DNA from: Pseudanabaena sp. PCC 7367
Lineage (GTDB): Bacteria > Cyanobacteriota > Cyanobacteriia > Pseudanabaenales > Pseudanabaenaceae
Reading direction: 5' to 3'
NCBI RefSeq assembly: GCF_000317065.1
Contig: NC_019701.1
Span: 372,001 to 436,000 of the forward strand
DNA length: 64,000 bases
The notes beneath the pieces were generated by a model, which worked only from the letters and a program-made list of their open reading frames with translations, did not search any database and was not told where the DNA came from. Within the stretch, counting starts at the first letter, position 1. The number at the start of each line of letters is the position of its first letter. Of the stretch, positions 1 through 64,000 are shown one piece after another. Made by a program: the position numbers and the translations under genes.

Positions 1-130
1 TTTAGCTGCTAATCGGCCGGAATTATTAAAGCAAGTAATAGCTTATCGCCAGGAACTAAAGAACACGGTACTGGAAAAGCAAGAGCGGCTCAGCCAAATT
101 GGCATAGCTAATTATTTGAATCAGTCCTAA
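1..130 (+). CDS. purE: PurE-like protein, C-terminal end (partial)
   Basis: An open frame enters from the left edge (codons in phase from base 2) and stops with TAA at 128-130. The 42 visible residues contain AYRQELKNTVLEKQERL, which resembles the C-terminal helix of N5-carboxyaminoimidazole ribonucleotide mutase (PurE, purine biosynthesis), whose last helix usually reads AYR..L...VL.K...L. Only the tail is present, so no catalytic residue can be checked. The identification rests on memory of the family ending and is moderate. The next gene is on the opposite strand, so this is the 3' end of its unit. Confidence 0.6.
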   Translation, partial: LAANRPELLKQVIAYRQELKNTVLEKQERLSQIGIANYLNQS

Positions 131-300
131 TCATTAGTTAGCATAAGCTTGAACAACCGAAGTATAGGTGAATTTATATAAGCTCTAACTTATTCCTTCG
201 TCATCACTGGTTGCTATCTGAGTTCGACAAATCTGTGTAAATCCAGACTTGTTGAACCTGGCGATCGCCTGAGAACCATTTAATTCCATTTAATTCCATT

Positions 301-1293
301 TTAATCAGTAGCGATCGAACCATCGGGCATGGTTGCCCCTTTTAGGTTGGCATTGAGCAAATTGGCACTACTAAGTTCTGCCCGCGCCAGCAAAGCATCG
401 GCCAAATCAGCGTTGGTGAGATTAGTCCGCGCCATGTAGGATTCAACCAACTGGGCTTCGCGCAGATTGGCACCACTGAGATTGGTGCGGCTGAGATCGG
501 TGCCGTTCAAATTCGCCCGATACAAGCTAGCCTCGCTCAGGTTTGATTTACTTAGATTAGCCATTGACATCACCGCCAGATCTAAGTTTGTGCCTTGGAG
601 ATCGGCTTCTGATAAATTTGCTCGTTCAGTGCGAACATTTTGCATATATGCGTTGGCCAGGTTAGCGCCAGTTAAGTTTGCTTCAGTAAGACCTGTACCA
701 CGCATAATCGCTTCGGCCAGGTTTGCCCCAGTAAGATCGGTGTTGGCCAGATTAGCCTCACTGAGGTCAGCACCGCGCAGATCGGCTCCAGCCAAATTAG
801 CCTCACTGAGATCGGCACCGCGTAGATCGGCACGTCGTAAATTAGCATTGCGCAGGCTAGTAATGTTTTTAGAGGCACGCCGTAGAGTTGCGCCCTTTAG
901 GCAAGCCCCAGCCAGGTTGGCACCGCTCAGGTTGGCACTGCGGAGATCGGCATTCATCAAATTGGCATCGATCAACACCGCAAAGGTGAGATCGGCATTG
1001 ACCAGAGTTGCTCCCACTAATGCTGCCCCATGTAGATCGACATCATTGAGCTTGGCTTCGCTCAGGTGTGCCTGATTGAGATTTGAGCCACTGAGCTTTG
1101 CACCAATCAACACCGATTGCCTTAGGTTCACTCGCATCAAATAAGAAAAAACTAGGCTGATGCCTTGCAAATTCGCCTGGGAGAGATCGGCATTAATTAA
1201 ATCTGCATCATGGACGGACATATTACGCAGGGACGCACCCCGGAAGTCAGTCTCTCCGGCAGCATATCGGGATAGCAATTCTCTGGCATTCAT
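301..1293 (-). CDS. Pentapeptide-repeat protein, 330 aa
   Basis: After a short non-repeat head (MNARELLSRYAAGETDFRG) nearly the whole protein is A(D/N)Lxx repeats, about 55 of them, which should fold as a right-handed quadrilateral beta-helix. There is no signal peptide or membrane segment, so it is probably cytoplasmic. The DNA is itself internally repetitive around 740-840. The last residues, MPDGSIATD, match the ending MPDGSIHE of the second pentapeptide protein at 59386-60492, so the two look like paralogues with different heads. Molecular function is unknown; such proteins are often binding scaffolds. It stands alone, with no close co-directional neighbour. Confidence 0.9.
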   Translation of the reverse strand: MNARELLSRYAAGETDFRGASLRNMSVHDADLINADLSQANLQGISLVFSYLMRVNLRQSVLIGAKLSGSNLNQAHLSEAKLNDVDLHGAALVGATLVNADLTFAVLIDANLMNADLRSANLSGANLAGACLKGATLRRASKNITSLRNANLRRADLRGADLSEANLAGADLRGADLSEANLANTDLTGANLAEAIMRGTGLTEANLTGANLANAYMQNVRTERANLSEADLQGTNLDLAVMSMANLSKSNLSEASLYRANLNGTDLSRTNLSGANLREAQLVESYMARTNLTNADLADALLARAELSSANLLNANLKGATMPDGSIATD

Positions 1294-1463
1294 GGTTGTT
1301 GATAATTATTTTAATTTTTTTGATTTCTTTGGTCTTTAATCCAGGCGGGGATGCGGTTTCATTTCGGCATCATGATCACTGATGCATTGACGCTATTTGC
1401 TGCTGCTGTAGCTTTCAAGGTTTTAATTTCAACTCAAACTCATCTATTACTTACTATTATTTA

Positions 1464-3308
1464 CTATTGAGGTTCCGGGTTTAGTTCCTGATAAATTGGC
1501 TTAAGCGCCGAAATCAGCACTTGAGCAGCCTGGGTATATTGATCGGTATCTTCAAATTGGCTGGCAGTGGCAAGTAATTTTTGGTTGAGATTTTCTAGAT
1601 CTTCATACTTGCTAATTAGCTCCCTGAGTAGATCATCGAACTCATAATTACGCACCTGGTTAAGATCTTGGTTATTCTGGGCATTATTGCCATAGTTCTC
1701 ATAGAGGGCATAAAAACAGAGCAGCTTGGCGCGTAGCGGCGTGACATATTTGATGATGGTGAGGCGCAGGTCAAATAATGCCATCTGGGCGATCGCCACT
1801 TCTCGATCGAAATGCGGATCGAAATGTTCGGCGGCTTCTGGGCTTTCTAGTTCAGGGTTAGGCTGGTTAGCATATTCTTGATCGCCTTGAGTCGAATCAG
1901 CTCCCGCTGGGGCATTAACAATAAATGGCACCACTTCATTTTGCCCAGTGAATGCATTTGTATTTGTATTTGTATTTGCATTCTTCTCCGTACCAGGGGG
2001 ATCATACAAGGGATGCAAAATTCGCACCAATGTACTGGCGGCGGCGGTATATTCCCTGGGCTTGCTGATTAACTTGATGATCTCAGACAGGGCTAATTCC
2101 AAGGATTCCAGGGTGGGGTTAAGGCGGTGCAACTCTTGGAGCAGAGCCCCCAAAGATTCAATGTCCAGACTATTGATATTGTTTTCCCAGGTGCCGCGAC
2201 TGAGGTAATAAATTATTTTTTTGATCCGGTTAGTCTTATCGCTCACCATCAAAGACTCAGCCAACTGGTTATAGGCCGATCGCTCCAGGATTGGGGTAGC
2301 AACGCGATCGCTACTCCCACTGGTCTGTAATATTGAAGCTTGAGGTATTAAAGCTGGTTGACTTTGAGCCGAGGCCTGAAAGCCAGCATAGAGCCAGCCC
2401 ACCTCACTAATAATTGAATCGGCTACCTGGGCATAAAGATCCGGCTTGCTGGTGCCATGCACAATACTCGAAAGCAACTCCTTCAGCTTTTCTGTGGTTT
2501 GGGTAATTTCAATCAATTCGGCAATCAACCCCTTGAGGCTGAGTTTATCTAGCTTTTCCTGGCTGGTTTCCCATTTATTCATGCAGGCAAATAGAATTAA
2601 CCGTTTGATTCTCAGCAGATCGCTACTTTGCTCTAAGTTAGCGACTATTTCGTCAAACAGTTCCATGTCAACGCCTGGGGTTGCTGGGGCGATCGCATGA
2701 TCATCGGTTTTGATGCTTGTTTCTGTGATCAACGCTTGATCATTGCCATTATGATCCTGAACAGAGGCGGGGCGGAGCAGATAAATCCCGATCGAACCGG
2801 TTATATTTTGAATTTCTTGCTCACCCAAAAACTCCGCATTTAGCTCCAGGCTATTTTTGACCACATCATAGACCGTTTGCGAGACACAAATTGTGCCTGG
2901 CTCTGCTTCCATCTGCAACCTGGCGGCAATATTTACGCCGGTTCCGGTGGCATCGGTTTCACTAATATAAATATCCCCTAATTGAATGCCAATGCGATGA
3001 CTGAGTACATCAGTTGGCGCTAGGGTTGAGGCGGCTTGTCCAAAGGTGGTTTGAATTTCTAGGGCACATTTAACCGCATCGATCGCACTGGGGAAATACA
3101 TCAACAATCCACTGCCAGTAGATCTCAGCACTTTGCCCTCAAATTGCCCACAATGGTCACGCATGAATTGCAAATCCCGGTTGATCAAACCCAGAGTATG
3201 CGCTTCATTTTCTGTGATGCGGTTGTTGAAGTTGACCCCATCAGTCAGTGCGATCGCCGCTAGGGTTCTTTGGGACTTTGAGGTTGAGGTAATTGCTTCT
3301 TGTTCCAT
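1464..3308 (-). CDS. Class III adenylate/guanylate cyclase-domain protein with three C-terminal helical repeats
   Basis: Residues about 10-180 form a class III nucleotide cyclase domain: the first metal aspartate is present (ALTDGVNF, D23) and so are the transition-state asparagine and arginine (GTGVNIAARLQ, N126 and R130). The second metal aspartate, expected in a TGDG turn, is serine here (STGSGLLMYF, S66), so cyclase activity is doubtful. Residues about 215-610 contain three related helical segments of 80-95 residues, each with an L..LI.....E.L...L pattern followed by a Y...A..L...L.PLY ending. Linkers are polar; one has an NTNTNT run from a 6-bp DNA repeat near 1950-1980. No signal peptide or membrane segment. 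Likely a cytoplasmic signalling or regulatory protein; its ligand is unknown. Confidence 0.8.
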   Translation of the reverse strand: MEQEAITSTSKSQRTLAAIALTDGVNFNNRITENEAHTLGLINRDLQFMRDHCGQFEGKVLRSTGSGLLMYFPSAIDAVKCALEIQTTFGQAASTLAPTDVLSHRIGIQLGDIYISETDATGTGVNIAARLQMEAEPGTICVSQTVYDVVKNSLELNAEFLGEQEIQNITGSIGIYLLRPASVQDHNGNDQALITETSIKTDDHAIAPATPGVDMELFDEIVANLEQSSDLLRIKRLILFACMNKWETSQEKLDKLSLKGLIAELIEITQTTEKLKELLSSIVHGTSKPDLYAQVADSIISEVGWLYAGFQASAQSQPALIPQASILQTSGSSDRVATPILERSAYNQLAESLMVSDKTNRIKKIIYYLSRGTWENNINSLDIESLGALLQELHRLNPTLESLELALSEIIKLISKPREYTAAASTLVRILHPLYDPPGTEKNANTNTNTNAFTGQNEVVPFIVNAPAGADSTQGDQEYANQPNPELESPEAAEHFDPHFDREVAIAQMALFDLRLTIIKYVTPLRAKLLCFYALYENYGNNAQNNQDLNQVRNYEFDDLLRELISKYEDLENLNQKLLATASQFEDTDQYTQAAQVLISALKPIYQELNPEPQ

Positions 3309-3498
3309 TGGTGACCAACTAATTGGCTGGGGCAGGGTTAAACCAAATTCAAATTACCAGCTTGCGGCATTTTGGGATCGGCTGGCGGCAATACTTTTAT
3401 TCTATTGGTTTTCACTCTGGATATTTAGGATATTTAGTTCAATATTCCCAATATTGAAGCTGCTCTCATCAATTAATCCTAAATGCGAGAAAGCTAGT

Positions 3499-3595
3499 CT
3501 AGTGCATTTTCAAAAGACTTCTTTTGCATAAATACCTTATAGATCGAAGCATTCAGGTATCTACTTACACAACATCTCACTTGAAATAGCACTAG
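3499..3595 (-). repeat. Dispersed ~100-bp repeat, copy A (MITE-like)
   Basis: The reverse complement aligns along its length with 12356-12455. Shared blocks include GAGATGTTGTG near one end and AAGTCTTTTGAAAATGCACT at the other. The ends are inverted repeats (CTAGTGCATTTTCAA versus CTAGTGCTATTTCAA), and TA flanks the GTGC ends on both sides, as in elements that target TA. It sits in the 659-bp spacer 3309-3967 between the cyclase-domain gene and secF, where I found no supported gene. Confidence 0.7.
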
Positions 3596-3967
3596 GTGAT
3601 AATTTATTTGTTCTTTTTGCTGCCTATGGAACTCTTACCAATATAGAGCATACTGAATAATTACGCATTACATGCATATGTTGGGAGCCACATGCACAAT
3701 TAAGCATACATTGGCTATGGTATCTAGAAGGGAGAGACCTTTGCTAGCAAACATTCAACCAATCCAATCCAATCTAGTTTGCTTGGTAATTGGAGCTATA
3801 GGATCTGTCTCAATTAACCTGGTGTGCAACTATTCCTAGACCATTGATTTTAGGTTGTTTGAACGATCCAAAATATCAATATCCAGGTTAACTGGCACGA
3901 GGATATGAGGGTTTCAGAGTTTTAGTTGCACATCGCGTTCTCAATTAGCGCAGGGTTGGGTTTTAGG

Positions 3968-5086
3968 TTAGCTATCGGCGATCGCTGCTTCCGGTTCGTC
4001 CTGCTCACTGCCCGATCGACTTGATTTACCCGCCGAGCCACCACCCCGATTCCGCCACCAGGCCAACAAAATACTGGCATTAAAAATGCTTGAATATGCG
4101 CCAGAGGCAAAGCCAATAATGAGCGCCAGGGCAAAATAGCGTAGCGTTGCTCCACCAAAGAGGAAAATGGCAATCAGGGCAAACAAGGCTGTAACGGTGG
4201 TATTGATTGAGCGGGCAAAGGTTTGATTGATGGAAATATCAACAATATCGCTAAAACTCTGGCGATCGCCCGACAGCTTCAGGTTTTCGCGGATGCGATC
4301 GAATACCACCACCGTATCATTGACCGAGAAGCCAATAATCGTCAGGATCGCCACCACAAAAAGGCTGTCTACCTCGATTTGGAAAGTTAACCCCAGGATC
4401 GCAAATACACCCAATGTGATGATCACATCATGCACCAATGCGGCGATCGCAAAAAACGCATAATCAGACTGGAATCTGACCGTCAAGTAGGCCGCAATCC
4501 CAATAAACGAGACCGCTAGCGCCAGAATGCCAGAGGTAAACAATTGCTTACCCAACAAGGGACCGACCCGTTCAATTTGCGATTGCTTAGGATCGACTCG
4601 CCCAAAGGGTTCAAGCGCTTGAGCCAGGTTTTGTTGCAGTTGCGATCGTTCGTCCACATTCAAATCGACGGTGCGGATTGACAAGCCCCGGCCATTATTA
4701 CCCACCAACTGAATTACGCTGTTGCCATAACCATTCTCGGCCATCACCTTGCGGACAGCACCAATGTCAATTTGATCGCCACAGGCTTGATTTGCCTCAT
4801 TTTGATTGGAATTAGAATCGGTGGTTGACGTAGACTCAGTAGGCTCTGTGCCTATTTCTGCATCTAGTTGCTGATCTAGCGGTGGCTGATTTTCGTTATT
4901 ACCAATGTTCTCACCCAGACAAGCCAGCTCCAGCGTAATCCTGGTGCCACCAGTAAAATCGATCCCTGGTCGCAGTGGCGCACCCACCTGTTGCCAGGAA
5001 ATAAACATGGCCGCAATACTAGTTAAAATTGCGATCGCCGAGAGCGTAATATAGACGCGGCTATATTTCATCACACTGATTTTCAT
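3968..5086 (-). CDS. secF: Protein translocase subunit SecF
   Basis: SecF pairs with SecD in the plasma and thylakoid membranes and uses the proton gradient to help pull proteins through SecYEG. The 372 aa protein starts with a membrane segment, then FTGGTRITLEL, a periplasmic/lumenal region, and five more membrane segments with the family block IIGFSVNDTVVVFDRIREN. The periplasmic part holds a polar, low-complexity insert (about residues 58-105, rich in N, E, S and T). Its ATG overlaps the secD stop codon (ATGA at 5083-5086), so the two are translationally coupled. The C-terminal tail after the last membrane segment is polar and not conserved. Confidence 0.97.
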   Translation of the reverse strand: MKISVMKYSRVYITLSAIAILTSIAAMFISWQQVGAPLRPGIDFTGGTRITLELACLGENIGNNENQPPLDQQLDAEIGTEPTESTSTTDSNSNQNEANQACGDQIDIGAVRKVMAENGYGNSVIQLVGNNGRGLSIRTVDLNVDERSQLQQNLAQALEPFGRVDPKQSQIERVGPLLGKQLFTSGILALAVSFIGIAAYLTVRFQSDYAFFAIAALVHDVIITLGVFAILGLTFQIEVDSLFVVAILTIIGFSVNDTVVVFDRIRENLKLSGDRQSFSDIVDISINQTFARSINTTVTALFALIAIFLFGGATLRYFALALIIGFASGAYSSIFNASILLAWWRNRGGGSAGKSSRSGSEQDEPEAAIADS

Positions 5087-6537
5087 AGTGATGCCCCCTT
5101 TGGCTTGTCGGTTTTGTCGCTGGATTGATTCTTTTTGGATTTGGCGGTCGGTTTAGGAATCGATTTAATCCCGTATAGTTCTGGCTTACGGAACCGAGGA
5201 TCGCTAATAATACTGAGCAGGAGCGATCGGCTAAAGGTAACCGCCGTAAACATACTCACCAGGACACCGAGGCTGAGGGTCACGGCAAAGCCCTTGACCA
5301 GGCTAGCGCCAAACCAGAACAAAGCCCCACAGGCAATCAGGGTGGTGATATTACTGTCAAGGATGCTAGACCAGGCGCGGCCAAAACCAGCTTCAACGGA
5401 CTTATAAACCGTTCTACCGGCAATGAGTTCTTCACGGGTGCGCTCAAAGATCAGAATATTTGCATCAACGGCGATGCCAATACTGAGGATAAACCCAGCG
5501 ATCCCAGGTAGGGTTAGGGTTACGCCGAATAAACTATACAAAGCTAGCGTAATCAAGGAATAGATTACCAGGGCAATATCGGCCACAAACCCCGGCAGGC
5601 GGTAGTAAACCACCATAAACAACAGCACCAGAATCAGGCCGCCAAATCCAGCATAGATACTACTGCGCACACTATCTGCGCCCAGGGTTGCGCCAACGGT
5701 GCGATTCTCCACAATTTCCACTGGCACGGGCAAAGCACCGGCGCGTAATTGCAGGGCTAGTTCGATCGCCTGTTCCTGAGAAAAGCTACCTTCGATCGCG
5801 GCCTGACCACCAGTAATCCCAGTGCCTTGAAATTCTGCATTGACCTGGGGTGCGCTAACAAGATCATCATCCAGAAAGATACCTAACCCCCGTCCAGTAC
5901 CGCCTAGCTCGCCGGTGATCTCGGCAAATTTTTGGGCTCCTTCACTGTCAAATCGGAGCGAGACATACCAGACCCCCTGGCCGATCGGCGATGCCAATGC
6001 ATTAGTCAGTGAATCACCGGTTAACCCAGTGGACTCAAATAAATCATTCACCCGCTGGCGGCTGCGTTCCATCGCTGCTTGGTTTTCTGCGATCGCTGCT
6101 TCGTCGCTTGGATCTAGTTGTTGGAGTTCCAGAAATAAGTCGCTTTGTACCTGTCTTTCTGCCGCAATAATTCCTTCCGAGCCTTGTCTTTGTTTGCGAA
6201 ACTCCAGCAGGGCAGTGCGCCCCAACACTCGCTCAGCTTGATCAGGATCGCTGACCCCTGGCAGTTGTACCACCAGTTGATCATCACCGCTGGTAAGGAC
6301 GGTAGCTTCAGAGACTCCCAGGCTATTAACCCGCTGCTCGATCGCAAACCGAGCTGATTCCAGGAGCTGGGCATTAATAGAATTAATTCCCCGCTGTGGT
6401 GCTGGCAGAGCTTGCAAAGTGAGCTGAGCCCCACCGCGCAAATCCAGCCCTAATCTTGGCGGCACCGTAATGAGGGTAAAGATGGCACCGACTACGATCG
6501 CCAGGATCACAACTAAGAGGCGACTTTGTTTAGGCAT
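5083..6537 (-). CDS. secD: Protein translocase subunit SecD
   Basis: The 484 aa protein has an N-terminal membrane segment, then LGLDLRGGAQLTLQ, the periplasmic P1 region with GVSDPDQAERVLGRTALLEFR, and a C-terminal group of membrane helices containing GIAVDANILIFERTREE, the SecD/SecF signature. The length is normal for cyanobacterial SecD. It ends in a lysine-rich cytoplasmic tail. It is the first gene of the secD-secF operon, with a 4-bp overlap to secF. Confidence 0.98.
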   Translation of the reverse strand: MPKQSRLLVVILAIVVGAIFTLITVPPRLGLDLRGGAQLTLQALPAPQRGINSINAQLLESARFAIEQRVNSLGVSEATVLTSGDDQLVVQLPGVSDPDQAERVLGRTALLEFRKQRQGSEGIIAAERQVQSDLFLELQQLDPSDEAAIAENQAAMERSRQRVNDLFESTGLTGDSLTNALASPIGQGVWYVSLRFDSEGAQKFAEITGELGGTGRGLGIFLDDDLVSAPQVNAEFQGTGITGGQAAIEGSFSQEQAIELALQLRAGALPVPVEIVENRTVGATLGADSVRSSIYAGFGGLILVLLFMVVYYRLPGFVADIALVIYSLITLALYSLFGVTLTLPGIAGFILSIGIAVDANILIFERTREELIAGRTVYKSVEAGFGRAWSSILDSNITTLIACGALFWFGASLVKGFAVTLSLGVLVSMFTAVTFSRSLLLSIISDPRFRKPELYGIKSIPKPTAKSKKNQSSDKTDKPKGASL

Positions 6538-6660
6538 AATGACAAACTGATATCCAGTTTAAGACTTATGCGATCATACCCTACCCGGTAGCTTGGTTAA
6601 GCCGATTCTTAGCTGTTCTTCCTCAGGGATGGGCTTTAATTAACTATCACTCAGATTGAT

Positions 6661-6954
6661 CTATTCATCTGAACCGATCGCACAATATTCATTAGGCAGT
6701 AGTACGGTGGTGGCATTGCTTTCAAAATCAGTATGCAACCAGATTTCCTGGCCTTGTTTGGCCAAGGTATAGGAGCTGAGAATTGTGCCATGTTTTTGCT
6801 GGGCAACGACGTTGTTCTCTTCGCCCACTTCAGGATCAATATTGCCCCAATCACCATTGGTATGTCGGCTCAGATATTGGGCGATCTCTTCGGTAGAGAT
6901 TAGTTTGGTTACGCCTACAGAAATTAACAATTGTCCGATCGGAAAGAGTGTCAT
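6661..6954 (-). CDS. Small conserved protein of the 'plasmid-related protein' type, 97 aa
   Basis: The pattern is L..LGVT...S.EEIAQYLSRHTNGDWGNIDPE..EEN, then LSSYTLAKQGQEIWLHTDFE and a final ATTVLLPNEY. It matches a widespread family of about 100 aa proteins with the signature RH..GDWG.(L/I)D..D...N...L and SATTVLLP.(E/D)Y. Members are usually called hypothetical or plasmid-related, and the function is unknown to me. No membrane segment. It lies about 120 bp upstream of secD on the same strand and may or may not be co-transcribed. Confidence 0.75.
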   Translation of the reverse strand: MTLFPIGQLLISVGVTKLISTEEIAQYLSRHTNGDWGNIDPEVGEENNVVAQQKHGTILSSYTLAKQGQEIWLHTDFESNATTVLLPNEYCAIGSDE

Positions 6955-7581
6955 TTAACTTTTAACTTAATAATTTATGTAAGTGCTTTGATTTAAATTA
7001 GCTAATTTATGTTTGCGATCATTATTCATGGTTTAGCGATCGCCAACAAATAAGTTTCTTATCGCTGGATTGCTCTGCCAGGATGTCCTAGTAATTTAGC
7101 TGATTTTAGCCAATTAGTAATTAGCCAAATAATAGATCTTGTTATTTACAGCAATCAGCCCACGATCGCAGGCTGCCATATGCTGGACTATTAATAATTT
7201 AAGCAATTAACTAATTAACTAACATAGACTTCTGGCATCAATTCATAAATACAATTCATAAATATAATTTATAAATATAAGGTTGGGCTAATGATTAGCT
7301 GGTTACCCTATTGGATTTTTGCAAAAGTGCTAATAACTAATTAATTACCAGCGAATTACCAGTCAAGAATTCAAGAATTTGGCTAGCTGGTTGCTACATC
7401 CTCCCCCCTGTAGCTATGTTACTTTTACCTCTAAATCAGGCCTGTAATAACCAAACTAACCAAATCTTATTTGTTAAGCAGTTAATCGACTTATGGGTTG
7501 AAGATCTTAGCGATCGCGCATTAGTCAATTTTCTCCTACTCGGCTCTACTTAGTCCTCTAGTTAAGCTAAGTAAGTTGAGC
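6955..7581. other. Intergenic spacer without a supported gene
   Basis: AT-rich spacer of 627 bp between the 97 aa gene and ndhD. It contains short repeats of ATTCATAAATA type (about 7240-7285) and several TTAATTA tracts. No open frame with recognisable protein sequence and no convincing hairpin terminator was found. Confidence 0.5.
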
Positions 7582-9210
7582 CTAGTCCACCATGCCAAAC
7601 ACAGGATTTGCCTTGGCGTTGGGCAACTGTGGTGCAATGAAACCAGCCGAGTATAGATTAGGATGCTCTTGCGCCACCACCGAGAAGGTCTGACGGGCAT
7701 GGGTTGCCACCGCTTCGGTCTTAGCATCATAAATCTGGGTAATCAGCTTGGGATAGAAACCAATGCCGACGATCGGAATCAGCAAGCAAGCAGTGATGAA
7801 TACTTCGCGGGGCTTGGCATCACCAAAGAACTGATCACCAATTTTAGGCAGGTCGAGGTTTAGCTCAGGGTTGCGATCGCCATAGAACACTTGACGTAGC
7901 ATGGCTAGCAAATAAACAGGAGTGAGAATCAGGCCAACCGCAGCCAGAATCACAGTTACAGTTTTGAAGCTGGAGCTGTAAACATCGCTGGAGGTAATCC
8001 CCAGGAAGACGCTGAGTTCACTAATAAAGCCACTCATACCAGGCAGAGCCAGCGAAGCAAATGCGCCGATCGTAAACAGGGCAAATACCTTTGGCATCAC
8101 CTTGGCCAAACCGCCCATCTCGTTCATATCCAGAGTATGGGTGCGATCGTAGGTGATCCCAGCCAGGAAGAACAAGCAAGCAGCGATCAAACCGTGGGAT
8201 AGCATTTGCAACACTGCGCCACTGATGCCCAGATCGGTAAAGGAAGCAATCCCCACCAGTACAAAGCCCATGTGCGAGATCGATGAATAGGCCAGACGAC
8301 GCTTCAGGTTGGTTTGACCAAACGCGGTAAGCGCCCCATAGATAATATTGACCACACCCAACACCGCCAGGATGGGCGCAAAGTAAACGTGGGCATCGGG
8401 CAGCATGTCAATGTTGAAGCGAATAAGCGCATAACCACCCATCTTCAGCAACACACCAGCCAGAATCATCGATACTGGTGCAGATGCTTCGCCGTGGGCA
8501 TCGGGTAACCAGGTATGCAGCGGGAAGATCGCCAGCTTTACGCCAAAGGCCAACAGGAAGCCCACATAGGCCACCATCTCGATCGCCAAGGGATAATGCT
8601 TCAGGCTCAGTTCAGCCATATTAAAGGTGACCGTATCACCAGCAAAAGCCATCGCCAAACCAGCAACTAAAATAAATACCGAGCTAGCCGCAGTGTAAAG
8701 AATGAACTTGGTTGCCGCATAGAGTCTCTTTTTGCCGCCCCAGATTGAGATCAACAAATAGACTGGCACCAATTCGATCTCCCACATCAGGAAAAACATC
8801 AAGATGTCTTGGGCTACAAATACACCGACCTGGGCGCTGTAGAGCACCAGCATCAAAAAATAAAACAAACGTGGCTTGTTCTTCACTTGCCACGCTGAAA
8901 AGATTGCCAGAGTTGTCACCAATCCGGTTAGCAAAACCAAGGGCATGGATAGGCCATCTACGGCCACCGCCCAGTTCAAATTCATTTGACTAACCCAGGG
9001 GTATGTTTCAGTCATTTGCAGCGAGGAAACATCTGGGTTGTAGTTATACCAAAAGGCAACTACCATCAATGCTAAGTCCGCGATCGCCACACCCAGGGTG
9101 TACCAGCGAACAGTTTTGCCTTCTTTGTCGGGAATCACCGGGATTGCCATAGCGGCAACCAGCGGGAATAGGATTATGGCTGTGAGCCAGGGAAACGATT
9201 CAGTAAACAT
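7582..9210 (-). CDS. ndhD: NAD(P)H-quinone oxidoreductase chain 4 (NdhD)
   Basis: NdhD is a proton-pumping membrane subunit of the NDH-1 complex, which in cyanobacteria serves respiration, cyclic electron flow around PSI and CO2 uptake. The 542 aa protein is almost entirely membrane helices and shows the MrpA/NuoM core: [18 protein letters not shown] with the key glutamate, then [19 protein letters not shown] and [20 protein letters not shown]. High similarity to the NdhD1/NdhD2 type (respiration and cyclic flow) is my impression; the D3/D4 CO2-uptake forms cannot be excluded without alignment. It is monocistronic here. Confidence 0.97.
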
Positions 9211-9657
9211 GGGTAAAAGTAACTAGTGAGAATAAATACTTATTTGCCGCTTTGTTACATTGTATTAAGTGTTTGTAAAGTTTTAATAGTCCTTCCGACA
9301 TAAACGGCAGCAAAAAGCATAGAAACTTTAACTAACTTGGCTAAGCATCAATCTATAAAAGTAAATGCTGTTGCTTTTGGCCTATGCTTTTGGGAGGAGA
9401 TACCGCTGTTTTAGTCTGGCAAGACTGCGATCGCCTGGCTGCTGACATGAGTATTTATTACTGCATAAACTAAAACAATTTGGTTGAAATATTCCTGAAT
9501 AAGGCTTGTGGGATTTCCTGTTGATCACTCTTTTGGGTTAAGAAATGTAAAAAGCGATCGCCTGGCGGAAAAATCCAGACAGTTAAATTGATTTAATTAA
9601 TCCGAGGGAATGTTTTTTTAGCGAAACTTACTTGATTACTTTAGATATAAGGAGCTA
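9211..9657. promoter_or_regulatory. Divergent intergenic region, ndhD / cobK
   Basis: This 447-bp region separates two divergently transcribed genes and must hold both promoters. cobK has a clear ribosome site, ATAAGGAG, 4 nt before its ATG. I looked for a cobalamin riboswitch, which would be expected to control cob genes, and could not recognise the conserved B12-box on the plus strand. Confidence 0.4.
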
Positions 9658-10692
9658 ATGGCAATTTGGTTGATTGGTGGCACCAGCGAGAGTCGAGATT
9701 TGGCGATCGCCTTGGCCGAACAAGATATCCCATTTGTAGTCACAGCAACCACTGAGTCAGCAAGGCAGCTTTACGGTCAGATCGATCGCCTTTGCGACTG
9801 GCAGGATTTTAGTGAAATTGGCGATCGCAGTGATCGTGCAGTGGCCAGGGTGATCCGAATTGGGAAATTGAGTCAGGCGGAGCTAGAGCATTTTGCCCAA
9901 GCTGCCCAGATTAGCGCGATTCTGGATGCGTCCCATCCGTTTGCAACTGAAATCTCGCAATTGGCGATCGCCCATAGCCATAACCACCAGATCGCCTATC
10001 TGCGGTTTGAGCGCAAGGATTTAAATTCTCGATCCACTAGTTATCCATTGGCGTACGATCGAGAACCTCTTCCCCCCGCACAAGAGCATCTAGAGCCTGC
10101 TAATTCAGCAGAGGGTTTAAATACATCTGCTCCCAGAGCTTTTGAAGCTACACAATATATAGATATAGATAAGCAGATAAAAGGGCTTGCTCATGAAAGC
10201 GATCGCTACCTGCCCACCCCACCAGGTGAGCGAAACGACTCGATCATTACAATCCCGCACCTCGATCATTTATTCACGCCCACGATCGCCAATGATTATT
10301 TAATTAACAAAAATGTATTATTAACCCTGGGGTGCAAATCCTTAGAAAAATTCCAAACCTGGCACGATCGCGTTAATTTATTCGCCCGCATTCTGCCCCA
10401 ATCCGCATCGATCGCTATGGCAGAGCAAGCTGGGTTTACGTCCAGGCAAGTGATTGCAATTCGCCCCCCAATTGGTGCTGCCCTTGAACAAGCACTGTGG
10501 CAACAGTGGCAAATTAATACTGTGATCACCAAAGCTTCAGGCAGGGCAGGCGGCGAAGATATAAAGCGCTCGATCGCTACCAAGCTGGGATTGTCCCTAA
10601 TCATTGTTGCCAGGACTCAACTCAACTATCCCCACCAGACCAGCAGCATCGATCGGGCGATCGACTTTTGCCGCAAGTGGGCGATCGGCTAA
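9658..10692 (+). CDS. cobK: Precorrin-6A reductase CobK/CbiJ
   Basis: CobK reduces the precorrin-6 macrocycle with NAD(P)H during cobalamin synthesis. The N-terminus has the family nucleotide-binding start IWLIGGTSESRDLA. DASHPFATEIS follows, then TLGCKSLEKF in the second half, and ITKASGRAGGEDIK near the end. At 344 aa it is longer than the usual ~250 aa; the extra is a poorly conserved polar stretch at about residues 122-205, between the two lobes. ATAAGGAG precedes the ATG. cobH follows 107 bp downstream on the same strand, a sensible cobalamin pair. Confidence 0.92.
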   Translation: MAIWLIGGTSESRDLAIALAEQDIPFVVTATTESARQLYGQIDRLCDWQDFSEIGDRSDRAVARVIRIGKLSQAELEHFAQAAQISAILDASHPFATEISQLAIAHSHNHQIAYLRFERKDLNSRSTSYPLAYDREPLPPAQEHLEPANSAEGLNTSAPRAFEATQYIDIDKQIKGLAHESDRYLPTPPGERNDSIITIPHLDHLFTPTIANDYLINKNVLLTLGCKSLEKFQTWHDRVNLFARILPQSASIAMAEQAGFTSRQVIAIRPPIGAALEQALWQQWQINTVITKASGRAGGEDIKRSIATKLGLSLIIVARTQLNYPHQTSSIDRAIDFCRKWAIG

Positions 10693-10799
10693 ACTTAAGG
10701 CTTGATAGCCTACCTAATCTAGAATTAATCTAAATTAAGTTGGCATAAGTTTGTAATAGTATAGAGAAATCAAATCCAGATTCACCACCCAGGAATTAT

Positions 10800-11423
10800 A
10801 TGGAATGGCAAGCGATCGACGCTAAGAGCTTAGCAATTATTGATCGAGAGGTTGGACAACATACCCTCTCTCCCTCTGAGTATGAAATTATCCGACGAGT
10901 GATTTATGCTACGGCAGACTTTGAATATAAGCAATTAATTCGCTTTTCCGATCAAGCGCTCCAGGCAGGCGCAGCAGCCCTTGCGGCTCGCACTACGGTG
11001 ATTGTCGATGTGCCAACGGTTTTGGCTGGGATTTCGGCTCAGGTGCAAACCACTTTTTCTAACCCTATATATTGCAGCACTGAGGCGATTACCCGTCCTC
11101 AGAAAAGTAAAGCTCAGACTGCATGGGGCATAGAAACCCTGGCTCATCGATATCCTGAAGCGATCTTTGTAATTGGTGATTCGCAAATGGCGTTGATGAC
11201 GCTATTGGATTTAGTTGAAGCTGACGAAGTTAAGCCAGCCCTAGTAATTGGGGTTCCATCTGGATTTGTGGATGTGGATGTGGCCAAGTCTCGGCTTCAA
11301 GATTCACTCTTACCCCATGTTCGTGTAGATGGTCGTAAGGGGAGCGCGGTCGTGGCGATCGCCATTTTTAATGCTTTGCTAGATTTAGCTTGGCAGGCTT
11401 ATGGCAAGAAGACTGAGAGCTAA
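10800..11423 (+). CDS. cobH: Precorrin-8X methylmutase CobH/CbiC
   Basis: It moves a methyl group on the corrin ring to give hydrogenobyrinate (or the cobalt form), the step after precorrin-8X. The 207 aa length is typical. Family segments seen: IDREVGQHTLSPSEYEIIRRVIYATADFEY (split here by position, residues 13-43), then ARTTVIVDVPTVLAGIS, and VIGVPSGFVDV, which is the strongly conserved GVPVGFV-type loop. AGGA lies 5 nt before the ATG. It is downstream of cobK and probably in the same transcript. Confidence 0.95.
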   Translation: MEWQAIDAKSLAIIDREVGQHTLSPSEYEIIRRVIYATADFEYKQLIRFSDQALQAGAAALAARTTVIVDVPTVLAGISAQVQTTFSNPIYCSTEAITRPQKSKAQTAWGIETLAHRYPEAIFVIGDSQMALMTLLDLVEADEVKPALVIGVPSGFVDVDVAKSRLQDSLLPHVRVDGRKGSAVVAIAIFNALLDLAWQAYGKKTES

Positions 11424-11605
11424 ACCCTAGATTCTTAAGAAATTAATATCAAAAAGATGTAATCTAAGACATTCGGACTACTCTGACAGAAGGATTCACC
11501 AATGCGCTATGCATGGCATTATGCCTTAACGGCTTTGCCGAAATTAGAATTGACTATAAACAATCTATAAACAATATAGTTAAGTAAACTTCAAGATTAT
11601 TTACG

Positions 11606-11800
11606 GTGAATACTAAGCAAAATATAGTATTAGATCGATTGCTGGGAACCCTCGATTTTCCTAAGCTAATCGTGGAGGAAATAGAACGGGTTTGGCATAA
11701 AAAATTAAGCGGGGCAGTTCTAGAGCCTTCTGAAGCGAAACTGTTTGAGACGATCGAAGACTATCTTGATTCTCAAATCATTGATCAAGTGCCTGCGTGA
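11606..11800 (+). CDS. Small protein, 64 aa, paralogue of the next gene
   Basis: A GTG-started ORF with no strong ribosome site. The sequence aligns over almost its full length with the 63 aa protein at 11958-12149 on the other strand: L.RL...F..L....IE.V..K...G..L...E..L..T....L....I.D.V.A. That two neighbouring short ORFs on opposite strands encode matching patterns is good evidence that both are real. Probably all helical, soluble. I do not recognise the family and cannot give a function. Confidence 0.65.
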   Translation: MNTKQNIVLDRLLGTLDFPKLIVEEIERVWHKKLSGAVLEPSEAKLFETIEDYLDSQIIDQVPA

Positions 11801-11957
11801 AGTTGCACTAAATACGCATCGCTTGAATCCACCCAGGGGCTAATCCTATTTGATTGCTAGAGAGATAGCTATAGATCTAGTTGAAAACTGCTTGAGTTGT
11901 GGAATTTGTTGATTCAGGAGTGCCGAGGCAAAATCACCATGTTAGGCAATCTTAAAC

Positions 11958-12149
11958 TCAGGCCGTAACCCGATCGCACTCAATTCTTTCCAGCGAAATA
12001 ACCACAGTGTCGAGTAATTCTAGCTCAGCCCTGGTAAGCATTTTACCTTCACCACGCTTCCTGAATACAGATTCAATCGTATCGATCGCCAATGCTGAAA
12101 AATTATGCGATCGTAATCGCCGCAGCAAAAATAACTCAGAATAATCCAT
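11958..12149 (-). CDS. Small protein, 63 aa, paralogue of the previous gene
   Basis: An ATG-started ORF transcribed towards 11606-11800. It shares the pattern described there, for example LRRL...F..LAIDTIESVF against LDRL...F..LIVEEIERVW. The charged, leucine-rich sequence suggests two or three helices. No membrane segment or metal motif. Function unknown. The pair is convergent with about 157 bp between the stop codons, as produced by an inverted duplication. Confidence 0.65.
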   Translation of the reverse strand: MDYSELFLLRRLRSHNFSALAIDTIESVFRKRGEGKMLTRAELELLDTVVISLERIECDRVTA

Positions 12150-12355
12150 AATCCTACTCTAGTCTCCATGGCTAATCCAAACGGATTTGAATCAATAGAT
12201 TTAGTTATTATTTACAATAGCCATAAAAAGTAAGAAAGCCGTAAATATCCGTCCTTTTGCCTGGCTTTATTACCATAGAGGTAGATATTGAAGGTTGGGG
12301 GCAGTTTGTTCGGAAACGATCGCTAACTAAGTAAAAGGAGTTATTAGGCGATTGC

Positions 12356-12455
12356 CTAGTGCTATTCCAAGCGAGATGTTGTGCAAGTAATGATCTGAAC
12401 GCTTTGCTCTAAAGGTATTAATGCCTTGCCGAAGAAGTCTTTTGAAAATGCACTA
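12356..12455 (+). repeat. Dispersed ~100-bp repeat, copy B (MITE-like)
   Basis: It aligns with the reverse complement of 3499-3595. The first 33 bp differ at only three positions and the last 22 bp are identical; the middle is more divergent. The ends are inverted (CTAGTGCTATT at the left, AATGCACTA at the right). It fills much of the 365-bp spacer 12150-12514, in which I see no gene. Confidence 0.7.
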
Positions 12456-12514
12456 ATAAAGACGAAGCAAGGGTTACGAAGATCGATTGAACTTAGTTCT
12501 TGAGATTGTTAAAT

Positions 12515-13885
12515 TTAGATTGTTAAATTCAGATACTTGCCAATTAAATCAACAATCCGATCGGCAGCACCAGGTTCACCACACAGCGATCGTAACTTTG
12601 CCCGCATATCTACGAGACGGGCTGGATTTTCTAGCAAAGGGGTAATGGTTTGCTCCACCACCAATTCAGGCGTAAGATAGCCAACTCGCTCTGGCACCAC
12701 CTCTGCCCCAGCCCAGATATTTGGCCAGGCTAAATGTTTATGGTCAAGCTTGAGTAACACGATCCGATTGATTAGTTTAGCCAAACTACCGCCAAGTAAG
12801 GGTAAATTGGCCAGCAAACCCCAAAGGCCATCCCAGGCTCGCATTGCATCTAGTTGATTTGTGGGTAATAAAACCACCATTGGTACCGCCAGGGCAGCTA
12901 GTTGAGCCGTGTTTGCACCCACCGTGGTAAGGCAAAGGGTTGCCCGCTGGAGCAGATCATGGGCTGGGAATTGGGTATAAATTTCTACTTTTGTCCCAGC
13001 CAGGGTAATCAGATCGGATTTTTGAGCCTGGTGACTTAATTGGGCGGTGCTGCCAGCTACTAAATCCACAACTTGACTGGGTTGGGCATAGGTACTGAGT
13101 TGTTGCGCGGAGAGAGTGGGAGCCAGGGCGATCGCAAATTTCAAGGCTGGATATTGCTGGGCAAGGCGATCGGCAATCCCCAAGCACAGCGGTACTCCCT
13201 GTTGCAATTTCATGGATTTTGACCCAGGCATGAACACAATTAGGTTTGCTTGATCGGGCTGGGTTACTCCGGGCTCTGGATTCAAGCTGCGAGAAGACAG
13301 ATCAAGATTGTTTTGATTACCTTGAACAGTTGGCGCTGCTACTACTTGGCGATCGACCATTAGATCTCCGACGATCGAGATTTTCTGCTGATGCCGAGCC
13401 GGGATCGCTGCCGCCACCTGCTGATTTCGCACCGCAAAATGATCCACCCAACCAAGCCAGCGGGCTTCCCATTCCGCATAGACGATCGCCGCATAGCCTA
13501 ACCGCTTCGCAATGATCACCGGAAAGATCTGATCGCCGCCCAAAAACACCACTACCCCGCGCTGATGCCAATCCCAGTTTGGATCAGGCGTTTTACCCCT
13601 CAGCAAAAATGCCATAAATCGATCGGCAGACAGCACCCGATCCACGCCAGGATAGGTTTGGGCGATCGCTGCTTCCTGGCCACTGGCATGACTACAGGGC
13701 GACAGCACCACCGATATCCTTAGGGAGGGCAGATCATCGCTTACCTCTGCTTGCCGCAGCATAGACGTTGATTGGGTTGATTGGGTTGATTTGTAAGATC
13801 GCCAACGTTGACTTAATCGCGCCAAAACCGGATATACCCAGGTGGTTAGCTCACCAGGGCCATTGGTCAGAATAACTAGATCCAT
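12515..13885 (-). CDS. Lipid-A-disaccharide synthase-related protein
   Basis: The 456 aa protein opens with LVILTNGPGELTTWVYPVLA, the start of a GT-B type fold, and has FMPGSKSMKLQ and a C-terminal nucleotide-sugar region TTVGANTAQLAALAVPMVVLLPTNQLD. This pattern fits the conserved LpxB-related family found in cyanobacteria. True LpxB makes lipid A disaccharide, but many cyanobacteria lack lipid A, so the acceptor is uncertain. An insert with TQSTQSTS (13770-13800) comes from a short DNA repeat. The gene is monocistronic and convergent with the 64/63 aa region. Confidence 0.8.
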   Translation of the reverse strand: MDLVILTNGPGELTTWVYPVLARLSQRWRSYKSTQSTQSTSMLRQAEVSDDLPSLRISVVLSPCSHASGQEAAIAQTYPGVDRVLSADRFMAFLLRGKTPDPNWDWHQRGVVVFLGGDQIFPVIIAKRLGYAAIVYAEWEARWLGWVDHFAVRNQQVAAAIPARHQQKISIVGDLMVDRQVVAAPTVQGNQNNLDLSSRSLNPEPGVTQPDQANLIVFMPGSKSMKLQQGVPLCLGIADRLAQQYPALKFAIALAPTLSAQQLSTYAQPSQVVDLVAGSTAQLSHQAQKSDLITLAGTKVEIYTQFPAHDLLQRATLCLTTVGANTAQLAALAVPMVVLLPTNQLDAMRAWDGLWGLLANLPLLGGSLAKLINRIVLLKLDHKHLAWPNIWAGAEVVPERVGYLTPELVVEQTITPLLENPARLVDMRAKLRSLCGEPGAADRIVDLIGKYLNLTI

Positions 13886-14206
13886 GAATTCAATTTTAGA
13901 TTTACTTTAAGTGAAATAGTTGGCTCATATTGACTTAAAATGTTTAATCCAAGCAATCTTGGCAGAATTACGTTGTCACAAAAAAACAGGAACCTTACGA
14001 AATGTAACCAAGCTTTCGCCCCCTAATCAGGTTAAATTAGAAGCAAGTAATCAAGGTTTCCTTAACATTCTTATTGTTTGGATATAGTTTTATACATAAT
14101 TTGAGCCTTTCTGGCCAGGGGCTGGGAATCGCTCACATAGTGTAATTAAATTAGCTATTTATAAGACGAATTAGAGTTCTGTTCTTGAAGTATAAGAACT
14201 AAGCAT

Positions 14207-15115
14207 GTGGATCTAGACCAGATTTTTGACAATCCAAAACCAGTAATCGGGGTAGTGCATTTACTGCCGTTGCCAACCTCGCCACGTTGGGGTGGGAGCC
14301 TCAAAGATGTGATCGATCGCGCTGAGCAAGAGGCGGTAGCTTTGGCTTCGGGTGGAGTTGATGGCATTATCCTGGAAAATTTCTTTGATGCCCCATTCAC
14401 AAACACCCGCGTTGATCCGGCTGTGGTTAGCGCTATGTCTCTGGTGGCGCAGCGAATTAAGCAAATGGTGGCGATCCCGATCGGTTTGAATGTGTTGCGC
14501 AACGATGCCCATAGTGCTCTGGCGATCGCTGCCTGTGTGGGTGCAAAATTCATTCGGGTAAATGTATTGACGGGGGTAATGGCCACTGACCAGGGCATTA
14601 TTGAAGGTGATGCCTATCATTTACTGCGCTATCGCCGCGAGCTGGGATGTGATATTAAAATTTTTGCGGATGTGCTGGTCAAACATGCCTATCCCATGTC
14701 AGCCCCCGATCTAACCCTGGCGATCCAGGATACGGTCAATCGTGGCTTGGCTGATGCCGTAATTTTATCGGGGCAATTTACTGGCAATGCTCCCCATCAT
14801 CAGGAACTAGAATCAGCCAGACAAACCTGCATGGGCGGATCTGGGCATGGCTTTAGTAATATTAGTAGCACTGTACCGATGCTGATTGGTTCGGGGGCAA
14901 CCTGGGATAATATTCCAGAGCTGATTAAATATGCTGATGGGGTGATTGTGTCTAGTTCGCTCAAGCGCCACGGCAAAATTCACCATCCGATCGATCCAAA
15001 TCGGGTACATCGGTTTGTGGATGCGGTCAGGCATGGTTTGAAACAAACGGAATTGCAAAACTCCCATAATAAAAGTAATCAGAGCAAGGATGCGTCTTCG
15101 GTGTCGATCGGTTAG
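14207..15115 (+). CDS. btpA: BtpA family protein (photosystem I biogenesis)
   Basis: A 302 aa protein with the BtpA pattern: PVIGVVHLLPLPTSPRWGG near the start, GGVDGIILENFFDAPF, and a TIM-barrel-like series ending DGVIVSSSLKRHGKI. In Synechocystis, BtpA is a peripheral thylakoid protein needed for stable accumulation of the PSI reaction centre. The ORF uses GTG at 14207; an ATG at 14205 overlaps it but is out of frame. The last ~25 residues are polar and variable. It is alone on its strand, with a 321-bp spacer upstream (13886-14206) in which I see nothing notable. Confidence 0.93.
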   Translation: MDLDQIFDNPKPVIGVVHLLPLPTSPRWGGSLKDVIDRAEQEAVALASGGVDGIILENFFDAPFTNTRVDPAVVSAMSLVAQRIKQMVAIPIGLNVLRNDAHSALAIAACVGAKFIRVNVLTGVMATDQGIIEGDAYHLLRYRRELGCDIKIFADVLVKHAYPMSAPDLTLAIQDTVNRGLADAVILSGQFTGNAPHHQELESARQTCMGGSGHGFSNISSTVPMLIGSGATWDNIPELIKYADGVIVSSSLKRHGKIHHPIDPNRVHRFVDAVRHGLKQTELQNSHNKSNQSKDASSVSIG

Positions 15116-15170
15116 TTCCGGCTGGTTATGATGTTTTTAAATCTTATGAAGTCTTTAAGTCTAATAAGCT

Positions 15171-15303
15171 AAGGCCAGTAATTCTAATCTAAGGCCAGTA
15201 ATTCTAATCTAAGGCCAATAATTCTAATCTAAGGCCAATAATTCTAATCTAAGGCCAATAATTCTAATCTAAGGCCAATAATTCTAATCTAAGGCCAGTA
15301 ATT
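15171..15303 (+). repeat. 20-bp tandem repeat, about 6.6 copies
   Basis: The unit AAGGCCARTAATTCTAATCT is repeated head to tail in six full copies (15171-15290) followed by a partial seventh. Copies 1, 2 and 7 have G at the variable position, copies 3-6 have A, which suggests expansion of an inner unit. It is non-coding, in the 617-bp spacer 15116-15732 between btpA and the VKOR gene. The rest of the spacer shows no gene. Confidence 0.95.
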
Positions 15304-15732
15304 TACTGCTAGCAAACCTGGATCACGGTAGTGCTAAATAGCTAAATAGTTGGATGCTCCGTATAAAAAGATCGGCGATCGAAAATATTTAACCTCCTTA
15401 AGGTTGATCGGCTTCTGGGTAAAATATCCATAGACAGCTCGATTGGGTTGGTTTGTTTTTGCGTTTTTGCTTACTGGTTATGCTAGCTAGTTATGCTTGC
15501 TAGTTATTAAGGGTCTCAGTCTGTCTGAGCGCTAAGCCCAGATTAAGTGGTTAATTAGTAGCTACTAAGAAACGTGATGTATAGCTAAAATTCTGAAAAC
15601 CTCATATCCTGGTGCTGACTAACCAGGTGCTAATATTTTGATTGGTTTAAATAACCTGAAATCAATCGCTTAAAATTAATTGCCCATCAGGCTACTAAGA
15701 ATAATTCAAGAATTAGATCCCCTTTAAATATC

Positions 15733-16623
15733 ATGCCTAAAAGTTCAGAATCCTGGCTCCAAAAGTGGACTAGACCGATCGTGGTTGGTCTGGCATTGTG
15801 CGGCGCTTTGCTAACTGGCTATTTAACTGCTACCCATTTTCTCGGAGCTAATCCGGTCTGTTTAGCTTCATCTAATCGGGCAGGTAGCGGCTGCGATCTG
15901 GTACTCAATAGCTCCTACGCGCAGATCGCTGGTTTGCCATTAACTGGGTTTGGATTGCTGGGTTATTTGACCGTGGCAGGTTTGGCAGCCGCCCCAATGC
16001 TAGTCAACCAGGAAGATAGCCAGCAACAAAAGAGCCTGAGGCAAACTACCGCATTTTGGCTATTCATGGCCACTACGGCGATGTTGGTGTTTAGTGGCTA
16101 TTTAATGTATTTACTGGCGTTTGTGATTGTGGATGCCAATGGCAGCGCCATAATTTGCCCCTATTGCCTAGCTTCTGCCGCCACTGTGCTCACGATCTGG
16201 TTGGTTAATTTACTGGGTAATGAGTGGGAAGAGGCTGGCCAATTGCTCTTTTCTGGTTTGATTGTGGTGGCGATCGTGGGTGTTGGTACATTGGGCATTT
16301 TTTCTAACCAGAGCCAGCTAGCAGCAGAATCGAATTCCTATGCCGGACGACTTGCCCATTATTTAGATGATTCTGGCGCAAAAATGTATGGGGCATTCTG
16401 GTGTCCTCACTGCAAAGATCAAAAAGCCATGTTTGGTACGGCGGCGAAGGCGCTTCCCTATGTAGAGTGCGATCCCAGGGGCGAAAACTCCCAGCCCAAG
16501 CTGTGCAAAGCAAAGAAAATCACTGGTTTCCCCACCTGGGAGATCGATGGTCAGTTTTATGCCAGCGTACAATCACTGGATAAACTTGCCGATTTGACTG
16601 GTTATGATGGGCCACGCCAATAA
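15733..16623 (+). CDS. Vitamin K epoxide reductase-type protein fused to a thioredoxin domain
   Basis: Residues about 15-190 are a four- to five-helix VKOR membrane domain with C43 and C54 in the lumenal loop and the active CPYC pair C142/C145. Residues about 205-296 are a thioredoxin-like domain with WCPHC (C224/C227) and two further cysteines (C246, C258). Such fusions pass electrons from quinone to fold lumenal proteins by making disulfides; the plant homologue LTO1 is needed for photosystem assembly. The gene is followed after 2 bp by a small membrane ORF. 296 aa is the normal length for cyanobacterial VKOR-Trx. Confidence 0.95.
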   Translation: MPKSSESWLQKWTRPIVVGLALCGALLTGYLTATHFLGANPVCLASSNRAGSGCDLVLNSSYAQIAGLPLTGFGLLGYLTVAGLAAAPMLVNQEDSQQQKSLRQTTAFWLFMATTAMLVFSGYLMYLLAFVIVDANGSAIICPYCLASAATVLTIWLVNLLGNEWEEAGQLLFSGLIVVAIVGVGTLGIFSNQSQLAAESNSYAGRLAHYLDDSGAKMYGAFWCPHCKDQKAMFGTAAKALPYVECDPRGENSQPKLCKAKKITGFPTWEIDGQFYASVQSLDKLADLTGYDGPRQ

Positions 16624-16625
16624 AG

Positions 16626-16850
16626 TTGAGCTTTCTGTTTAGGGCGATCGTTGATTACACGATCCAGCCAACCATAGATGCAAGCTTTACCGCCGCGATT
16701 TTAATCATCATTGTCACAATGGTCTATAGCGCGATCGCTATGCCGATCGAATGGCCAAACTTCTTGCTGGGTTGGGGCTTGGAGCTTTTGCTGTTTGGTA
16801 TTGTGCACCACATCGGCGGTAATTGGAAAGAACTGGGATCTCTATTTTGA
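16626..16850 (+). CDS. Possible small membrane protein, 74 aa
   Basis: A TTG-started frame begins 2 bp after the VKOR stop. It has two hydrophobic segments (about residues 20-40 and 45-62), including ILIIIVTMVYSAIA. The close spacing would suit translational coupling. However, no ribosome site is evident, the start codon is weak, I know no homologue, and the 3' half overlaps the opposite-strand gene fragment 16738-16974. It could be a chance frame. Confidence 0.35.
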   Translation: MSFLFRAIVDYTIQPTIDASFTAAILIIIVTMVYSAIAMPIEWPNFLLGWGLELLLFGIVHHIGGNWKELGSLF

Positions 16851-16974
16851 GTTGGCCTGGCCCCTCTTCTTGAGTAATTAAAGCCACGTAATGATCGCCA
16901 ATACTTATCTCTGCTACTAAATAATCATGCGTGAGATCGTTGTAGACAGATATTGAAAATTCTTCTTTTATCAT
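16738..16974 (-). pseudogene. Truncated small conserved protein (N-terminal half)
   Basis: The first ~47 residues contain FSISVYNDLTHDYLVAEI, then ISIGDHYVALITQEEGPG and LKIEIP. They fit a family of ~75-90 aa bacterial proteins with the signature Y.D..Y..LVAEI...G..VA.ISQE.G....IE.P. The family usually continues with a (V/I)S...FL..L..AK..L segment, which is absent; after IEIP the frame reads arginine/proline-rich sequence from the opposite-strand VKOR-adjacent DNA. I read this as a gene cut near 16832, with the frame open to 16738 by chance. Function unknown. Confidence 0.5.
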
Positions 16975-17014
16975 TGCCCAATATTCAAATACCTGAAAAT
17001 GAATCTGGATATTC

Positions 17015-17965
17015 TCAAAAATGTTGGAAACTCTGACTCAAGTCTAAATCTTGATTGATATCCCCGGCCACAATCTCACCAATGATTGCTGCCTCTTCTA
17101 GCTTTTGAGTTAAGGCGATCGCCGCTGATCTGGGCATGCACAGAACCAACTCAAAATCCTCACCGCCATAGAGCAGCCAATCGATCGCTTTGGCTTTTGA
17201 ACCTGCCACTAATTCAATTTCTGTTGGGATTGGGATTGCTTGCCAATCGAGCCGAGCACTTACACCACTGGCCTCACAAATCTGTACGATCGCATCGGCC
17301 AAGCCATCGCTGCTATCCATCCCCGCCGCGCGATCGCTATGCTGCCAGATCAATTCTGGTACGTCTAATCTGGGTTGGGGACGTTGATGAGCCCGGTGGA
17401 GCTTGGCAATCTGTTCAGCAGAGAGAGAATTGGCTTTTTCTGGATGTAAAAGTATTTCTAAGCCAGCCCTGGAAAGGCCATGCGCTCCAGTGATTAAAAT
17501 TGCATCACCAACCTGAGCATTACTGCGCAGGATTGCTCGATTACTTTGCACCTGGCCAAAGGCGGTAACTGAGAGGGTAATAACTGGCGATCGCACCGTG
17601 TCCCCACCCACTAACTCAGTCTGGTATTTTTGCAAGCAATCAGTAAATCCACCATAAACCCTCTCCACCCAATCGATGCTGGTAGCTGCGGTCAGGCCAA
17701 GGGCGATCGTTACGCCCCAGGGGGTTGCCCCCATTGCCGCCAGATCGGAAAGGTTCACCGCTGCGGCACGCCAGCCCACATCCTCGGCACTGGTGGTAGT
17801 TTCGCTAAAATGAATTCCATTTACTAATACATCGGTGGTGACAACCAATTCATAACCGGGCGGCATTGCACCCATCAGCGCTGCATCATCCCCCACCCGA
17901 TCGCTACAATAGCGCCGCAGCAACTTAATTAAACCGCGCTCACCCACATCCTTAACTGTTTGCAT
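17015..17965 (-). CDS. thiL: Thiamine-monophosphate kinase
   Basis: ThiL phosphorylates thiamine monophosphate to the active diphosphate. The 316 aa protein shows the AIR-synthase-like fold motifs: RVGDDAALMG near residue 25, TTDVLVNGIHF, WRAAAVNLSDLAAMGATPW, LVGGDTVRSP and MDSSDGLADAI. All are expected for an active enzyme. The start METQ-type site is taken as the first ATG, with GERGLI.L close behind as in other ThiL proteins. A yjbQ remnant, also linked to thiamine phosphate chemistry in family naming, lies at 20.5 kb. Confidence 0.96.
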   Translation of the reverse strand: MQTVKDVGERGLIKLLRRYCSDRVGDDAALMGAMPPGYELVVTTDVLVNGIHFSETTTSAEDVGWRAAAVNLSDLAAMGATPWGVTIALGLTAATSIDWVERVYGGFTDCLQKYQTELVGGDTVRSPVITLSVTAFGQVQSNRAILRSNAQVGDAILITGAHGLSRAGLEILLHPEKANSLSAEQIAKLHRAHQRPQPRLDVPELIWQHSDRAAGMDSSDGLADAIVQICEASGVSARLDWQAIPIPTEIELVAGSKAKAIDWLLYGGEDFELVLCMPRSAAIALTQKLEEAAIIGEIVAGDINQDLDLSQSFQHF

Positions 17966-18064
17966 TTACTCAATTAATGCTTTGCTGCATTTGTAACGGC
18001 CTTTATTACTGCTAGGAATTTTTATTATTCTCAAGCCAGCCGATCGCACTGTTTGCAACGATCG

Positions 18065-19693
18065 CTAAGACTTACCTACCAGAGCTTTGAGCGATTGCCA
18101 GACTTTACTAGCTAAATTAGTAAACCACCCCTCAACCTTTGCCACCAAGCGATCGAGCCAGTGAATTACTTGCATAGCCGGACTATAAACATAACCCATG
18201 AATGTAGCTTTGGCCTCAATCCAGGCTTGGGCAGGGCGACTAAATTCATCTAGTTCATGCTGTTCTGCTGGATCACGAAAATCATCAATTTGATTTTGCT
18301 CTCTGGTACTAAGATGCTGGCCGATCGGTTCTAGCCCAGTTGACTGCTCAGATTGCTCAGATTGCTCAGATTGATCCGGTTGATCATGATGCTCAGACTG
18401 AGTCACCTTGGCTACTGCGTTACTGGGCTCTTTTTGATAAGACCAGGGATCAGCCAGGGCAGAAGAGGTGGAGTTGCTCCGATTAATGTGCTTTGGCTTG
18501 CTGGTAATGTTGGCTTTGCGATGCGAAGAAGTGCTTGAATTAGGAACCGAATCAAGCTCAGTGGTGCGCTGGTGTCGCAGTGGTGGCCAATGGCTGTTGT
18601 CATCGCCAAATAGTTCGGCCATCGTCAGCCAGGGTTGCTCTTGCGCGTCACTGTTATTTGCTTGTGATGAATTATTGGCTGGTAAAGCAGAGGGCGATTG
18701 CTGATCTTTTTTACTTGATTTACTTGCATCAATTTGCCTGGCGATCGATTTGCGGCTAAAGAAATAGGCGATCGCGGCCTTGATCAGGTTGCGAACATAA
18801 TCAACTGAATAATGCTCTGAATTGTGATTACTATTGTCTAGCTGATCCGACCGATTGGCTAAACCTTGCTGGTCTGGTTGTAGTTGAGGAATGAGATCTA
18901 AGAAACGATCGCGCCAGTTGATTAAATTCAAACGATGGCGATCGCGGTAATCATCCTGCTCGATCGGGTTGGGTTGATTCAGGGTTACTAGTTCGGTGGC
19001 GGATAATTCCGAGAGAACCGTAATCCCCAGTTCCACTTCCGCCAGAATATAGGTACGCTCTACCCAATAACCTAATCGCAAGACCAGTTTTTGCCAGGGG
19101 TTTAATTGAGAGAAATTTGCAGCGGTGATTAAAAATGCTGATTGGCCATTGTTTAGACCAGGCGATTGTTTATCTTGATTTACCTGACTAGGATGATGCG
19201 TAATCTTGCCCGATCCATTGCCGTTAGTGGTTACAAGATTGCTACTATTTGCATCTGAGTTTAACTGAGAGGGTAATTGAGTCTGGCCATGTTGCCAAAT
19301 TTGCTGGAAATAGTCATTAGGTGCGATCTGACCATTTTGGTGCGCATTTTGACCATTGCGGGAACTATTGGTACGATCCAGTTCGGTTGCTGAGTCCAGG
19401 TTATGCGTAGCCTGATCAATCGATAGGTCACTCCCCTTAGACCCACTTGAATTACTGGCGGGGAGGAGCTTGGTTTTAGCGATCGCGCCCAGTTTGGCAA
19501 TTGGATAAAACGTAGCGCTGACAATTCGTAGCGTAGCGATCCGGGCAATGGTAGTGATATCCCGAATCAAATAGTTCGGTAATTGCCGTACTTCGATCCA
19601 AAAACCATTATAAAATCGCCTCACTCTGCGTCCTAATTTCACAGGCAAAGAGCGATCGATCCAATTAAACAGCCTACTCTGGTAGCGGGGCAT
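18065..19693 (-). CDS. Uncharacterised 542 aa protein with low-complexity middle
   Basis: I do not recognise this protein. The N-terminal ~70 residues are basic and amphipathic (RSLPVKLGRRVRRFYNGFW), and there is a conserved-looking segment around WQKLVLRLGYWVERTYILAEV. The centre is rich in S, N, Q and D, with a QSEQSEQSEQS run from a 9-bp DNA repeat at about 18342-18372. The last ~70 residues (AWIEAKATFMGYVYSP to KALVGKS) look structured. No clear membrane helix. The codon pattern and 542-codon frame support a real gene. It is divergent from clpP. Confidence 0.75.
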   Translation of the reverse strand: MPRYQSRLFNWIDRSLPVKLGRRVRRFYNGFWIEVRQLPNYLIRDITTIARIATLRIVSATFYPIAKLGAIAKTKLLPASNSSGSKGSDLSIDQATHNLDSATELDRTNSSRNGQNAHQNGQIAPNDYFQQIWQHGQTQLPSQLNSDANSSNLVTTNGNGSGKITHHPSQVNQDKQSPGLNNGQSAFLITAANFSQLNPWQKLVLRLGYWVERTYILAEVELGITVLSELSATELVTLNQPNPIEQDDYRDRHRLNLINWRDRFLDLIPQLQPDQQGLANRSDQLDNSNHNSEHYSVDYVRNLIKAAIAYFFSRKSIARQIDASKSSKKDQQSPSALPANNSSQANNSDAQEQPWLTMAELFGDDNSHWPPLRHQRTTELDSVPNSSTSSHRKANITSKPKHINRSNSTSSALADPWSYQKEPSNAVAKVTQSEHHDQPDQSEQSEQSEQSTGLEPIGQHLSTREQNQIDDFRDPAEQHELDEFSRPAQAWIEAKATFMGYVYSPAMQVIHWLDRLVAKVEGWFTNLASKVWQSLKALVGKS

Positions 19694-19848
19694 ATTTTTG
19701 ACAGCTATTTATTATAGCCATAAAGCTATTATTCAATTCTGCCATGTGACGTACCCGACCAGCGATCAACAACGACTAAAATAATAATTACCCAAACAAT
19801 TACCTAGTCAGCAGCTTTACTAATTAAATTAGTTAGAAATAAGGAACT

Positions 19849-20442
19849 ATGATCCCTACCGTTATTGAACAATCTGGTCGCGGCGAACGTGCCTTTGATA
19901 TTTTTTCGCGTCTGTTGCGGGAGCGCATCGTGTTCCTTGGCCAACAGGTAGACGATACCGTATCAAATTTAATTGTGGCGCAAATGCTTTTCCTGGAAGC
20001 CGAAGACCCAGAGAAAGATATTTATCTCTATGTAAACTCTCCTGGTGGCTCTGTGACCGCAGGCATGGCGATCTACGACACAATGCAACATATCCAGCCT
20101 GATGTATCGACCATCTGTGTTGGTTTAGCCGCGAGCATGGGCGCATTTTTGTTGGCTGGTGGAGCCGCTGGCAAACGTCTGTCTTTGCCCCATACCCGGA
20201 TCATGATTCACCAACCCCTTGGTGGTGCGCAGGGTCAAGCCGCCGATATTGAAATTCAGGCCAAAGAGATTCTCTATCACAAGCAGCGCTTAAATGAGCT
20301 ATTGGCCTCCCACACTGGCCAGCCCTTCGATCGCATTGCCGAAGACACCGAACGCGACTTCTTTATGTCTGCCCAAGAAGCCAAAGACTATGGTTTGCTG
20401 GATGAAGTGGTGGTCAAGCGCCCTCGTGCTGATGCAGACTAA
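19849..20442 (+). CDS. clpP: ATP-dependent Clp protease proteolytic subunit
   Basis: A 197 aa ClpP with the full catalytic triad: S96 in [10 protein letters not shown]121 in RIMIHQP and D170 in TERDFF. Cyanobacteria carry several ClpP paralogues plus inactive ClpR; the intact triad marks this one as ClpP. AAGGAA precedes the ATG. It forms the degradation chamber with ClpX or ClpC. It is divergent from the unknown 542 aa gene, with a 155-bp shared spacer. Confidence 0.98.
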
Positions 20443-20464
20443 TTACTCGCCTTCAAGAGTTAAA

Positions 20465-20641
20465 CTACTCACCGCAAATTTGTAGCAATACCGTACGCTG
20501 CCGGGGTTCATCTAGCTCCAGCAGCATTACATTTTGGTAGGTGCCCAAACCCAGCTTGCCATCAACGATCGGCACGATCTCACTATTGTTCATGGTGATT
20601 GCCATTAAGTGCGAATGGGCATTGATCGGTGGAATGGTCGA
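20465..20641 (-). pseudogene. Remnant of a YjbQ family gene (C-terminal part only)
   Basis: Read on the minus strand, 58 codons encode IPPINAHSHLMAITMNNSEI, then VPIVDGKLGLGTYQNVMLLE and a final RTVLLQICGE before TAG at 20465-20467. This is the C-terminal 40% of the YjbQ/UPF0047 family, with its conserved NAH.HL and GKL.LGT.Q motifs. An in-frame TAA at 20642-20644 closes it upstream, and no matching N-terminal half (the HTS. and ENAD motifs) is visible in the adjacent DNA. It is therefore a truncated remnant lying tail-to-tail with clpP. Confidence 0.75.
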
Positions 20642-20713
20642 TTATTTTGTTAATTATTTTCATGGTCTTGGCTGGGCATAATCAAGATATTTAAACTCGA
20701 AGGTCTATGAATT

Positions 20714-21109
20714 ATGCCATTGATGCTGCACCAACTCAGCGATCGGTTTAAAAAGTCTCGCCAAATAGCTAATAGATTACTGGCGATCGTGCTGGCCTCT
20801 ACTACCTTTAGCTTTGCTGCGGTCAAGCCGAGCTTTGCCGCCGCGATCGATAATTTCCCGCCCCGTGCGGTGGTGATCGTACCCAGTGATAAGGAAAACA
20901 AAGAGGGCGATCGATTAGACCTAGATGATCCGCAAGCTCCCTTACAAAATGGCACTAATTTTACCGAGCCTGAAGTAAGCAAATATCCGGTGCAGGTGTT
21001 ACGTTCACACATCGATAGCGAGGGCAAACGCTGGTACTATGTCCATTTTATTGATTCCAATACTCATGGTTGGGTGGAAGCGGCATCTGTTTTGTTTGAA
21101 GCAAATTAG
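20714..21109 (+). CDS. Secreted protein with an SH3-like domain, 131 aa
   Basis: Residues 1-43 form a signal peptide (basic start, hydrophobic LLAIVLASTTFSFAAV, cleavage near FAAA). The mature part ends in VLRSHIDSEGKRWYYVHF and HGWVEAASVLF, the pattern of a bacterial SH3-like domain that often binds peptidoglycan or peptides. Likely periplasmic. The gene stands alone; its start lies 73 bp from the yjbQ remnant. The partner is unknown. Confidence 0.75.
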   Translation: MPLMLHQLSDRFKKSRQIANRLLAIVLASTTFSFAAVKPSFAAAIDNFPPRAVVIVPSDKENKEGDRLDLDDPQAPLQNGTNFTEPEVSKYPVQVLRSHIDSEGKRWYYVHFIDSNTHGWVEAASVLFEAN

Positions 21110-21487
21110 TTGGCTTGGCCTTTAAGTTCTAAGTAATTAGAGCAATGCAAAGAATAAATTTCAATAGCTGACGATCGCCATGTTCATCTCCTCTCAACAT
21201 CGATCGCAAATATTAATTTTTGCCAAATAAGTTATGCTGCCAGCAATTTAGACGTTAACTAATCAGCGATCGCTTTGCTATCAATAATATATTTACTCAA
21301 TTTGGGTTGCAAACTAGCTAAAAGCGGTTAGAATTTGGGCTGGTTGCGATCGAGATGGAATTATTGAGTAATTGCCGCAACCTGACTTTAATGCCATCAA
21401 TCAGATGGTTTCTGTCATTGATGCAGATAGAAGCACTCAGCTACTGCGCTTATGGATATTTGATAGATATTTGAGTGGTGAGGAATT

Positions 21488-22813
21488 TTGCTAAATGCGA
21501 TCGCTATGAAATTTGGGTTCCCAAGCTGGCCACAATTAACTAATCACAGGCATCTAGATAGTCAGGATCTAGAACGGGGGAGCATGGGTGGGGGTTTAAG
21601 TTTGTTGAAAATTTTCGATCGCTTCCGGTTGCTAAAAGTTACGATCGCGGCGGCTGGGATCTGCGTATTTCAATTTACTTTTACTTCTCTTGTGATCTGT
21701 AGCTTGCTGGTAAGCGGCTTGGCGATCGGCTTTGCCCCAGGTATGGCCTATGCTCAGTCGGTAGAAGATTTACAGAACTATCAAAAGCTGGTTGAACAGC
21801 AAAAGCAACTGATCGATCTGCAACAATATCAAATTAATGCGATCTCACGTCCTGCCCAGGAGCGGCTCGAAGCCCTGCAAAGAAATGTGTTTGCCACCGA
21901 TCAGCAAATTAATAATAATCTCGGTAAGCTTAAGCAGGCAGAAGCACAGTTACAAGATTTGGAAGCCGATCTGAGCTATTTGGAAATTGAACTGAGCAGC
22001 AAACGGATCACCACGATCGCTCGCCTCCAACATTTGCAACGCCAAAAGCTAGACCACTGGTGGGCGTTATTACTCAGCAGCCGCGATCTAAATCAGTTTG
22101 CCTCGCGCCGTCATCAAATTGGTCGCATTTATGAGGGCGATCGTCAACTTTTAGGGCAAATCAAACAAAAGTCCGACAAGCTGGAAACCAAGCGGCAACA
22201 GGTGGCAAAGGCCAAGAATGAGATTATTTTATTGAATCAAAAGCTGGCCTATCAAAAAGCCAATTTTCAGGCCGAGGCCGAAGCACAGCTAAACATTGTG
22301 CGGCGATTGAATAGCGATCGGGTAGCCCTGGAATTGGCCGAAGATCGTTTAGCCCAGGATTCACGCAAGATCGCGCTGTTGATTCTGTCTAAGACCCAAT
22401 CGCCCCAGAACATGATTTTAATCCCTGGCACGGGACAGATGATGTACCCCACGATCGGCCCAATTAGCAGCACCTATGGTTATCGAGTGCATCCAATTTT
22501 GGGTTATGAAAAATTCCACGCTGGGATCGACTTCGCCGCTGATTATGGCACGCTGATCTATGCCGCCGACAGTGGCACGGTAATTTTTGCGGGTTGGTAT
22601 GGTGGCTATGGCAATGCGGTGGTGGTCAGTCATGGCAATGGCATCACCACTTTGTATGCACACACTGAGGAGATTTATGTAAAGGAAGGGCAGGCTGTCC
22701 AGAAAGGGCAACCGATCGCTGCAGTGGGATCGACGGGCTATTCAACCGGGCCGCATTTGCACTTCGAGGTGCGGGCAAACGGGGAACCTACTGATCCAGC
22801 AGCGTTTTTATAG
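21488..22813 (+). CDS. Murein hydrolase activator / M23 peptidase with coiled coil
   Basis: The protein has an N-terminal signal or anchor segment (about residues 50-90, ending MAYAQS), a long coiled coil (about 95-300) and a C-terminal M23/LytM domain from PTIGPISSTYGYRVHP onward. The zinc motif HAGIDFAADYG and the HLHFEV motif are both intact, so it may be an active endopeptidase or an EnvC/NlpD-like activator of division amidases. TTG at 21488 is the furthest start; ATG at 21506 is in frame and may be the real one. Upstream spacer 21110-21487 holds nothing I can support. Confidence 0.88.
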   Translation: MLNAIAMKFGFPSWPQLTNHRHLDSQDLERGSMGGGLSLLKIFDRFRLLKVTIAAAGICVFQFTFTSLVICSLLVSGLAIGFAPGMAYAQSVEDLQNYQKLVEQQKQLIDLQQYQINAISRPAQERLEALQRNVFATDQQINNNLGKLKQAEAQLQDLEADLSYLEIELSSKRITTIARLQHLQRQKLDHWWALLLSSRDLNQFASRRHQIGRIYEGDRQLLGQIKQKSDKLETKRQQVAKAKNEIILLNQKLAYQKANFQAEAEAQLNIVRRLNSDRVALELAEDRLAQDSRKIALLILSKTQSPQNMILIPGTGQMMYPTIGPISSTYGYRVHPILGYEKFHAGIDFAADYGTLIYAADSGTVIFAGWYGGYGNAVVVSHGNGITTLYAHTEEIYVKEGQAVQKGQPIAAVGSTGYSTGPHLHFEVRANGEPTDPAAFL

Positions 22814-22879
22814 ACCAAAAGAAAAAATCACTAATATTGCTTTAGTGCTAGTATAGAAAGAGCCATATATATGCAAAAG

Positions 22880-22903
22880 CAGTCACTAGCTTAATAGTGA
22901 CTG
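22880..22903 (+). terminator. Perfect hairpin downstream of the M23 gene
   Basis: CAGTCACTA and TAGTGACTG form a perfect 9-bp stem with loop GCTTAA. It lies 67 bp after the M23 stop. The downstream U-tract is weak (CTTTT at 22911-22915), so it may be a terminator or an RNA-stabilising hairpin. Confidence 0.5.
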
Positions 22904-22955
22904 AGGTCGTCTTTTGATGTGCGACTTATATTTAGTTGTCTATTAAGAAAACAAA

Positions 22956-23081
22956 ATGAAACTGATTTTTCTAGCAGTATTGCTAGGAACTATAACGTTG
23001 TTAGTTTCATCACTTGATTCTCACAAAGTTGAGCTCCTTTCACAAATCTTGTCATTACTGGCAAGTGCACTGAATAAATAG
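22956..23081 (+). CDS. Possible 41 aa hydrophobic small protein
   Basis: An ATG-started frame of 41 codons starts MKLIFLAVLLGTITLLVSS, a single membrane segment or signal sequence, and continues with SHKVELLSQILSLLASALN, a likely amphipathic helix. It is followed 13 bp later by a strong terminator-type hairpin (23095-23131), which fits a short independent transcript. The ribosome site is poor (AAGAAAACAAA before the ATG), and I know no homologue. Could be a chance frame. Confidence 0.4.
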   Translation: MKLIFLAVLLGTITLLVSSLDSHKVELLSQILSLLASALNK

Positions 23082-23094
23082 GTTCAGTATCTAC

Positions 23095-23131
23095 AATAGA
23101 CTGAGTGGTGAAGACACTTGGTCTATTTTTT
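23095..23131 (+). terminator. Intrinsic terminator
   Basis: AATAGACTGAGTG pairs over 13 positions (two wobble pairs) with CACTTGGTCTATT around loop GTGAAGA, followed by a run of T to 23131. The U-tract lies on the plus-strand side, so it would end transcripts of the M23 gene or of the 41 aa ORF. Confidence 0.75.
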
Positions 23132-23141
23132 ATTTCTACAC

Positions 23142-23166
23142 CTGTATTGTAACACTTACAATACAG
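23142..23166. repeat. Perfect 11-bp inverted repeat
   Basis: CTGTATTGTAA and TTACAATACAG flank a 3-nt loop CAC, and the stem continues outward for four more pairs after one mismatch. It has no U-tract on either side. It lies between the plus-strand terminator and the 3' end of the minus-strand DUF6629-type gene, so it could end or stabilise that transcript, or be an operator. Confidence 0.65.
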
Positions 23167-23215
23167 ATGTGACAGATTAAAAAAATTACAGCGTACAGGC
23201 GTTACAGATAATTGA

Positions 23216-23893
23216 TTATAAGGTTGCTTCTGCACCCAAACCAACCTCCTGCCTGATCGCAAACACCAGATAAATCGACACGATCGCCGCAAAAAAGCAC
23301 CACACCGAAATAAACGCATAGCTATAGAGCAAATAGGTGCCGATCGCCGCCACAAAAATCAAACCGCCCAGCCAATTAATATTTGGCCGTGAAGAAATAA
23401 ACAGCGGCAGCAGGATGATCGCCCCATAGACCCAGAAGCTAAAATCCTTCGGTACATAGGGGTTAAAGATATACTCAGTGGCGTAATGGATCGAACCATT
23501 GGCAATCTCTAGCATTAGTGAGCTTTGGTCAAAAAGCAGCGGTAAATATAATAAACCACCATATAAGAATCCAGCGATCGTAAATGCTAATAGTAGCGAT
23601 CGTAATTTTTGCTTAGGTTCCAGCGCCAATGCCGAAAAGGGAGTCCAAAATAGCCACAGCCAGTGGGAGAAGAACAGAAAACCCAACGCCGCAGGCTGAA
23701 TTAAATTAGCATCCAGATTGCCAATTCCCAGCCACAGCAATCCTTCGCACCCCTGTTGAATCCCGAATAGCAATGGCCAACCCGCGATCGTTACAAATGC
23801 GCGATCGCTCTGTATTGCTGACCTAATGCAATAAATTCCCACCGGAATCAACACCCCACTAGCTGCAAAACTCGCCTCTACCGAAAAGCACAT
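23216..23893 (-). CDS. DUF6629-type membrane protein
   Basis: About seven hydrophobic segments. The conserved start MCFSVEASFAASGVLIPVG lies at residue 9 of the longest frame, so I take 23893 as the start rather than the ATG at 23917. The loop GIQQGCEGLLWLGIG after the second helix is also typical of this family. An integral membrane protein of unknown function. No operon partner; hairpins follow its 3' end. Confidence 0.8.
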   Translation of the reverse strand: MCFSVEASFAASGVLIPVGIYCIRSAIQSDRAFVTIAGWPLLFGIQQGCEGLLWLGIGNLDANLIQPAALGFLFFSHWLWLFWTPFSALALEPKQKLRSLLLAFTIAGFLYGGLLYLPLLFDQSSLMLEIANGSIHYATEYIFNPYVPKDFSFWVYGAIILLPLFISSRPNINWLGGLIFVAAIGTYLLYSYAFISVWCFFAAIVSIYLVFAIRQEVGLGAEATL

Positions 23894-24504
23894 ACCCCCC
23901 CATCGATTAGAACTCAACTAGCATCAGGATATACAATCCCGTATCCAGCCTAACGCCGAACCAACTAGGGATTAGGGATTGAGAGGCGATCGACACAATT
24001 TGTATCTAACTTTTGAGAGTGTTAACCCAAAATAATGATTCTTCTTTGATTGATAACTTCTAAGCACGATCGGCTACTAAAAATAGCATTATATTTGCAG
24101 CAATTAATCATCAAGCAAAGCATCTAATCCCTTCTCAATTGATGGATAACCGTAAATATTCAAAGTCGTCGTTACTTTTGTTTACAAATGCTAAATCAAT
24201 CACATGATTGTTTATGTACAAATGTAAAGCAATTGTTTGCAAATTATTGCAAATCACCGCCCGATTAAAATTTCGACATAAATATTTGGTAGAAGTATTG
24301 TAGTTGCTTGGTTTTATGCGATCGCAAAACACAACCGCGATTGTCATATTCCCAAGCTAAATGCCCACCCAAAAATCCAATCTGGCTATGCGATCGCAAT
24401 AGTTTAAGCTTGCTACTCTGTTCTAAGACAGATCAACAAGCAAGCAAAAGCTAATCGCATTGCCCCAGCATCTAGAGTGAAAATCGAAATTTAAAGGAGA
24501 CTGC
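23894..24504. promoter_or_regulatory. Divergent intergenic region upstream of chlH
   Basis: This ~610-bp spacer separates the DUF6629-type gene and chlH, transcribed away from each other. It contains AT-rich sequence and a few HIP1 sites. The only notable element is the chlH ribosome site AAAGGAG, 6 nt before the ATG. A 70-codon minus-strand frame at 24135-24347 has no recognisable features and I do not support it. Confidence 0.4.
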
Positions 24505-27500
24505 ATGTTCACACCCGTCAAGCCGACAGTCAGACATATCAGCCCCAAGAATATTGATGGTCGTGCATTGATGAAGGTGGTCTATGTTGTCTTGGAGCCT
24601 CAGTATCAAAGTGCGCTCTCGGCAGCAATTACCTCCATAAATCAACATAATCCCGAACTGGCGATCGAAGTGAGTGGCTACTTGATCGAAGAACTCCGTG
24701 ATCCGGAAAATTTTGCCGCCTTTGAGCAAGATATTGCCGCTGCCAATGTTTTCATTGCTTCGTTGATTTTTATCGAAGACCTGGCGCAAAAAGTAGTAGC
24801 TGCGGTTACGCCCCACCGCGATCGCCTTGATGTGTGTGTAGTATTTCCATCGATGCCGGAAGTAATGCGCCTGAATAAGATGGGTAGCTTTAGCATGGCC
24901 AATTTGGGTCAATCCAAATCAGCGATCGCCCAGTTTATGCGCAAGCGCAAGGAAAAAGCAGGTAGCTCCTTCCAAGACAGTATGCTGAAGGTGGTGCAAA
25001 CCCTGCCCAAGATCCTGAAGTTTATGCCGATGGATAAGGCACAGGATGCCCGTAACTTTATGCTCAGCTTTCAATATTGGCTGGGTGGTTCGGAGCGCAA
25101 CCTGGAAAACTTCCTGTTGATGCTGGCGCAACATTATATTCCCGCGACCCAGGGTAAGTTAACTGTGGGTGAGCCGGTTACCTATCCCGACATGGGCATC
25201 TGGCATCCGATCGCGCCAAAAATGTTTGAGGACGTTGAAGAATATTTAAATTGGTACAACGATCGCCGCGATATTTCTGATGATCTAAAAGATCCATTGG
25301 CTCCCTGTGTGGGCTTGGTCTTAGCTAGAACTCACCTGGTCACTGGCGATGATGCCCATTATGTGGCGATCGTGCAGGAGCTTGAGTCCCTTGGTGCAAA
25401 AGTGATTCCGGTGTTTGCTGGTGGGCTGGACTTCTCTAAGCCAGTCGAAGCCTATTTCTCACGGCAGATTCGCGGCGCTAGGGAAAACCGCACCCAGATT
25501 CTGGTTGATAGCGTGGTGTCGCTAACTGGCTTTGCCCTGGTGGGTGGCCCAGCTCGTCAGGATCATCCCAAGGCGGTCGAAGCCCTCAAAAAGCTAAATC
25601 GCCCCTATATGGTGTCATTGCCATTGGTGTTCCAAACCACCGAAGAATGGGAACAGAGCGATCTGGGTTTGCATCCAGTGCAGGTGGCGTTGCAGGTGGC
25701 CTTGCCGGAGCTGGATGGTGCCGTCGATCCGATCGTGATGTCGGGGCGCGATGAAATGACCGGCAGGGCGATCGCCTTGGCTGATCGGGTGGAAATGATC
25801 GCCGGTCGAGCGATGAAATGGGCAAACCTGCGCCGCAAACCGCGCTGTGATAAAAAAATTGCGATCACGATCTTTAGCTTTCCCCCCGATAAGGGCAATA
25901 TTGGTACTGCCGCCTATTTGGATGTGTTTGCTTCGGTGCACAAGGTGGTGCAATCGCTCGGCCACAATGGCTATGCGGTCAAAGACCTGCCAGAGAATGG
26001 TCAGGAATTAATGCAGGAAATTCTGCATAACCCCAATGCGATGGTCGGTAGCCCAGAGCTAAATATTGCCGCCAAGCTATCGGTAGCTGATTACGAAAAG
26101 CATACGCCCTATTACGAAAGAATTGTAGAAGAGTGGGGGCCAGCACCGGGACATCTCAACTCCGATGGCCAAAACCTGCTGATTTATGGCAAGCAATATG
26201 GCAATGTGTTTGTGGGTGTGCAGCCCACCTTTGGCTATGAGGGTGATCCGATGCGCCTGTTGTTTAGCAAGTCCAGCTCGCCCCACCACGGTTTTGCCGC
26301 CTACTACACCTATTTAAATCAAATCTGGCAAGCGGATGCGGTGTTGCATTTTGGCACCCACGGATCGCTGGAGTTTATGCCTGGCAAGCAAATTGGCCTG
26401 TCGGGTGAATGCTATCCCGATAATTTGATTGGCGCTTTGCCAAATATTTATTACTACGCGGTCAATAACCCCTCAGAGGCCACGATCGCCAAGCGGCGAG
26501 GCTATGCCACCACGATCAGCTACATTACGCCAGCGCCAGAGAATGCTGGTTTGCATCGCGGTTTAAAGGAATTAAATGAGTTAATTGGTTCTTACAAGGA
26601 ATTGCGGCTGGGCAATCGCGGTGTCTCGATCGTCAATACGATCATGGACAAGGTACGTCTGGTAAATCTCGATCAAGATGTGAATTTGCCCGATCGGGAT
26701 GCCAAGGAAATGAGCCTGGAAGAACGCGATAACATTGTCGGCCAGGTCTATAACAAACTGATGGAGATCGAATCGCGGGTGTTGCCCTGTGGCTTGCATG
26801 TGGTGGGTGAACCGCCCAAAATCGATGAAATTACTGATGTTTTGGCCAGCATTGCCAGCTTCGATCGCTTCGAAGACAACCTCAAATCCCTGCCAAGATT
26901 AATCTGCGAGAGTATTGGCAAAGACATAGAGCAGGTCTATAAAAATAGCGATCGGGGTATCTATGAGGACGTAGAGCTATTGGCCAGTTTGCGCACGGCT
27001 ACGAACAAAGCAGTTGCCGCGATGGTGCAGGCTAATACAGACGTTGATGGCCGAGTCTCGAAGATATCGGTATTGAATTTTATCAATCTGGGTAAAACTG
27101 CGCCCTGGATTCAATCTTTGCAAGATTCTGGCTATGGCGAAGTCGCTCCAGAAACAGTTAAACCCCTGTTTGAATTTCTAGAATTCTGCCTCAAGCAGAT
27201 CGTGGCCGATAACGAACTGGGCGGCTTGATTCGGGCATTGGAAGGCGAATATATTATGCCCAGTCCTGGTGGTGATCCAATCCGGAATCCGCTGGTGCTA
27301 CCAACGGGCAAAAATATGCATGCCCTCGATCCCCAGTCGATCCCTACCAGTGCAGCGGTACAGGCGGCCAGAGTAGTAGTAGAACGGCTACTCGATCGCC
27401 AGAAAGCCGATAATAATGGCCAATGGCCGGAAACGATCGCCTGTATGCTGTGGGGCACCGATAATATCAAAACCTATGGTGAATCCCTGGCGCAAATCCT

Positions 27501-28488
27501 TTGCATGATTGGCGTGAAGCCAATGGCAGACTCACTAGGACGAGTCAATCGGGTGGAATTAATTCCCCTCGAAGAACTTGGCCGACCCCGGATCGATGTG
27601 GTGGTGAACTGCTCCGGTGTATTCCGCGATCTATTTATTAATCAAATGGACTTGCTCGATCGGGCGGTACGGATGGCAGCGGATGCCGATGAACCAGTGG
27701 AAATGAACTTTGTGCGCAAACATGCGATCGCCCAGGCGGAAGAACTTGGCCTGACTACTCAACAAGCTGCCACCAGGGTATTCAGTAACTCCTCTGGTTC
27801 CTATGCGGCAAATGTGAACCTGGCAGTGGAAAACAGCACCTGGGAAGAGGAACAAGACTTGCAGGATATGTTCCTGTCGCGTAAGTCCTTTGCCTTTGGA
27901 TCGCAGTTTAGCAACACCCAGCAGCGGCAAATTTATGAAACTGCGCTCAAGACCGCCGATGTTACCTTCCAGAATCTTGATTCCTCGGAAATTAGTCTTA
28001 CTGACGTAAGTCACTATTTTGATTCTGATCCCACGAATGTAATTGCGAACCTGCGCCAGGATGGTAAAAAACCCAATGCCTATATGGCTGATACCACCAC
28101 CGCCAATGCCCAGGTGCGCACATTATCAGAAACGGTGCGATTGGATGCCCGCACCAAAATTTTGAACCCTAAATGGTATGACGGCATGCTCAATCATGGT
28201 TATGAGGGGGTGCGCGAAATTTCCAAGCGCCTGGTGAACACAATGGGTTGGTCTGCCACAGCAGGTGCAGTGGATAACTGGGTCTATGAGGATGTGAACG
28301 ATGTTTATGTGCAAGATGCCGAAATGCGCGATCGCCTCAAAAACCTCAATCCCCACTCGTTCCGCAAAATGGTAGGTACTTTGCTAGAGGTAAATGGACG
28401 TGGCTATTGGGAAACCAGCGACTATAACCTGCAAATGCTGCGCGATCTGTATCAAGAGCTAGAGGATCGGATCGAAGGCGTGGAATAG
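24505..28488 (+). CDS. chlH: Magnesium chelatase subunit H
   Basis: ChlH is the large porphyrin-binding subunit of Mg-chelatase, which with ChlD and ChlI inserts magnesium into protoporphyrin IX, the first step of chlorophyll synthesis. The 1327 aa length matches cyanobacterial ChlH. Conserved blocks include [20 protein letters not shown], the histidine/glutamate-containing CobN/ChlH signature, and [19 protein letters not shown]. The start [12 protein letters not shown] is typical. A good ribosome site precedes it and a terminator follows. chlD and chlI are not in this window. Confidence 0.99.
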
Positions 28489-28569
28489 CCTCTGGCGATC
28501 GTTAAGTCATCGATAGTCTCAAGATTCGCTAGTAATTAGTTTTTCTCCTCACCTCCAATACAATAAGTT

Positions 28570-28604
28570 AATCCCTCTCGCCAATTCAGGTAAGAGGGAT
28601 TTTA
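28570..28604 (+). terminator. Intrinsic terminator of chlH
   Basis: AATCCCTCT and AGAGGGATT form a perfect 9-bp stem with a 14-nt loop, followed by TTTT-type sequence. It begins 82 bp after the chlH stop codon and is in the right orientation to end its transcript. Confidence 0.75.
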
Positions 28605-28730
28605 TTCATCTATTCTTAATGAGGCATTAGAGTTATTAAACGATACCCAATAACTACAAGTTAAGAGCGGCAAAGACTGATTGAGTTCAGCTAGTCGATT
28701 AAGCAACTGAAGGCGATCGGTTTAATCAAT

Positions 28731-28755
28731 AAAAAAAGGCTATTTCACTAGCCCC
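28731..28755 (-). terminator. Intrinsic terminator of tRNA-Asp
   Basis: On the minus strand, GGGGCTA pairs with TAGCCTT (two wobble pairs) around loop GTGAAA and runs into seven T residues. It lies 43 bp downstream of the tRNA-Asp gene, in the same orientation. Confidence 0.75.
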
Positions 28756-28797
28756 ATTACCTTAACGAATAATTGATAGATGTTGATTAATTAAAAA

Positions 28798-28871
28798 CGG
28801 GCCTGACGGGATTCGAACCCGCAACTTCCGCCGTGACAGGGCGGTGCTCTAACCAGTTGAACTACAGGCCC
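28798..28871 (-). tRNA. tRNA-Asp (GTC)
   Basis: The minus strand folds as a complete 74-nt tRNA: acceptor GGGCCTG/CAGGCCC with discriminator G, D-arm with AACTGGTTA loop, anticodon stem CCGCC/GGCGG around CTGTCAC (anticodon GTC, Asp), and a T-arm GCGGG TTCGAAT CCCGT. CCA is not encoded. A U-rich hairpin follows. Confidence 0.98.
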
Positions 28872-29059
28872 AAAGAGAGAATTACCAAAATTTAAAAAGG
28901 GTTAAAATCTCTTAGCTCGTTTTTGAGCGATCTCCATTGTCATGATTATCGACGGTTTTGTCAACCATTGGCGATATTTTTTTCGTCAGTCAGTCTCTTT
29001 GACCCGATCCAGATAGTAACTTGGCATATCGGAGCTGCTCTAAATACCCCCTACAATCG

Positions 29060-30271
29060 CTAATCCACTGTCTCTACCATCACCTTATCCACATCACTAA
29101 CCCAGGCGATCTGACTGATTCGGCGCGATCGGGCATAGGTTCTCACCACATCTGGCGATCGAGACTCCAATTCAATCTCCACCGATTGCCCCTGGTGTTC
29201 ATGGCGTAACTTACTGGCATGGGCAAAAATTGCTTGGGTTAACTTGGGCGTGGTTTCATTGGTGGCGACCACCAACCAGCGACTTGGTGGCGATTGCAGC
29301 GGTAAAACTGCCCCCAACACCTTTTGTAAATCTTCTAGATTCAGACAAAAACCAACGCTGGGGAAACTTTTACCCTGGGGATGATATAACCCCAAGAGTT
29401 GATCATAACGCCCACCCTGAGCCACGATCGCATTATTACTGATTACTTCAAACACAATCCCAGTGTAATAATCAAAGGGTTGAATCAGGCTCAAGTCCAG
29501 AACCATTCGATCGGCCAGACCAAACGCCTCCCAGGTCTCGACCAGGGCTCGCAGATGCTCTAGCTCATGGTCGATTTTAGATGTCCAAGGTAAAGACTTG
29601 ACCTTGTTTAAAACATCACGGGGGGTGCCGCGCAGCTCAAATAGTTGCAACGCCCAGTTTTTTTGCTCTTCGGCAATATCTAGACTTTCAAGCTGGACGC
29701 GATCGAGATGGGCAATACAATGCCGCACCTGTTGGGCACATTGGCGCGGAAATACCTTAAGCAATTTGCTAGTTAAGCCCGCCTCGCCCAAAATAATTTG
29801 CCATTGGTCTAGTCGGAGTTGCTTCAAGCATTCGGCCAGCAACAGTAAAACTTCCGCATCAGCGATCACGCCCGATCCGCCCAATAGCTCCACACCCGAT
29901 TGATAATATTCCTGCTGACTGGGATAGCCGCTGGCAGGCAATTGTCGGAATATGTTGGCGTTATAGTAAAGCCGCTGGGGATGGGGCAGCCGATCCTTGT
30001 CCAGGCGTGGTGCATAGGCACGGGCGATCGAGGCGGTTAGCTCTGGCCGCAGTCCCAATATTTCTGAGTCATTGTCCCTGAGTTGAATTACTGCTTCTGG
30101 TCTAACGGCTCCGCCTGCGGTGAGGGTTTCCAACCGTTCCAAAGTAGGAGTAATAATGCGCTGATAACCCCAGGATTGAAAAACATCCTGAAGACGGCTT
30201 TCGATCCAATGTTTTTGAGCAACATCAAGGGGGAGCAAATCCTTAGCTCCAGTGGGAAGATGATGCACCAT
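29060..30271 (-). CDS. hisZ: ATP phosphoribosyltransferase regulatory subunit HisZ
   Basis: HisZ is a HisRS-like protein without aminoacylation activity; it is required by the short form of HisG in the first step of histidine synthesis. The 403 aa protein shows the class II fold with GAKDLLPLDVAQKHWIESRL, LRPELTASIARAYA, RLYYNANIFRQ and YYTGIVFEV, and a divergent C-terminal part instead of the anticodon-binding domain of HisRS. The ending SQIAWVSD replaces it. Length and motifs match HisZ, not HisS. It is co-directional with the two J-domain genes but at a distance. Confidence 0.93.
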   Translation of the reverse strand: MVHHLPTGAKDLLPLDVAQKHWIESRLQDVFQSWGYQRIITPTLERLETLTAGGAVRPEAVIQLRDNDSEILGLRPELTASIARAYAPRLDKDRLPHPQRLYYNANIFRQLPASGYPSQQEYYQSGVELLGGSGVIADAEVLLLLAECLKQLRLDQWQIILGEAGLTSKLLKVFPRQCAQQVRHCIAHLDRVQLESLDIAEEQKNWALQLFELRGTPRDVLNKVKSLPWTSKIDHELEHLRALVETWEAFGLADRMVLDLSLIQPFDYYTGIVFEVISNNAIVAQGGRYDQLLGLYHPQGKSFPSVGFCLNLEDLQKVLGAVLPLQSPPSRWLVVATNETTPKLTQAIFAHASKLRHEHQGQSVEIELESRSPDVVRTYARSRRISQIAWVSDVDKVMVETVD

Positions 30272-30392
30272 GCTTATCCATAAATCTGTTCAGATGGATC
30301 GTAACTTATTTAGTGGCTTTATTGGCCGAATAGTTCAATCCAGTCTAAATAGTCTAGAGGTATTAAGAAGCTGAGCTAAACAGATTTCTCTA

Positions 30393-31466
30393 CTAACCAC
30401 CTAGCCAGCCAAAGAACCCACCTTTTTGCTTGTCTTGTTTTTTGGTTTGGGTTTTAGTTTGGCTCTTGCCCTTGGTAGTTTGGCTTTTATTACTAGTATT
30501 ACCAGTTTTGCTGAGTAGCTTATCCATATACTTACGGGCGATCGGCTGTTTGGGGTTAATTTTTAAGGCTTGCTGGAAACTTGCTTTCGCCATGCCACCT
30601 TGCTTTTGATGCAAATATACCAGCCCCAGCAATGCATAACACTTGCTATCGGTGCGATCGAAGGTGAGCGCGGTACGTAGTTCCTTGAGCGCCAGTCCCC
30701 ATTGCTTTTGATTAATATAGGTTTCTGCTTGCTTGACCAACCCATAGGCCTTGGCGTTTGCTGGCGACTGCTCTGCTTTCCTTTTGCGGGCTGCGGTTTG
30801 CTCTCTGGCTCGTGCAGCAGTGGTAGAGTCAGTAGTCTGTGAGTTACTATAACTACTGGGACTAGACGATCGCCTTGCTTGAGAGGCAGGGTTGCGGGAT
30901 TGAGCCGTTTCCACCATTTTTTCCCTGGGCATACTCAACGTATCGCTATTGCTGAAATGGTTGTAGCCTTGCTGGGTAGCCAGATACACCAGATTTAATT
31001 CGCTGAGTTGACCCACATAAGCCATCGATTGACCAATATCTTGATATTGCAGTTCGGCGATCTCTTTTACATATTTCTGGTAGTTGGCCAAACTTGGCGC
31101 ATATAAAAGTTTGCGGGCAATTTCCGATTCAGGCTGTAATTTTTGATTGCCTTTCATCAGCCGCTTGGCAATTAACTTAAGCAATGCTCCATATTCCACC
31201 CGCTCTCGTTCATGCATCAGGGCGTTATACGCGGGGCTGACAATTTTGGCAAAAACCTGTGTGGCTTTTTCTTTATCCTGGGGATCGCGGCCATGCACAT
31301 CAGGATGCAGGCTTTTGGCGATTTTTAGATATCTGCGGCGAATGGTGGCAGTATCAGCCGTAACGGGGATTCCAAGCACCGCATAGTGATCATTGGCATT
31401 GTATTTACAGATACCCATATCAACCTGCCCTAATAAATCTGACGATCGCAACATAACTGTTTCCAT
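30393..31466 (-). CDS. J-domain protein with TPR repeats, copy 1
   Basis: An N-terminal J-domain (about residues 23-85) with HPD in SLHPDVHG, so it should stimulate an Hsp70. A helical region follows (about 90-180), then a polar linker, then two or three TPR units (about 235-315, for example WGLALKELRTALTFDRTDSK). The tail is lysine/threonine-rich, ending in GGFFGWLGG. No zinc-finger or glycine-rich region, so it is not a classic DnaJ. It is closely similar throughout to the protein at 31983-33047; the two lie in tandem, 516 bp apart. A dedicated co-chaperone role is likely but the client is unknown. Confidence 0.9.
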   Translation of the reverse strand: METVMLRSSDLLGQVDMGICKYNANDHYAVLGIPVTADTATIRRRYLKIAKSLHPDVHGRDPQDKEKATQVFAKIVSPAYNALMHERERVEYGALLKLIAKRLMKGNQKLQPESEIARKLLYAPSLANYQKYVKEIAELQYQDIGQSMAYVGQLSELNLVYLATQQGYNHFSNSDTLSMPREKMVETAQSRNPASQARRSSSPSSYSNSQTTDSTTAARAREQTAARKRKAEQSPANAKAYGLVKQAETYINQKQWGLALKELRTALTFDRTDSKCYALLGLVYLHQKQGGMAKASFQQALKINPKQPIARKYMDKLLSKTGNTSNKSQTTKGKSQTKTQTKKQDKQKGGFFGWLGG

Positions 31467-31982
31467 TGATGATTCGATTGTGCGTCAACAAATTAAGCCC
31501 TATTCCCATCTTGCCCATCCTGGAGCCAATTACTTCTCATGAATTGGGAGCAGTCACATTTTGCAATCAGACAGAGCGCTATGACTATGGGGCATGCATC
31601 TGGCAATTACTCAGTTATTTCCCAAATTCAGGATCTTCAGGATCATGAAGTCAAATAATCCTGTTGATGATGAGATTTATATATAACCTACCCTAATTAT
31701 TTGCTGGAGATAGCATTCATTAATACTTAAATTAATTCTTTACTTTTGATTTCTGCTACCGATCGCCAAGATCTAGTTATTGCTTGGATTAATTGAGTTT
31801 TGGTGGGGGGCGGCAAGTGAGCAAATTACTGAGCTTGGTCTTAAAATTGCTGTATATGTTGGTAGCGCCAAATAGATCTAAATGGATCGCCAGCCCACAA
31901 TTGCACCAACTTGGCGATCGTTTTTTAGCGAACTAACGTAATACCAACGTAATTCAAGTAAAGCGATTAATTAATTAACAGG
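31467..31982. promoter_or_regulatory. Spacer between the two J-domain genes
   Basis: 516 bp with the promoter of the downstream J-domain gene presumably inside. I found no coding frame with recognisable content and no strong hairpin. Confidence 0.4.
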
Positions 31983-33047
31983 CTATCGTTTCCAAAAAGT
32001 CCATGACCAGCCCTTATTTGCTTGTTTTTGGTTTGATTTACTACTGCTCTGGTTGCTGCTACTGCTTTTGCTCTTACTCTTGCTGGACATCTTGCCAATT
32101 TTGTTGATGTTCTCCAGGGCGATCGTCTCATTGGGGTTGAGCTTGAGTGCCTTCAAAAAACTAGACTTTGCCATACTGGCCAACTTTTGGTTCATATAAA
32201 CAATCCCCAGTAGGGCATGGGCGCGACTATTGGCCTCATCAAGTCGCTGGGCACTGCGTAGCTCTTTTAAGGCCGCAGACCACTGCTTTTGTTTAATACA
32301 ACTCTCGGCTGCCTTAAGATGCTGTTGCAGCAAGAGCTTAGCCGATCGCTCCGAATTGGCAGCATTAGCAGCATTACCAGCCGTATTCTGACCAGAACTA
32401 CCATTACTATTACTGCCAGCATAGGCCGAACCACGACTAGTAGATGTTGAGCTACTGGCTGTGCCGGCATATCCACCACTGGTTCTTTGGGCAGTGGTCA
32501 GGCGCGATTGAATCTTGGTGTCATCCCCTAGAGCCGGTTTGGCGGGCGGTACATATTTATAGCCTGCTTGGGTCAGGATATAAACCAGATTTAATTCACT
32601 TAGAATCGAAGTAATCTCTAAAATATTTTCCAGTTCACGATACTGAAACTCAGCCACCTCGTTTACCACTTGTTCATAGGCGGCAGGGCTAGGAGCCGTC
32701 AAAAGTTTGCGTGCTTCCTCCGATCGCGGCACCACTCGCTGTCTTTTTTTGATCAGTTTGCGAGCCAGTAATTTGAGCAGGGAGGTATATTCCGCCTTCT
32801 CTCGTTCGTAGCTGAGAGCGTTATAGGCAGGGTTAACTAATCTGGCTAAAAAGCGAGTTGCTCTTTCTTTTTCTTCGGGAGTTTTGCCATAAACATCAGG
32901 GTGAAGTCTTTTCGCTATGCCAATATAACGTCTTCTGACCTGAATCCCATCCGCTGTGATCGGCAGACCTAGCACGGCATAGTAATCATTGAAATCAAAT
33001 TGACCAATGCCCCGATCAATTCTCAGTGCTTTATGTCTTTGGACCAT
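31983..33047 (-). CDS. J-domain protein with TPR repeats, copy 2
   Basis: Same layout as 30393-31466: J-domain with HPD in RLHPDVYG, the helical block ARKLLTAPSPAAYEQVVNEV, a serine/glycine/asparagine linker, TPR units (WSAALKELRSAQRLDEANSR and following) and a lysine/serine-rich tail ending in aromatic residues (SWTFWKR). Matching blocks between the copies include EVAEFQY / EIAELQY and ELNLVYI / ELNLVYL. A tandem duplication is the simplest reading. Linker and tail have diverged far more than the J-domain. Confidence 0.9.
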   Translation of the reverse strand: MVQRHKALRIDRGIGQFDFNDYYAVLGLPITADGIQVRRRYIGIAKRLHPDVYGKTPEEKERATRFLARLVNPAYNALSYEREKAEYTSLLKLLARKLIKKRQRVVPRSEEARKLLTAPSPAAYEQVVNEVAEFQYRELENILEITSILSELNLVYILTQAGYKYVPPAKPALGDDTKIQSRLTTAQRTSGGYAGTASSSTSTSRGSAYAGSNSNGSSGQNTAGNAANAANSERSAKLLLQQHLKAAESCIKQKQWSAALKELRSAQRLDEANSRAHALLGIVYMNQKLASMAKSSFLKALKLNPNETIALENINKIGKMSSKSKSKSSSSNQSSSKSNQKQANKGWSWTFWKR

Positions 33048-33375
33048 TTAGATTTGCCCCGTGCATCAGAACAATTGACCTTAACTTACCCTCTTTAATG
33101 CAAACCGTTATCAAACTATTAAAAAGCAAATGTGATCCTGGGTATGTGCATCACAAGCACTTCTTTGCACAGTTTTTTTAGATTCTAGTATGTAGATGGG
33201 GTATCGATCAAGCTAAATTATGGCATTTATGGCATTTACTACGATCGCCCACTTCTATTTTCCGTTCTTTTGATCGCCAGGTAAAGGTAATGGATCGAAA
33301 CTAGGGCATTTAGGTTGAAGTGATTGAAAGCCATTATTAGACCATCACTAGGACAATTGGCGCTAGCGTTTGTAC

Positions 33376-33852
33376 CTAAAGCCATGCTGAGATTGCCCAG
33401 CCCAAACCCAATCCTAGCCATGAGCAAGTGGCTACAATGATAAGTTTGTCAATCCAACCATAGCTCCCTAGTACCTTGGTGCAGATCTCGATCGCCGCAA
33501 TTACCCAAGCCCAAGCGATCGCGGAGGCGATCAACATCGTTACTCCCACGGCGGCTGTTACCTGAATATTTACCGCCCCTGCCTGTAAATCAGCAATAGA
33601 GCCAGCGATTGTCCAAGCGATCGCCACACTCCAACAGGTTAAAATTGGTTTTGAAAAAATATGCTGATGGGCAGTGCGATGGGATGAACCAGAAACAATT
33701 GCGATCGTAGGAAGCGTGAGAATGGCGAAAAATACTCCCACCAGGATCGAAGCTTGAGCCAGTAACCAACCTTGAAAAAAACAAAGTAGGAAAATTGACA
33801 ATAACCATTTTGACCAACTTTCCGATTGTTGCTTAGATTTACGTGAGGGCAT
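33376..33852 (-). CDS. Hypothetical membrane protein, 158 aa
   Basis: A basic, serine-rich start (MPSRKSKQQSESW) is followed by four or five hydrophobic segments covering the rest of the protein, for example WLLSIFLLCFFQGWLLAQ. No family that I recognise. It reads as an inner or thylakoid membrane protein. It is divergent from dtd and lies downstream of nothing obvious; spacer 33048-33375 towards the J-domain gene contains no supported gene. Confidence 0.6.
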   Translation of the reverse strand: MPSRKSKQQSESWSKWLLSIFLLCFFQGWLLAQASILVGVFFAILTLPTIAIVSGSSHRTAHQHIFSKPILTCWSVAIAWTIAGSIADLQAGAVNIQVTAAVGVTMLIASAIAWAWVIAAIEICTKVLGSYGWIDKLIIVATCSWLGLGLGWAISAWL

Positions 33853-34009
33853 GGCAATGGGTCAGTTGAGTCGATTATGTGTAACGGCTGTTCAAATTTT
33901 ACTGCCTTACTATAACTACAATTACAGCTAAGCCAAGTTCTTAGTAGGTGATGTGAATATACATTAGGCTCAGGTCTTCAATAATTTTCGACTAAGTTTT
34001 TAAGTCCTT

Positions 34010-34492
34010 ATGCGTGTAGTCATTCAAAGAGTTAGAGCATCCCAGGTAGTTGTAGATGGCCAAGTTGTCGGCAAAATTGGGGTGGGGTTAAATATTTTGG
34101 TGGGGATCACCGCTCAGGACACGATCGCTGAATTGGATTGGATCGCCAGGAAATGCCTGGATCTACGATTATTCCCAGCGGCAGATCATGAAGCGGATCA
34201 TGAGAATGACAAAGGCAGCAGCTTTGAGCGATCGATCCGCGAGATTGGTGGTGAGTTGCTAGTAATCAGTCAGTTCACCCTCTATGGTGACTGTCGCAAG
34301 GGTAGGCGACCATCGTTTAGCGCAGCGGCCGCTCCCGATCGAGCTAAGGAATTGTATTTGCAGTTTGTGGCAAAATTGCGCGAGAGTGGCTTGAAGGTGG
34401 AAACGGGCATCTTTGGAGCGATGATGCAGGTTGCGATCGAGAATGATGGGCCAGTCACGCTCATACTAGAACGATCGGTAAGCGATCGGTAA
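34010..34492 (+). CDS. dtd: D-aminoacyl-tRNA deacylase
   Basis: Dtd hydrolyses D-amino acids and glycine wrongly attached to tRNA. The 160 aa protein has both active-site motifs: SQFTLYGD (residues 87-94) and the cis-Gly-Pro motif NDGPVT (145-150). A short charged insert ([14 protein letters not shown], about 58-71) makes it slightly longer than most. Monocistronic; spacer 34493-34918 downstream has no gene I can support. Confidence 0.97.
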
Positions 34493-34918
34493 TTGCTTTA
34501 AGCGTAGTCCTGCAAAACGCCAAAACTAGTATCAATATAGTAATAGTATCAATCAATTAATTACCTCAGCGTAGCTCATGCATTGACTAATCTTGTTAAG
34601 CCTACTCAATCAGCAGATTGGGTTGTTCGTCTTATGTCTTATAGCCGATGATTTTGGCTCTACTACCACTATATAAATTAATAGATAAAATTTTGATTTC
34701 TTTGCTGATTTAGGCTTAGCCAATTGCTATTCAACGGAGTAATTGCTGATGCAAGTGCTGGCAAAAATTTAATGGGGCAGTGAGATAATCATAGTCTTTT
34801 GCTCGCAGTTCGTGACTCAGGGTTGAATTTGGCAAGTAGCTACCAGCCCATGCTTGAAATTTCAAGTTTAAATTAGATTGAATCGGATTAATGAAATTGC
34901 TAGGGGAAAATAATTAAG

Positions 34919-35401
34919 ATGTTGAGTAAGCTACGCCAATTGACGGTCGATGCAGAGGGTCGTTATGCCACCGACGATGAGTTAACTTTTTTGAAAGGTT
35001 ATATTCATTCCTATGAACTCAGGATTAACACCTACAACAAACTGAGAGAGCTAGAAAACGCGATCGTTGAGCAATCCTATGAAAAGGTGCGATCGCAAGA
35101 TCCAAATGTTTTTAATAGTTCTGGCACAGATATTACCGCCAAATGGAAAGCTGATACCCGTCGCGTGTTGCGTTACTCGGCTGTGGCGCTATTGATCGAT
35201 GACACCAATCGCTTAAAAGAGCATTTGCTATTCTGGTTCCAGACTGTGATGCAGGCTTTTAAAGCCCAACGAAGTTGTAATGTCACCTATGCGGTTATGC
35301 AAGAAGTTGTAAAGCAATCCCTGACTGAGCAGGAAGCTAAATTGGTTTGCCCATTGTTGGAGCTGACTCGCAATGCCCTGGCCGATGATATTAAGCTTTA
35401 A
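34919..35401 (+). CDS. Phycobilisome-family protein lacking the bilin cysteine
   Basis: The 160 aa sequence has the globin-like phycobiliprotein helices: YATDDELTFLKGYI, NAIVEQSYEKVR, ADTRRVLRYSAVALLIDD and an RSCNVTYAVMQEVVKQSL ending block. In canonical subunits a cysteine at position ~84 (C.RD) carries the bilin; here that position is W76 in WKAD, while the aspartate is kept (D79). The only cysteines lie elsewhere (in RSCN and VCPLL). So it is an allophycocyanin-like protein without a normal chromophore site, possibly a scaffold, linker or regulator. Cyanobacteria have other such orphan members. It is 110 bp upstream of an unknown membrane protein on the same strand. Confidence 0.8.
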   Translation: MLSKLRQLTVDAEGRYATDDELTFLKGYIHSYELRINTYNKLRELENAIVEQSYEKVRSQDPNVFNSSGTDITAKWKADTRRVLRYSAVALLIDDTNRLKEHLLFWFQTVMQAFKAQRSCNVTYAVMQEVVKQSLTEQEAKLVCPLLELTRNALADDIKL

Positions 35402-35511
35402 GTGACGACTTTTGAAGATGTTTTGCTTATCCGCGCCATTATCCCTACAATTAGGCAGAAAATAGGCAGCCAATCAGGCTCAACTACTGCGCTGTTGCGG
35501 GAACAAGGCAT

Positions 35512-37125
35512 ATGGGTTTATCAGCGGTATTAGAAATTGCCATCGGCATTATCTTCATATACCTGGTCTTGAGTTTGCTATCCTCAGAAATTCAAGAATT
35601 ACTCAGCACTATTTTGCAATGGCGAGCAGTGCATTTAAAGGAATCGATCGAGGGGTTGCTGGCTGGTAACAGCGATGAGCCAGAGATGCTCAGGCAATCG
35701 CGTGAGTTGGCCAATATTATCTACGAAAACCCAGCGATCAGAGATCTTAATCACGAAGCCAAGGGTTTTATTGCTTCGATTCCCCGCATCATTAATCACA
35801 AAATTGGTTATGTGCTGCGTTTAGGCAATGATGGTATTTTTGGTAATAAACAACGCAGTGGGCCTTCTTATATTGGCTCTAATGCCTTTGTAAATACTCT
35901 GTTAGAGACCCTTCACTTTGATGAAATCGGCAAGTTCTTTGCACTCTATCGATTGCGAGATTTCCTGGATAATAAACTCAGCAATCAGAGCCGGGAACTA
36001 GAAGAGATTTATGATGATTATGAATATAATAAATTTACCCTGACCGAAACGATCGCCCGGATTGCCACCGAAACTAAAGGCAATAGCCCAGCAGATTTTA
36101 ATCAGTTTTTTGCCGATGATGATGGCGAATCGATCTCCCCACAGAAGCTCCAGACCTTGACTCGCAAGCTCAGCCCCAACCCATCTGAAGTATTCCGATT
36201 GATTTTAATTCTCAGAAGTGCGGAAGTGCAACAAGCCTATCAGAAAGCACTGAGCGAAATTAATAGCGAAAATCCCCGCTATGCCGAGATCAAACGCTCG
36301 ATCGTTACCTTGCCAGGGCTGACTAATTCCATGCGCAAATCTTTGCTACTCTATGCCGCCTTGGTTACCAATCCAGAAATTGCCAAGGTTCAGAAGCTAC
36401 CCCCCATTTCCGATCGACTGCATAAAAGGCTCTATGACCTGGCGGATCAGGCTCAAGACCGCATCAAGGATACGGAAAATCAATTTTTGCAGTTTCGGGC
36501 GGATGTGGAAAACTGGTTTGATAATTCGATGGTGAGAGCCTCCGGGGTCTATAAGCGGAATGCGCGTTTGGTGGCTGTCATCGTTGGTTTCCTGATTGCC
36601 GTTGGTGCTAATGCAGATACCTTTCACATTGTGTCGCGGCTTAGTAGCGATCAGACTTTGCGTACGGCGATCAATGCTTCGGCGGAACAAGTGGTTACCA
36701 ATGATATTAGTGATCAAGGTGAGCTAAGCCAGGAAACGATCGACCAGCTTAAACAGGCTGCGGACAATCTTTCCTTGCCGATCGGCTGGGATCAATATGA
36801 CCTAACCCGTGAAAAGCAACGTGGCTATACCATAACGCTGCCATTGATGATTCGTAATGGCAAAATTAGTCGTAGCAGCCCAAGTCTAGAACCTGTGAGC
36901 CCTGCCCCTGCCAACCCAGCCAGTCAGGAGTTTATGAAAATCTCGCTGATTACGATCGCTGGTTGGATTATTACTGGCCTAGCCGTATCAATGGGTGCTT
37001 CATTCTGGTATGACCTGCTCAGCAAGGTAATTAATATTAAAAACGTGGGTAGCAAACCAATCCCACCGGAAAATATGGCTGCTGAGGAGATTGAATATAT
37101 TGAATATACCGATCGCCGCAAATAA
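35512..37125 (+). CDS. Uncharacterised 537 aa membrane protein
   Basis: It has an N-terminal membrane segment (AVLEIAIGIIFIYLVLSLLS), a long soluble middle (about residues 30-350) rich in helices, a central membrane segment (LVAVIVGFLIAVGANADTF) with a polar loop after it, and a last one near residue 490 (WIITGLAVSMGASFWYDLLSK), followed by a short cytoplasmic tail. I recall similar proteins in cyanobacteria and other bacteria without an assigned function. It follows the phycobilisome-type gene by 110 bp, so the two may be co-transcribed. Confidence 0.75.
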   Translation: MGLSAVLEIAIGIIFIYLVLSLLSSEIQELLSTILQWRAVHLKESIEGLLAGNSDEPEMLRQSRELANIIYENPAIRDLNHEAKGFIASIPRIINHKIGYVLRLGNDGIFGNKQRSGPSYIGSNAFVNTLLETLHFDEIGKFFALYRLRDFLDNKLSNQSRELEEIYDDYEYNKFTLTETIARIATETKGNSPADFNQFFADDDGESISPQKLQTLTRKLSPNPSEVFRLILILRSAEVQQAYQKALSEINSENPRYAEIKRSIVTLPGLTNSMRKSLLLYAALVTNPEIAKVQKLPPISDRLHKRLYDLADQAQDRIKDTENQFLQFRADVENWFDNSMVRASGVYKRNARLVAVIVGFLIAVGANADTFHIVSRLSSDQTLRTAINASAEQVVTNDISDQGELSQETIDQLKQAADNLSLPIGWDQYDLTREKQRGYTITLPLMIRNGKISRSSPSLEPVSPAPANPASQEFMKISLITIAGWIITGLAVSMGASFWYDLLSKVINIKNVGSKPIPPENMAAEEIEYIEYTDRRK

Positions 37126-37570
37126 AAATAAGCATCAATTAAGGCATTGCTTACTTAATTCCCACATTCCGCGCTTATAAAACGAAATTGATCAATTAAA
37201 TATTTGCGCTATATATAGTGCCCCAAACAATCTAAAACTCTATATATTGTATTTGGACAAATTATTATGAGCCAGTATATATGCTTATCAGTCTTAAGTC
37301 AGTTCTCTCATTTTCTTGTGAAATCGACTAAGCTACGTGGTAATAAGGGCTTTGGGATTGCATCATCAATTTAATTATTGATTTTCCAAAGTAAACCGCG
37401 GAATGTCGGTTAATTCTTACTTAATTCAAGGATACTAATGCTGGCACCCCCAATGCATTGTTAATAGGCATCAGCGATGGTTCTAATTTGCAAGTGTATC
37501 TAACCATTCAAGTAATCGACAATGCCTCAAGCTGCTGCGATCGGTCTAATTAATAATTTTAATAATTAAT
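37126..37570. other. Spacer with a near-perfect palindrome
   Basis: 445 bp between convergent genes. At about 37206-37221, GCGCTATATATAGTGC is palindromic except for one pair. No gene and no clear U-rich terminator is seen here. Confidence 0.4.
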
Positions 37571-37843
37571 TTAATTAAGCTGCAGATCCCGATGTGATTC
37601 TGCATAAACACAAAACTGGCTAATATGCAGCACCGCTTCACCATGATCGGGAACCCAGGCGATCCACTCATCCTCTGAAGCTTTACACAGCAACTTTGCT
37701 TCTAAGTCACTATAGGGGTTCAATCCTTTGTATAGCTGCACCCAGGTATTTGGCCGGGGCTCTGGTGGTTTACCTGACCAGCCCTGGGGCAATGAACACC
37801 ATTTAACCTCACTCTGGGGACGATCTAAGATTAGTTTAGCCAT
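37571..37843 (-). CDS. Hypothetical protein, ~90 aa
   Basis: The sequence from MAKLILDRPQSEVKWCSLPQ to VLHISQFC looks like a compact soluble domain; WIAWVPDHGEAVL is striking. I choose the start at 37843 rather than 37861 because GGAG lies about 6 nt upstream of that ATG. No family I can name; cyanobacterial conserved hypothetical is my best guess. It is downstream of the psaAB terminator, on the same strand. Confidence 0.6.
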   Translation of the reverse strand: MAKLILDRPQSEVKWCSLPQGWSGKPPEPRPNTWVQLYKGLNPYSDLEAKLLCKASEDEWIAWVPDHGEAVLHISQFCVYAESHRDLQLN

Positions 37844-37976
37844 GACCCTGCTCCAAAACAACTTTTAGGATTATGTATCAATTTATACCAATTGCTCTAT
37901 GGGGCAGTCAAGTTATCGTTTGATAACTTAATAGATGGCTGAGGCTAATTTAACTAGCCGGATATTCTCCCAATAC

Positions 37977-38007
37977 AAAAAGAGCCCCAACTTAATGGAG
38001 CCCCTTT
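37977..38007 (-). terminator. Intrinsic terminator of psaA-psaB
   Basis: On the minus strand AAAGGGGCTCCA pairs over 12 positions with TGGGGCTCTTTT (three G-U pairs), loop TTAAGT, then continues in T. It lies 56 bp after the psaB stop codon. Confidence 0.75.
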
Positions 38008-38062
38008 CGTTTGATTATTTAATCAGACCTAAGGTCTAACTCAACTCATAAATCTAGCTTAG

Positions 38063-40291
38063 CTAGCCAAAGGCCGTAGCCGTCGATGCAATCACAAATG
38101 CCGCGTAGGTAAAGATATAACCAACCGTGAAGTGGGCTAGACCAACCAAACGAGCTTGGACGATCGAAAGAGCCACAGGCTTGTCTTTCCAGCTAACCAA
38201 CTGAGCAAGAGGAGTGCGTTGATGTGCCCATACTAGGGTTTCGATCAACTCTTGCCAGTAGCCACGCCAGGAGATCAAGAACATAAATCCAGTTGCCCAC
38301 ACCAGGTGTCCAAACAGGAACATCCAGGCCCAGACCGAGATATTGTTCATGCCATAGGGGTTATAGCCATTGATTAGCTGCGCTGAGTTCAGCCACAGAT
38401 AATCGCGTAACCAACCCATAATCGTGACTGAGGCTTCATTGAACTGAGCTAAGTTGCCTTGCCAGACGCACAGGTGTTTCCAGTGCCAATAGAAGGTAAC
38501 CCAACCAATTGTGTTCAACATCCAGAACATGGCTAGATAGAAGGCATCCCAAGCAGAGATGTCGCAAGTACCGCCACGACCAGGGCCATCGCAAGGGAAG
38601 CTATAGCCAAAGTCTTTTTTGTCTGGCATTAGCTTAGAACCACGGGCATCAAGGGCACCCTTGACCAAAATCAAGGTGGTGGTATGCAGTCCCAGGGCGA
38701 TCGCATGGTGGATCAAGAAGTCACCAGGGCCGATCGTCAGGAATAGCGAGTTTGCATCACTGTTGATTCCTTCCAACCAACCAGGTAGCCACACATCACC
38801 ATAGTTAGGCCATGCAGTTGCGGCAATACTATCAGGATTAGATAGCAACACATCAAAACCATACAAAGCCTTACCGTGGGCAGCTTGAATCCACTGGGCA
38901 AATACAGGCTCAATCAAGATTTGCTTTTCGGGTGTACCGAATGCCTGCATCACGTCATTGTGGACATAAATACCCAGGGTGTGGAAGCCCAAGAATAGTG
39001 ATACCCAGCTCAGGTGGGAGATGATTGCTTCTTTATGCTCTAGTACCCGTGCCAACACATTATTTTTGTTAGCTTCAGGGTCATAGTCACGTACCAGGAA
39101 GATCGCACCGTGGGCAAATGCTCCAGCCATCAAGAATCCAGCAATATACTGGTGATGGGTATAGAGCGCCGACATGGTGGTGTAATCTTTAGCCATGAAA
39201 GCATAGGGCGGCATTGAGTACATGTGCTGAGCTACAAGTGAGGTAACTACACCTAAGGTAGCAAGGTGCCAACCTAGTTGGAAATGTAGAGACTCATTAT
39301 AGGTGTCATACATGCCCTTATGACCTTCACCCAACATGCCACCAAAGGGAGTACCTGGAGGTGGATTGTGAGCCGCCATAATTTCCTTCATGCTGTGACC
39401 AATACCGAAGTTAGTCCGGTACATGTGGCCAGCCACGATGAACAATACGGCGATCGCCAAATGGTGATGGGCAATGTCAGTCAGCCACAGTGACTCAGTC
39501 TGAGGATGGAAACCACCCAGGAAAGTCAAAATCGCTGTACCAGAGCCGCTGGCGCTACCAAATACATGGTTGGCGGTGTCGGGATTCTGTGCGTAGGCAG
39601 CCCAATTCCCAGTAAAGAAAGGCTTTAGCCCTTCTGGGTGAGGCATTACGCTCAAGAAGTTATCCCAACCGACATGCTGACCACGAGCTTCTGGGATCGC
39701 TACGTGCACTAGGTGACCAGTCCAAGCCAATGAGCTTGCCCCAAACAAACCAGCCAAGTGGTGGTTGAGACGGGACTCAGCATTCTTGAACCAGGCCAAA
39801 CTAGGTCTGAAGCTAGGTTGCAAATGTAGCCAACCAGCAAACAAGAGCACCGCTGCAAAAATTAGCAGGAAGATCGCGCCAGAATAGAGGTCTGAATCAG
39901 TGCGCATGCCGATGGTGTACCACCAGTGGTAGACACCAGAATAAGAGATGTCAACTGGGCCGCTTGCACCACCTTGAGTGAATGCATCAACCGCAGCTGA
40001 ACCGAATTGAGGATCCCAAATTGCATGGGCAATGGGATTTGTGTTTAGTGGATCTTTGACCCACTGTTGGAAGTTTCCTTGCCAGGCCACGTGGAAGAGA
40101 TTGCCAGAGGTCCAAAGGAAAATGATTGCCAGATGGCCGAAATGAGAAGCAAAAATCTTTTGATAAAGGCTCTCTTCGGTAACGCCATCATGGCTCTCAA
40201 AGTCATTGGCCGTAGCAATCGCATACCAGATCCGACGAGTAGTCGGATCGCTAGCGAGGTCCTGGCTAAACTTTGGAAATTTAGTTGCCAT
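38063..40291 (-). CDS. psaB: Photosystem I P700 apoprotein A2
   Basis: PsaB and PsaA form the PSI heterodimer that binds P700, the electron carriers A0 and A1, and the F(X) cluster. The 742 aa protein has the F(X) loop [18 protein letters not shown] with cluster cysteines C567 and C576, and many conserved histidine-bearing membrane helices. The start [20 protein letters not shown] is canonical. GAGGAGATAA precedes the ATG. It follows psaA by 23 bp, the conserved psaAB operon, and a terminator closes the unit. Confidence 0.99.
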
Positions 40292-40314
40292 AATTGTTAC
40301 TTATCTCCTCGCTG

Positions 40315-42570
40315 TTATCCGAGTGCTCCAAAACGTGCCAGGAAGAATGCCCAAGTTGTGGCAATTCCACCTAGTAGGTAGTGAGCCAATCCTACGGCAC
40401 GACCTTGAACAATGCTCAACGCGCGAGGCTGAATTGCAGGTGCAACTCTGAGCTTGTTGTGTGCCCATACGATCGATTCAATTAGTTCTTGCCAGTAGCC
40501 GCGACCACTGAAGAGGAACATGAGTGAGAATGCCCAAATAAAGTGAGCACCCAAGAAAATTAGTCCATAGGCCGATAGAGCCGAACCATAGGACTGGATT
40601 ACGTTAGCAGCCTGAGCCCAAAGAAAGTCTCTCAACCAACCATTGATGGTGATAGAACTTTGAGCAAAGTTGCCTGCGGTAATATGTGAGATTGATCCAT
40701 CTGCACCAACTGTACCGAATATGTCCGATTGCATTTTCCAGCTAAAGTGGAAGATTACAACCGAGATACAGTTATACATCCAGAACAGCCCCAAGAAAAC
40801 ATGATCCCATGCTGATACTTGGCAAGTACCGCCACGACCTGGACCATCGCAGGGGAAGCGGAAACCTAATTCAGATTTATCCGGAATCAAGCGAGAGTTA
40901 CGTGAGAACAACACACCCTTCAGCAGGATCAACACGGTAACGTGGATCGTGAAGGCATGAATGTGGTGCACCATAAAGTCGGCAGTACCAAGGGTCATTG
41001 GTGCCATGGCAATTTTGCCGCCAAGGGCTACGATATCGCCACCAAAGATGGGGCTAACGCTGTCACCGGCATAGGGTGCGGTGCTAGCGATCGTGTTGGC
41101 GTGGATATTTTGAATCCACTGGGCAAAAATTGGCTGCAACTGAATGCCAGTATCGGAGAACATATCCTGAGGACGACCAAACGCACGCATGGTGTCATTG
41201 TGGATATATAGACCGAAGCTGTGGAAACCAAGGAAGATACAAACCCAGTTGAGGTGGGAAATGATTGCATCCCGGTGCCGCAATAGACGATCCAAAACAT
41301 TATTCATGTTTGTGGCTGGATCATAATCACGGATCATGGCAATCCCAGCGTGAGCCGCCGCACCGCAAATACAGAAGCCGCCAATCCACATATGGTGAGT
41401 GAATAGGGAAATCTGAGTTGGGTAATCGACTGCCAAGTAGGGATATGGTGGCATCGCATACATGTGGTGAGCCACAACGATCGATAGCGAACCAAATAGA
41501 GCCAAGTTAACCGCCAACTGAGCATGCCAGGAATTGGTCATAAACTCATACAGACCCTTGTGACCAGTACCACCGATCAAAAGGGGATCTTTATGGGCTT
41601 CGAGAATTTCCTTCATGCTGTGGCCAATGCCCCAATTGGTGCGGTACATGTGACCAGCGACGATGAACAATACAGCGATCGCCAAGTGGTGATGAGCCTG
41701 ATCGGTCAGCCACAGCGAACCGGTTGCTGGGTTCAAACCACCCTTGAAGGTTAAGAAGTCAGAAAAGACACCCCAGTTCAGCGTAAAGAAAGGCATTACA
41801 CCTTGACTAAAGCCTTGGGGAAACAATTCTGCCATCAAGGAAGGATTGAGGATGAACTCATGGGGTAGAGCAATATCTTGCGGTGCTACACCATAGTTCA
41901 GCAGCTTGTTAATCGGGATCGACACGTGAATTTGGTGTCCAGCCCAACCTAACGAGCCAAGCCCAATCAAACCAGCCAAGTGGTGGTTCATCATTGACTC
42001 AGCATTCTGGAACCATTCCAGCTTAGGTGCTGCTTTGTGGTAGTGGAACCAACCGGCAAAAAACATTAAGCCAGCCATTACCAAACCACCGATCGCGGTG
42101 CACAGAAGCTGATATTCATTAGTGATTCCAGCTGCACGCCACATGTGGAAGAGCCCAGAGGTGATTTGAATCCCCTGGAAACCGCCACCAACATCGGCGT
42201 TAAGAATATCTTGACCAACAACTGGCCATACAACCTGCGCACTTGGCTTGATCCCCACAGGATCAGACAGCCAGGCCACATAGTTGGAGAATTTGGCACC
42301 GTGGTAGTACATACCACTTAGCCAGATAAAAATGACACCCAAATGCCCGAAATGGGCAGAAAAGATTTTGCGGGAGGTGTCTTCTAGATCCGAAAAACTA
42401 TCAAAGTCATGGACATCGGCATGAAGGTTCCAAATCCAGGTGGTGGTTTTGGGTCCCTTCTTTAGGGTACGGTCAAAGTGACCTGGTTGAGCCCACTTCT
42501 CGAATGAAGTAGGAACCGCGTCACGATCGACTGTTACCCTGACCTTTGCCTTTTCAGGAGTAACTGTCAT
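40315..42570 (-). CDS. psaA: Photosystem I P700 apoprotein A1
   Basis: The 751 aa protein begins [20 protein letters not shown] and carries the F(X) loop [18 protein letters not shown] with C574 and C583. Length and motifs are normal. It is the first gene of psaAB; a GGGAGAGG sequence 10 nt upstream serves as ribosome site. The operon runs away from psaL-psaI, which sit 8 kb further right on the other strand. Confidence 0.99.
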
Positions 42571-43299
42571 TGAGGTTTTCCTCTCCCGTTGTCTACATAG
42601 GAGTTTTACTTGAAGAGCTTCGCCTACCTATCGTTCGGGATTTATGTATGAGATAAGAACTACGATTATAGGATTAGCTGGCTCAAGTGCTCATTATAGG
42701 TTCAGAGGCTGACAATCCAGAACTAGCGTTAACATTTGTTCAAATTAGCTAAAACCAACAAAAGTCCTTAGCAAATCAGGGCTGAGCCCATGCGTGAACT
42801 GCGATCGCCACCAGCGCAATCAATTTTGGTTGCTGCTTCTCTACATATTGCTTAATAATTTTTAACAGAATTGGGGGTGTTGCTCTCCTGTTTATGCAGC
42901 TATGTAGCGATCTCAGCCATTCACAGGCTTAAGTAAAGTTAACGTTATGGAATATCGATCCTAATGTGATTTTTAATAAAAATATTGCCCATAACTCAGT
43001 ATTGAGATACAAGAACCGCAAACTCAGGCTGATTTGAGTATTTCAGCAACACTCAGTTTAATGACAAGTGATCGCTAAGGTTGCGGTAGAGAGCTTGAGC
43101 GATCATCAGAAATGACAATTTATTATTTCCACAGATTCAGTCGAACTCATTGTTTAAATAAAAAAAAGTCCACAAGCTTACATATACCTGCTGATTGACT
43201 GTAACAACTATCTTATTTATTGCTCTAAATCTAGTAGCTACGATATCTGGATTGCGCTCAAATACCTTAATTTAATTTATTTAATAAATCGCATGATTT
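42571..43299 (-). promoter_or_regulatory. psaA leader and promoter region
   Basis: 729 bp between the rhomboid gene and psaA. On the minus strand two TATAAT hexamers lie 95-130 bp upstream of the psaA ATG (42665-42670 and 42693-42698 on the plus strand), good -10 candidates; the first has a weak TGAGCA -35 at 17 bp spacing. No gene is supported in the rest. psaAB leaders in cyanobacteria are usually long and light-regulated; the exact sites are my inference. Confidence 0.4.
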
Positions 43300-44892
43300 C
43301 TACCTTTGCTCAGAGGTAGAGGAATGGCGGGGTGCAACCAACCAACCAGCGATCGCCCCCAAAATAAGCCCAGATGTATGCCCCACAAAACTGACATTGG
43401 GCACCGCAAAATCAAAGAATACCTGCAAGCCAATAATGAACAAAACCGTCCTGAGTCGCCGCGCCGCAACCTTGGCTCTTTCGCGCTGCCAGGCCAGCCA
43501 CAGGAGCGCCCCCGTTGCCCCCACCATACCCATGATTGCCCCCGAAGCACCCACGGTAATCTGGGGTAGTTCTGGTGAGACAAAAAATGCCACAATCGTC
43601 ACTGTCAGCATTGAACCGATACCACTAAATAGGTAAACCAATAAATAGCGCCACCAGCCCAGACTGGTTTCCACAAAACCACCCAGAAAATATAAGCCGA
43701 TCATATTCATGAATAAATGGATATAGCCATAGTGCAGAAACATGGCATTTACCAAGCGCCACCACTCACCCTGATGCCGAACTGCAATTGGATCTAAGGC
43801 TCCCAATTGATAGAGTGTGCCCAGGTCAGTGCTGCCACCAAAGGCGATCTCCAGGGCAAACATGGCCAGATTCAGGCCAATCAAAACGTAGGAGACATAA
43901 ATTCTTTCGCTGGTAAAGGCCAACGCACCACTATATTTAGCCTCATGGGCAGATTCTAAGGCAGTATCTTGTAAGACTTTTTGGCTGACCGGCGTAAGCA
44001 CCTGATCGGGATTTGCCAATGGCTGCGTCAAGCGCCAATCGATCGCCCGCTTGAGCATGGCATCTTTGGTGTCGGCGGCAAGTTGTTCAAGCTGTTGCTT
44101 GGCTTTGATTTCCTGTTCAGTTCCGGCTCCAGCCACCATCGCTGCAGTTGCAAGCCAAAATTGCTGCGCTTCGGGCAAAAAATGCTTGAGACGACGATCG
44201 CTTAGCAACCTGGCCAATTGTTCAGTCTCGCCACAAAAAGCCAGGGCAAATATCCGGATCAAGAGTAAATCCCTGATCCTGATCGCCGCATTTTGATGCT
44301 CATAGTAATCAAGCATCTCTAGCAAGGTATTCAGCTTGCCAGTTTCAGCCAATGCTCTAGCATAGTAGGCCGCCAAAGAAGATTTACTGGTGGCAGAGTT
44401 ATATTCAGCTTGCAACCATACCAATAATTGATCCCATTCTGCTTTGATCCGAAAAGTCAGCGCCTGGGCATTTTGATAGCCATTACGATCGTGGCGGGGA
44501 TATTTAGCCAGGACTGCGATCGCCTGATCAAGCTCGCCATTCTGTCCCAATTCCAGCGCCCTGAACAGGAGCGGATATTGCCATAGACCATCGAGGGGAT
44601 GTAAAAATTTCAGCCCGGTTGCCACCAGTCTGGCCGATCGATATTTTTGTCTTGCCGCCAGATTATTAACCACCGCCATACTAACGGTGGGCACTAGCAT
44701 AAACAAGATCCACAGGCCACCGCCCCATAATCCCGCTTGTGCAGGAAATTCTGTCCAAAGCACAAAAGTAATGGCCAAGATAATCGCCGCCACGATCGCC
44801 CAACCTCTGGTCGCACTAGATTTACTAAATCTGAGCACAAAGGTGACACAAGAAAGGCACACCATCCAAAGCAAAACTGCATTGAGATCCAT
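43300..44892 (-). CDS. Rhomboid-family intramembrane serine protease with TPR-like region
   Basis: The N-terminus has three membrane segments, then a soluble helical, TPR-like region (about 85-290), then the six-helix rhomboid domain from about residue 325. The catalytic pair is intact: S450 in GASGAIMG and H505 in VGHTSG. The conserved LFMNMIGLYFLGGF helix is present. Before the IS insertion its ATG lay 8 bp after the end of the lumenal pentapeptide gene, so the two formed an operon; the IS now separates them. Substrates are unknown. Confidence 0.92.
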   Translation of the reverse strand: MDLNAVLLWMVCLSCVTFVLRFSKSSATRGWAIVAAIILAITFVLWTEFPAQAGLWGGGLWILFMLVPTVSMAVVNNLAARQKYRSARLVATGLKFLHPLDGLWQYPLLFRALELGQNGELDQAIAVLAKYPRHDRNGYQNAQALTFRIKAEWDQLLVWLQAEYNSATSKSSLAAYYARALAETGKLNTLLEMLDYYEHQNAAIRIRDLLLIRIFALAFCGETEQLARLLSDRRLKHFLPEAQQFWLATAAMVAGAGTEQEIKAKQQLEQLAADTKDAMLKRAIDWRLTQPLANPDQVLTPVSQKVLQDTALESAHEAKYSGALAFTSERIYVSYVLIGLNLAMFALEIAFGGSTDLGTLYQLGALDPIAVRHQGEWWRLVNAMFLHYGYIHLFMNMIGLYFLGGFVETSLGWWRYLLVYLFSGIGSMLTVTIVAFFVSPELPQITVGASGAIMGMVGATGALLWLAWQRERAKVAARRLRTVLFIIGLQVFFDFAVPNVSFVGHTSGLILGAIAGWLVAPRHSSTSEQR

Positions 44893-44900
44893 TTATTTAC

Positions 44901-44983
44901 CTAATCATCGCAGCCCAGCGACTCTCTTGTGCTCACGCCGGTCTTGGAGTTAACCCCTTTGGCCTTAGTACATAAAAAATTAA
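44901..44983 (-). pseudogene. Cut-off C-terminal end of the lumenal pentapeptide gene
   Basis: After removing the IS and one copy of the 8-bp duplication, the reading frame of 45734-46207 continues here for 24 codons (with GVNSKTGVSTRESLGC) to a TAG at 44901-44903. TGV.TR.SLGC is the conserved ending of many lumenal pentapeptide proteins in cyanobacteria and plants (from memory). The fragment has no start codon of its own. Confidence 0.85.
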
Positions 44984-44990
44984 GGTAGTG

Positions 44991-45383
44991 CTAAACAAGT
45001 AAGGATGAATTGTAATAGTGAATAAAAAGCCAGAGTGCACCAATATGGTTAGCTAACTTTTTTGAGAAAGAAAGAGTTTTACGAACCAGCCTAGATGCTC
45101 TCTGTCTAAGTGTGCAATTGAATCGCTCAATTCTATTAGTTAAGCCTGAACCTTTGCCAACTGGTTGATGGCGCTTGCTCGGAATTACCTGAGCATAGGC
45201 ACGCCAAAAATCAGTGTAGCAAACCGCACATTGTCGATAAACTGGCGGTAAAGACTGCCATAATCCTTTAGCACCATCTTCATCTCTCGAACCGATATGC
45301 ATTCCTACTATCTCTCTGGTATCAACATCTATGGCTAACCAAATCCAAACTTTGGCTTGTTTCTTTTCTACAAATGACCACAT
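44991..45383 (-). CDS. insB: IS1 transposase, InsB part
   Basis: This is the catalytic half of the IS1 transposase. The DDE residues are visible: D in LQLDEMW (just upstream of the listed ATG, in the same frame), D in YTDFWRAY, and E in RIERFNCTLRQR. The frame is open back to the A7 run at 45412-45418, where a -1 shift from InsA would join them. The listed ATG is therefore not the likely start of the active enzyme. Confidence 0.92.
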   Translation of the reverse strand: MWSFVEKKQAKVWIWLAIDVDTREIVGMHIGSRDEDGAKGLWQSLPPVYRQCAVCYTDFWRAYAQVIPSKRHQPVGKGSGLTNRIERFNCTLRQRASRLVRKTLSFSKKLANHIGALWLFIHYYNSSLLV

Positions 45384-45400
45384 TTCATCAAGCTGGAGTG

Positions 45401-45712
45401 TTAAGCACCCCTTTTTTTGTCCTGAACCTGCACTTGTTGAGGCACCTGGACATATTTTTGATTAACATATTGCTGTAGCCATGTTTCTGATACATCTGCA
45501 ACTCTAGCAATTCCAGCCAGTGAAACTCGCTCTAGCAGAAGTTTGTCGATTAACGCTTTAGTCTCGCTAGAAATATATTTCTTCTCGCAATTGGCCACAA
45601 ACTGCCGATCGCAATGCTTGCACTTGTAGTTCTGTTTGCCATTATGGATTCTGCCATTTTTGACTATTTTAGATGAATTGCATTTTGGACAAGTTAGCTC
45701 TGATGTATCCAT
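45401..45712 (-). CDS. insA: IS1 InsA, DNA-binding regulatory part
   Basis: 103 aa with a zinc-ribbon (CPKC ... CKHC, residues 9-33) and a helix-turn-helix (SLAGIARVADVSETWLQQYV). It binds the inverted repeats and, alone, represses transposition. It ends a few codons after the A7 run AAAAAAAGGGG (45408-45418), the site of programmed -1 frameshifting into InsB. Confidence 0.92.
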   Translation of the reverse strand: MDTSELTCPKCNSSKIVKNGRIHNGKQNYKCKHCDRQFVANCEKKYISSETKALIDKLLLERVSLAGIARVADVSETWLQQYVNQKYVQVPQQVQVQDKKRGA

Positions 45713-45733
45713 GAGAGGGAATTTTGGTATCTT

Positions 45734-46207
45734 CTATACTATTATCCTTACTTCTGGTGGACTACCAAAATTAACTTGCGCCCCATCCAGTAGCGCATCG
45801 GTAAAATCTGCGCCGGTAATATCTACATAATCAAAGGTGCTGCGTAATAAAACCGCATCGATCAGTAGGGCATCAGAGAGATCGGCCTTGGCAAAATCCA
45901 CCTGGTCGAGCAAACCAATGCTGAGATCTGCACCATGGAGATTGGCATGACGCAAAATTGAGGCACTAAATACTGCCCCGCGCAGATCCGCATTAGAAAA
46001 GTTAGCATCTTCCATATTTGCATTGGCAAACCCAGAGCCCCTCAGTTCCATGCCAGAAAAATTGCGCGATTGCAATGATCCATGACTAAAGGGTAGGGGC
46101 TTAGCGATCGCATTAACTGGCAAGATAATCAGGGTTGCGATCGCCAGAATCACGATCGTCCCCAAAATCAGGGTTGATTGAAATAATTTAAATAAGCGTT
46201 GCCGCAT
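45734..46207 (-). pseudogene. Lumenal pentapeptide-repeat protein, C-terminus replaced by IS1
   Basis: An N-terminal signal sequence (LILGTIVILAIATLIILPVNAIA) targets the protein to the thylakoid lumen or periplasm, followed by about 20 pentapeptide units. Native codons end at DGAQVNF (45767); the last ten residues (GSPPEVRIIV) come from the IS terminal repeat. The intact protein would be 171 aa. It may still be made as a truncated protein, but lacks the conserved C-terminal segment. It heads a unit that also contained the rhomboid gene. Confidence 0.88.
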
Positions 46208-46279
46208 AATTTTTTATAGGTTTAGTCAAAAAGTCCATTGTAACCAATGCAACCAATACAACCAATGCAACTAACGGCA

Positions 46280-47062
46280 CTAATTTGAGCCGATCGCTGC
46301 GCCCGGCCCATGAAAGAATAACCAGGACAGTGCAAAATTCACAATGAAGATCGCCAAAAGCGAAGTTACCACCGAAGCTGTGGTAGAAATGCCCACGCCC
46401 TTTGCGCCACCAGAAGTGGTCATGCCCCAGTTAGTGCCAATAATTGCGATCATTGCGCCAAAAATACCGGCTTTTATCATTGCACTAATCACATCCCACC
46501 AATCGGTAAAATCACGCACCGAGTTCCAGAAGATTGAAGTGGGGATTGTATAAACAAAACGCGCAATCAAAAAGCCTCCAGTCATCCCAGTGAGCAATCC
46601 CAGCAAAGTCAACATGGGCACCATAATGATCCCCGCCACCACCCTGGGCACCACCAGATAATCCACCGGATTAGTGCGCAGCATTTGCATGGCATCAATT
46701 TGCTCGGTTACTCGCATCGTGCCAATCTCGGCCGCAAAGGCAGAGCCAACCCGACCCGCGATCACTACGGCGGTTAGTACCGGAGCCAATTCCCGCGCCA
46801 GGGCGATCGCCAACACACCACCGATCGCCTGTTGGGCACCAAAGTTAATAAACTCCCGCGCCACCTGGATTGTAAACACCCCGCCCACAAAACTAGCGGT
46901 GATCAGCGTAATCAAGAGCGATTCGGGCCCTACTACCGACATTTGATCCAACACATTCCGCCAATGCAAACGGCGGTATACCAATAGATGATAGGTTACC
47001 TGTCCGAGCAGAAAAAAGCTGCGGATTAGCTTAGATGTCCATCGGCCGAGACTGGTGATCAT
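46280..47062 (-). CDS. MlaE-family ABC transporter permease
   Basis: A 260 aa integral membrane protein with the MlaE/TGD1 pattern: VGPESLLITLITASFVGGVF, then EIGTMRVTEQIDAMQMLRTNP, and a C-terminal GGAKGVGISTTASVV. These permeases work with an ATPase and MCE proteins to move lipids between membranes; TGD1 is the chloroplast version. No MCE or ATPase gene is adjacent, as is common in cyanobacteria. Upstream there is a short repeat of AACCAATGCA type (46238-46270) on the 3' side. Confidence 0.93.
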   Translation of the reverse strand: MITSLGRWTSKLIRSFFLLGQVTYHLLVYRRLHWRNVLDQMSVVGPESLLITLITASFVGGVFTIQVAREFINFGAQQAIGGVLAIALARELAPVLTAVVIAGRVGSAFAAEIGTMRVTEQIDAMQMLRTNPVDYLVVPRVVAGIIMVPMLTLLGLLTGMTGGFLIARFVYTIPTSIFWNSVRDFTDWWDVISAMIKAGIFGAMIAIIGTNWGMTTSGGAKGVGISTTASVVTSLLAIFIVNFALSWLFFHGPGAAIGSN

Positions 47063-47558
47063 AATGTTGGGTATTTCTATCTTTGTGGATTCTTAACTTA
47101 ACTTCTTAGCTATGGCTCGATTATGGCTAATGCTAGGTGGTTCGGTGATGTGGCAATGATATTTAGATTAATGATATTTAGATTTAGGTGCATTTCAATT
47201 TTGCGATCGCGTTGGCAAGCCAAGTTCTGCAGACTCAGGCAGACTCTAGCCAAGACTAAAATTGGCGTTGCACATTGGTGGGATGATTTAACAATTAAGC
47301 GATCGGTCAGACTGACCTCTATATATTTGATATTTTTGCAGATGGCATTTTCATGCCTGGATTATGCAATGTCCTAAAATTAAGCCCAATCTAATTGATC
47401 GATATTGATCTTGATCGATATTGCTCGATCGCCATTGCTCGCCAACTAACTTTTACTTAATTTCTTCAATTTGGCAATATTCAGCTAAACATAAACAAAA
47501 GTTAGAGATTAATAAAACTAGTTGAGAATCCAAACCATCGACTATTAGCATAGTAGCC
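47063..47558. promoter_or_regulatory. Divergent spacer, MlaE permease / comEC
   Basis: 496 bp holding both promoters. TCGATATTG-type direct repeats occur near 47395-47430. I do not support the 84-codon frame at 47123-47377, which has no recognisable content. Confidence 0.35.
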
Positions 47559-49997
47559 TTGGCATATTTTGCAATTAAGCCTTACACTTCTGAGGCTAAG
47601 ATACCCGATACCTGGAGCTTAGATGCCTGGAACCAATCGATGAATGTTTTGATTTTTGCCATTCTCTGCCTGGCTTTCATCGGCGGTACCTTTGCTAGCG
47701 CCCTCAGTGGTTGGCTAGCCTGGTTGTCTACCCTTGGCTTAGGACTATTGATGGGGTTGGTTATCCCCGTGGTTTGGCGCAAAGGGCCGAAGCGGTGGGT
47801 CTGGTTTTTGATTGGTCTAATTGCCTGCGTGGCTTGTTTATATACCCAATTCCGCACCCCCCAGCCCACGACCAATGATATTGCGAACTATGTACCGATC
47901 GATAAGGTGGTGGTTAGAGGCACAATCAACCAAGATCCACGCCTGACTGCCAGCGATCGGGCCAAATTTACTATGTCGGTCGATAGTATCACCCTAACAA
48001 AGTCTGGCTCTGAAGCTGAATCGGAGTCTAATGAGGGTGAAAGCACCACTAGCCAACTAGAGACTCAACCGGTAACTGGTAATCTCTACACCACCATTTC
48101 CCTGACCCAGGCGACTGGACTGAGACGGGGGCAAATAGTGTCGATCGAAGGATCGCTCTATGCTCCCAGCGGCGCAACAAATCCCGGTGAATTTGACTTT
48201 GCCAGGTATCTGGCGCGGCAAGGCATCTTTGCTGGCTTACAAGGGCGTGAACTAACCCTGCAAAGTGAACCCAAGTTCTGGGGGGGCTGGCGTTTAAGGC
48301 AACGGCTCACCAGAGCCCATGTGCAAGGTCTGGGGATGCCCAAGGGAGGCTTGCTCAGTGCTTTAGTGTTGGGCAATCGCGTCACTGATATCCCCTATGA
48401 CTGGCGTGACCAGTTCCGTGAAGTTGGGTTGGCCTGGACTCTGGCTGCGTCTGGATTTCACGTGGCGCTGTTGTTGGGGGCAATGCTGGCAGTTTCGCGG
48501 CATAGTTCCCCCCAGCAAAAATTTATTCGCGGTAGCCTGGTGCTGTTAATTTTCTTGATTCTAGCTGGCGGTAGCCCTTCGATCCTCAGAGCGGCAATTA
48601 TGGGGATGGGTGGCCTGGTGGGGTTGGTGACTGAGCGACGCAGTCGGCCATTGGTGGGCTTAGCGTTTGCGGCGGTGGCTTTATTAATTATTCAGCCGTT
48701 ATGGATCTGGGATCTGGGGTTTCAGCTTAGCTTCCTGGCCACCCTGGGGTTAATTGTCACTGCCACACCCTTGACTAAGCAAATGACCTGGTTACCACCA
48801 TTGGCTGCCAATGCTTTGTCAGTACCGATCGCTGCGTTTATCTGGATTCTGCCGTTGCAATTATTTGTATTTGGCCGCTTTAGCATCTACAACATTTTTA
48901 CCAATGTGCTGGTTACCCCATTTATCTCGATCGCCATCATTGGTGGGCTGATCGCCGGGTTACTGGGAATCGTGTTTGTGCCCTTGGGGGCATTGGCCAG
49001 TTGGGTGCTATTAACGCCAGTTACGGCAATCACGGCGATCGTCGCTTGGGCGAATGGCCTGCCCAATGCGGTTACTAATTTGGGCACAATTAGCCTCTGG
49101 CAGATGCTCCTGGCCTATGTGTTGATCGTGCTGGTGTGGCTCCATCCCTGGTGGCAAAAGCGCTGGCTGATTGGTGTGGTTGTGATTTTGGCTGTGGTGT
49201 TTATACCCACCACGATCGCCCATAACAGCCAATTTCGGGTGATTTTGCTGGATGCGGGGCGAGTGCCAATTATGGTGGTCACCCATCAGGGCGAAACTAT
49301 CCTGGTTAATGCTGGCAACAATCGCACGGCGGCCTATACCTTGCTGCCACTACTGCAAAAATCCGGCGTAAATGAAATTGATTGGGCGATCGCTACTGAT
49401 CCGCAACCCGATGTGAGCAAGGGCTGGGCAAATATTCTGGGCAGTTCGATCGAAATCGCTAAGTTTCGGGATGTGGGTGGGGGAGCCGCCTCCCAGGCCT
49501 ATGATAAATTGCGGCGTGAGATGACCACCTCTGGCATTGATGTAAGTTCGTTGGCGGTTGGCCAAATCCTGGAAATTACACCCCAACTCAAAATTGAACT
49601 GGTCAATCAGTCCCCTAGTGTGTTCCGGATCATTACCGATCGCACCACCTGGTTGCTCATAGCCGATAACGACCCCCGTGCTCAAATCAAATTACTCGAT
49701 CGCCTCGAGCCAGAAGTAAATTCAAGCGATCCTTCGTTGCCAACACCACCCAAACCCAATCTCAAGGCTGACATTCTGTGGTGGAATGGTGATGAGATCC
49801 TGCCAGAGATGCTCGCGGAAGTAGCACCGCAAGTGGCGATCGCTTCTACGCCCATCATTGACGAGTACACCATTGAGCAAATGCAACAAGCTGAGATCCG
49901 GCTCTATTGGACTGGACGTGATGGCGCGATCCAATGGACTGCCCAAAATGACATTCAGGCGCTATCAGAGCAACAAGATGCTGCTTTTCCGCTTTAG
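47559..49997 (+). CDS. comEC: ComEC/Rec2 DNA-uptake channel protein
   Basis: ComEC is the inner-membrane channel for single-stranded DNA in natural transformation. The order is: N-terminal membrane helices, an OB-like loop (VVVRGTINQDPRLTASDRAKF), then the competence domain with LAASGFHVALL and ILRAAIMGMGGLVGL. From about residue 555 there is a beta-lactamase-like domain (VILLDAGRVPIMVV...ILVNAGNN), but the metal-binding HxHxDH motif is absent (AIATDPQPDVSKGW instead). So this domain probably has no nuclease activity. TTG at 47559 is the furthest start; ATG at 47640 is an alternative. Confidence 0.92.
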   Translation: MAYFAIKPYTSEAKIPDTWSLDAWNQSMNVLIFAILCLAFIGGTFASALSGWLAWLSTLGLGLLMGLVIPVVWRKGPKRWVWFLIGLIACVACLYTQFRTPQPTTNDIANYVPIDKVVVRGTINQDPRLTASDRAKFTMSVDSITLTKSGSEAESESNEGESTTSQLETQPVTGNLYTTISLTQATGLRRGQIVSIEGSLYAPSGATNPGEFDFARYLARQGIFAGLQGRELTLQSEPKFWGGWRLRQRLTRAHVQGLGMPKGGLLSALVLGNRVTDIPYDWRDQFREVGLAWTLAASGFHVALLLGAMLAVSRHSSPQQKFIRGSLVLLIFLILAGGSPSILRAAIMGMGGLVGLVTERRSRPLVGLAFAAVALLIIQPLWIWDLGFQLSFLATLGLIVTATPLTKQMTWLPPLAANALSVPIAAFIWILPLQLFVFGRFSIYNIFTNVLVTPFISIAIIGGLIAGLLGIVFVPLGALASWVLLTPVTAITAIVAWANGLPNAVTNLGTISLWQMLLAYVLIVLVWLHPWWQKRWLIGVVVILAVVFIPTTIAHNSQFRVILLDAGRVPIMVVTHQGETILVNAGNNRTAAYTLLPLLQKSGVNEIDWAIATDPQPDVSKGWANILGSSIEIAKFRDVGGGAASQAYDKLRREMTTSGIDVSSLAVGQILEITPQLKIELVNQSPSVFRIITDRTTWLLIADNDPRAQIKLLDRLEPEVNSSDPSLPTPPKPNLKADILWWNGDEILPEMLAEVAPQVAIASTPIIDEYTIEQMQQAEIRLYWTGRDGAIQWTAQNDIQALSEQQDAAFPL

Positions 49998-50140
49998 CGA
50001 TCGGCTGGTTTTTCAGCAATTAGCGATCGGTGGTTATGTGAACTTTTCTGAAGAAACTAGACAATCTTTATCATAGATGAGGTTCGTTAAATAGAATGTA
50101 GGGTTAAAGACCCCTATAAACTAATTGGACATAAATAAAT

Positions 50141-50608
50141 ATGGATTTCGTAAAACCATATGGCGGAGATCCCCAAGTTGGGCATCTTTCCACTCCCATT
50201 AGCGATTCTGGTATTGTCAGGACTTATATCAATAACCTGCCAGCATACCGTCCTGGGCTATCTCCCCTGTTGAGAGGCTTGGAAATTGGTATGGCTCATG
50301 GTTATTTCTTGGTTGGCCCTGAAATTATCCTAGGTCCGCTAAGAGACTATCCCGAAGCCGCTAATCTTGGTGGTTTGGTGACTGCGATCACCCTAGTGCT
50401 GCTTGCTACGGCCTGTCTTGCTGCCTATGGCATTGTTTCCTACCAGGGTGACAAAGCTGGCACACCAGGCACTTTGAAATCGGCTGATGGTTGGAGTCAG
50501 TTTGCCGGTGGATTCTTTATTGGTGGCGCAGGTGGTGCTTTTGTGGCTTACTTCCTGCTTGAAAACTTCACTGGTATTGATGCGATTCTGCGTGGTCTGG
50601 TCAACTAG
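50141..50608 (+). CDS. psaL: Photosystem I reaction centre subunit XI
   Basis: PsaL holds PSI trimers or tetramers together. The 155 aa protein has the canonical start DFVKPYGGDPQVGHLSTPIS and the membrane helices with LRGLEIGMAHGYFLVGP. It is followed 141 bp later by psaI and a terminator, forming a psaL-psaI unit. The ribosome site is weak (AAATAAAT). Confidence 0.98.
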   Translation: MDFVKPYGGDPQVGHLSTPISDSGIVRTYINNLPAYRPGLSPLLRGLEIGMAHGYFLVGPEIILGPLRDYPEAANLGGLVTAITLVLLATACLAAYGIVSYQGDKAGTPGTLKSADGWSQFAGGFFIGGAGGAFVAYFLLENFTGIDAILRGLVN

Positions 50609-50749
50609 CTACCTAGTGATTACTTAGCTATACCTAGCTATATAGTTATTGAGTAGCCATCCTGGCCGACCTGGAGCAAACTCGATACTATATTTTTCTA
50701 TTGCTTTATCGTTAACAATCGATTACTAACCCTATATAGGATAATTGAT

Positions 50750-50866
50750 ATGACAGGTTCATATGCAGCATCATATCTGCCCTGGATTCTAATCCCTGTG
50801 ATCTGCTGGCTCTTGCCAGTGGTGACCATGGGACTATTGTTCATCTACATTGAAAATGAGGCATAG
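50750..50866 (+). CDS. psaI: Photosystem I reaction centre subunit VIII (38 aa)
   Basis: A 38-codon gene: [20 protein letters not shown], then [18 protein letters not shown]. It matches PsaI, a single-helix subunit next to PsaL that helps PsaL bind. Its small size makes it easy to miss. It lies just downstream of psaL and just upstream of a terminator-type hairpin. Confidence 0.96.
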
Positions 50867-50867
50867 T

Positions 50868-50921
50868 CATACTTAAGCACTCTCTTGAGTACCTTTTTGA
50901 GTACCTTTAAGTATGCTTTTT
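50868..50921 (+). terminator. Terminator of psaL-psaI
   Basis: CATACTTAA and TTAAGTATG form a 9-bp stem with a 30-nt loop that contains two GAGTACCTTT copies. CTTTTT follows. It begins 2 bp after the psaI stop. Confidence 0.6.
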
Positions 50922-50946
50922 GACCTCTTGCTCTAAATTTATATTA

Positions 50947-51129
50947 TTATTCGTATCTGAATTCGTATCTGATCGGAACTACCTCGGCTAGCTTAGTTGG
51001 CTGGGGTGGTTCTGTTTGTTTGGATAGAATCTGTTTGGATAGAAGATATAATTTGATCGCAATCGCCGCGATCGCTAGGGCTAGGATTAAAGAATCCACT
51101 GGTGATATAGCCGTAAGGGTGTTAAACAA
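50947..51129 (-). CDS. Possible 60 aa single-helix membrane protein
   Basis: One hydrophobic stretch (VDSLILALAIAAIAIKLYLL) followed by a polar tail. ORF is short and no ribosome site is obvious. It is convergent with psaI. I do not recognise a family; it may be spurious. Confidence 0.3.
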   Translation of the reverse strand: MFNTLTAISPVDSLILALAIAAIAIKLYLLSKQILSKQTEPPQPTKLAEVVPIRYEFRYE

Positions 51130-51231
51130 ATGAATCTCGAATCAATTTCGATCTCAGTCATTTAATATCCCTATCTGTGTAGGAATGCTAAACATCTAAA
51201 AATTTATAACTGGAAAGATTAAGTAAACCCT

Positions 51232-53448
51232 ATGGAACAGAGCGCAGAGCAGAGTCGATCGACCCAAACAAATCTAGCAACTGAAAATTCAGCCAAGCCT
51301 ACCCACTCTGATCAAATGGTTGAGGCGATCGATCCCAGCCTAGCTCAGCCCTCTTCATCAAAGGTAAAAGAATTAAAAGCGGCAGATACAGAAGTCCCAG
51401 AAGTCCCAGAAGTCCCAGAAGGCCATCTGGCCACATCAAATCGGGCGATCGCTGATCAGTCTGCCCAGTCTGATCAGTTTGACGCGACGCTTCCAACCAA
51501 GTCGCCCTCTAGTGTAAGGATGGCAAAATCGATCGACTCACCTACTACTAATAAATGGACGATCCAGGACAGTGAAGAACTTTATTTAATTAATGGTTGG
51601 GGCGAGCCCTACTTCAGTATTAATGAGGCTGGGCATGTGACCGTTTCGCCCAGGGGCGATCGGGGTGGTTGTATAGATCTATTTGACTTAGTTAGTGATC
51701 TGCGGCAGCGGGGCTTACGGCTCCCCTTGTTATTGCGTTTTTCGGATATCCTTGCCGATCGAATTGAACGGCTGAATGCCTGTTTTGCCAGGGCGATCGC
51801 TCGCTACAACTATCAAGGTGTCTATCGCGGCGTTTATCCAGTCAAGGTTAATCAGCAAAAACATCTGGTGGCTGAACTAACTAAATTTGGGCAACCATTT
51901 CAATTTGGCCTGGAGGCAGGTTCCAAGCCAGAATTACTCATAGCGATCGCCACCCTCAAAACCCCTGGCGCATTGTTGATTTGTAATGGCTATAAAGACC
52001 GTGAGTATGTTGAAACAGCAATGCTGTCGCAAAGATTAGGCAAAAAGCCAATTATTGTATTAGAGCAGCTTGAAGAAGTAGACCTGGCGATCGCCGCCGC
52101 CCAAAAGCTAGGCATCAAACCTAATTTGGGTGTACGCGCCAAGCTTAGCTCCAAAGGTAGTGGTCGCTGGGCTGAATCCGCTGGCGATCGGGCAAAATTC
52201 GGTCTGCATATGTGGGAGATCTTGACAGTAGTTGAGAAATTAGCCGCCGCCGATCTACTCGATTCATTGCAACTGCTGCATTTTCATATTGGCTCCCAGA
52301 TCAGCGCCATCTCCACAATCAAGGATGCCCTCCGCGAAGCGGCGCAAATCTATGTGCAATTGGCCAAAATTGGCGCAAACATGCAGTATATCGACGTGGG
52401 TGGTGGTCTAGCCGTAGATTATGACGGCACCAAAACCAACTCGGCCGCCTCTAAAAACTACAACATGCAGAATTATGCCTATGATGTGGTGGCAGAAATC
52501 AAAGAAGCCTGTGCCGAGGGTAAGGTGGAGCCACCGACGATCGTGAGTGAAAGTGGCCGCGCGATCGCCTCACACCAATCGATCTTAATTTTTGATGTAC
52601 TGGGTACCAGCAGCAGACCCCAGGCAGGAATCGAACCACTCCAGCCCGGTGAACATTTGATTATTCGGAATTTATTTGAAACCCTGGAAAACATCAATGC
52701 CCAGAACTATCAAGAGGCTTATCACGATGCGATCCAGTTCAAGGGTGAAGCAGCTAGCCTGTTTGGGTTTGGTTATTTGGGTTTGCGCGAACGCGCCAGA
52801 GTAGAGCGGCTCTATTGGGAATGCTGCGATCGAATCTTAAAAATTGTGCGCCAGCAAGAACACGTACCCGACGAGCTAAGCGACCTGGAAATCAGCATGG
52901 CTCAGACCTATTACTGCAATTTATCGGTATTCCAGTCGATCCCAGATAATTGGGCGATCGGCCAGATGTTTCCGATTATGCCAATCCATCGCCTCAACCA
53001 GGAACCCAGCAATCGGGGCACGATCGCTGATCTGACCTGTGATAGTGATGGCCACATCAAGGAATTCATTGCCCGCTATAGCAGTAAAGAAATTTTGGAG
53101 TTGCACCCATTCGACAAAAACGATAACGATCCCTATATTTTGGGTTTATTTCTAGGGGGGGCTTATCAAGAGATCCTCGGCGATCTGCACAATCTCTTTG
53201 GGGATACCGACACGGTGCACATTCACATCACCCACCGGGGCTATAAGGTGGAGCATGTGGTCAAAGGGGACACCATGAATGAGGTGTTGGAATATGTGCA
53301 ATATAGTCGTGGTGAACTGCTCGAAAGTATGCGCCGTGAGACAGAAGCAGCGTTGCAAGAGGATGCAATCACGATCGACGAGGCCAGGTTATTGCTCCAG
53401 AATTTTGAGCATAGTCTGGATGGCTATACCTACCTCAGTCCTACTTAG
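51232..53448 (+). CDS. speA: Biosynthetic arginine decarboxylase
   Basis: SpeA makes agmatine from arginine, the route to polyamines in cyanobacteria. The PLP lysine is K205 in VYPVKVNQQKHLV; other motifs are GLEAGSKPELLIA, LHFHIGSQ, YIDVGGGLAVDYDG and VSESGRAI. The conserved part begins at about residue 105 (WTIQDSEELYLINGWGEPYF). The first ~100 residues are a polar, low-complexity extension with EVPEVPEVPEG from a short DNA repeat. A later in-frame start is possible, but no ribosome site settles it. Confidence 0.96.
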   Translation: MEQSAEQSRSTQTNLATENSAKPTHSDQMVEAIDPSLAQPSSSKVKELKAADTEVPEVPEVPEGHLATSNRAIADQSAQSDQFDATLPTKSPSSVRMAKSIDSPTTNKWTIQDSEELYLINGWGEPYFSINEAGHVTVSPRGDRGGCIDLFDLVSDLRQRGLRLPLLLRFSDILADRIERLNACFARAIARYNYQGVYRGVYPVKVNQQKHLVAELTKFGQPFQFGLEAGSKPELLIAIATLKTPGALLICNGYKDREYVETAMLSQRLGKKPIIVLEQLEEVDLAIAAAQKLGIKPNLGVRAKLSSKGSGRWAESAGDRAKFGLHMWEILTVVEKLAAADLLDSLQLLHFHIGSQISAISTIKDALREAAQIYVQLAKIGANMQYIDVGGGLAVDYDGTKTNSAASKNYNMQNYAYDVVAEIKEACAEGKVEPPTIVSESGRAIASHQSILIFDVLGTSSRPQAGIEPLQPGEHLIIRNLFETLENINAQNYQEAYHDAIQFKGEAASLFGFGYLGLRERARVERLYWECCDRILKIVRQQEHVPDELSDLEISMAQTYYCNLSVFQSIPDNWAIGQMFPIMPIHRLNQEPSNRGTIADLTCDSDGHIKEFIARYSSKEILELHPFDKNDNDPYILGLFLGGAYQEILGDLHNLFGDTDTVHIHITHRGYKVEHVVKGDTMNEVLEYVQYSRGELLESMRRETEAALQEDAITIDEARLLLQNFEHSLDGYTYLSPT

Positions 53449-53556
53449 TTAGACATTTAAATATTCAAAATATTATAGGTGGTGGATATTTATATTTATC
53501 TTGATCAAGGCTAAGCCAGGCCTAGAGTCAATTAACTAGAGTCAATTAAGCAAATT

Positions 53557-53669
53557 GGTAGTGCTGAACAAGTAAGGATTTGGGAGATAGTTGAATATCT
53601 ATAACCCAAACAAGCTAAGCTCCGAATTTTAAATCGATTGCTAATTATCCTTACTACTGCATGACTACC
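53557..53669. mobile_element. 113-bp MITE related to the IS1-family element
   Basis: The left end matches the left end of the IS at 44984 in 22 of 23 bases (GGTAGTGCTGAACAAGTAAG...), and the right end is related to the IS right end (19 of 23). The two ends match each other at 18 of 23. The 8-bp sequence AGCAAATT is duplicated directly outside (53549-53556 and 53670-53677). It has no ORF. It touches the stop codon of the 86 aa gene without changing it. Confidence 0.92.
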
Positions 53670-53675
53670 AGCAAA

Positions 53676-53936
53676 TTAATTGTGCTTGGAATGGGTGGCC
53701 AGGCGAGAGCGATCGCGGTGTACCTCATGCACCGAAATGCGTTTGAGTTCAAGCTTAGCCTCCAACTCATCAATGTAATCAACCCCTTCACCCGCCTGCT
53801 CACGCTGATCTAAATCCTTGAGCAAAGCTAGAATTTGCTGATCTAGCCCCGGCTTACCACTAAAGAGATGGCGCAGGGTCTCATCATGGTCATCATCAAC
53901 ATAGATTGGAATGTAGTAAATATACGGAGTATCCAT
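53676..53936 (-). CDS. Hypothetical protein, 86 aa
   Basis: Acidic, soluble-looking: YIYYIPIYVDDDHDETLRHL then LDQQILALLKDLDQREQAGE. The regular composition supports a real gene, but I know no family. The MITE sits immediately after its stop codon, leaving the coding sequence intact. Confidence 0.6.
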   Translation of the reverse strand: MDTPYIYYIPIYVDDDHDETLRHLFSGKPGLDQQILALLKDLDQREQAGEGVDYIDELEAKLELKRISVHEVHRDRSRLATHSKHN

Positions 53937-54410
53937 TGGCGGTAGCTGCTATTCCCTACTACTTAATTCATCTTATATCTATAGCATAGGTATAAAATGC
54001 TGCCTTCTATACTGAGATACCAAATGCCAAAATTTTAAGCTCACTTAATCAATATTGAGTAATCCTGGGCAGTAATTATTTCTAGGCATAAGCATAAGAC
54101 TAACTCAAGCTTCATTTGCTAAAAATTCTTACTTCTATATCACTATCCCGATCGCGCTACAAAAACTATCAAAAGTCAGAAAAATATAAATACCCATCTG
54201 CCTCTGCACCAATAATCAGGCTGGTTAGGAAAAAGGCAAATGGATACTATGGATATTTAAGTTTGTCTCTATTGCTGCATCAGGATAGTCAGGATAGTTA
54301 TGATAAATCGCTTTGTTTTAGATCACTTAACTTATGACACTTATGACACTTATGACAAACCAAAATGCTTTACCCATCAATCCTGATTTGACGAACCAAT
54401 GATTAGCTTT
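53937..54410. repeat. Spacer with a 9-bp tandem repeat
   Basis: TATGACACT occurs in three tandem copies at 54333-54358, the last imperfect. The remaining ~400 bp contain a 73-codon frame (54116-54337) rich in S, Y and K that I do not regard as a gene. Confidence 0.5.
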
Positions 54411-55163
54411 CTAGCGTAGAACCACAGCCCGATCGATCGACTCGCTCAGGCTACGCACCGCCGCCACCATTGCGATCGGATCTTGTAGTTGATTGATCGC
54501 CGAGCCCACACCCACACCAGCAGCCCCAGCCGCGATCGCCATTGGTGCAGTCACATTAGAAATACCAGAGGCACAGAGGACAGGGATATTCACGGCACGG
54601 CTAATTTCAGAGGCAGCAGCCAGGGTTGGTGCAGCTTTCTCGATTAGTCCCAGCGTGCCACCATGCACCGGAGCGCTACTAGTGCCCCCTTCGGTTTGAA
54701 TAATATCAACGCCCAGCGCTGCTAATTGCTCCGCCAAAGCCACCTGTTGATCCAGGGGCAGCGTGTGGGGCACCGTCACCGATAGGGCAGTATCCGGCAG
54801 CAAGGCAAGGGTTTGGTTGGTTAAGTCAATTACGGTTGCGGCGCTGAAAATGCGGCCAGACTGATAGAAACTGTCATAGTTACCAATTTCCACCAGATCA
54901 GCACCAGCCGCGATCGCCGCCGCTAATTTTTCTGGTTCGATCGCCGAAACACATACGGGCAGATCGCCATGTTGTTTTGCCAGGGCGATCAAATTGGCAT
55001 CAGCGGCAATATCAATAAAGCTGGCCCCACCAAGGGTAGCAGCCTGAGCCACATTGCTAACCAACTGAGGATCAAAATTTTGCAGCCCACTAATGATTTT
55101 TAGAGCCTTGCGGTGTTCAAAAGCTCGCTTCAGCGGTTGGGGCAATCGATTAAATCTGGTCAT
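54411..55163 (-). CDS. ycf23: Ycf23 / DUF561 family protein
   Basis: A 250 aa TIM-barrel-type protein conserved in cyanobacteria and algal plastids: ALKIISGLQNFDPQLVSNVA, GADLVEIGNYDSFYQSG, ILQTEGG-type IIQTEGGTSSAPVHGG and VLCASGISNVTAPMAIAAGA. The function is unproven; the barrel suggests an enzyme with a phosphate-containing substrate. It is divergent from the lipoprotein gene by 222 bp. Confidence 0.92.
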   Translation of the reverse strand: MTRFNRLPQPLKRAFEHRKALKIISGLQNFDPQLVSNVAQAATLGGASFIDIAADANLIALAKQHGDLPVCVSAIEPEKLAAAIAAGADLVEIGNYDSFYQSGRIFSAATVIDLTNQTLALLPDTALSVTVPHTLPLDQQVALAEQLAALGVDIIQTEGGTSSAPVHGGTLGLIEKAAPTLAAASEISRAVNIPVLCASGISNVTAPMAIAAGAAGVGVGSAINQLQDPIAMVAAVRSLSESIDRAVVLR

Positions 55164-55385
55164 ATTATTTTTCGTAATAGCTAGTTCGCATACTTTTGTC
55201 GATATTTTAGTTGGTATCGAACCGTTTTTCGGTATATTGCGGTATGTAGATTAAGATTTCTGTGCTTAGTGCTCTTAGTACTTAATCTCAATGCTTAGAT
55301 GTATTGGCATCTTTAAAAGTAACTTTAAGGCAAGCACAGGCATATTTCTCTGGCAGGTGTATAGGCGACATTTGGAAGGCTACTC

Positions 55386-57308
55386 ATGCGCAACCAACTT
55401 TCTCGATTCTGGCAAACATGGCGATCGCATCTGGTACAACTAGGGCGAACCCACAATAATGCATCTCCGCAGCGCGCTAGGATGCTGAGAACCACTTTAA
55501 CTATAATCGTGGCGATCGTGATGCTGTTTGGCTTAACCGCTTGTGGTGGCAAGCAAAAGGCCAAGGTTAGTTCTAAATTGGCTGGGATTAGTGAAGTCTC
55601 ACCACCAGCGGAAATTCAACGCCTGAAGCGATCGCTAGATCAATACCAGCCCCAGGTAAGTATTCTCAGCCCCAGGGCCAATCAATTGGTCGATGGCAAC
55701 AGCGTGAGCGTAAACCTGGCGGTAGTCGATCTGCCTGTGTTCAAGGACAAAGAATATGGTTTGGGGCCACACCTGGACTTAATGGTAGATAATCAAACCC
55801 CCATTCCAGTTTATGACCTGAGCCAGCCAGTTAAACTCCAGGAGCTAAGCCCAGGCACCCATACAATCCGGGTGTTTGCCTCGCGTCCCTGGTTTGAAAG
55901 CTTTAAAAATGAAGGTGCCTATGCCCAGACCACCTTCCATGTCTATACGCCCACGGCCGAAAATACCCCCGATCCGCAAGCGCCATTACTAACCTTTGCC
56001 CAGCCCAGCGGCACCTATGGCGCAGAGCCAGTGATGCTGGACTTTTATATTCGCAATGCCCCACTGCACCTGGCGGCACTGGATGAAACCGAAACGATCG
56101 ATTGGCAGATTCGCGCCACGATCAACGGCCAAAGCTTTGATCTCGATAGCTGGCGACCGATTTATTTAAAAGGATTGCAGGCGGGAACCAACTGGCTAAA
56201 ATTGGAGTTTCTCGATCGCCAGGGCAAATTAATTAAAAATCAGTTCAATAGCACTGCCCATCTAATTAATTATCAGTCGGGCGGCAATGCAACCTTAGAT
56301 CGATTGGTGCGAGGCGAGAAAATCGCTGGGATCGATCGGATTGTTAATCCTGACTATGTGGCACCTACACCCACGCCTACGCCTACACCTGAGCCGACTC
56401 CCACCCCGACTCCTACACCTGAACCAACAGCTACGCCCACAGCCAAACCAACAACCACACCAACTACAACACCTACGATCGAAGTAAAGACAACTCCCAC
56501 GACTCAGCCCTCGCAGGCGATCCCAGTTGTGCCAGTGCCAGTTCAGGAACCAAGCAAAGCAGTAGCACCAAAGTCAGATACTAAATCTGAACCTAAATCT
56601 GAATCTAAGCCGGAAGCTAAAACCACACCTAAGCCCGCACCCACCAGTAAATCTAGATTTAAGTCTAGATCTAAAGCTGAATCTAAATCCAAATCGAGAT
56701 TTAAGCGTCAGTCGAAGGAACGCGATCGCCAAAGAGCTAGAAGGTCGAGGCGCGATCGTAACAAGCAGGCTTCTCCCACCGTAAGACAAACAAGCAAGCC
56801 CACTCCAGCCAGTAAGTCTAGCCCTGCTCAGGCCGATCAAATTAAGCAAACTAATCAAACTAAGCCCAGCTCAGAATCCAGCTCAGAATCCAGTGCTAAG
56901 CCTGAATCGGTGGGCTCACCCCAAGCAACCAAGACAACTACGCCGGCGACAACAGCGCCAAAATCTAATCAAAACCCAACGCAGCCTAGTCCTGCCACTG
57001 CTCAGCCTGAGACCTTAAAGCCAGCCCAGGAAACGTCCAAATCGTCTAAAGCGCCTGAATCCAAATCCAGCGAAGCAGCAAAATCAGCTAGCCCAGCCAC
57101 CAGCAAGGTCAAAAAGAAAACTAATCCTTTTGATTTTCGCGGTAGATTACAGCGATCGCGCCAGCGGGCCAAACAGCGCAAATCGAATTTCAAATCACCT
57201 AATCCAGCCAAGTCAAAAGCAAGCAAACCAGCCCAGCCAGTACCAGAATCTCTTGCTGCACCTGAAAGTGACAAGCTACCAGAGACCCTAACTACTCCAG
57301 TTAATTGA
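55386..57308 (+). CDS. Lipoprotein with proline/threonine and lysine/serine repeats
   Basis: A lipobox (LTAC, C53) follows a hydrophobic stretch. A start at M33 (55482) would give a normal 20-residue lipoprotein signal, so that may be the true start. Residues about 75-310 form a structured extracytoplasmic region with Ig-like strands (VSILSPRANQLVDGNSVSVNLAV). From about 325 there are TPTPTPTPEP repeats, then a long basic region of KSESK / RFKSRSK type rich in K, R, S, P and A. It is probably anchored to a membrane with a wall- or surface-binding tail. No enzyme motif; function unknown. Confidence 0.75.
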   Translation: MRNQLSRFWQTWRSHLVQLGRTHNNASPQRARMLRTTLTIIVAIVMLFGLTACGGKQKAKVSSKLAGISEVSPPAEIQRLKRSLDQYQPQVSILSPRANQLVDGNSVSVNLAVVDLPVFKDKEYGLGPHLDLMVDNQTPIPVYDLSQPVKLQELSPGTHTIRVFASRPWFESFKNEGAYAQTTFHVYTPTAENTPDPQAPLLTFAQPSGTYGAEPVMLDFYIRNAPLHLAALDETETIDWQIRATINGQSFDLDSWRPIYLKGLQAGTNWLKLEFLDRQGKLIKNQFNSTAHLINYQSGGNATLDRLVRGEKIAGIDRIVNPDYVAPTPTPTPTPEPTPTPTPTPEPTATPTAKPTTTPTTTPTIEVKTTPTTQPSQAIPVVPVPVQEPSKAVAPKSDTKSEPKSESKPEAKTTPKPAPTSKSRFKSRSKAESKSKSRFKRQSKERDRQRARRSRRDRNKQASPTVRQTSKPTPASKSSPAQADQIKQTNQTKPSSESSSESSAKPESVGSPQATKTTTPATTAPKSNQNPTQPSPATAQPETLKPAQETSKSSKAPESKSSEAAKSASPATSKVKKKTNPFDFRGRLQRSRQRAKQRKSNFKSPNPAKSKASKPAQPVPESLAAPESDKLPETLTTPVN

Positions 57309-57639
57309 TCTTTGCCCATTTGATATTTGTCCATCGCCCAATTAAGATCTAATTGGGATGAAGTTTGCGCATGGGATCGGTGCTTAATCCGCATGGATTC
57401 GGCAAAAAATCAGGCATAATTGATTAACAGCCAAGCCGGTTTAGTTTATTTTTAGTCAATAGGCTTCTTGTCTTAATGCTCACATCGCAACTGGGCGAAT
57501 GTTTATCTCGCCACGAAATTAGACTATTGTTTGTTAAAGGTTTAATTCTGGTGGTGTATGGGTGCATGGCATTCTAAACTTGCGATCGCTCCCTAACCGC
57601 ATCAATTCCGCTAGAGCAAATAAACCAGAATAAAAAGCA
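57309..57639. promoter_or_regulatory. Spacer upstream of fructokinase
   Basis: 331 bp with no supported gene. AAATAAACCAG-type sequence precedes the fructokinase start but no strong ribosome site. Confidence 0.3.
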
Positions 57640-58611
57640 ATGCCACGCATTATCTGTTTGGGAGAGATTCTTGTCGATCAGATTGCTAACTATGCCCAAT
57701 TAGGCCAAGACCAGGTGCTTTCCTGGCAAGCTTATCCGGGTGGCTCACCTGCTAATATTGCCTGTGCGATCGCCAGGTTGGGTGAAAGTTGCGCCTTGAT
57801 TAGCTGCATTGGCAATGACCAAATCGGCCAGGATTTGTTAGCTGAAATTAAACAAAAAGGGGTAGACCCCACGGGAATACAAATTAATCCTACCGCTCGC
57901 ACCAGAGAAGTTTATGTCAGTCGTGATGCCAAAGGCGATCGCCGATTTATTAATTTTTCTGGTACGGGTAGTACAGCTTTTGCCGATACCAAGCTTCAAG
58001 CCGACCAATTGCCGATCGAATTGTTTGAAGCTGCCGACTTTTTGGTCTTGGGTACATTGGCTCTGGCACAAACAGACAGCATGGCAGCAGTTAAACGAGC
58101 AATTGAGCTGGCGGAGCAAAACTACCTGCGAGTGGTGGTAGATGTCAATTGGCGGCCTTTATTCTGGGACAACGCCGATCGCGCCCCTGATTTAATTTAT
58201 GACCTGTTGGAACATGCCGACTTTCTCAAGTTGTCAGCCGATGAAGCTGAATGGCTGTTTCATACCAGCGATCCCACCGAAATAGGTAACAAACTCGAGC
58301 ATCTCGAAGCTGTTTTGGTCACCGATGGCGAGCATGGCTGTCGCTATCGAATTAGCGATCGCACCGCTCAATTTGGGGGCTTTAGGGTCAATGCGATCGA
58401 TACTACTGGGGCTGGCGATGCATTTGTAGCTGGGTTTGTCTATCAGCTATGTCAACATAAATTACAAGAACTGAATCAACCAGAAATTAGCGATCGGATC
58501 GTGAGATATGCCTGTGCAGTGGGGGCAATTTCAACCCAAAGCATTGGCGCGATGTCAAATTTACCCAGCCACAACCAGGTGCAAGATTTTTTGACTCAGC
58601 AACAAGCCTAG
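57640..58611 (+). CDS. PfkB-family carbohydrate kinase, likely fructokinase
   Basis: The 323 aa protein has the ribokinase fold: GGSPANIACAIARLGESCALIS near the start and DTTGAGDAFVAGFVYQL near the end, with the catalytic base D260. The PGGSPANVA and VDVNWRP motifs are typical of fructokinases rather than ribokinase. It would phosphorylate fructose from sucrose breakdown; a sucrose-synthase-like gene end lies 5 kb to the right. Confidence 0.88.
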   Translation: MPRIICLGEILVDQIANYAQLGQDQVLSWQAYPGGSPANIACAIARLGESCALISCIGNDQIGQDLLAEIKQKGVDPTGIQINPTARTREVYVSRDAKGDRRFINFSGTGSTAFADTKLQADQLPIELFEAADFLVLGTLALAQTDSMAAVKRAIELAEQNYLRVVVDVNWRPLFWDNADRAPDLIYDLLEHADFLKLSADEAEWLFHTSDPTEIGNKLEHLEAVLVTDGEHGCRYRISDRTAQFGGFRVNAIDTTGAGDAFVAGFVYQLCQHKLQELNQPEISDRIVRYACAVGAISTQSIGAMSNLPSHNQVQDFLTQQQA

Positions 58612-59385
58612 TGCAGGCCTGGAGCAATATCATTAATTTTGGTAATTATATACATGTAATGATATCTGGCGATGGAATCGAGCCTGGCTCAAGATCACTG
58701 GACTAAAAACCCTCATTTGCATAGCCCTGCATTAATTTGGCCTACGAGCAAATAGATCAAGAATTTCACACCGTTGCGCCTAGATCTAGAGCTAGAATTT
58801 CAATAGCTGCTTAACGATAGTTTGCTTGATGCTAATCATTTTAGATTTCATTGCCGCAAATTAGCTTCAATGTTTTTAAGCGAAATATTGCATCTACCAG
58901 TTCGAGGCAAAGCAATCTCTAATAAAGCAACAGGATTCTCAAGCGATCCTCAGGAACAATTAGGTTACGGCCTGCAAATATCTATTAAATCCCTGTTAAA
59001 TATCTATTAAATAAATATCGATCGAACTAAAGCTGCATAAACCAGCCTGACATCTCAGTTTTTGCTAGTCATTTCACCACCGCGATCGTTTGGCATCCAT
59101 CTAAATCGATCGGTCTAAATCGATCGGCTATGATTTGCATCACAGCGCAGGATTCTTAAAAGAATCAAAATAATAATACCTATAGCTATAGCCAATTCGT
59201 CCTAAGTCATTAGGCGCAACCAATAGAGCGTTAGACTTGAGGATTGAATAGGTGATAGATTCATAAGCTATAGCCAGGAAAACACGATTAGCCCACTTAA
59301 GTCATAAAGAGAGATTGTTCCATAACCGTAATGCTAGGTAATTTGACTCCATTGCTCAAGCCACAAACAGATGAGGGGAGTTGAC
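58612..59385. other. Intergenic spacer, 774 bp
   Basis: Contains a direct repeat of TCTAAATCGATCGG (about 59098-59126) and a TCTATTAAAT-type repeat (about 58980-59012). No supported gene; a 62-codon plus-strand frame at 58822 has no recognisable content. Confidence 0.4.
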
Positions 59386-60492
59386 GTGGCTAATAATGAT
59401 CATGTATCACTTTTACGCAGTGGCATAGCCAGTTGGAATAATTGGCGCTTGAAAAATAGCCACATTCGGGTTGATCTGAGTGGGATTAATTTAAAGTTTG
59501 CCAATTTAATTGATGCCAACTTTATTCAAGCCAATCTATCCAAGTCAAATTTAAGCGTGGCGGTTTTGATTCGAGCGAAGCTGGCCGGTGCTAATTTGGC
59601 TGGCTCGGATATTAATAATGCTAACCTGACCGGGGCGATCGTATGTGGGGCACAACTAAACGATTCTCGCTTGGCCAGTGCTAATCTATCTCTGGCTAAT
59701 TTTAGTGAAGCCAACCTGCTGAATTGCGATCTACGCAGCATTGTCGCCCTGGGCACAATTTTTAGCGGTTCAGAAATGACCGAGGTTGATCTGGCGGCTG
59801 CCAACCTGAGAGAGGCATATTTGAGCTTGGCCAATTTATCCCGCGCCAACCTCCGCGAAGCTAATCTATCTCAGGGCTATGCGATCAGTACCAATTTTGC
59901 TGATGCCAACTTAAAAAAAATGGTGGCAACGGGAGCCCAACTAAACAAAGCTTATTTTGTCAGAGCTAATTTACAAAATGCCAACCTGAGCGATGCTAAT
60001 TTAACCGAAGCCAATTTGAGCGGTGCTGATTTACGCGAGGCCGATCTCAGTGGGGCGATTCTTTGCGGTGCTAATTTGAGTGGCGCTAACTTGAGCGAGG
60101 CCAATTTACGCACAGCTAACTTCAAGGCCGCAGTGCTGATTGGTTCCGATCTCAGTGGTGCAGATCTCAGTGGTGCGGATCTTTATAATGCGAATTTGTC
60201 TCAAGCCGACTTAAAGATCGCTAACCTTTCGCTGGCTGACCTGGGCGCAAGTAATTTGTTTGGTGCCAATGCCTATGGTGCAAACCTTTCCCTGGCCGAT
60301 CTGAGCATGGCAAACCTGAACGATGCTTTTTTGTATGGCGCAAATTTATCGTGGGCAAATCTGGTGCAGACTAATTTTGCGGGTGCAAACCTGGGCGCAG
60401 CCAATTTGAATGAGGCCAAATTAGAGGGCACTAACTTAGAAGGGGTGTTTCTCGAAGAGACCATCATGCCCGATGGCAGCATCCATGAATAA
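59386..60492 (+). CDS. Pentapeptide-repeat protein, ~368 aa
   Basis: Almost all of the protein is A(N/D)Lxx repeats (about 60), after a short head ([20 protein letters not shown]). I choose GTG at 59386 because GAGGGGAG lies 5 nt upstream; the ATG at 59371 overlaps that site and has none of its own. The ending IMPDGSIHE matches the end of the protein at 301-1293. No signal peptide. Function unknown. Confidence 0.88.
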
Positions 60493-61096
60493 TGGCAATA
60501 GTGGCTTTTGAATATTCTTGGATTGTAAATTATTGGATTGTAAATTAAACGACCAAGCTGGGCATAAATAGCAATATCGTTAAATAATAGGCTAATAGCA
60601 GTAATTGCAGAGTTTTGTTGTTCTGGCTCAGCCTGGATAACGATCGCAACTCTGCCATAGTTTGCTGATCCAAAATTTGCTTAGATCAAGTTTGGCTAAA
60701 GAACCATCATCAAAAAACTTGTAACCATTGCACCTGCGATGTTTTTTCGCTGGGCGATCGATTGGATTTGAGCTTGGATTTGAGCTTGGATCTGAGCTTA
60801 CCTAATGCTTCTTTAAGTCAGGGATTGGGCAATGTTGATATTAACGTCAAGGCGATCTAAATCATGATCACAAAATATTCAACCATTGTGCTTGTTGTGT
60901 TTTTTCTATGGATGGGCGATCGGATTTGATCTGAGTAGCAACATTTACGCCGAAGTAATCGTTATTATTGCCAAATTATTGCCAAATAATATTTCAAACC
61001 TGCATTAATTAAGCAACTACAAAGACTAAGATCATTGCTGATCGGGTATTTCAAGCAATCTGGGATTAAAGCATTCAACCACGGGACAGAAGGGCA
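60493..61096. other. Spacer with a degenerate direct duplication
   Basis: About 65 bp at 60716-60780 resembles 60870-60935: both contain AACCATTG followed by GTTTTTTC and GGGCGATCG before a GGATTTGA element. GGATTTGAGCTT is also repeated in tandem at 60765-60795. No gene is supported. Confidence 0.45.
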
Positions 61097-63220
61097 ATGT
61101 CACTAAAAGCCGGAAAAGAAGCACTGTTGCGCAAGCATTACACCGAAGCGATCGCAATTTTGTCTGAATATAGTCACGGGCATCCCGACCCAACCGCCAA
61201 AGACTACATTCAGGCACAGATCTGGATTGTGACCGCCTATCAGCGCAGTGGTAGAGCCGACAAAGCGATCGCCATCTGTGAACAACTAGCCGATCATCCC
61301 GATCCGCAACTACAAACCTGGCTGCAAAAATCCTTAGTCTCGCTTCAGAAGCAGCTAGAAGCGGAACCCAACCCAGCCCAAACTCGCAATGAAGACGTAG
61401 CAGAGGTAATTAAATCCAAGCCCAATCGGTATCGCCGCAATCACGTTACCTTAGCATTGCCATTTAAATATAAATTCATGTTCATCCTGGCCATGGTGGG
61501 CACGGTGCTGTTGGTATTGGGTTTGATCGCTGGCATCTTTTTGTGGCTGGCTACCCGTGTCACCCTGGAGATCGGCAGGAGCTGGTTTATTTTAATTACG
61601 ATCAACACGATCGTGATCGGCACGCTGATGTTTTTTATGTCGCCCTGGCTGATCGACATTACCCAGAAGCGATTCCAGCGCACCCAATGGATTACCCTAT
61701 TTGACCTGGAGGCAATTAGCCCCGAAGCGGTCGAACTAATCGAAAATTTCTGTGCCGATCGCAATCGGGATATTCCCCGGATTGGCTTGATCGCCGATGA
61801 TAGCCCAGTGGCCTTTGTCTATGGCGTTTTACCCAACTCAGCCCGATTGGTAATTAGTCGCGGGTTGCTGGATTTGCTCTCAGACGATGAGATCGCAGCG
61901 GTATTTGCCTATCAATTGGGGCGGGTCGCCACCTGGAGCTTTTCGGTCACCACCTTTGCCGCCGCACCAGTACAACTGGTTTATTTATTCTATGTCTATC
62001 TCAGTCGGCTCAGTTTTCGTACCAAACGGGGGAAAAACGCCTTTCGCTTAATTGCGGCGATCGCCAACTTTTTCTACCGCTGTAGCAACTATTTGCTATT
62101 TCCGATTACCCGCAGCAGTGCCTATGTCTGCGATCATTTTGCCGCTGAACTTACTGGCAATCCCAATGCTATGTCACGGGCGCTCACTAAAATTGCCAGG
62201 GGGATCGTTGAACAAGGCCAACTCCGCAATGACATCAATCGCCTGTTGGAATCGACCAGAGCCCTGGGGATTTGCGATCATCAAACGGCGATCGCGGTGG
62301 GCACTGCCTTTATGGTGTTGCATTCTGGTTATTGGGAGCAAAATCCTACCCGCGTATTTTTGTGGGAGCTATATAACCCCTGGAGCAGTTGGATTGAGTT
62401 TCATTCGCCCTTGCCGCTAATTGGACGGCGATTGCGTACCCTCACTCTCTATACCAGGCAATTGGGATTGAATAGTGAGTTTGAATTTCTGCAAATTATG
62501 AAGGAGGGTAAAGCCCTCAAAAAGGCCAAACTCTATCGCAACTTTTCTAAAGACGTGATCGTGCAAGTGGCTCCCTATGGCGGTGCGATCACTGGCTTGA
62601 TTCTGGCCAAAATCATGAACCCGCTATTTAATTTGTATAACAACTGGTTGCCCTGGCAGTTTATTTTGATCGGCCTGGGGATTGGCATCATGTTTCAGGG
62701 TACGTTTCGCTATCCTGATTTTCGACGTGTGGTGGATGGTGATCTGGTGAGTTTGCTCAATGACCCCTACGCCAGCACTCTGCGCGGCCAGCCAGTACAG
62801 TTGCCAGGGGAGTTAATTGGCTATGACCCGGATATTAATCAATTGGGGTATAACCTGAAGCTAGAAGATCAGGCGGGCATGATTAATTTAAATTATTTAC
62901 CCAACTATCAATCGCTGGTGACTAATTCCAGTCGGGCGATCCGCCGGATTGAAACCCTGATCGGTCAATCGGTGGTAGCAACGGGTTGGTTCAGACGCGG
63001 TAACCTGCCGATCGTCGATCTTTCCAGCCTCAAGCCATTGCTGACCGATGAGGCAATGGGCATCAAAATCCTCAGCAGTTATCATCAACTCTGGAATAAT
63101 CTGATTAGCTCGTTGCTGGTGCTGGCAGGGCTCTTGCCCATGACGATCACCTATCGGGTGGAGCTGGTGGAGTTTGTGGCGGATTTTGTGAAGTTAATTA
63201 CCAGTCTATTTGGATCCTAG
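61097..63220 (+). CDS. M48-like membrane protein without the zinc motif, with TPR-like head
   Basis: Residues 1-100 look like TPR helices (AGKEALLRKHYTEAIAILSEYS). Two membrane segments follow (about 120-180), then an M48 peptidase-like region (about 200-400). The HExxH motif expected after SDDEIAAVFA is YQLGR (Y272, Q273, R276), and the downstream ExxxD is AYVCD (A342, D346). So all three zinc ligands are gone and it should not be a protease. A last membrane segment and a C-terminal domain (DGDLVSLLNDPYASTLRG onwards) follow. It may be a regulatory pseudoprotease. Confidence 0.82.
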   Translation: MSLKAGKEALLRKHYTEAIAILSEYSHGHPDPTAKDYIQAQIWIVTAYQRSGRADKAIAICEQLADHPDPQLQTWLQKSLVSLQKQLEAEPNPAQTRNEDVAEVIKSKPNRYRRNHVTLALPFKYKFMFILAMVGTVLLVLGLIAGIFLWLATRVTLEIGRSWFILITINTIVIGTLMFFMSPWLIDITQKRFQRTQWITLFDLEAISPEAVELIENFCADRNRDIPRIGLIADDSPVAFVYGVLPNSARLVISRGLLDLLSDDEIAAVFAYQLGRVATWSFSVTTFAAAPVQLVYLFYVYLSRLSFRTKRGKNAFRLIAAIANFFYRCSNYLLFPITRSSAYVCDHFAAELTGNPNAMSRALTKIARGIVEQGQLRNDINRLLESTRALGICDHQTAIAVGTAFMVLHSGYWEQNPTRVFLWELYNPWSSWIEFHSPLPLIGRRLRTLTLYTRQLGLNSEFEFLQIMKEGKALKKAKLYRNFSKDVIVQVAPYGGAITGLILAKIMNPLFNLYNNWLPWQFILIGLGIGIMFQGTFRYPDFRRVVDGDLVSLLNDPYASTLRGQPVQLPGELIGYDPDINQLGYNLKLEDQAGMINLNYLPNYQSLVTNSSRAIRRIETLIGQSVVATGWFRRGNLPIVDLSSLKPLLTDEAMGIKILSSYHQLWNNLISSLLVLAGLLPMTITYRVELVEFVADFVKLITSLFGS

Positions 63221-63406
63221 TTTTGTAAAAATGGAATTGCGATTTCGAAGTTGCCCGATCGCTAGCTTAAACTAAGCAATCATAGGCAAAGCTTGATTAG
63301 AATGATTACGATCGCTGATAACCGAACCCACCAAAATGCCGCAAAAGACGAATATTTCGCGTAGCATATAATTAATAGTTTCGATCGAGGTAAACAAAGG
63401 GAAATT

Positions 63407-63643
63407 ATGGCCAAAGAATTAACAATGGATAACGTCGAGAATGTACTCGATGAGTTGCGCCCCTACCTGTTGGCGGATGGCGGTAATGTGGAATTAGTAG
63501 AAGTAGAAGGGCCGATCGTGCGGCTGCGGCTCCAGGGTGCTTGTGGTTCTTGCCCATCTTCGGCGATGACCCTGCGGATGGGAATCGAGCGTAAGTTGCG
63601 GGAGGAGATCCCCGACATTGGTGAAGTCGAACAGGTCTTTTAA
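63407..63643 (+). CDS. NifU-like C-terminal (NFU) Fe-S scaffold protein
   Basis: 78 aa consisting only of the NFU domain, with the CxxC motif GACGSCPSS (C46, C49) that holds a shared [4Fe-4S] or [2Fe-2S] cluster. The plastid CnfU homologue is needed for PSI clusters. Cyanobacterial NfuA is essential for PSI in some species. Length and start fit the family. Confidence 0.96.
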
Positions 63644-63779
63644 GCAATTACCTGGACTAAGTTATTTACAACTTACTCACTAAATTATTCTCAGCATTAG
63701 GCAGGGCTACACAAAGCCTTGCATTTTGCTTTTTAGGCGATCGCAATTTGCCTAGTTACCTACTAAGGCTAATTAATTA

Positions 63780-64000
63780 CTATTGCCAATGGCTATGCTG
63801 ATCCAACAACTCCCTGGCGCGGGGCTTATAGAGCAAATGGAATAGCATTTCAATGTAGCGCAACATATCCTCGCGGTTATCCTTGGAGGTGTAATTCCAG
63901 AACCCATAGGTACGCGCCAAAGATAGCAATCGCTTCGAGTGCAGACTCCAGGTGTATTTGCTATAGACCCGATCGATCGCCCGACCGGAGATCTCATGCC
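63780..64000 (-). CDS. Sucrose synthase-like protein, C-terminal end (partial)
   Basis: Read on the minus strand from the right edge, 73 codons end at TAG (63780-63782). RVYSKYTWSLHSKRLLSLAR, then TYGFWNYTSKDNREDMLRYI and EMLFHLLYKPRARELL match the C-terminus of sucrose synthases (R(V/I)...YTW..Y..R...LS...GFWKY...). The rest lies outside the window. Sucrose synthase splits sucrose into UDP-glucose and fructose; sucrose-phosphate synthase is a less likely alternative. Confidence 0.75.
   Translation of the reverse strand, partial: HEISGRAIDRVYSKYTWSLHSKRLLSLARTYGFWNYTSKDNREDMLRYIEMLFHLLYKPRARELLDQHSHWQ

Follow-up and report, generated by a model that had tools for sequence, protein, structure and literature searches.

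A recently mobile 113-bp MITE with IS1-type ends in Pseudanabaena sp. PCC 7367 and its probable mobilisation by resident IS1-family elements

The 113-bp element located at positions 53557-53669 of the window (the whole 64,000-nucleotide stretch of Pseudanabaena sp. PCC 7367 DNA analysed here) is very probably a recently mobile IS1-ended MITE, for which we infer mobilisation in trans by the transposase of IS1 copies resident in the same genome. This reading builds on the ends, copy number and duplications of the element, on identical copies at different sites and on intact resident IS1 genes, all of which were observed directly. The element falls below the ~500 bp size limit of MITEs and lacks a transposase gene, has terminal inverted repeats (TIRs) in common with resident IS1 isoforms, and occurs in multiple copies with target site duplications (TSDs). 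Its parts, together with those of the IS1-family element of the same window, are as follows.

53549..53556, no strand: target site duplication, left copy, 8 bp, AGCAAATT (sequence and TSD test)
53557-53669: MITE, 113 bp, GGTAGTGCTGAACAAGTAAGGAT...ATCCTTACTACTGCATGACTACC, with an exact AGCAAATT on each side (sequence read directly)
53557..53579, + strand: left TIR of the MITE, GGTAGTGCTGAACAAGTAAGGAT; mismatches 1/23 with the IS-A left end and 2/23 with that of IS-B
53580..53643, + strand: MITE interior, non-coding, without IS similarity above shuffles; two short stem-loops are possible (TTTGGG..CCCAAA and GC..CGA..TCG..GC)
53644..53669, + strand: right TIR of the MITE, ATTATCCTTACTACTGCATGACTACC; mismatches 1/26 with the IS-B right end and 4/26 with that of IS-A
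53670..53677, no strand: target site duplication, right copy, AGCAAATT (sequence)
44984..45766, - strand: IS1-family element, isoform IS-A, 783 bp, TSD AAAATTAA at 44976-44983 / 45767-45774; candidate transposase source
45401..45712, - strand: InsA-like ORF, 103 aa (PF03811, E 8e-8; NF050000; N-terminal part of NF033558)
44991..45383, - strand: InsB-like ORF, 130 aa, IS1 transposase catalytic domain (PF03400, E 5e-18; NF033558, 106 bits against a cut-off of 100)

A sequence-only reading had placed a 113-bp element here within an exact 8-bp duplication, with a left end differing from that of the window IS at one of 23 bases and a right end differing at four. The duplication (AGCAAATT on both flanks) and both counts were confirmed, the right end at 4/26. 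The interior, described in the same reading as unrelated and non-coding, indeed resembles neither IS-A nor IS-B significantly, whichever orientation is compared (20-87% of 500 shuffles scored equally high or higher), and no ORF of at least 60 aa overlaps the element. The window copy lies between speA, encoding arginine decarboxylase, and a convergent 86-aa ORF.

The expectation that further copies with 8-bp duplications exist was borne out by a search of the whole window genome (G000, 4.89 Mb in two contigs), which returned 42 matches, made up of 30 near-full copies and fragments, with all 30 on the large contig. In the aligned set, 23 copies are exactly 113 bp long. Once the bounds had been adjusted for end variants, 17 of the 30 copies proved to have a perfect 8-bp direct repeat exactly at their ends, compared with a perfect 8-mer match in 1/2550 (~0.0004) shifted-flank controls and in 0/870 comparisons between the flanks of different copies. 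Six further copies carry a near-perfect or altered duplication (7/8 in L028, 6/8 in L020 and L029, a 7-bp repeat in L014, an 8-bp repeat offset by one base in L012 and a 15-bp repeat in L015), and the seven copies with no recognisable duplication are attributed to decay or rearrangement. A+T content reaches 82% in the duplications, compared with 62% over the nearest 60 bp and 55% over the 1-kb flanks. None of the 30 copies is situated in a large ORF, and no large gene is clearly interrupted; either counter-selection of insertions into genes or a preference for AT-rich targets would be consistent with this placement. The direct repeat flanking L015 (G000:C2:1308717) is ATTATTTCTAATCCT, standing in place of an 8-bp one. 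Additionally, the smaller contig (C1, ~0.33 Mb, perhaps a plasmid) holds no copy; about two would be expected from 30 copies.

Identical MITE sequences occur at different sites in three sets (L001/L002, L004/L007/L008 and L011/L012), and six of the seven members possess their own exact 8-bp duplication, the exception being L012 with its offset repeat. Such sets indicate recent movement, since copies of one sequence are found at separate sites and with differing duplications. The ends vary less among the copies than the interior does, with a mean site diversity of 0.025 at the left end, 0.037 at the right end and 0.076 in the interior, and two main sequence subfamilies can be distinguished. Furthermore, the older copies L027-L030 and the fragments document an earlier presence of the family. 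One decayed copy (L040:1101-1500, G000:C2:3516485-3516715) is split by ~110 bp bearing an inverted repeat of its own (ATGTGCAACTA...TAGTTGCACAT); these ~110 bp may represent another type of small mobile element.

The same genome contains 13 full-length IS1-family elements of 783 bp, with InsA and InsB, belonging to two isoforms that are 84% identical: IS-A, with two identical copies, one of them in the window, and IS-B, with 11 copies that are at least 99% identical among the equal-length copies compared. Several of the 13 elements do not differ from one another at all. The resident elements combine an InsA zinc-ribbon ORF with an InsB DDE transposase ORF, and the coordinates place InsB in the -1 register relative to InsA, behind an A-run, which is the arrangement of IS1. 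They also show the ~23-bp imperfect inverted repeats and 8-9-bp duplications of the family, the duplication being a perfect 8 bp in 8/13 full copies. A pentapeptide-repeat-like ORF on the minus strand (45734-46207) has the window IS-A copy at its 3' end, and its C-terminus is altered by this IS.

The MITE ends match those of the resident isoforms at 22/23 positions on the left (IS-A) and 25/26 on the right (IS-B), with the correct left/right polarity, and none of the 13 full copies has both ends identical to those of the MITE. The kinship to IS1 proposed in the sequence-only reading is therefore upheld, the ends matching resident IS1 elements that make 8-bp duplications, and neither of the outcomes that the reading had named as refuting it was observed. 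Its choice of the window element as the mobilising IS needs qualifying: IS-A is one of two resident isoforms and is probably not the best candidate parent, because the MITE right end is nearer to that of IS-B. Judging from the end sequences, the MITE probably derives from an ancestor or a recombinant of IS-A and IS-B. Either isoform may drive it at present, the abundant IS-B being the more likely.

Under the proposed mechanism, the ends of an ancestral IS1 would have been captured around unrelated DNA, giving a passenger that consists of hardly more than the two IS1 ends, left and right, with a foreign interior of 60-odd bp between them. InsAB' would be made from the resident 783-bp copies via putative -1 frameshifting, and the transposase would bind both MITE ends and cut at the GGTAGT/ACTACC tips. 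Insertion at AT-rich targets with an 8-bp stagger would then generate the 8-bp duplication, and repeated rounds would have yielded the at least 30 copies and two main subfamilies.

Natural variants of the right end were also found. Its sequence, ACTACTGCATGACTACC, contains an 11-bp repeat of ACTAC, with an internal GTAGT copy 11 bp in. L010 and L015 have one additional 11-bp unit, which slippage can explain. In L025 the outer 11 bp are missing: this copy ends in ACTACT, and a perfect 8-bp duplication directly adjoins the shortened end. A transposase cut at the inner pseudo-end explains L025 better than slippage, from which ACTACC would be expected, although a later point mutation is a possible source of this end.

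Attribution to IS1 transposase was weighed against other origins of the family. Mobilisation by a transposase from outside the IS1 family that likewise gives 8-bp duplications (IS1595 or an unrelated IS), with the IS1-like ends being incidental, is highly improbable: although duplications of this length also arise from ISL3-family elements and a Microcystis MITE (PMC11448079), the ends match the resident isoforms at 22/23 and 25/26 positions in the correct polarity, and the GGTAGTcctaaacAAGTAAGGAT end is common to IS1 elements of other genera. That the MITE is an ordinary internally deleted IS1 (a type I MITE), its interior being diverged sequence of an extinct isoform, deserves somewhat more weight and is nevertheless unlikely. 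Next to the left end, a short interior segment can be aligned to IS-A with gaps, but interior similarity to IS-A or IS-B is no higher than that of shuffled sequence while the ends are almost perfect, and no full-length IS1 with subterminal DNA matching the MITE interior was found in the genomes searched.

The location of all copies outside large ORFs would also suit an intergenic repeat that the host has domesticated and keeps for a regulatory or terminator-like function, with mobility only in the past. Moreover, the whole element folds better than shuffles do (DNA z -2.95), into a cloverleaf-like hairpin. However, the fold is mostly due to the inverted repeats, and the interior base pairs, disrupted in many copies, have no excess of covariation. 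The MITE has no Rfam match, so that neither a known RNA family nor covariation marks it as a structured non-coding RNA, and a check of the window copy for promoter or terminator patterns was negative. Since identical copies with fresh duplications also indicate recent mobility, we regard domestication as very improbable, and the preferred reading is an IS1-ended MITE moved in trans.

Searches of 57 relatives, of GTDB genome contigs (with one exact degenerate pattern), and of plasmids and phages did not recover the MITE; beyond G000, they gave only a 26-bp end match, in G055. Viral contigs scanned for the InsB protein contained no relatives. When 390 genomes of the class were searched with an end-pair pattern, which would miss families with other end sequences, 17 matches were obtained in the window genome and only one other genome, G004, was hit. 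A short end-pair pattern also gave single matches in 13 other cyanobacteria. Those in 12 of them were rejected as chance, being without GGTAGT tips and about as frequent as with a reversed control pattern; the exception is G004.

G004, from another genus of the same family, contains 13 matches (L159-L171) with IS1-type ends (GGTAGTGGTATAcAAGTAAGGAT) and lengths of up to 111-112 bp. Duplications of 8 bp flank L160, L162 and L163, and L161 has 7/8. This independent family resembles the window MITE in its length of 111-112 bp, its IS1-type ends and its 8-bp duplications, but differs in its G+C-rich palindromic interior and older copies (74-86% identity). The sole full-length IS1 found in G004 has ends related to, but different from, those of its MITEs, and for this reason the partner of the G004 family may have been lost. 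An InsB match was present in 32/38 genomes of the family, so IS1 is common there, and IS1-ended MITEs were seen only in G000 and G004. It is possible, though doubtful, that ~112-bp MITE families, each with an interior of its own, have arisen repeatedly from IS1-family transposases in Pseudanabaenales, as in G000 and G004, and that the internal GTAGT permits an alternative right end. If so, IS1 end recognition could be tested with natural variants.

MITEs are common in bacteria, and the element type is already known, but few descriptions seem to exist of MITEs associated with IS1-family elements. The sequence-only reading had likewise called IS1-type MITEs rare in the literature, and we found no paper on an IS1-paired MITE among the open-access papers searched, an incomplete set. 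The window MITE shares its ends, 8-bp duplications and AT-rich targets with the IS1 family (InsA/InsB'), full-length members of which reside in the same genome, and differs from it in lacking transposase genes and in its unrelated interior. MITEAba12 of Acinetobacter, a 113-bp, non-coding, multicopy element with AT-rich targets, is paired with ISAba12 and makes 9-bp duplications (PMC6382973). Both elements are multicopy and non-coding, have TIRs in common with a resident IS, and show duplications and AT-rich targets, but the partner of MITEAba12 is not of the IS1 family, and the equal length of 113 bp is no evidence of homology. A 187-nt MITE of Microcystis aeruginosa PCC 7806, with ~31-33 mostly intergenic copies and 8-nt duplications, has an ISL3-family partner and ends GGCTCTTCG (PMC11448079); it is likewise cyanobacterial, with ~30 copies, 8-bp duplications and a mostly intergenic location, but has a different partner and other ends. 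With ~30 copies of recognisable relative age, two likely driver isoforms, natural end variants and an independent family in a second genus, the present set offers good natural data on the end requirements of IS1 transposase, and the window MITE is a possible minimal substrate for IS1 transposition.

Traces of rearrangement were observed around the IS-B copies. L052 and L044 (G000:C2:1688917-1705981) form an inverted pair ~16 kb apart whose flanking 8-mers are swapped (GATTCATA and TATTTATT, the latter exchange allowing for one inserted base at the L052 tip), a signature of inversion through recombination of these two copies. In L049 and L054 (G000:C2:3758193 and 4370747), duplications of their own are absent and one flank of each is the same 8-mer, TAACTATA, suggesting another IS-mediated rearrangement.
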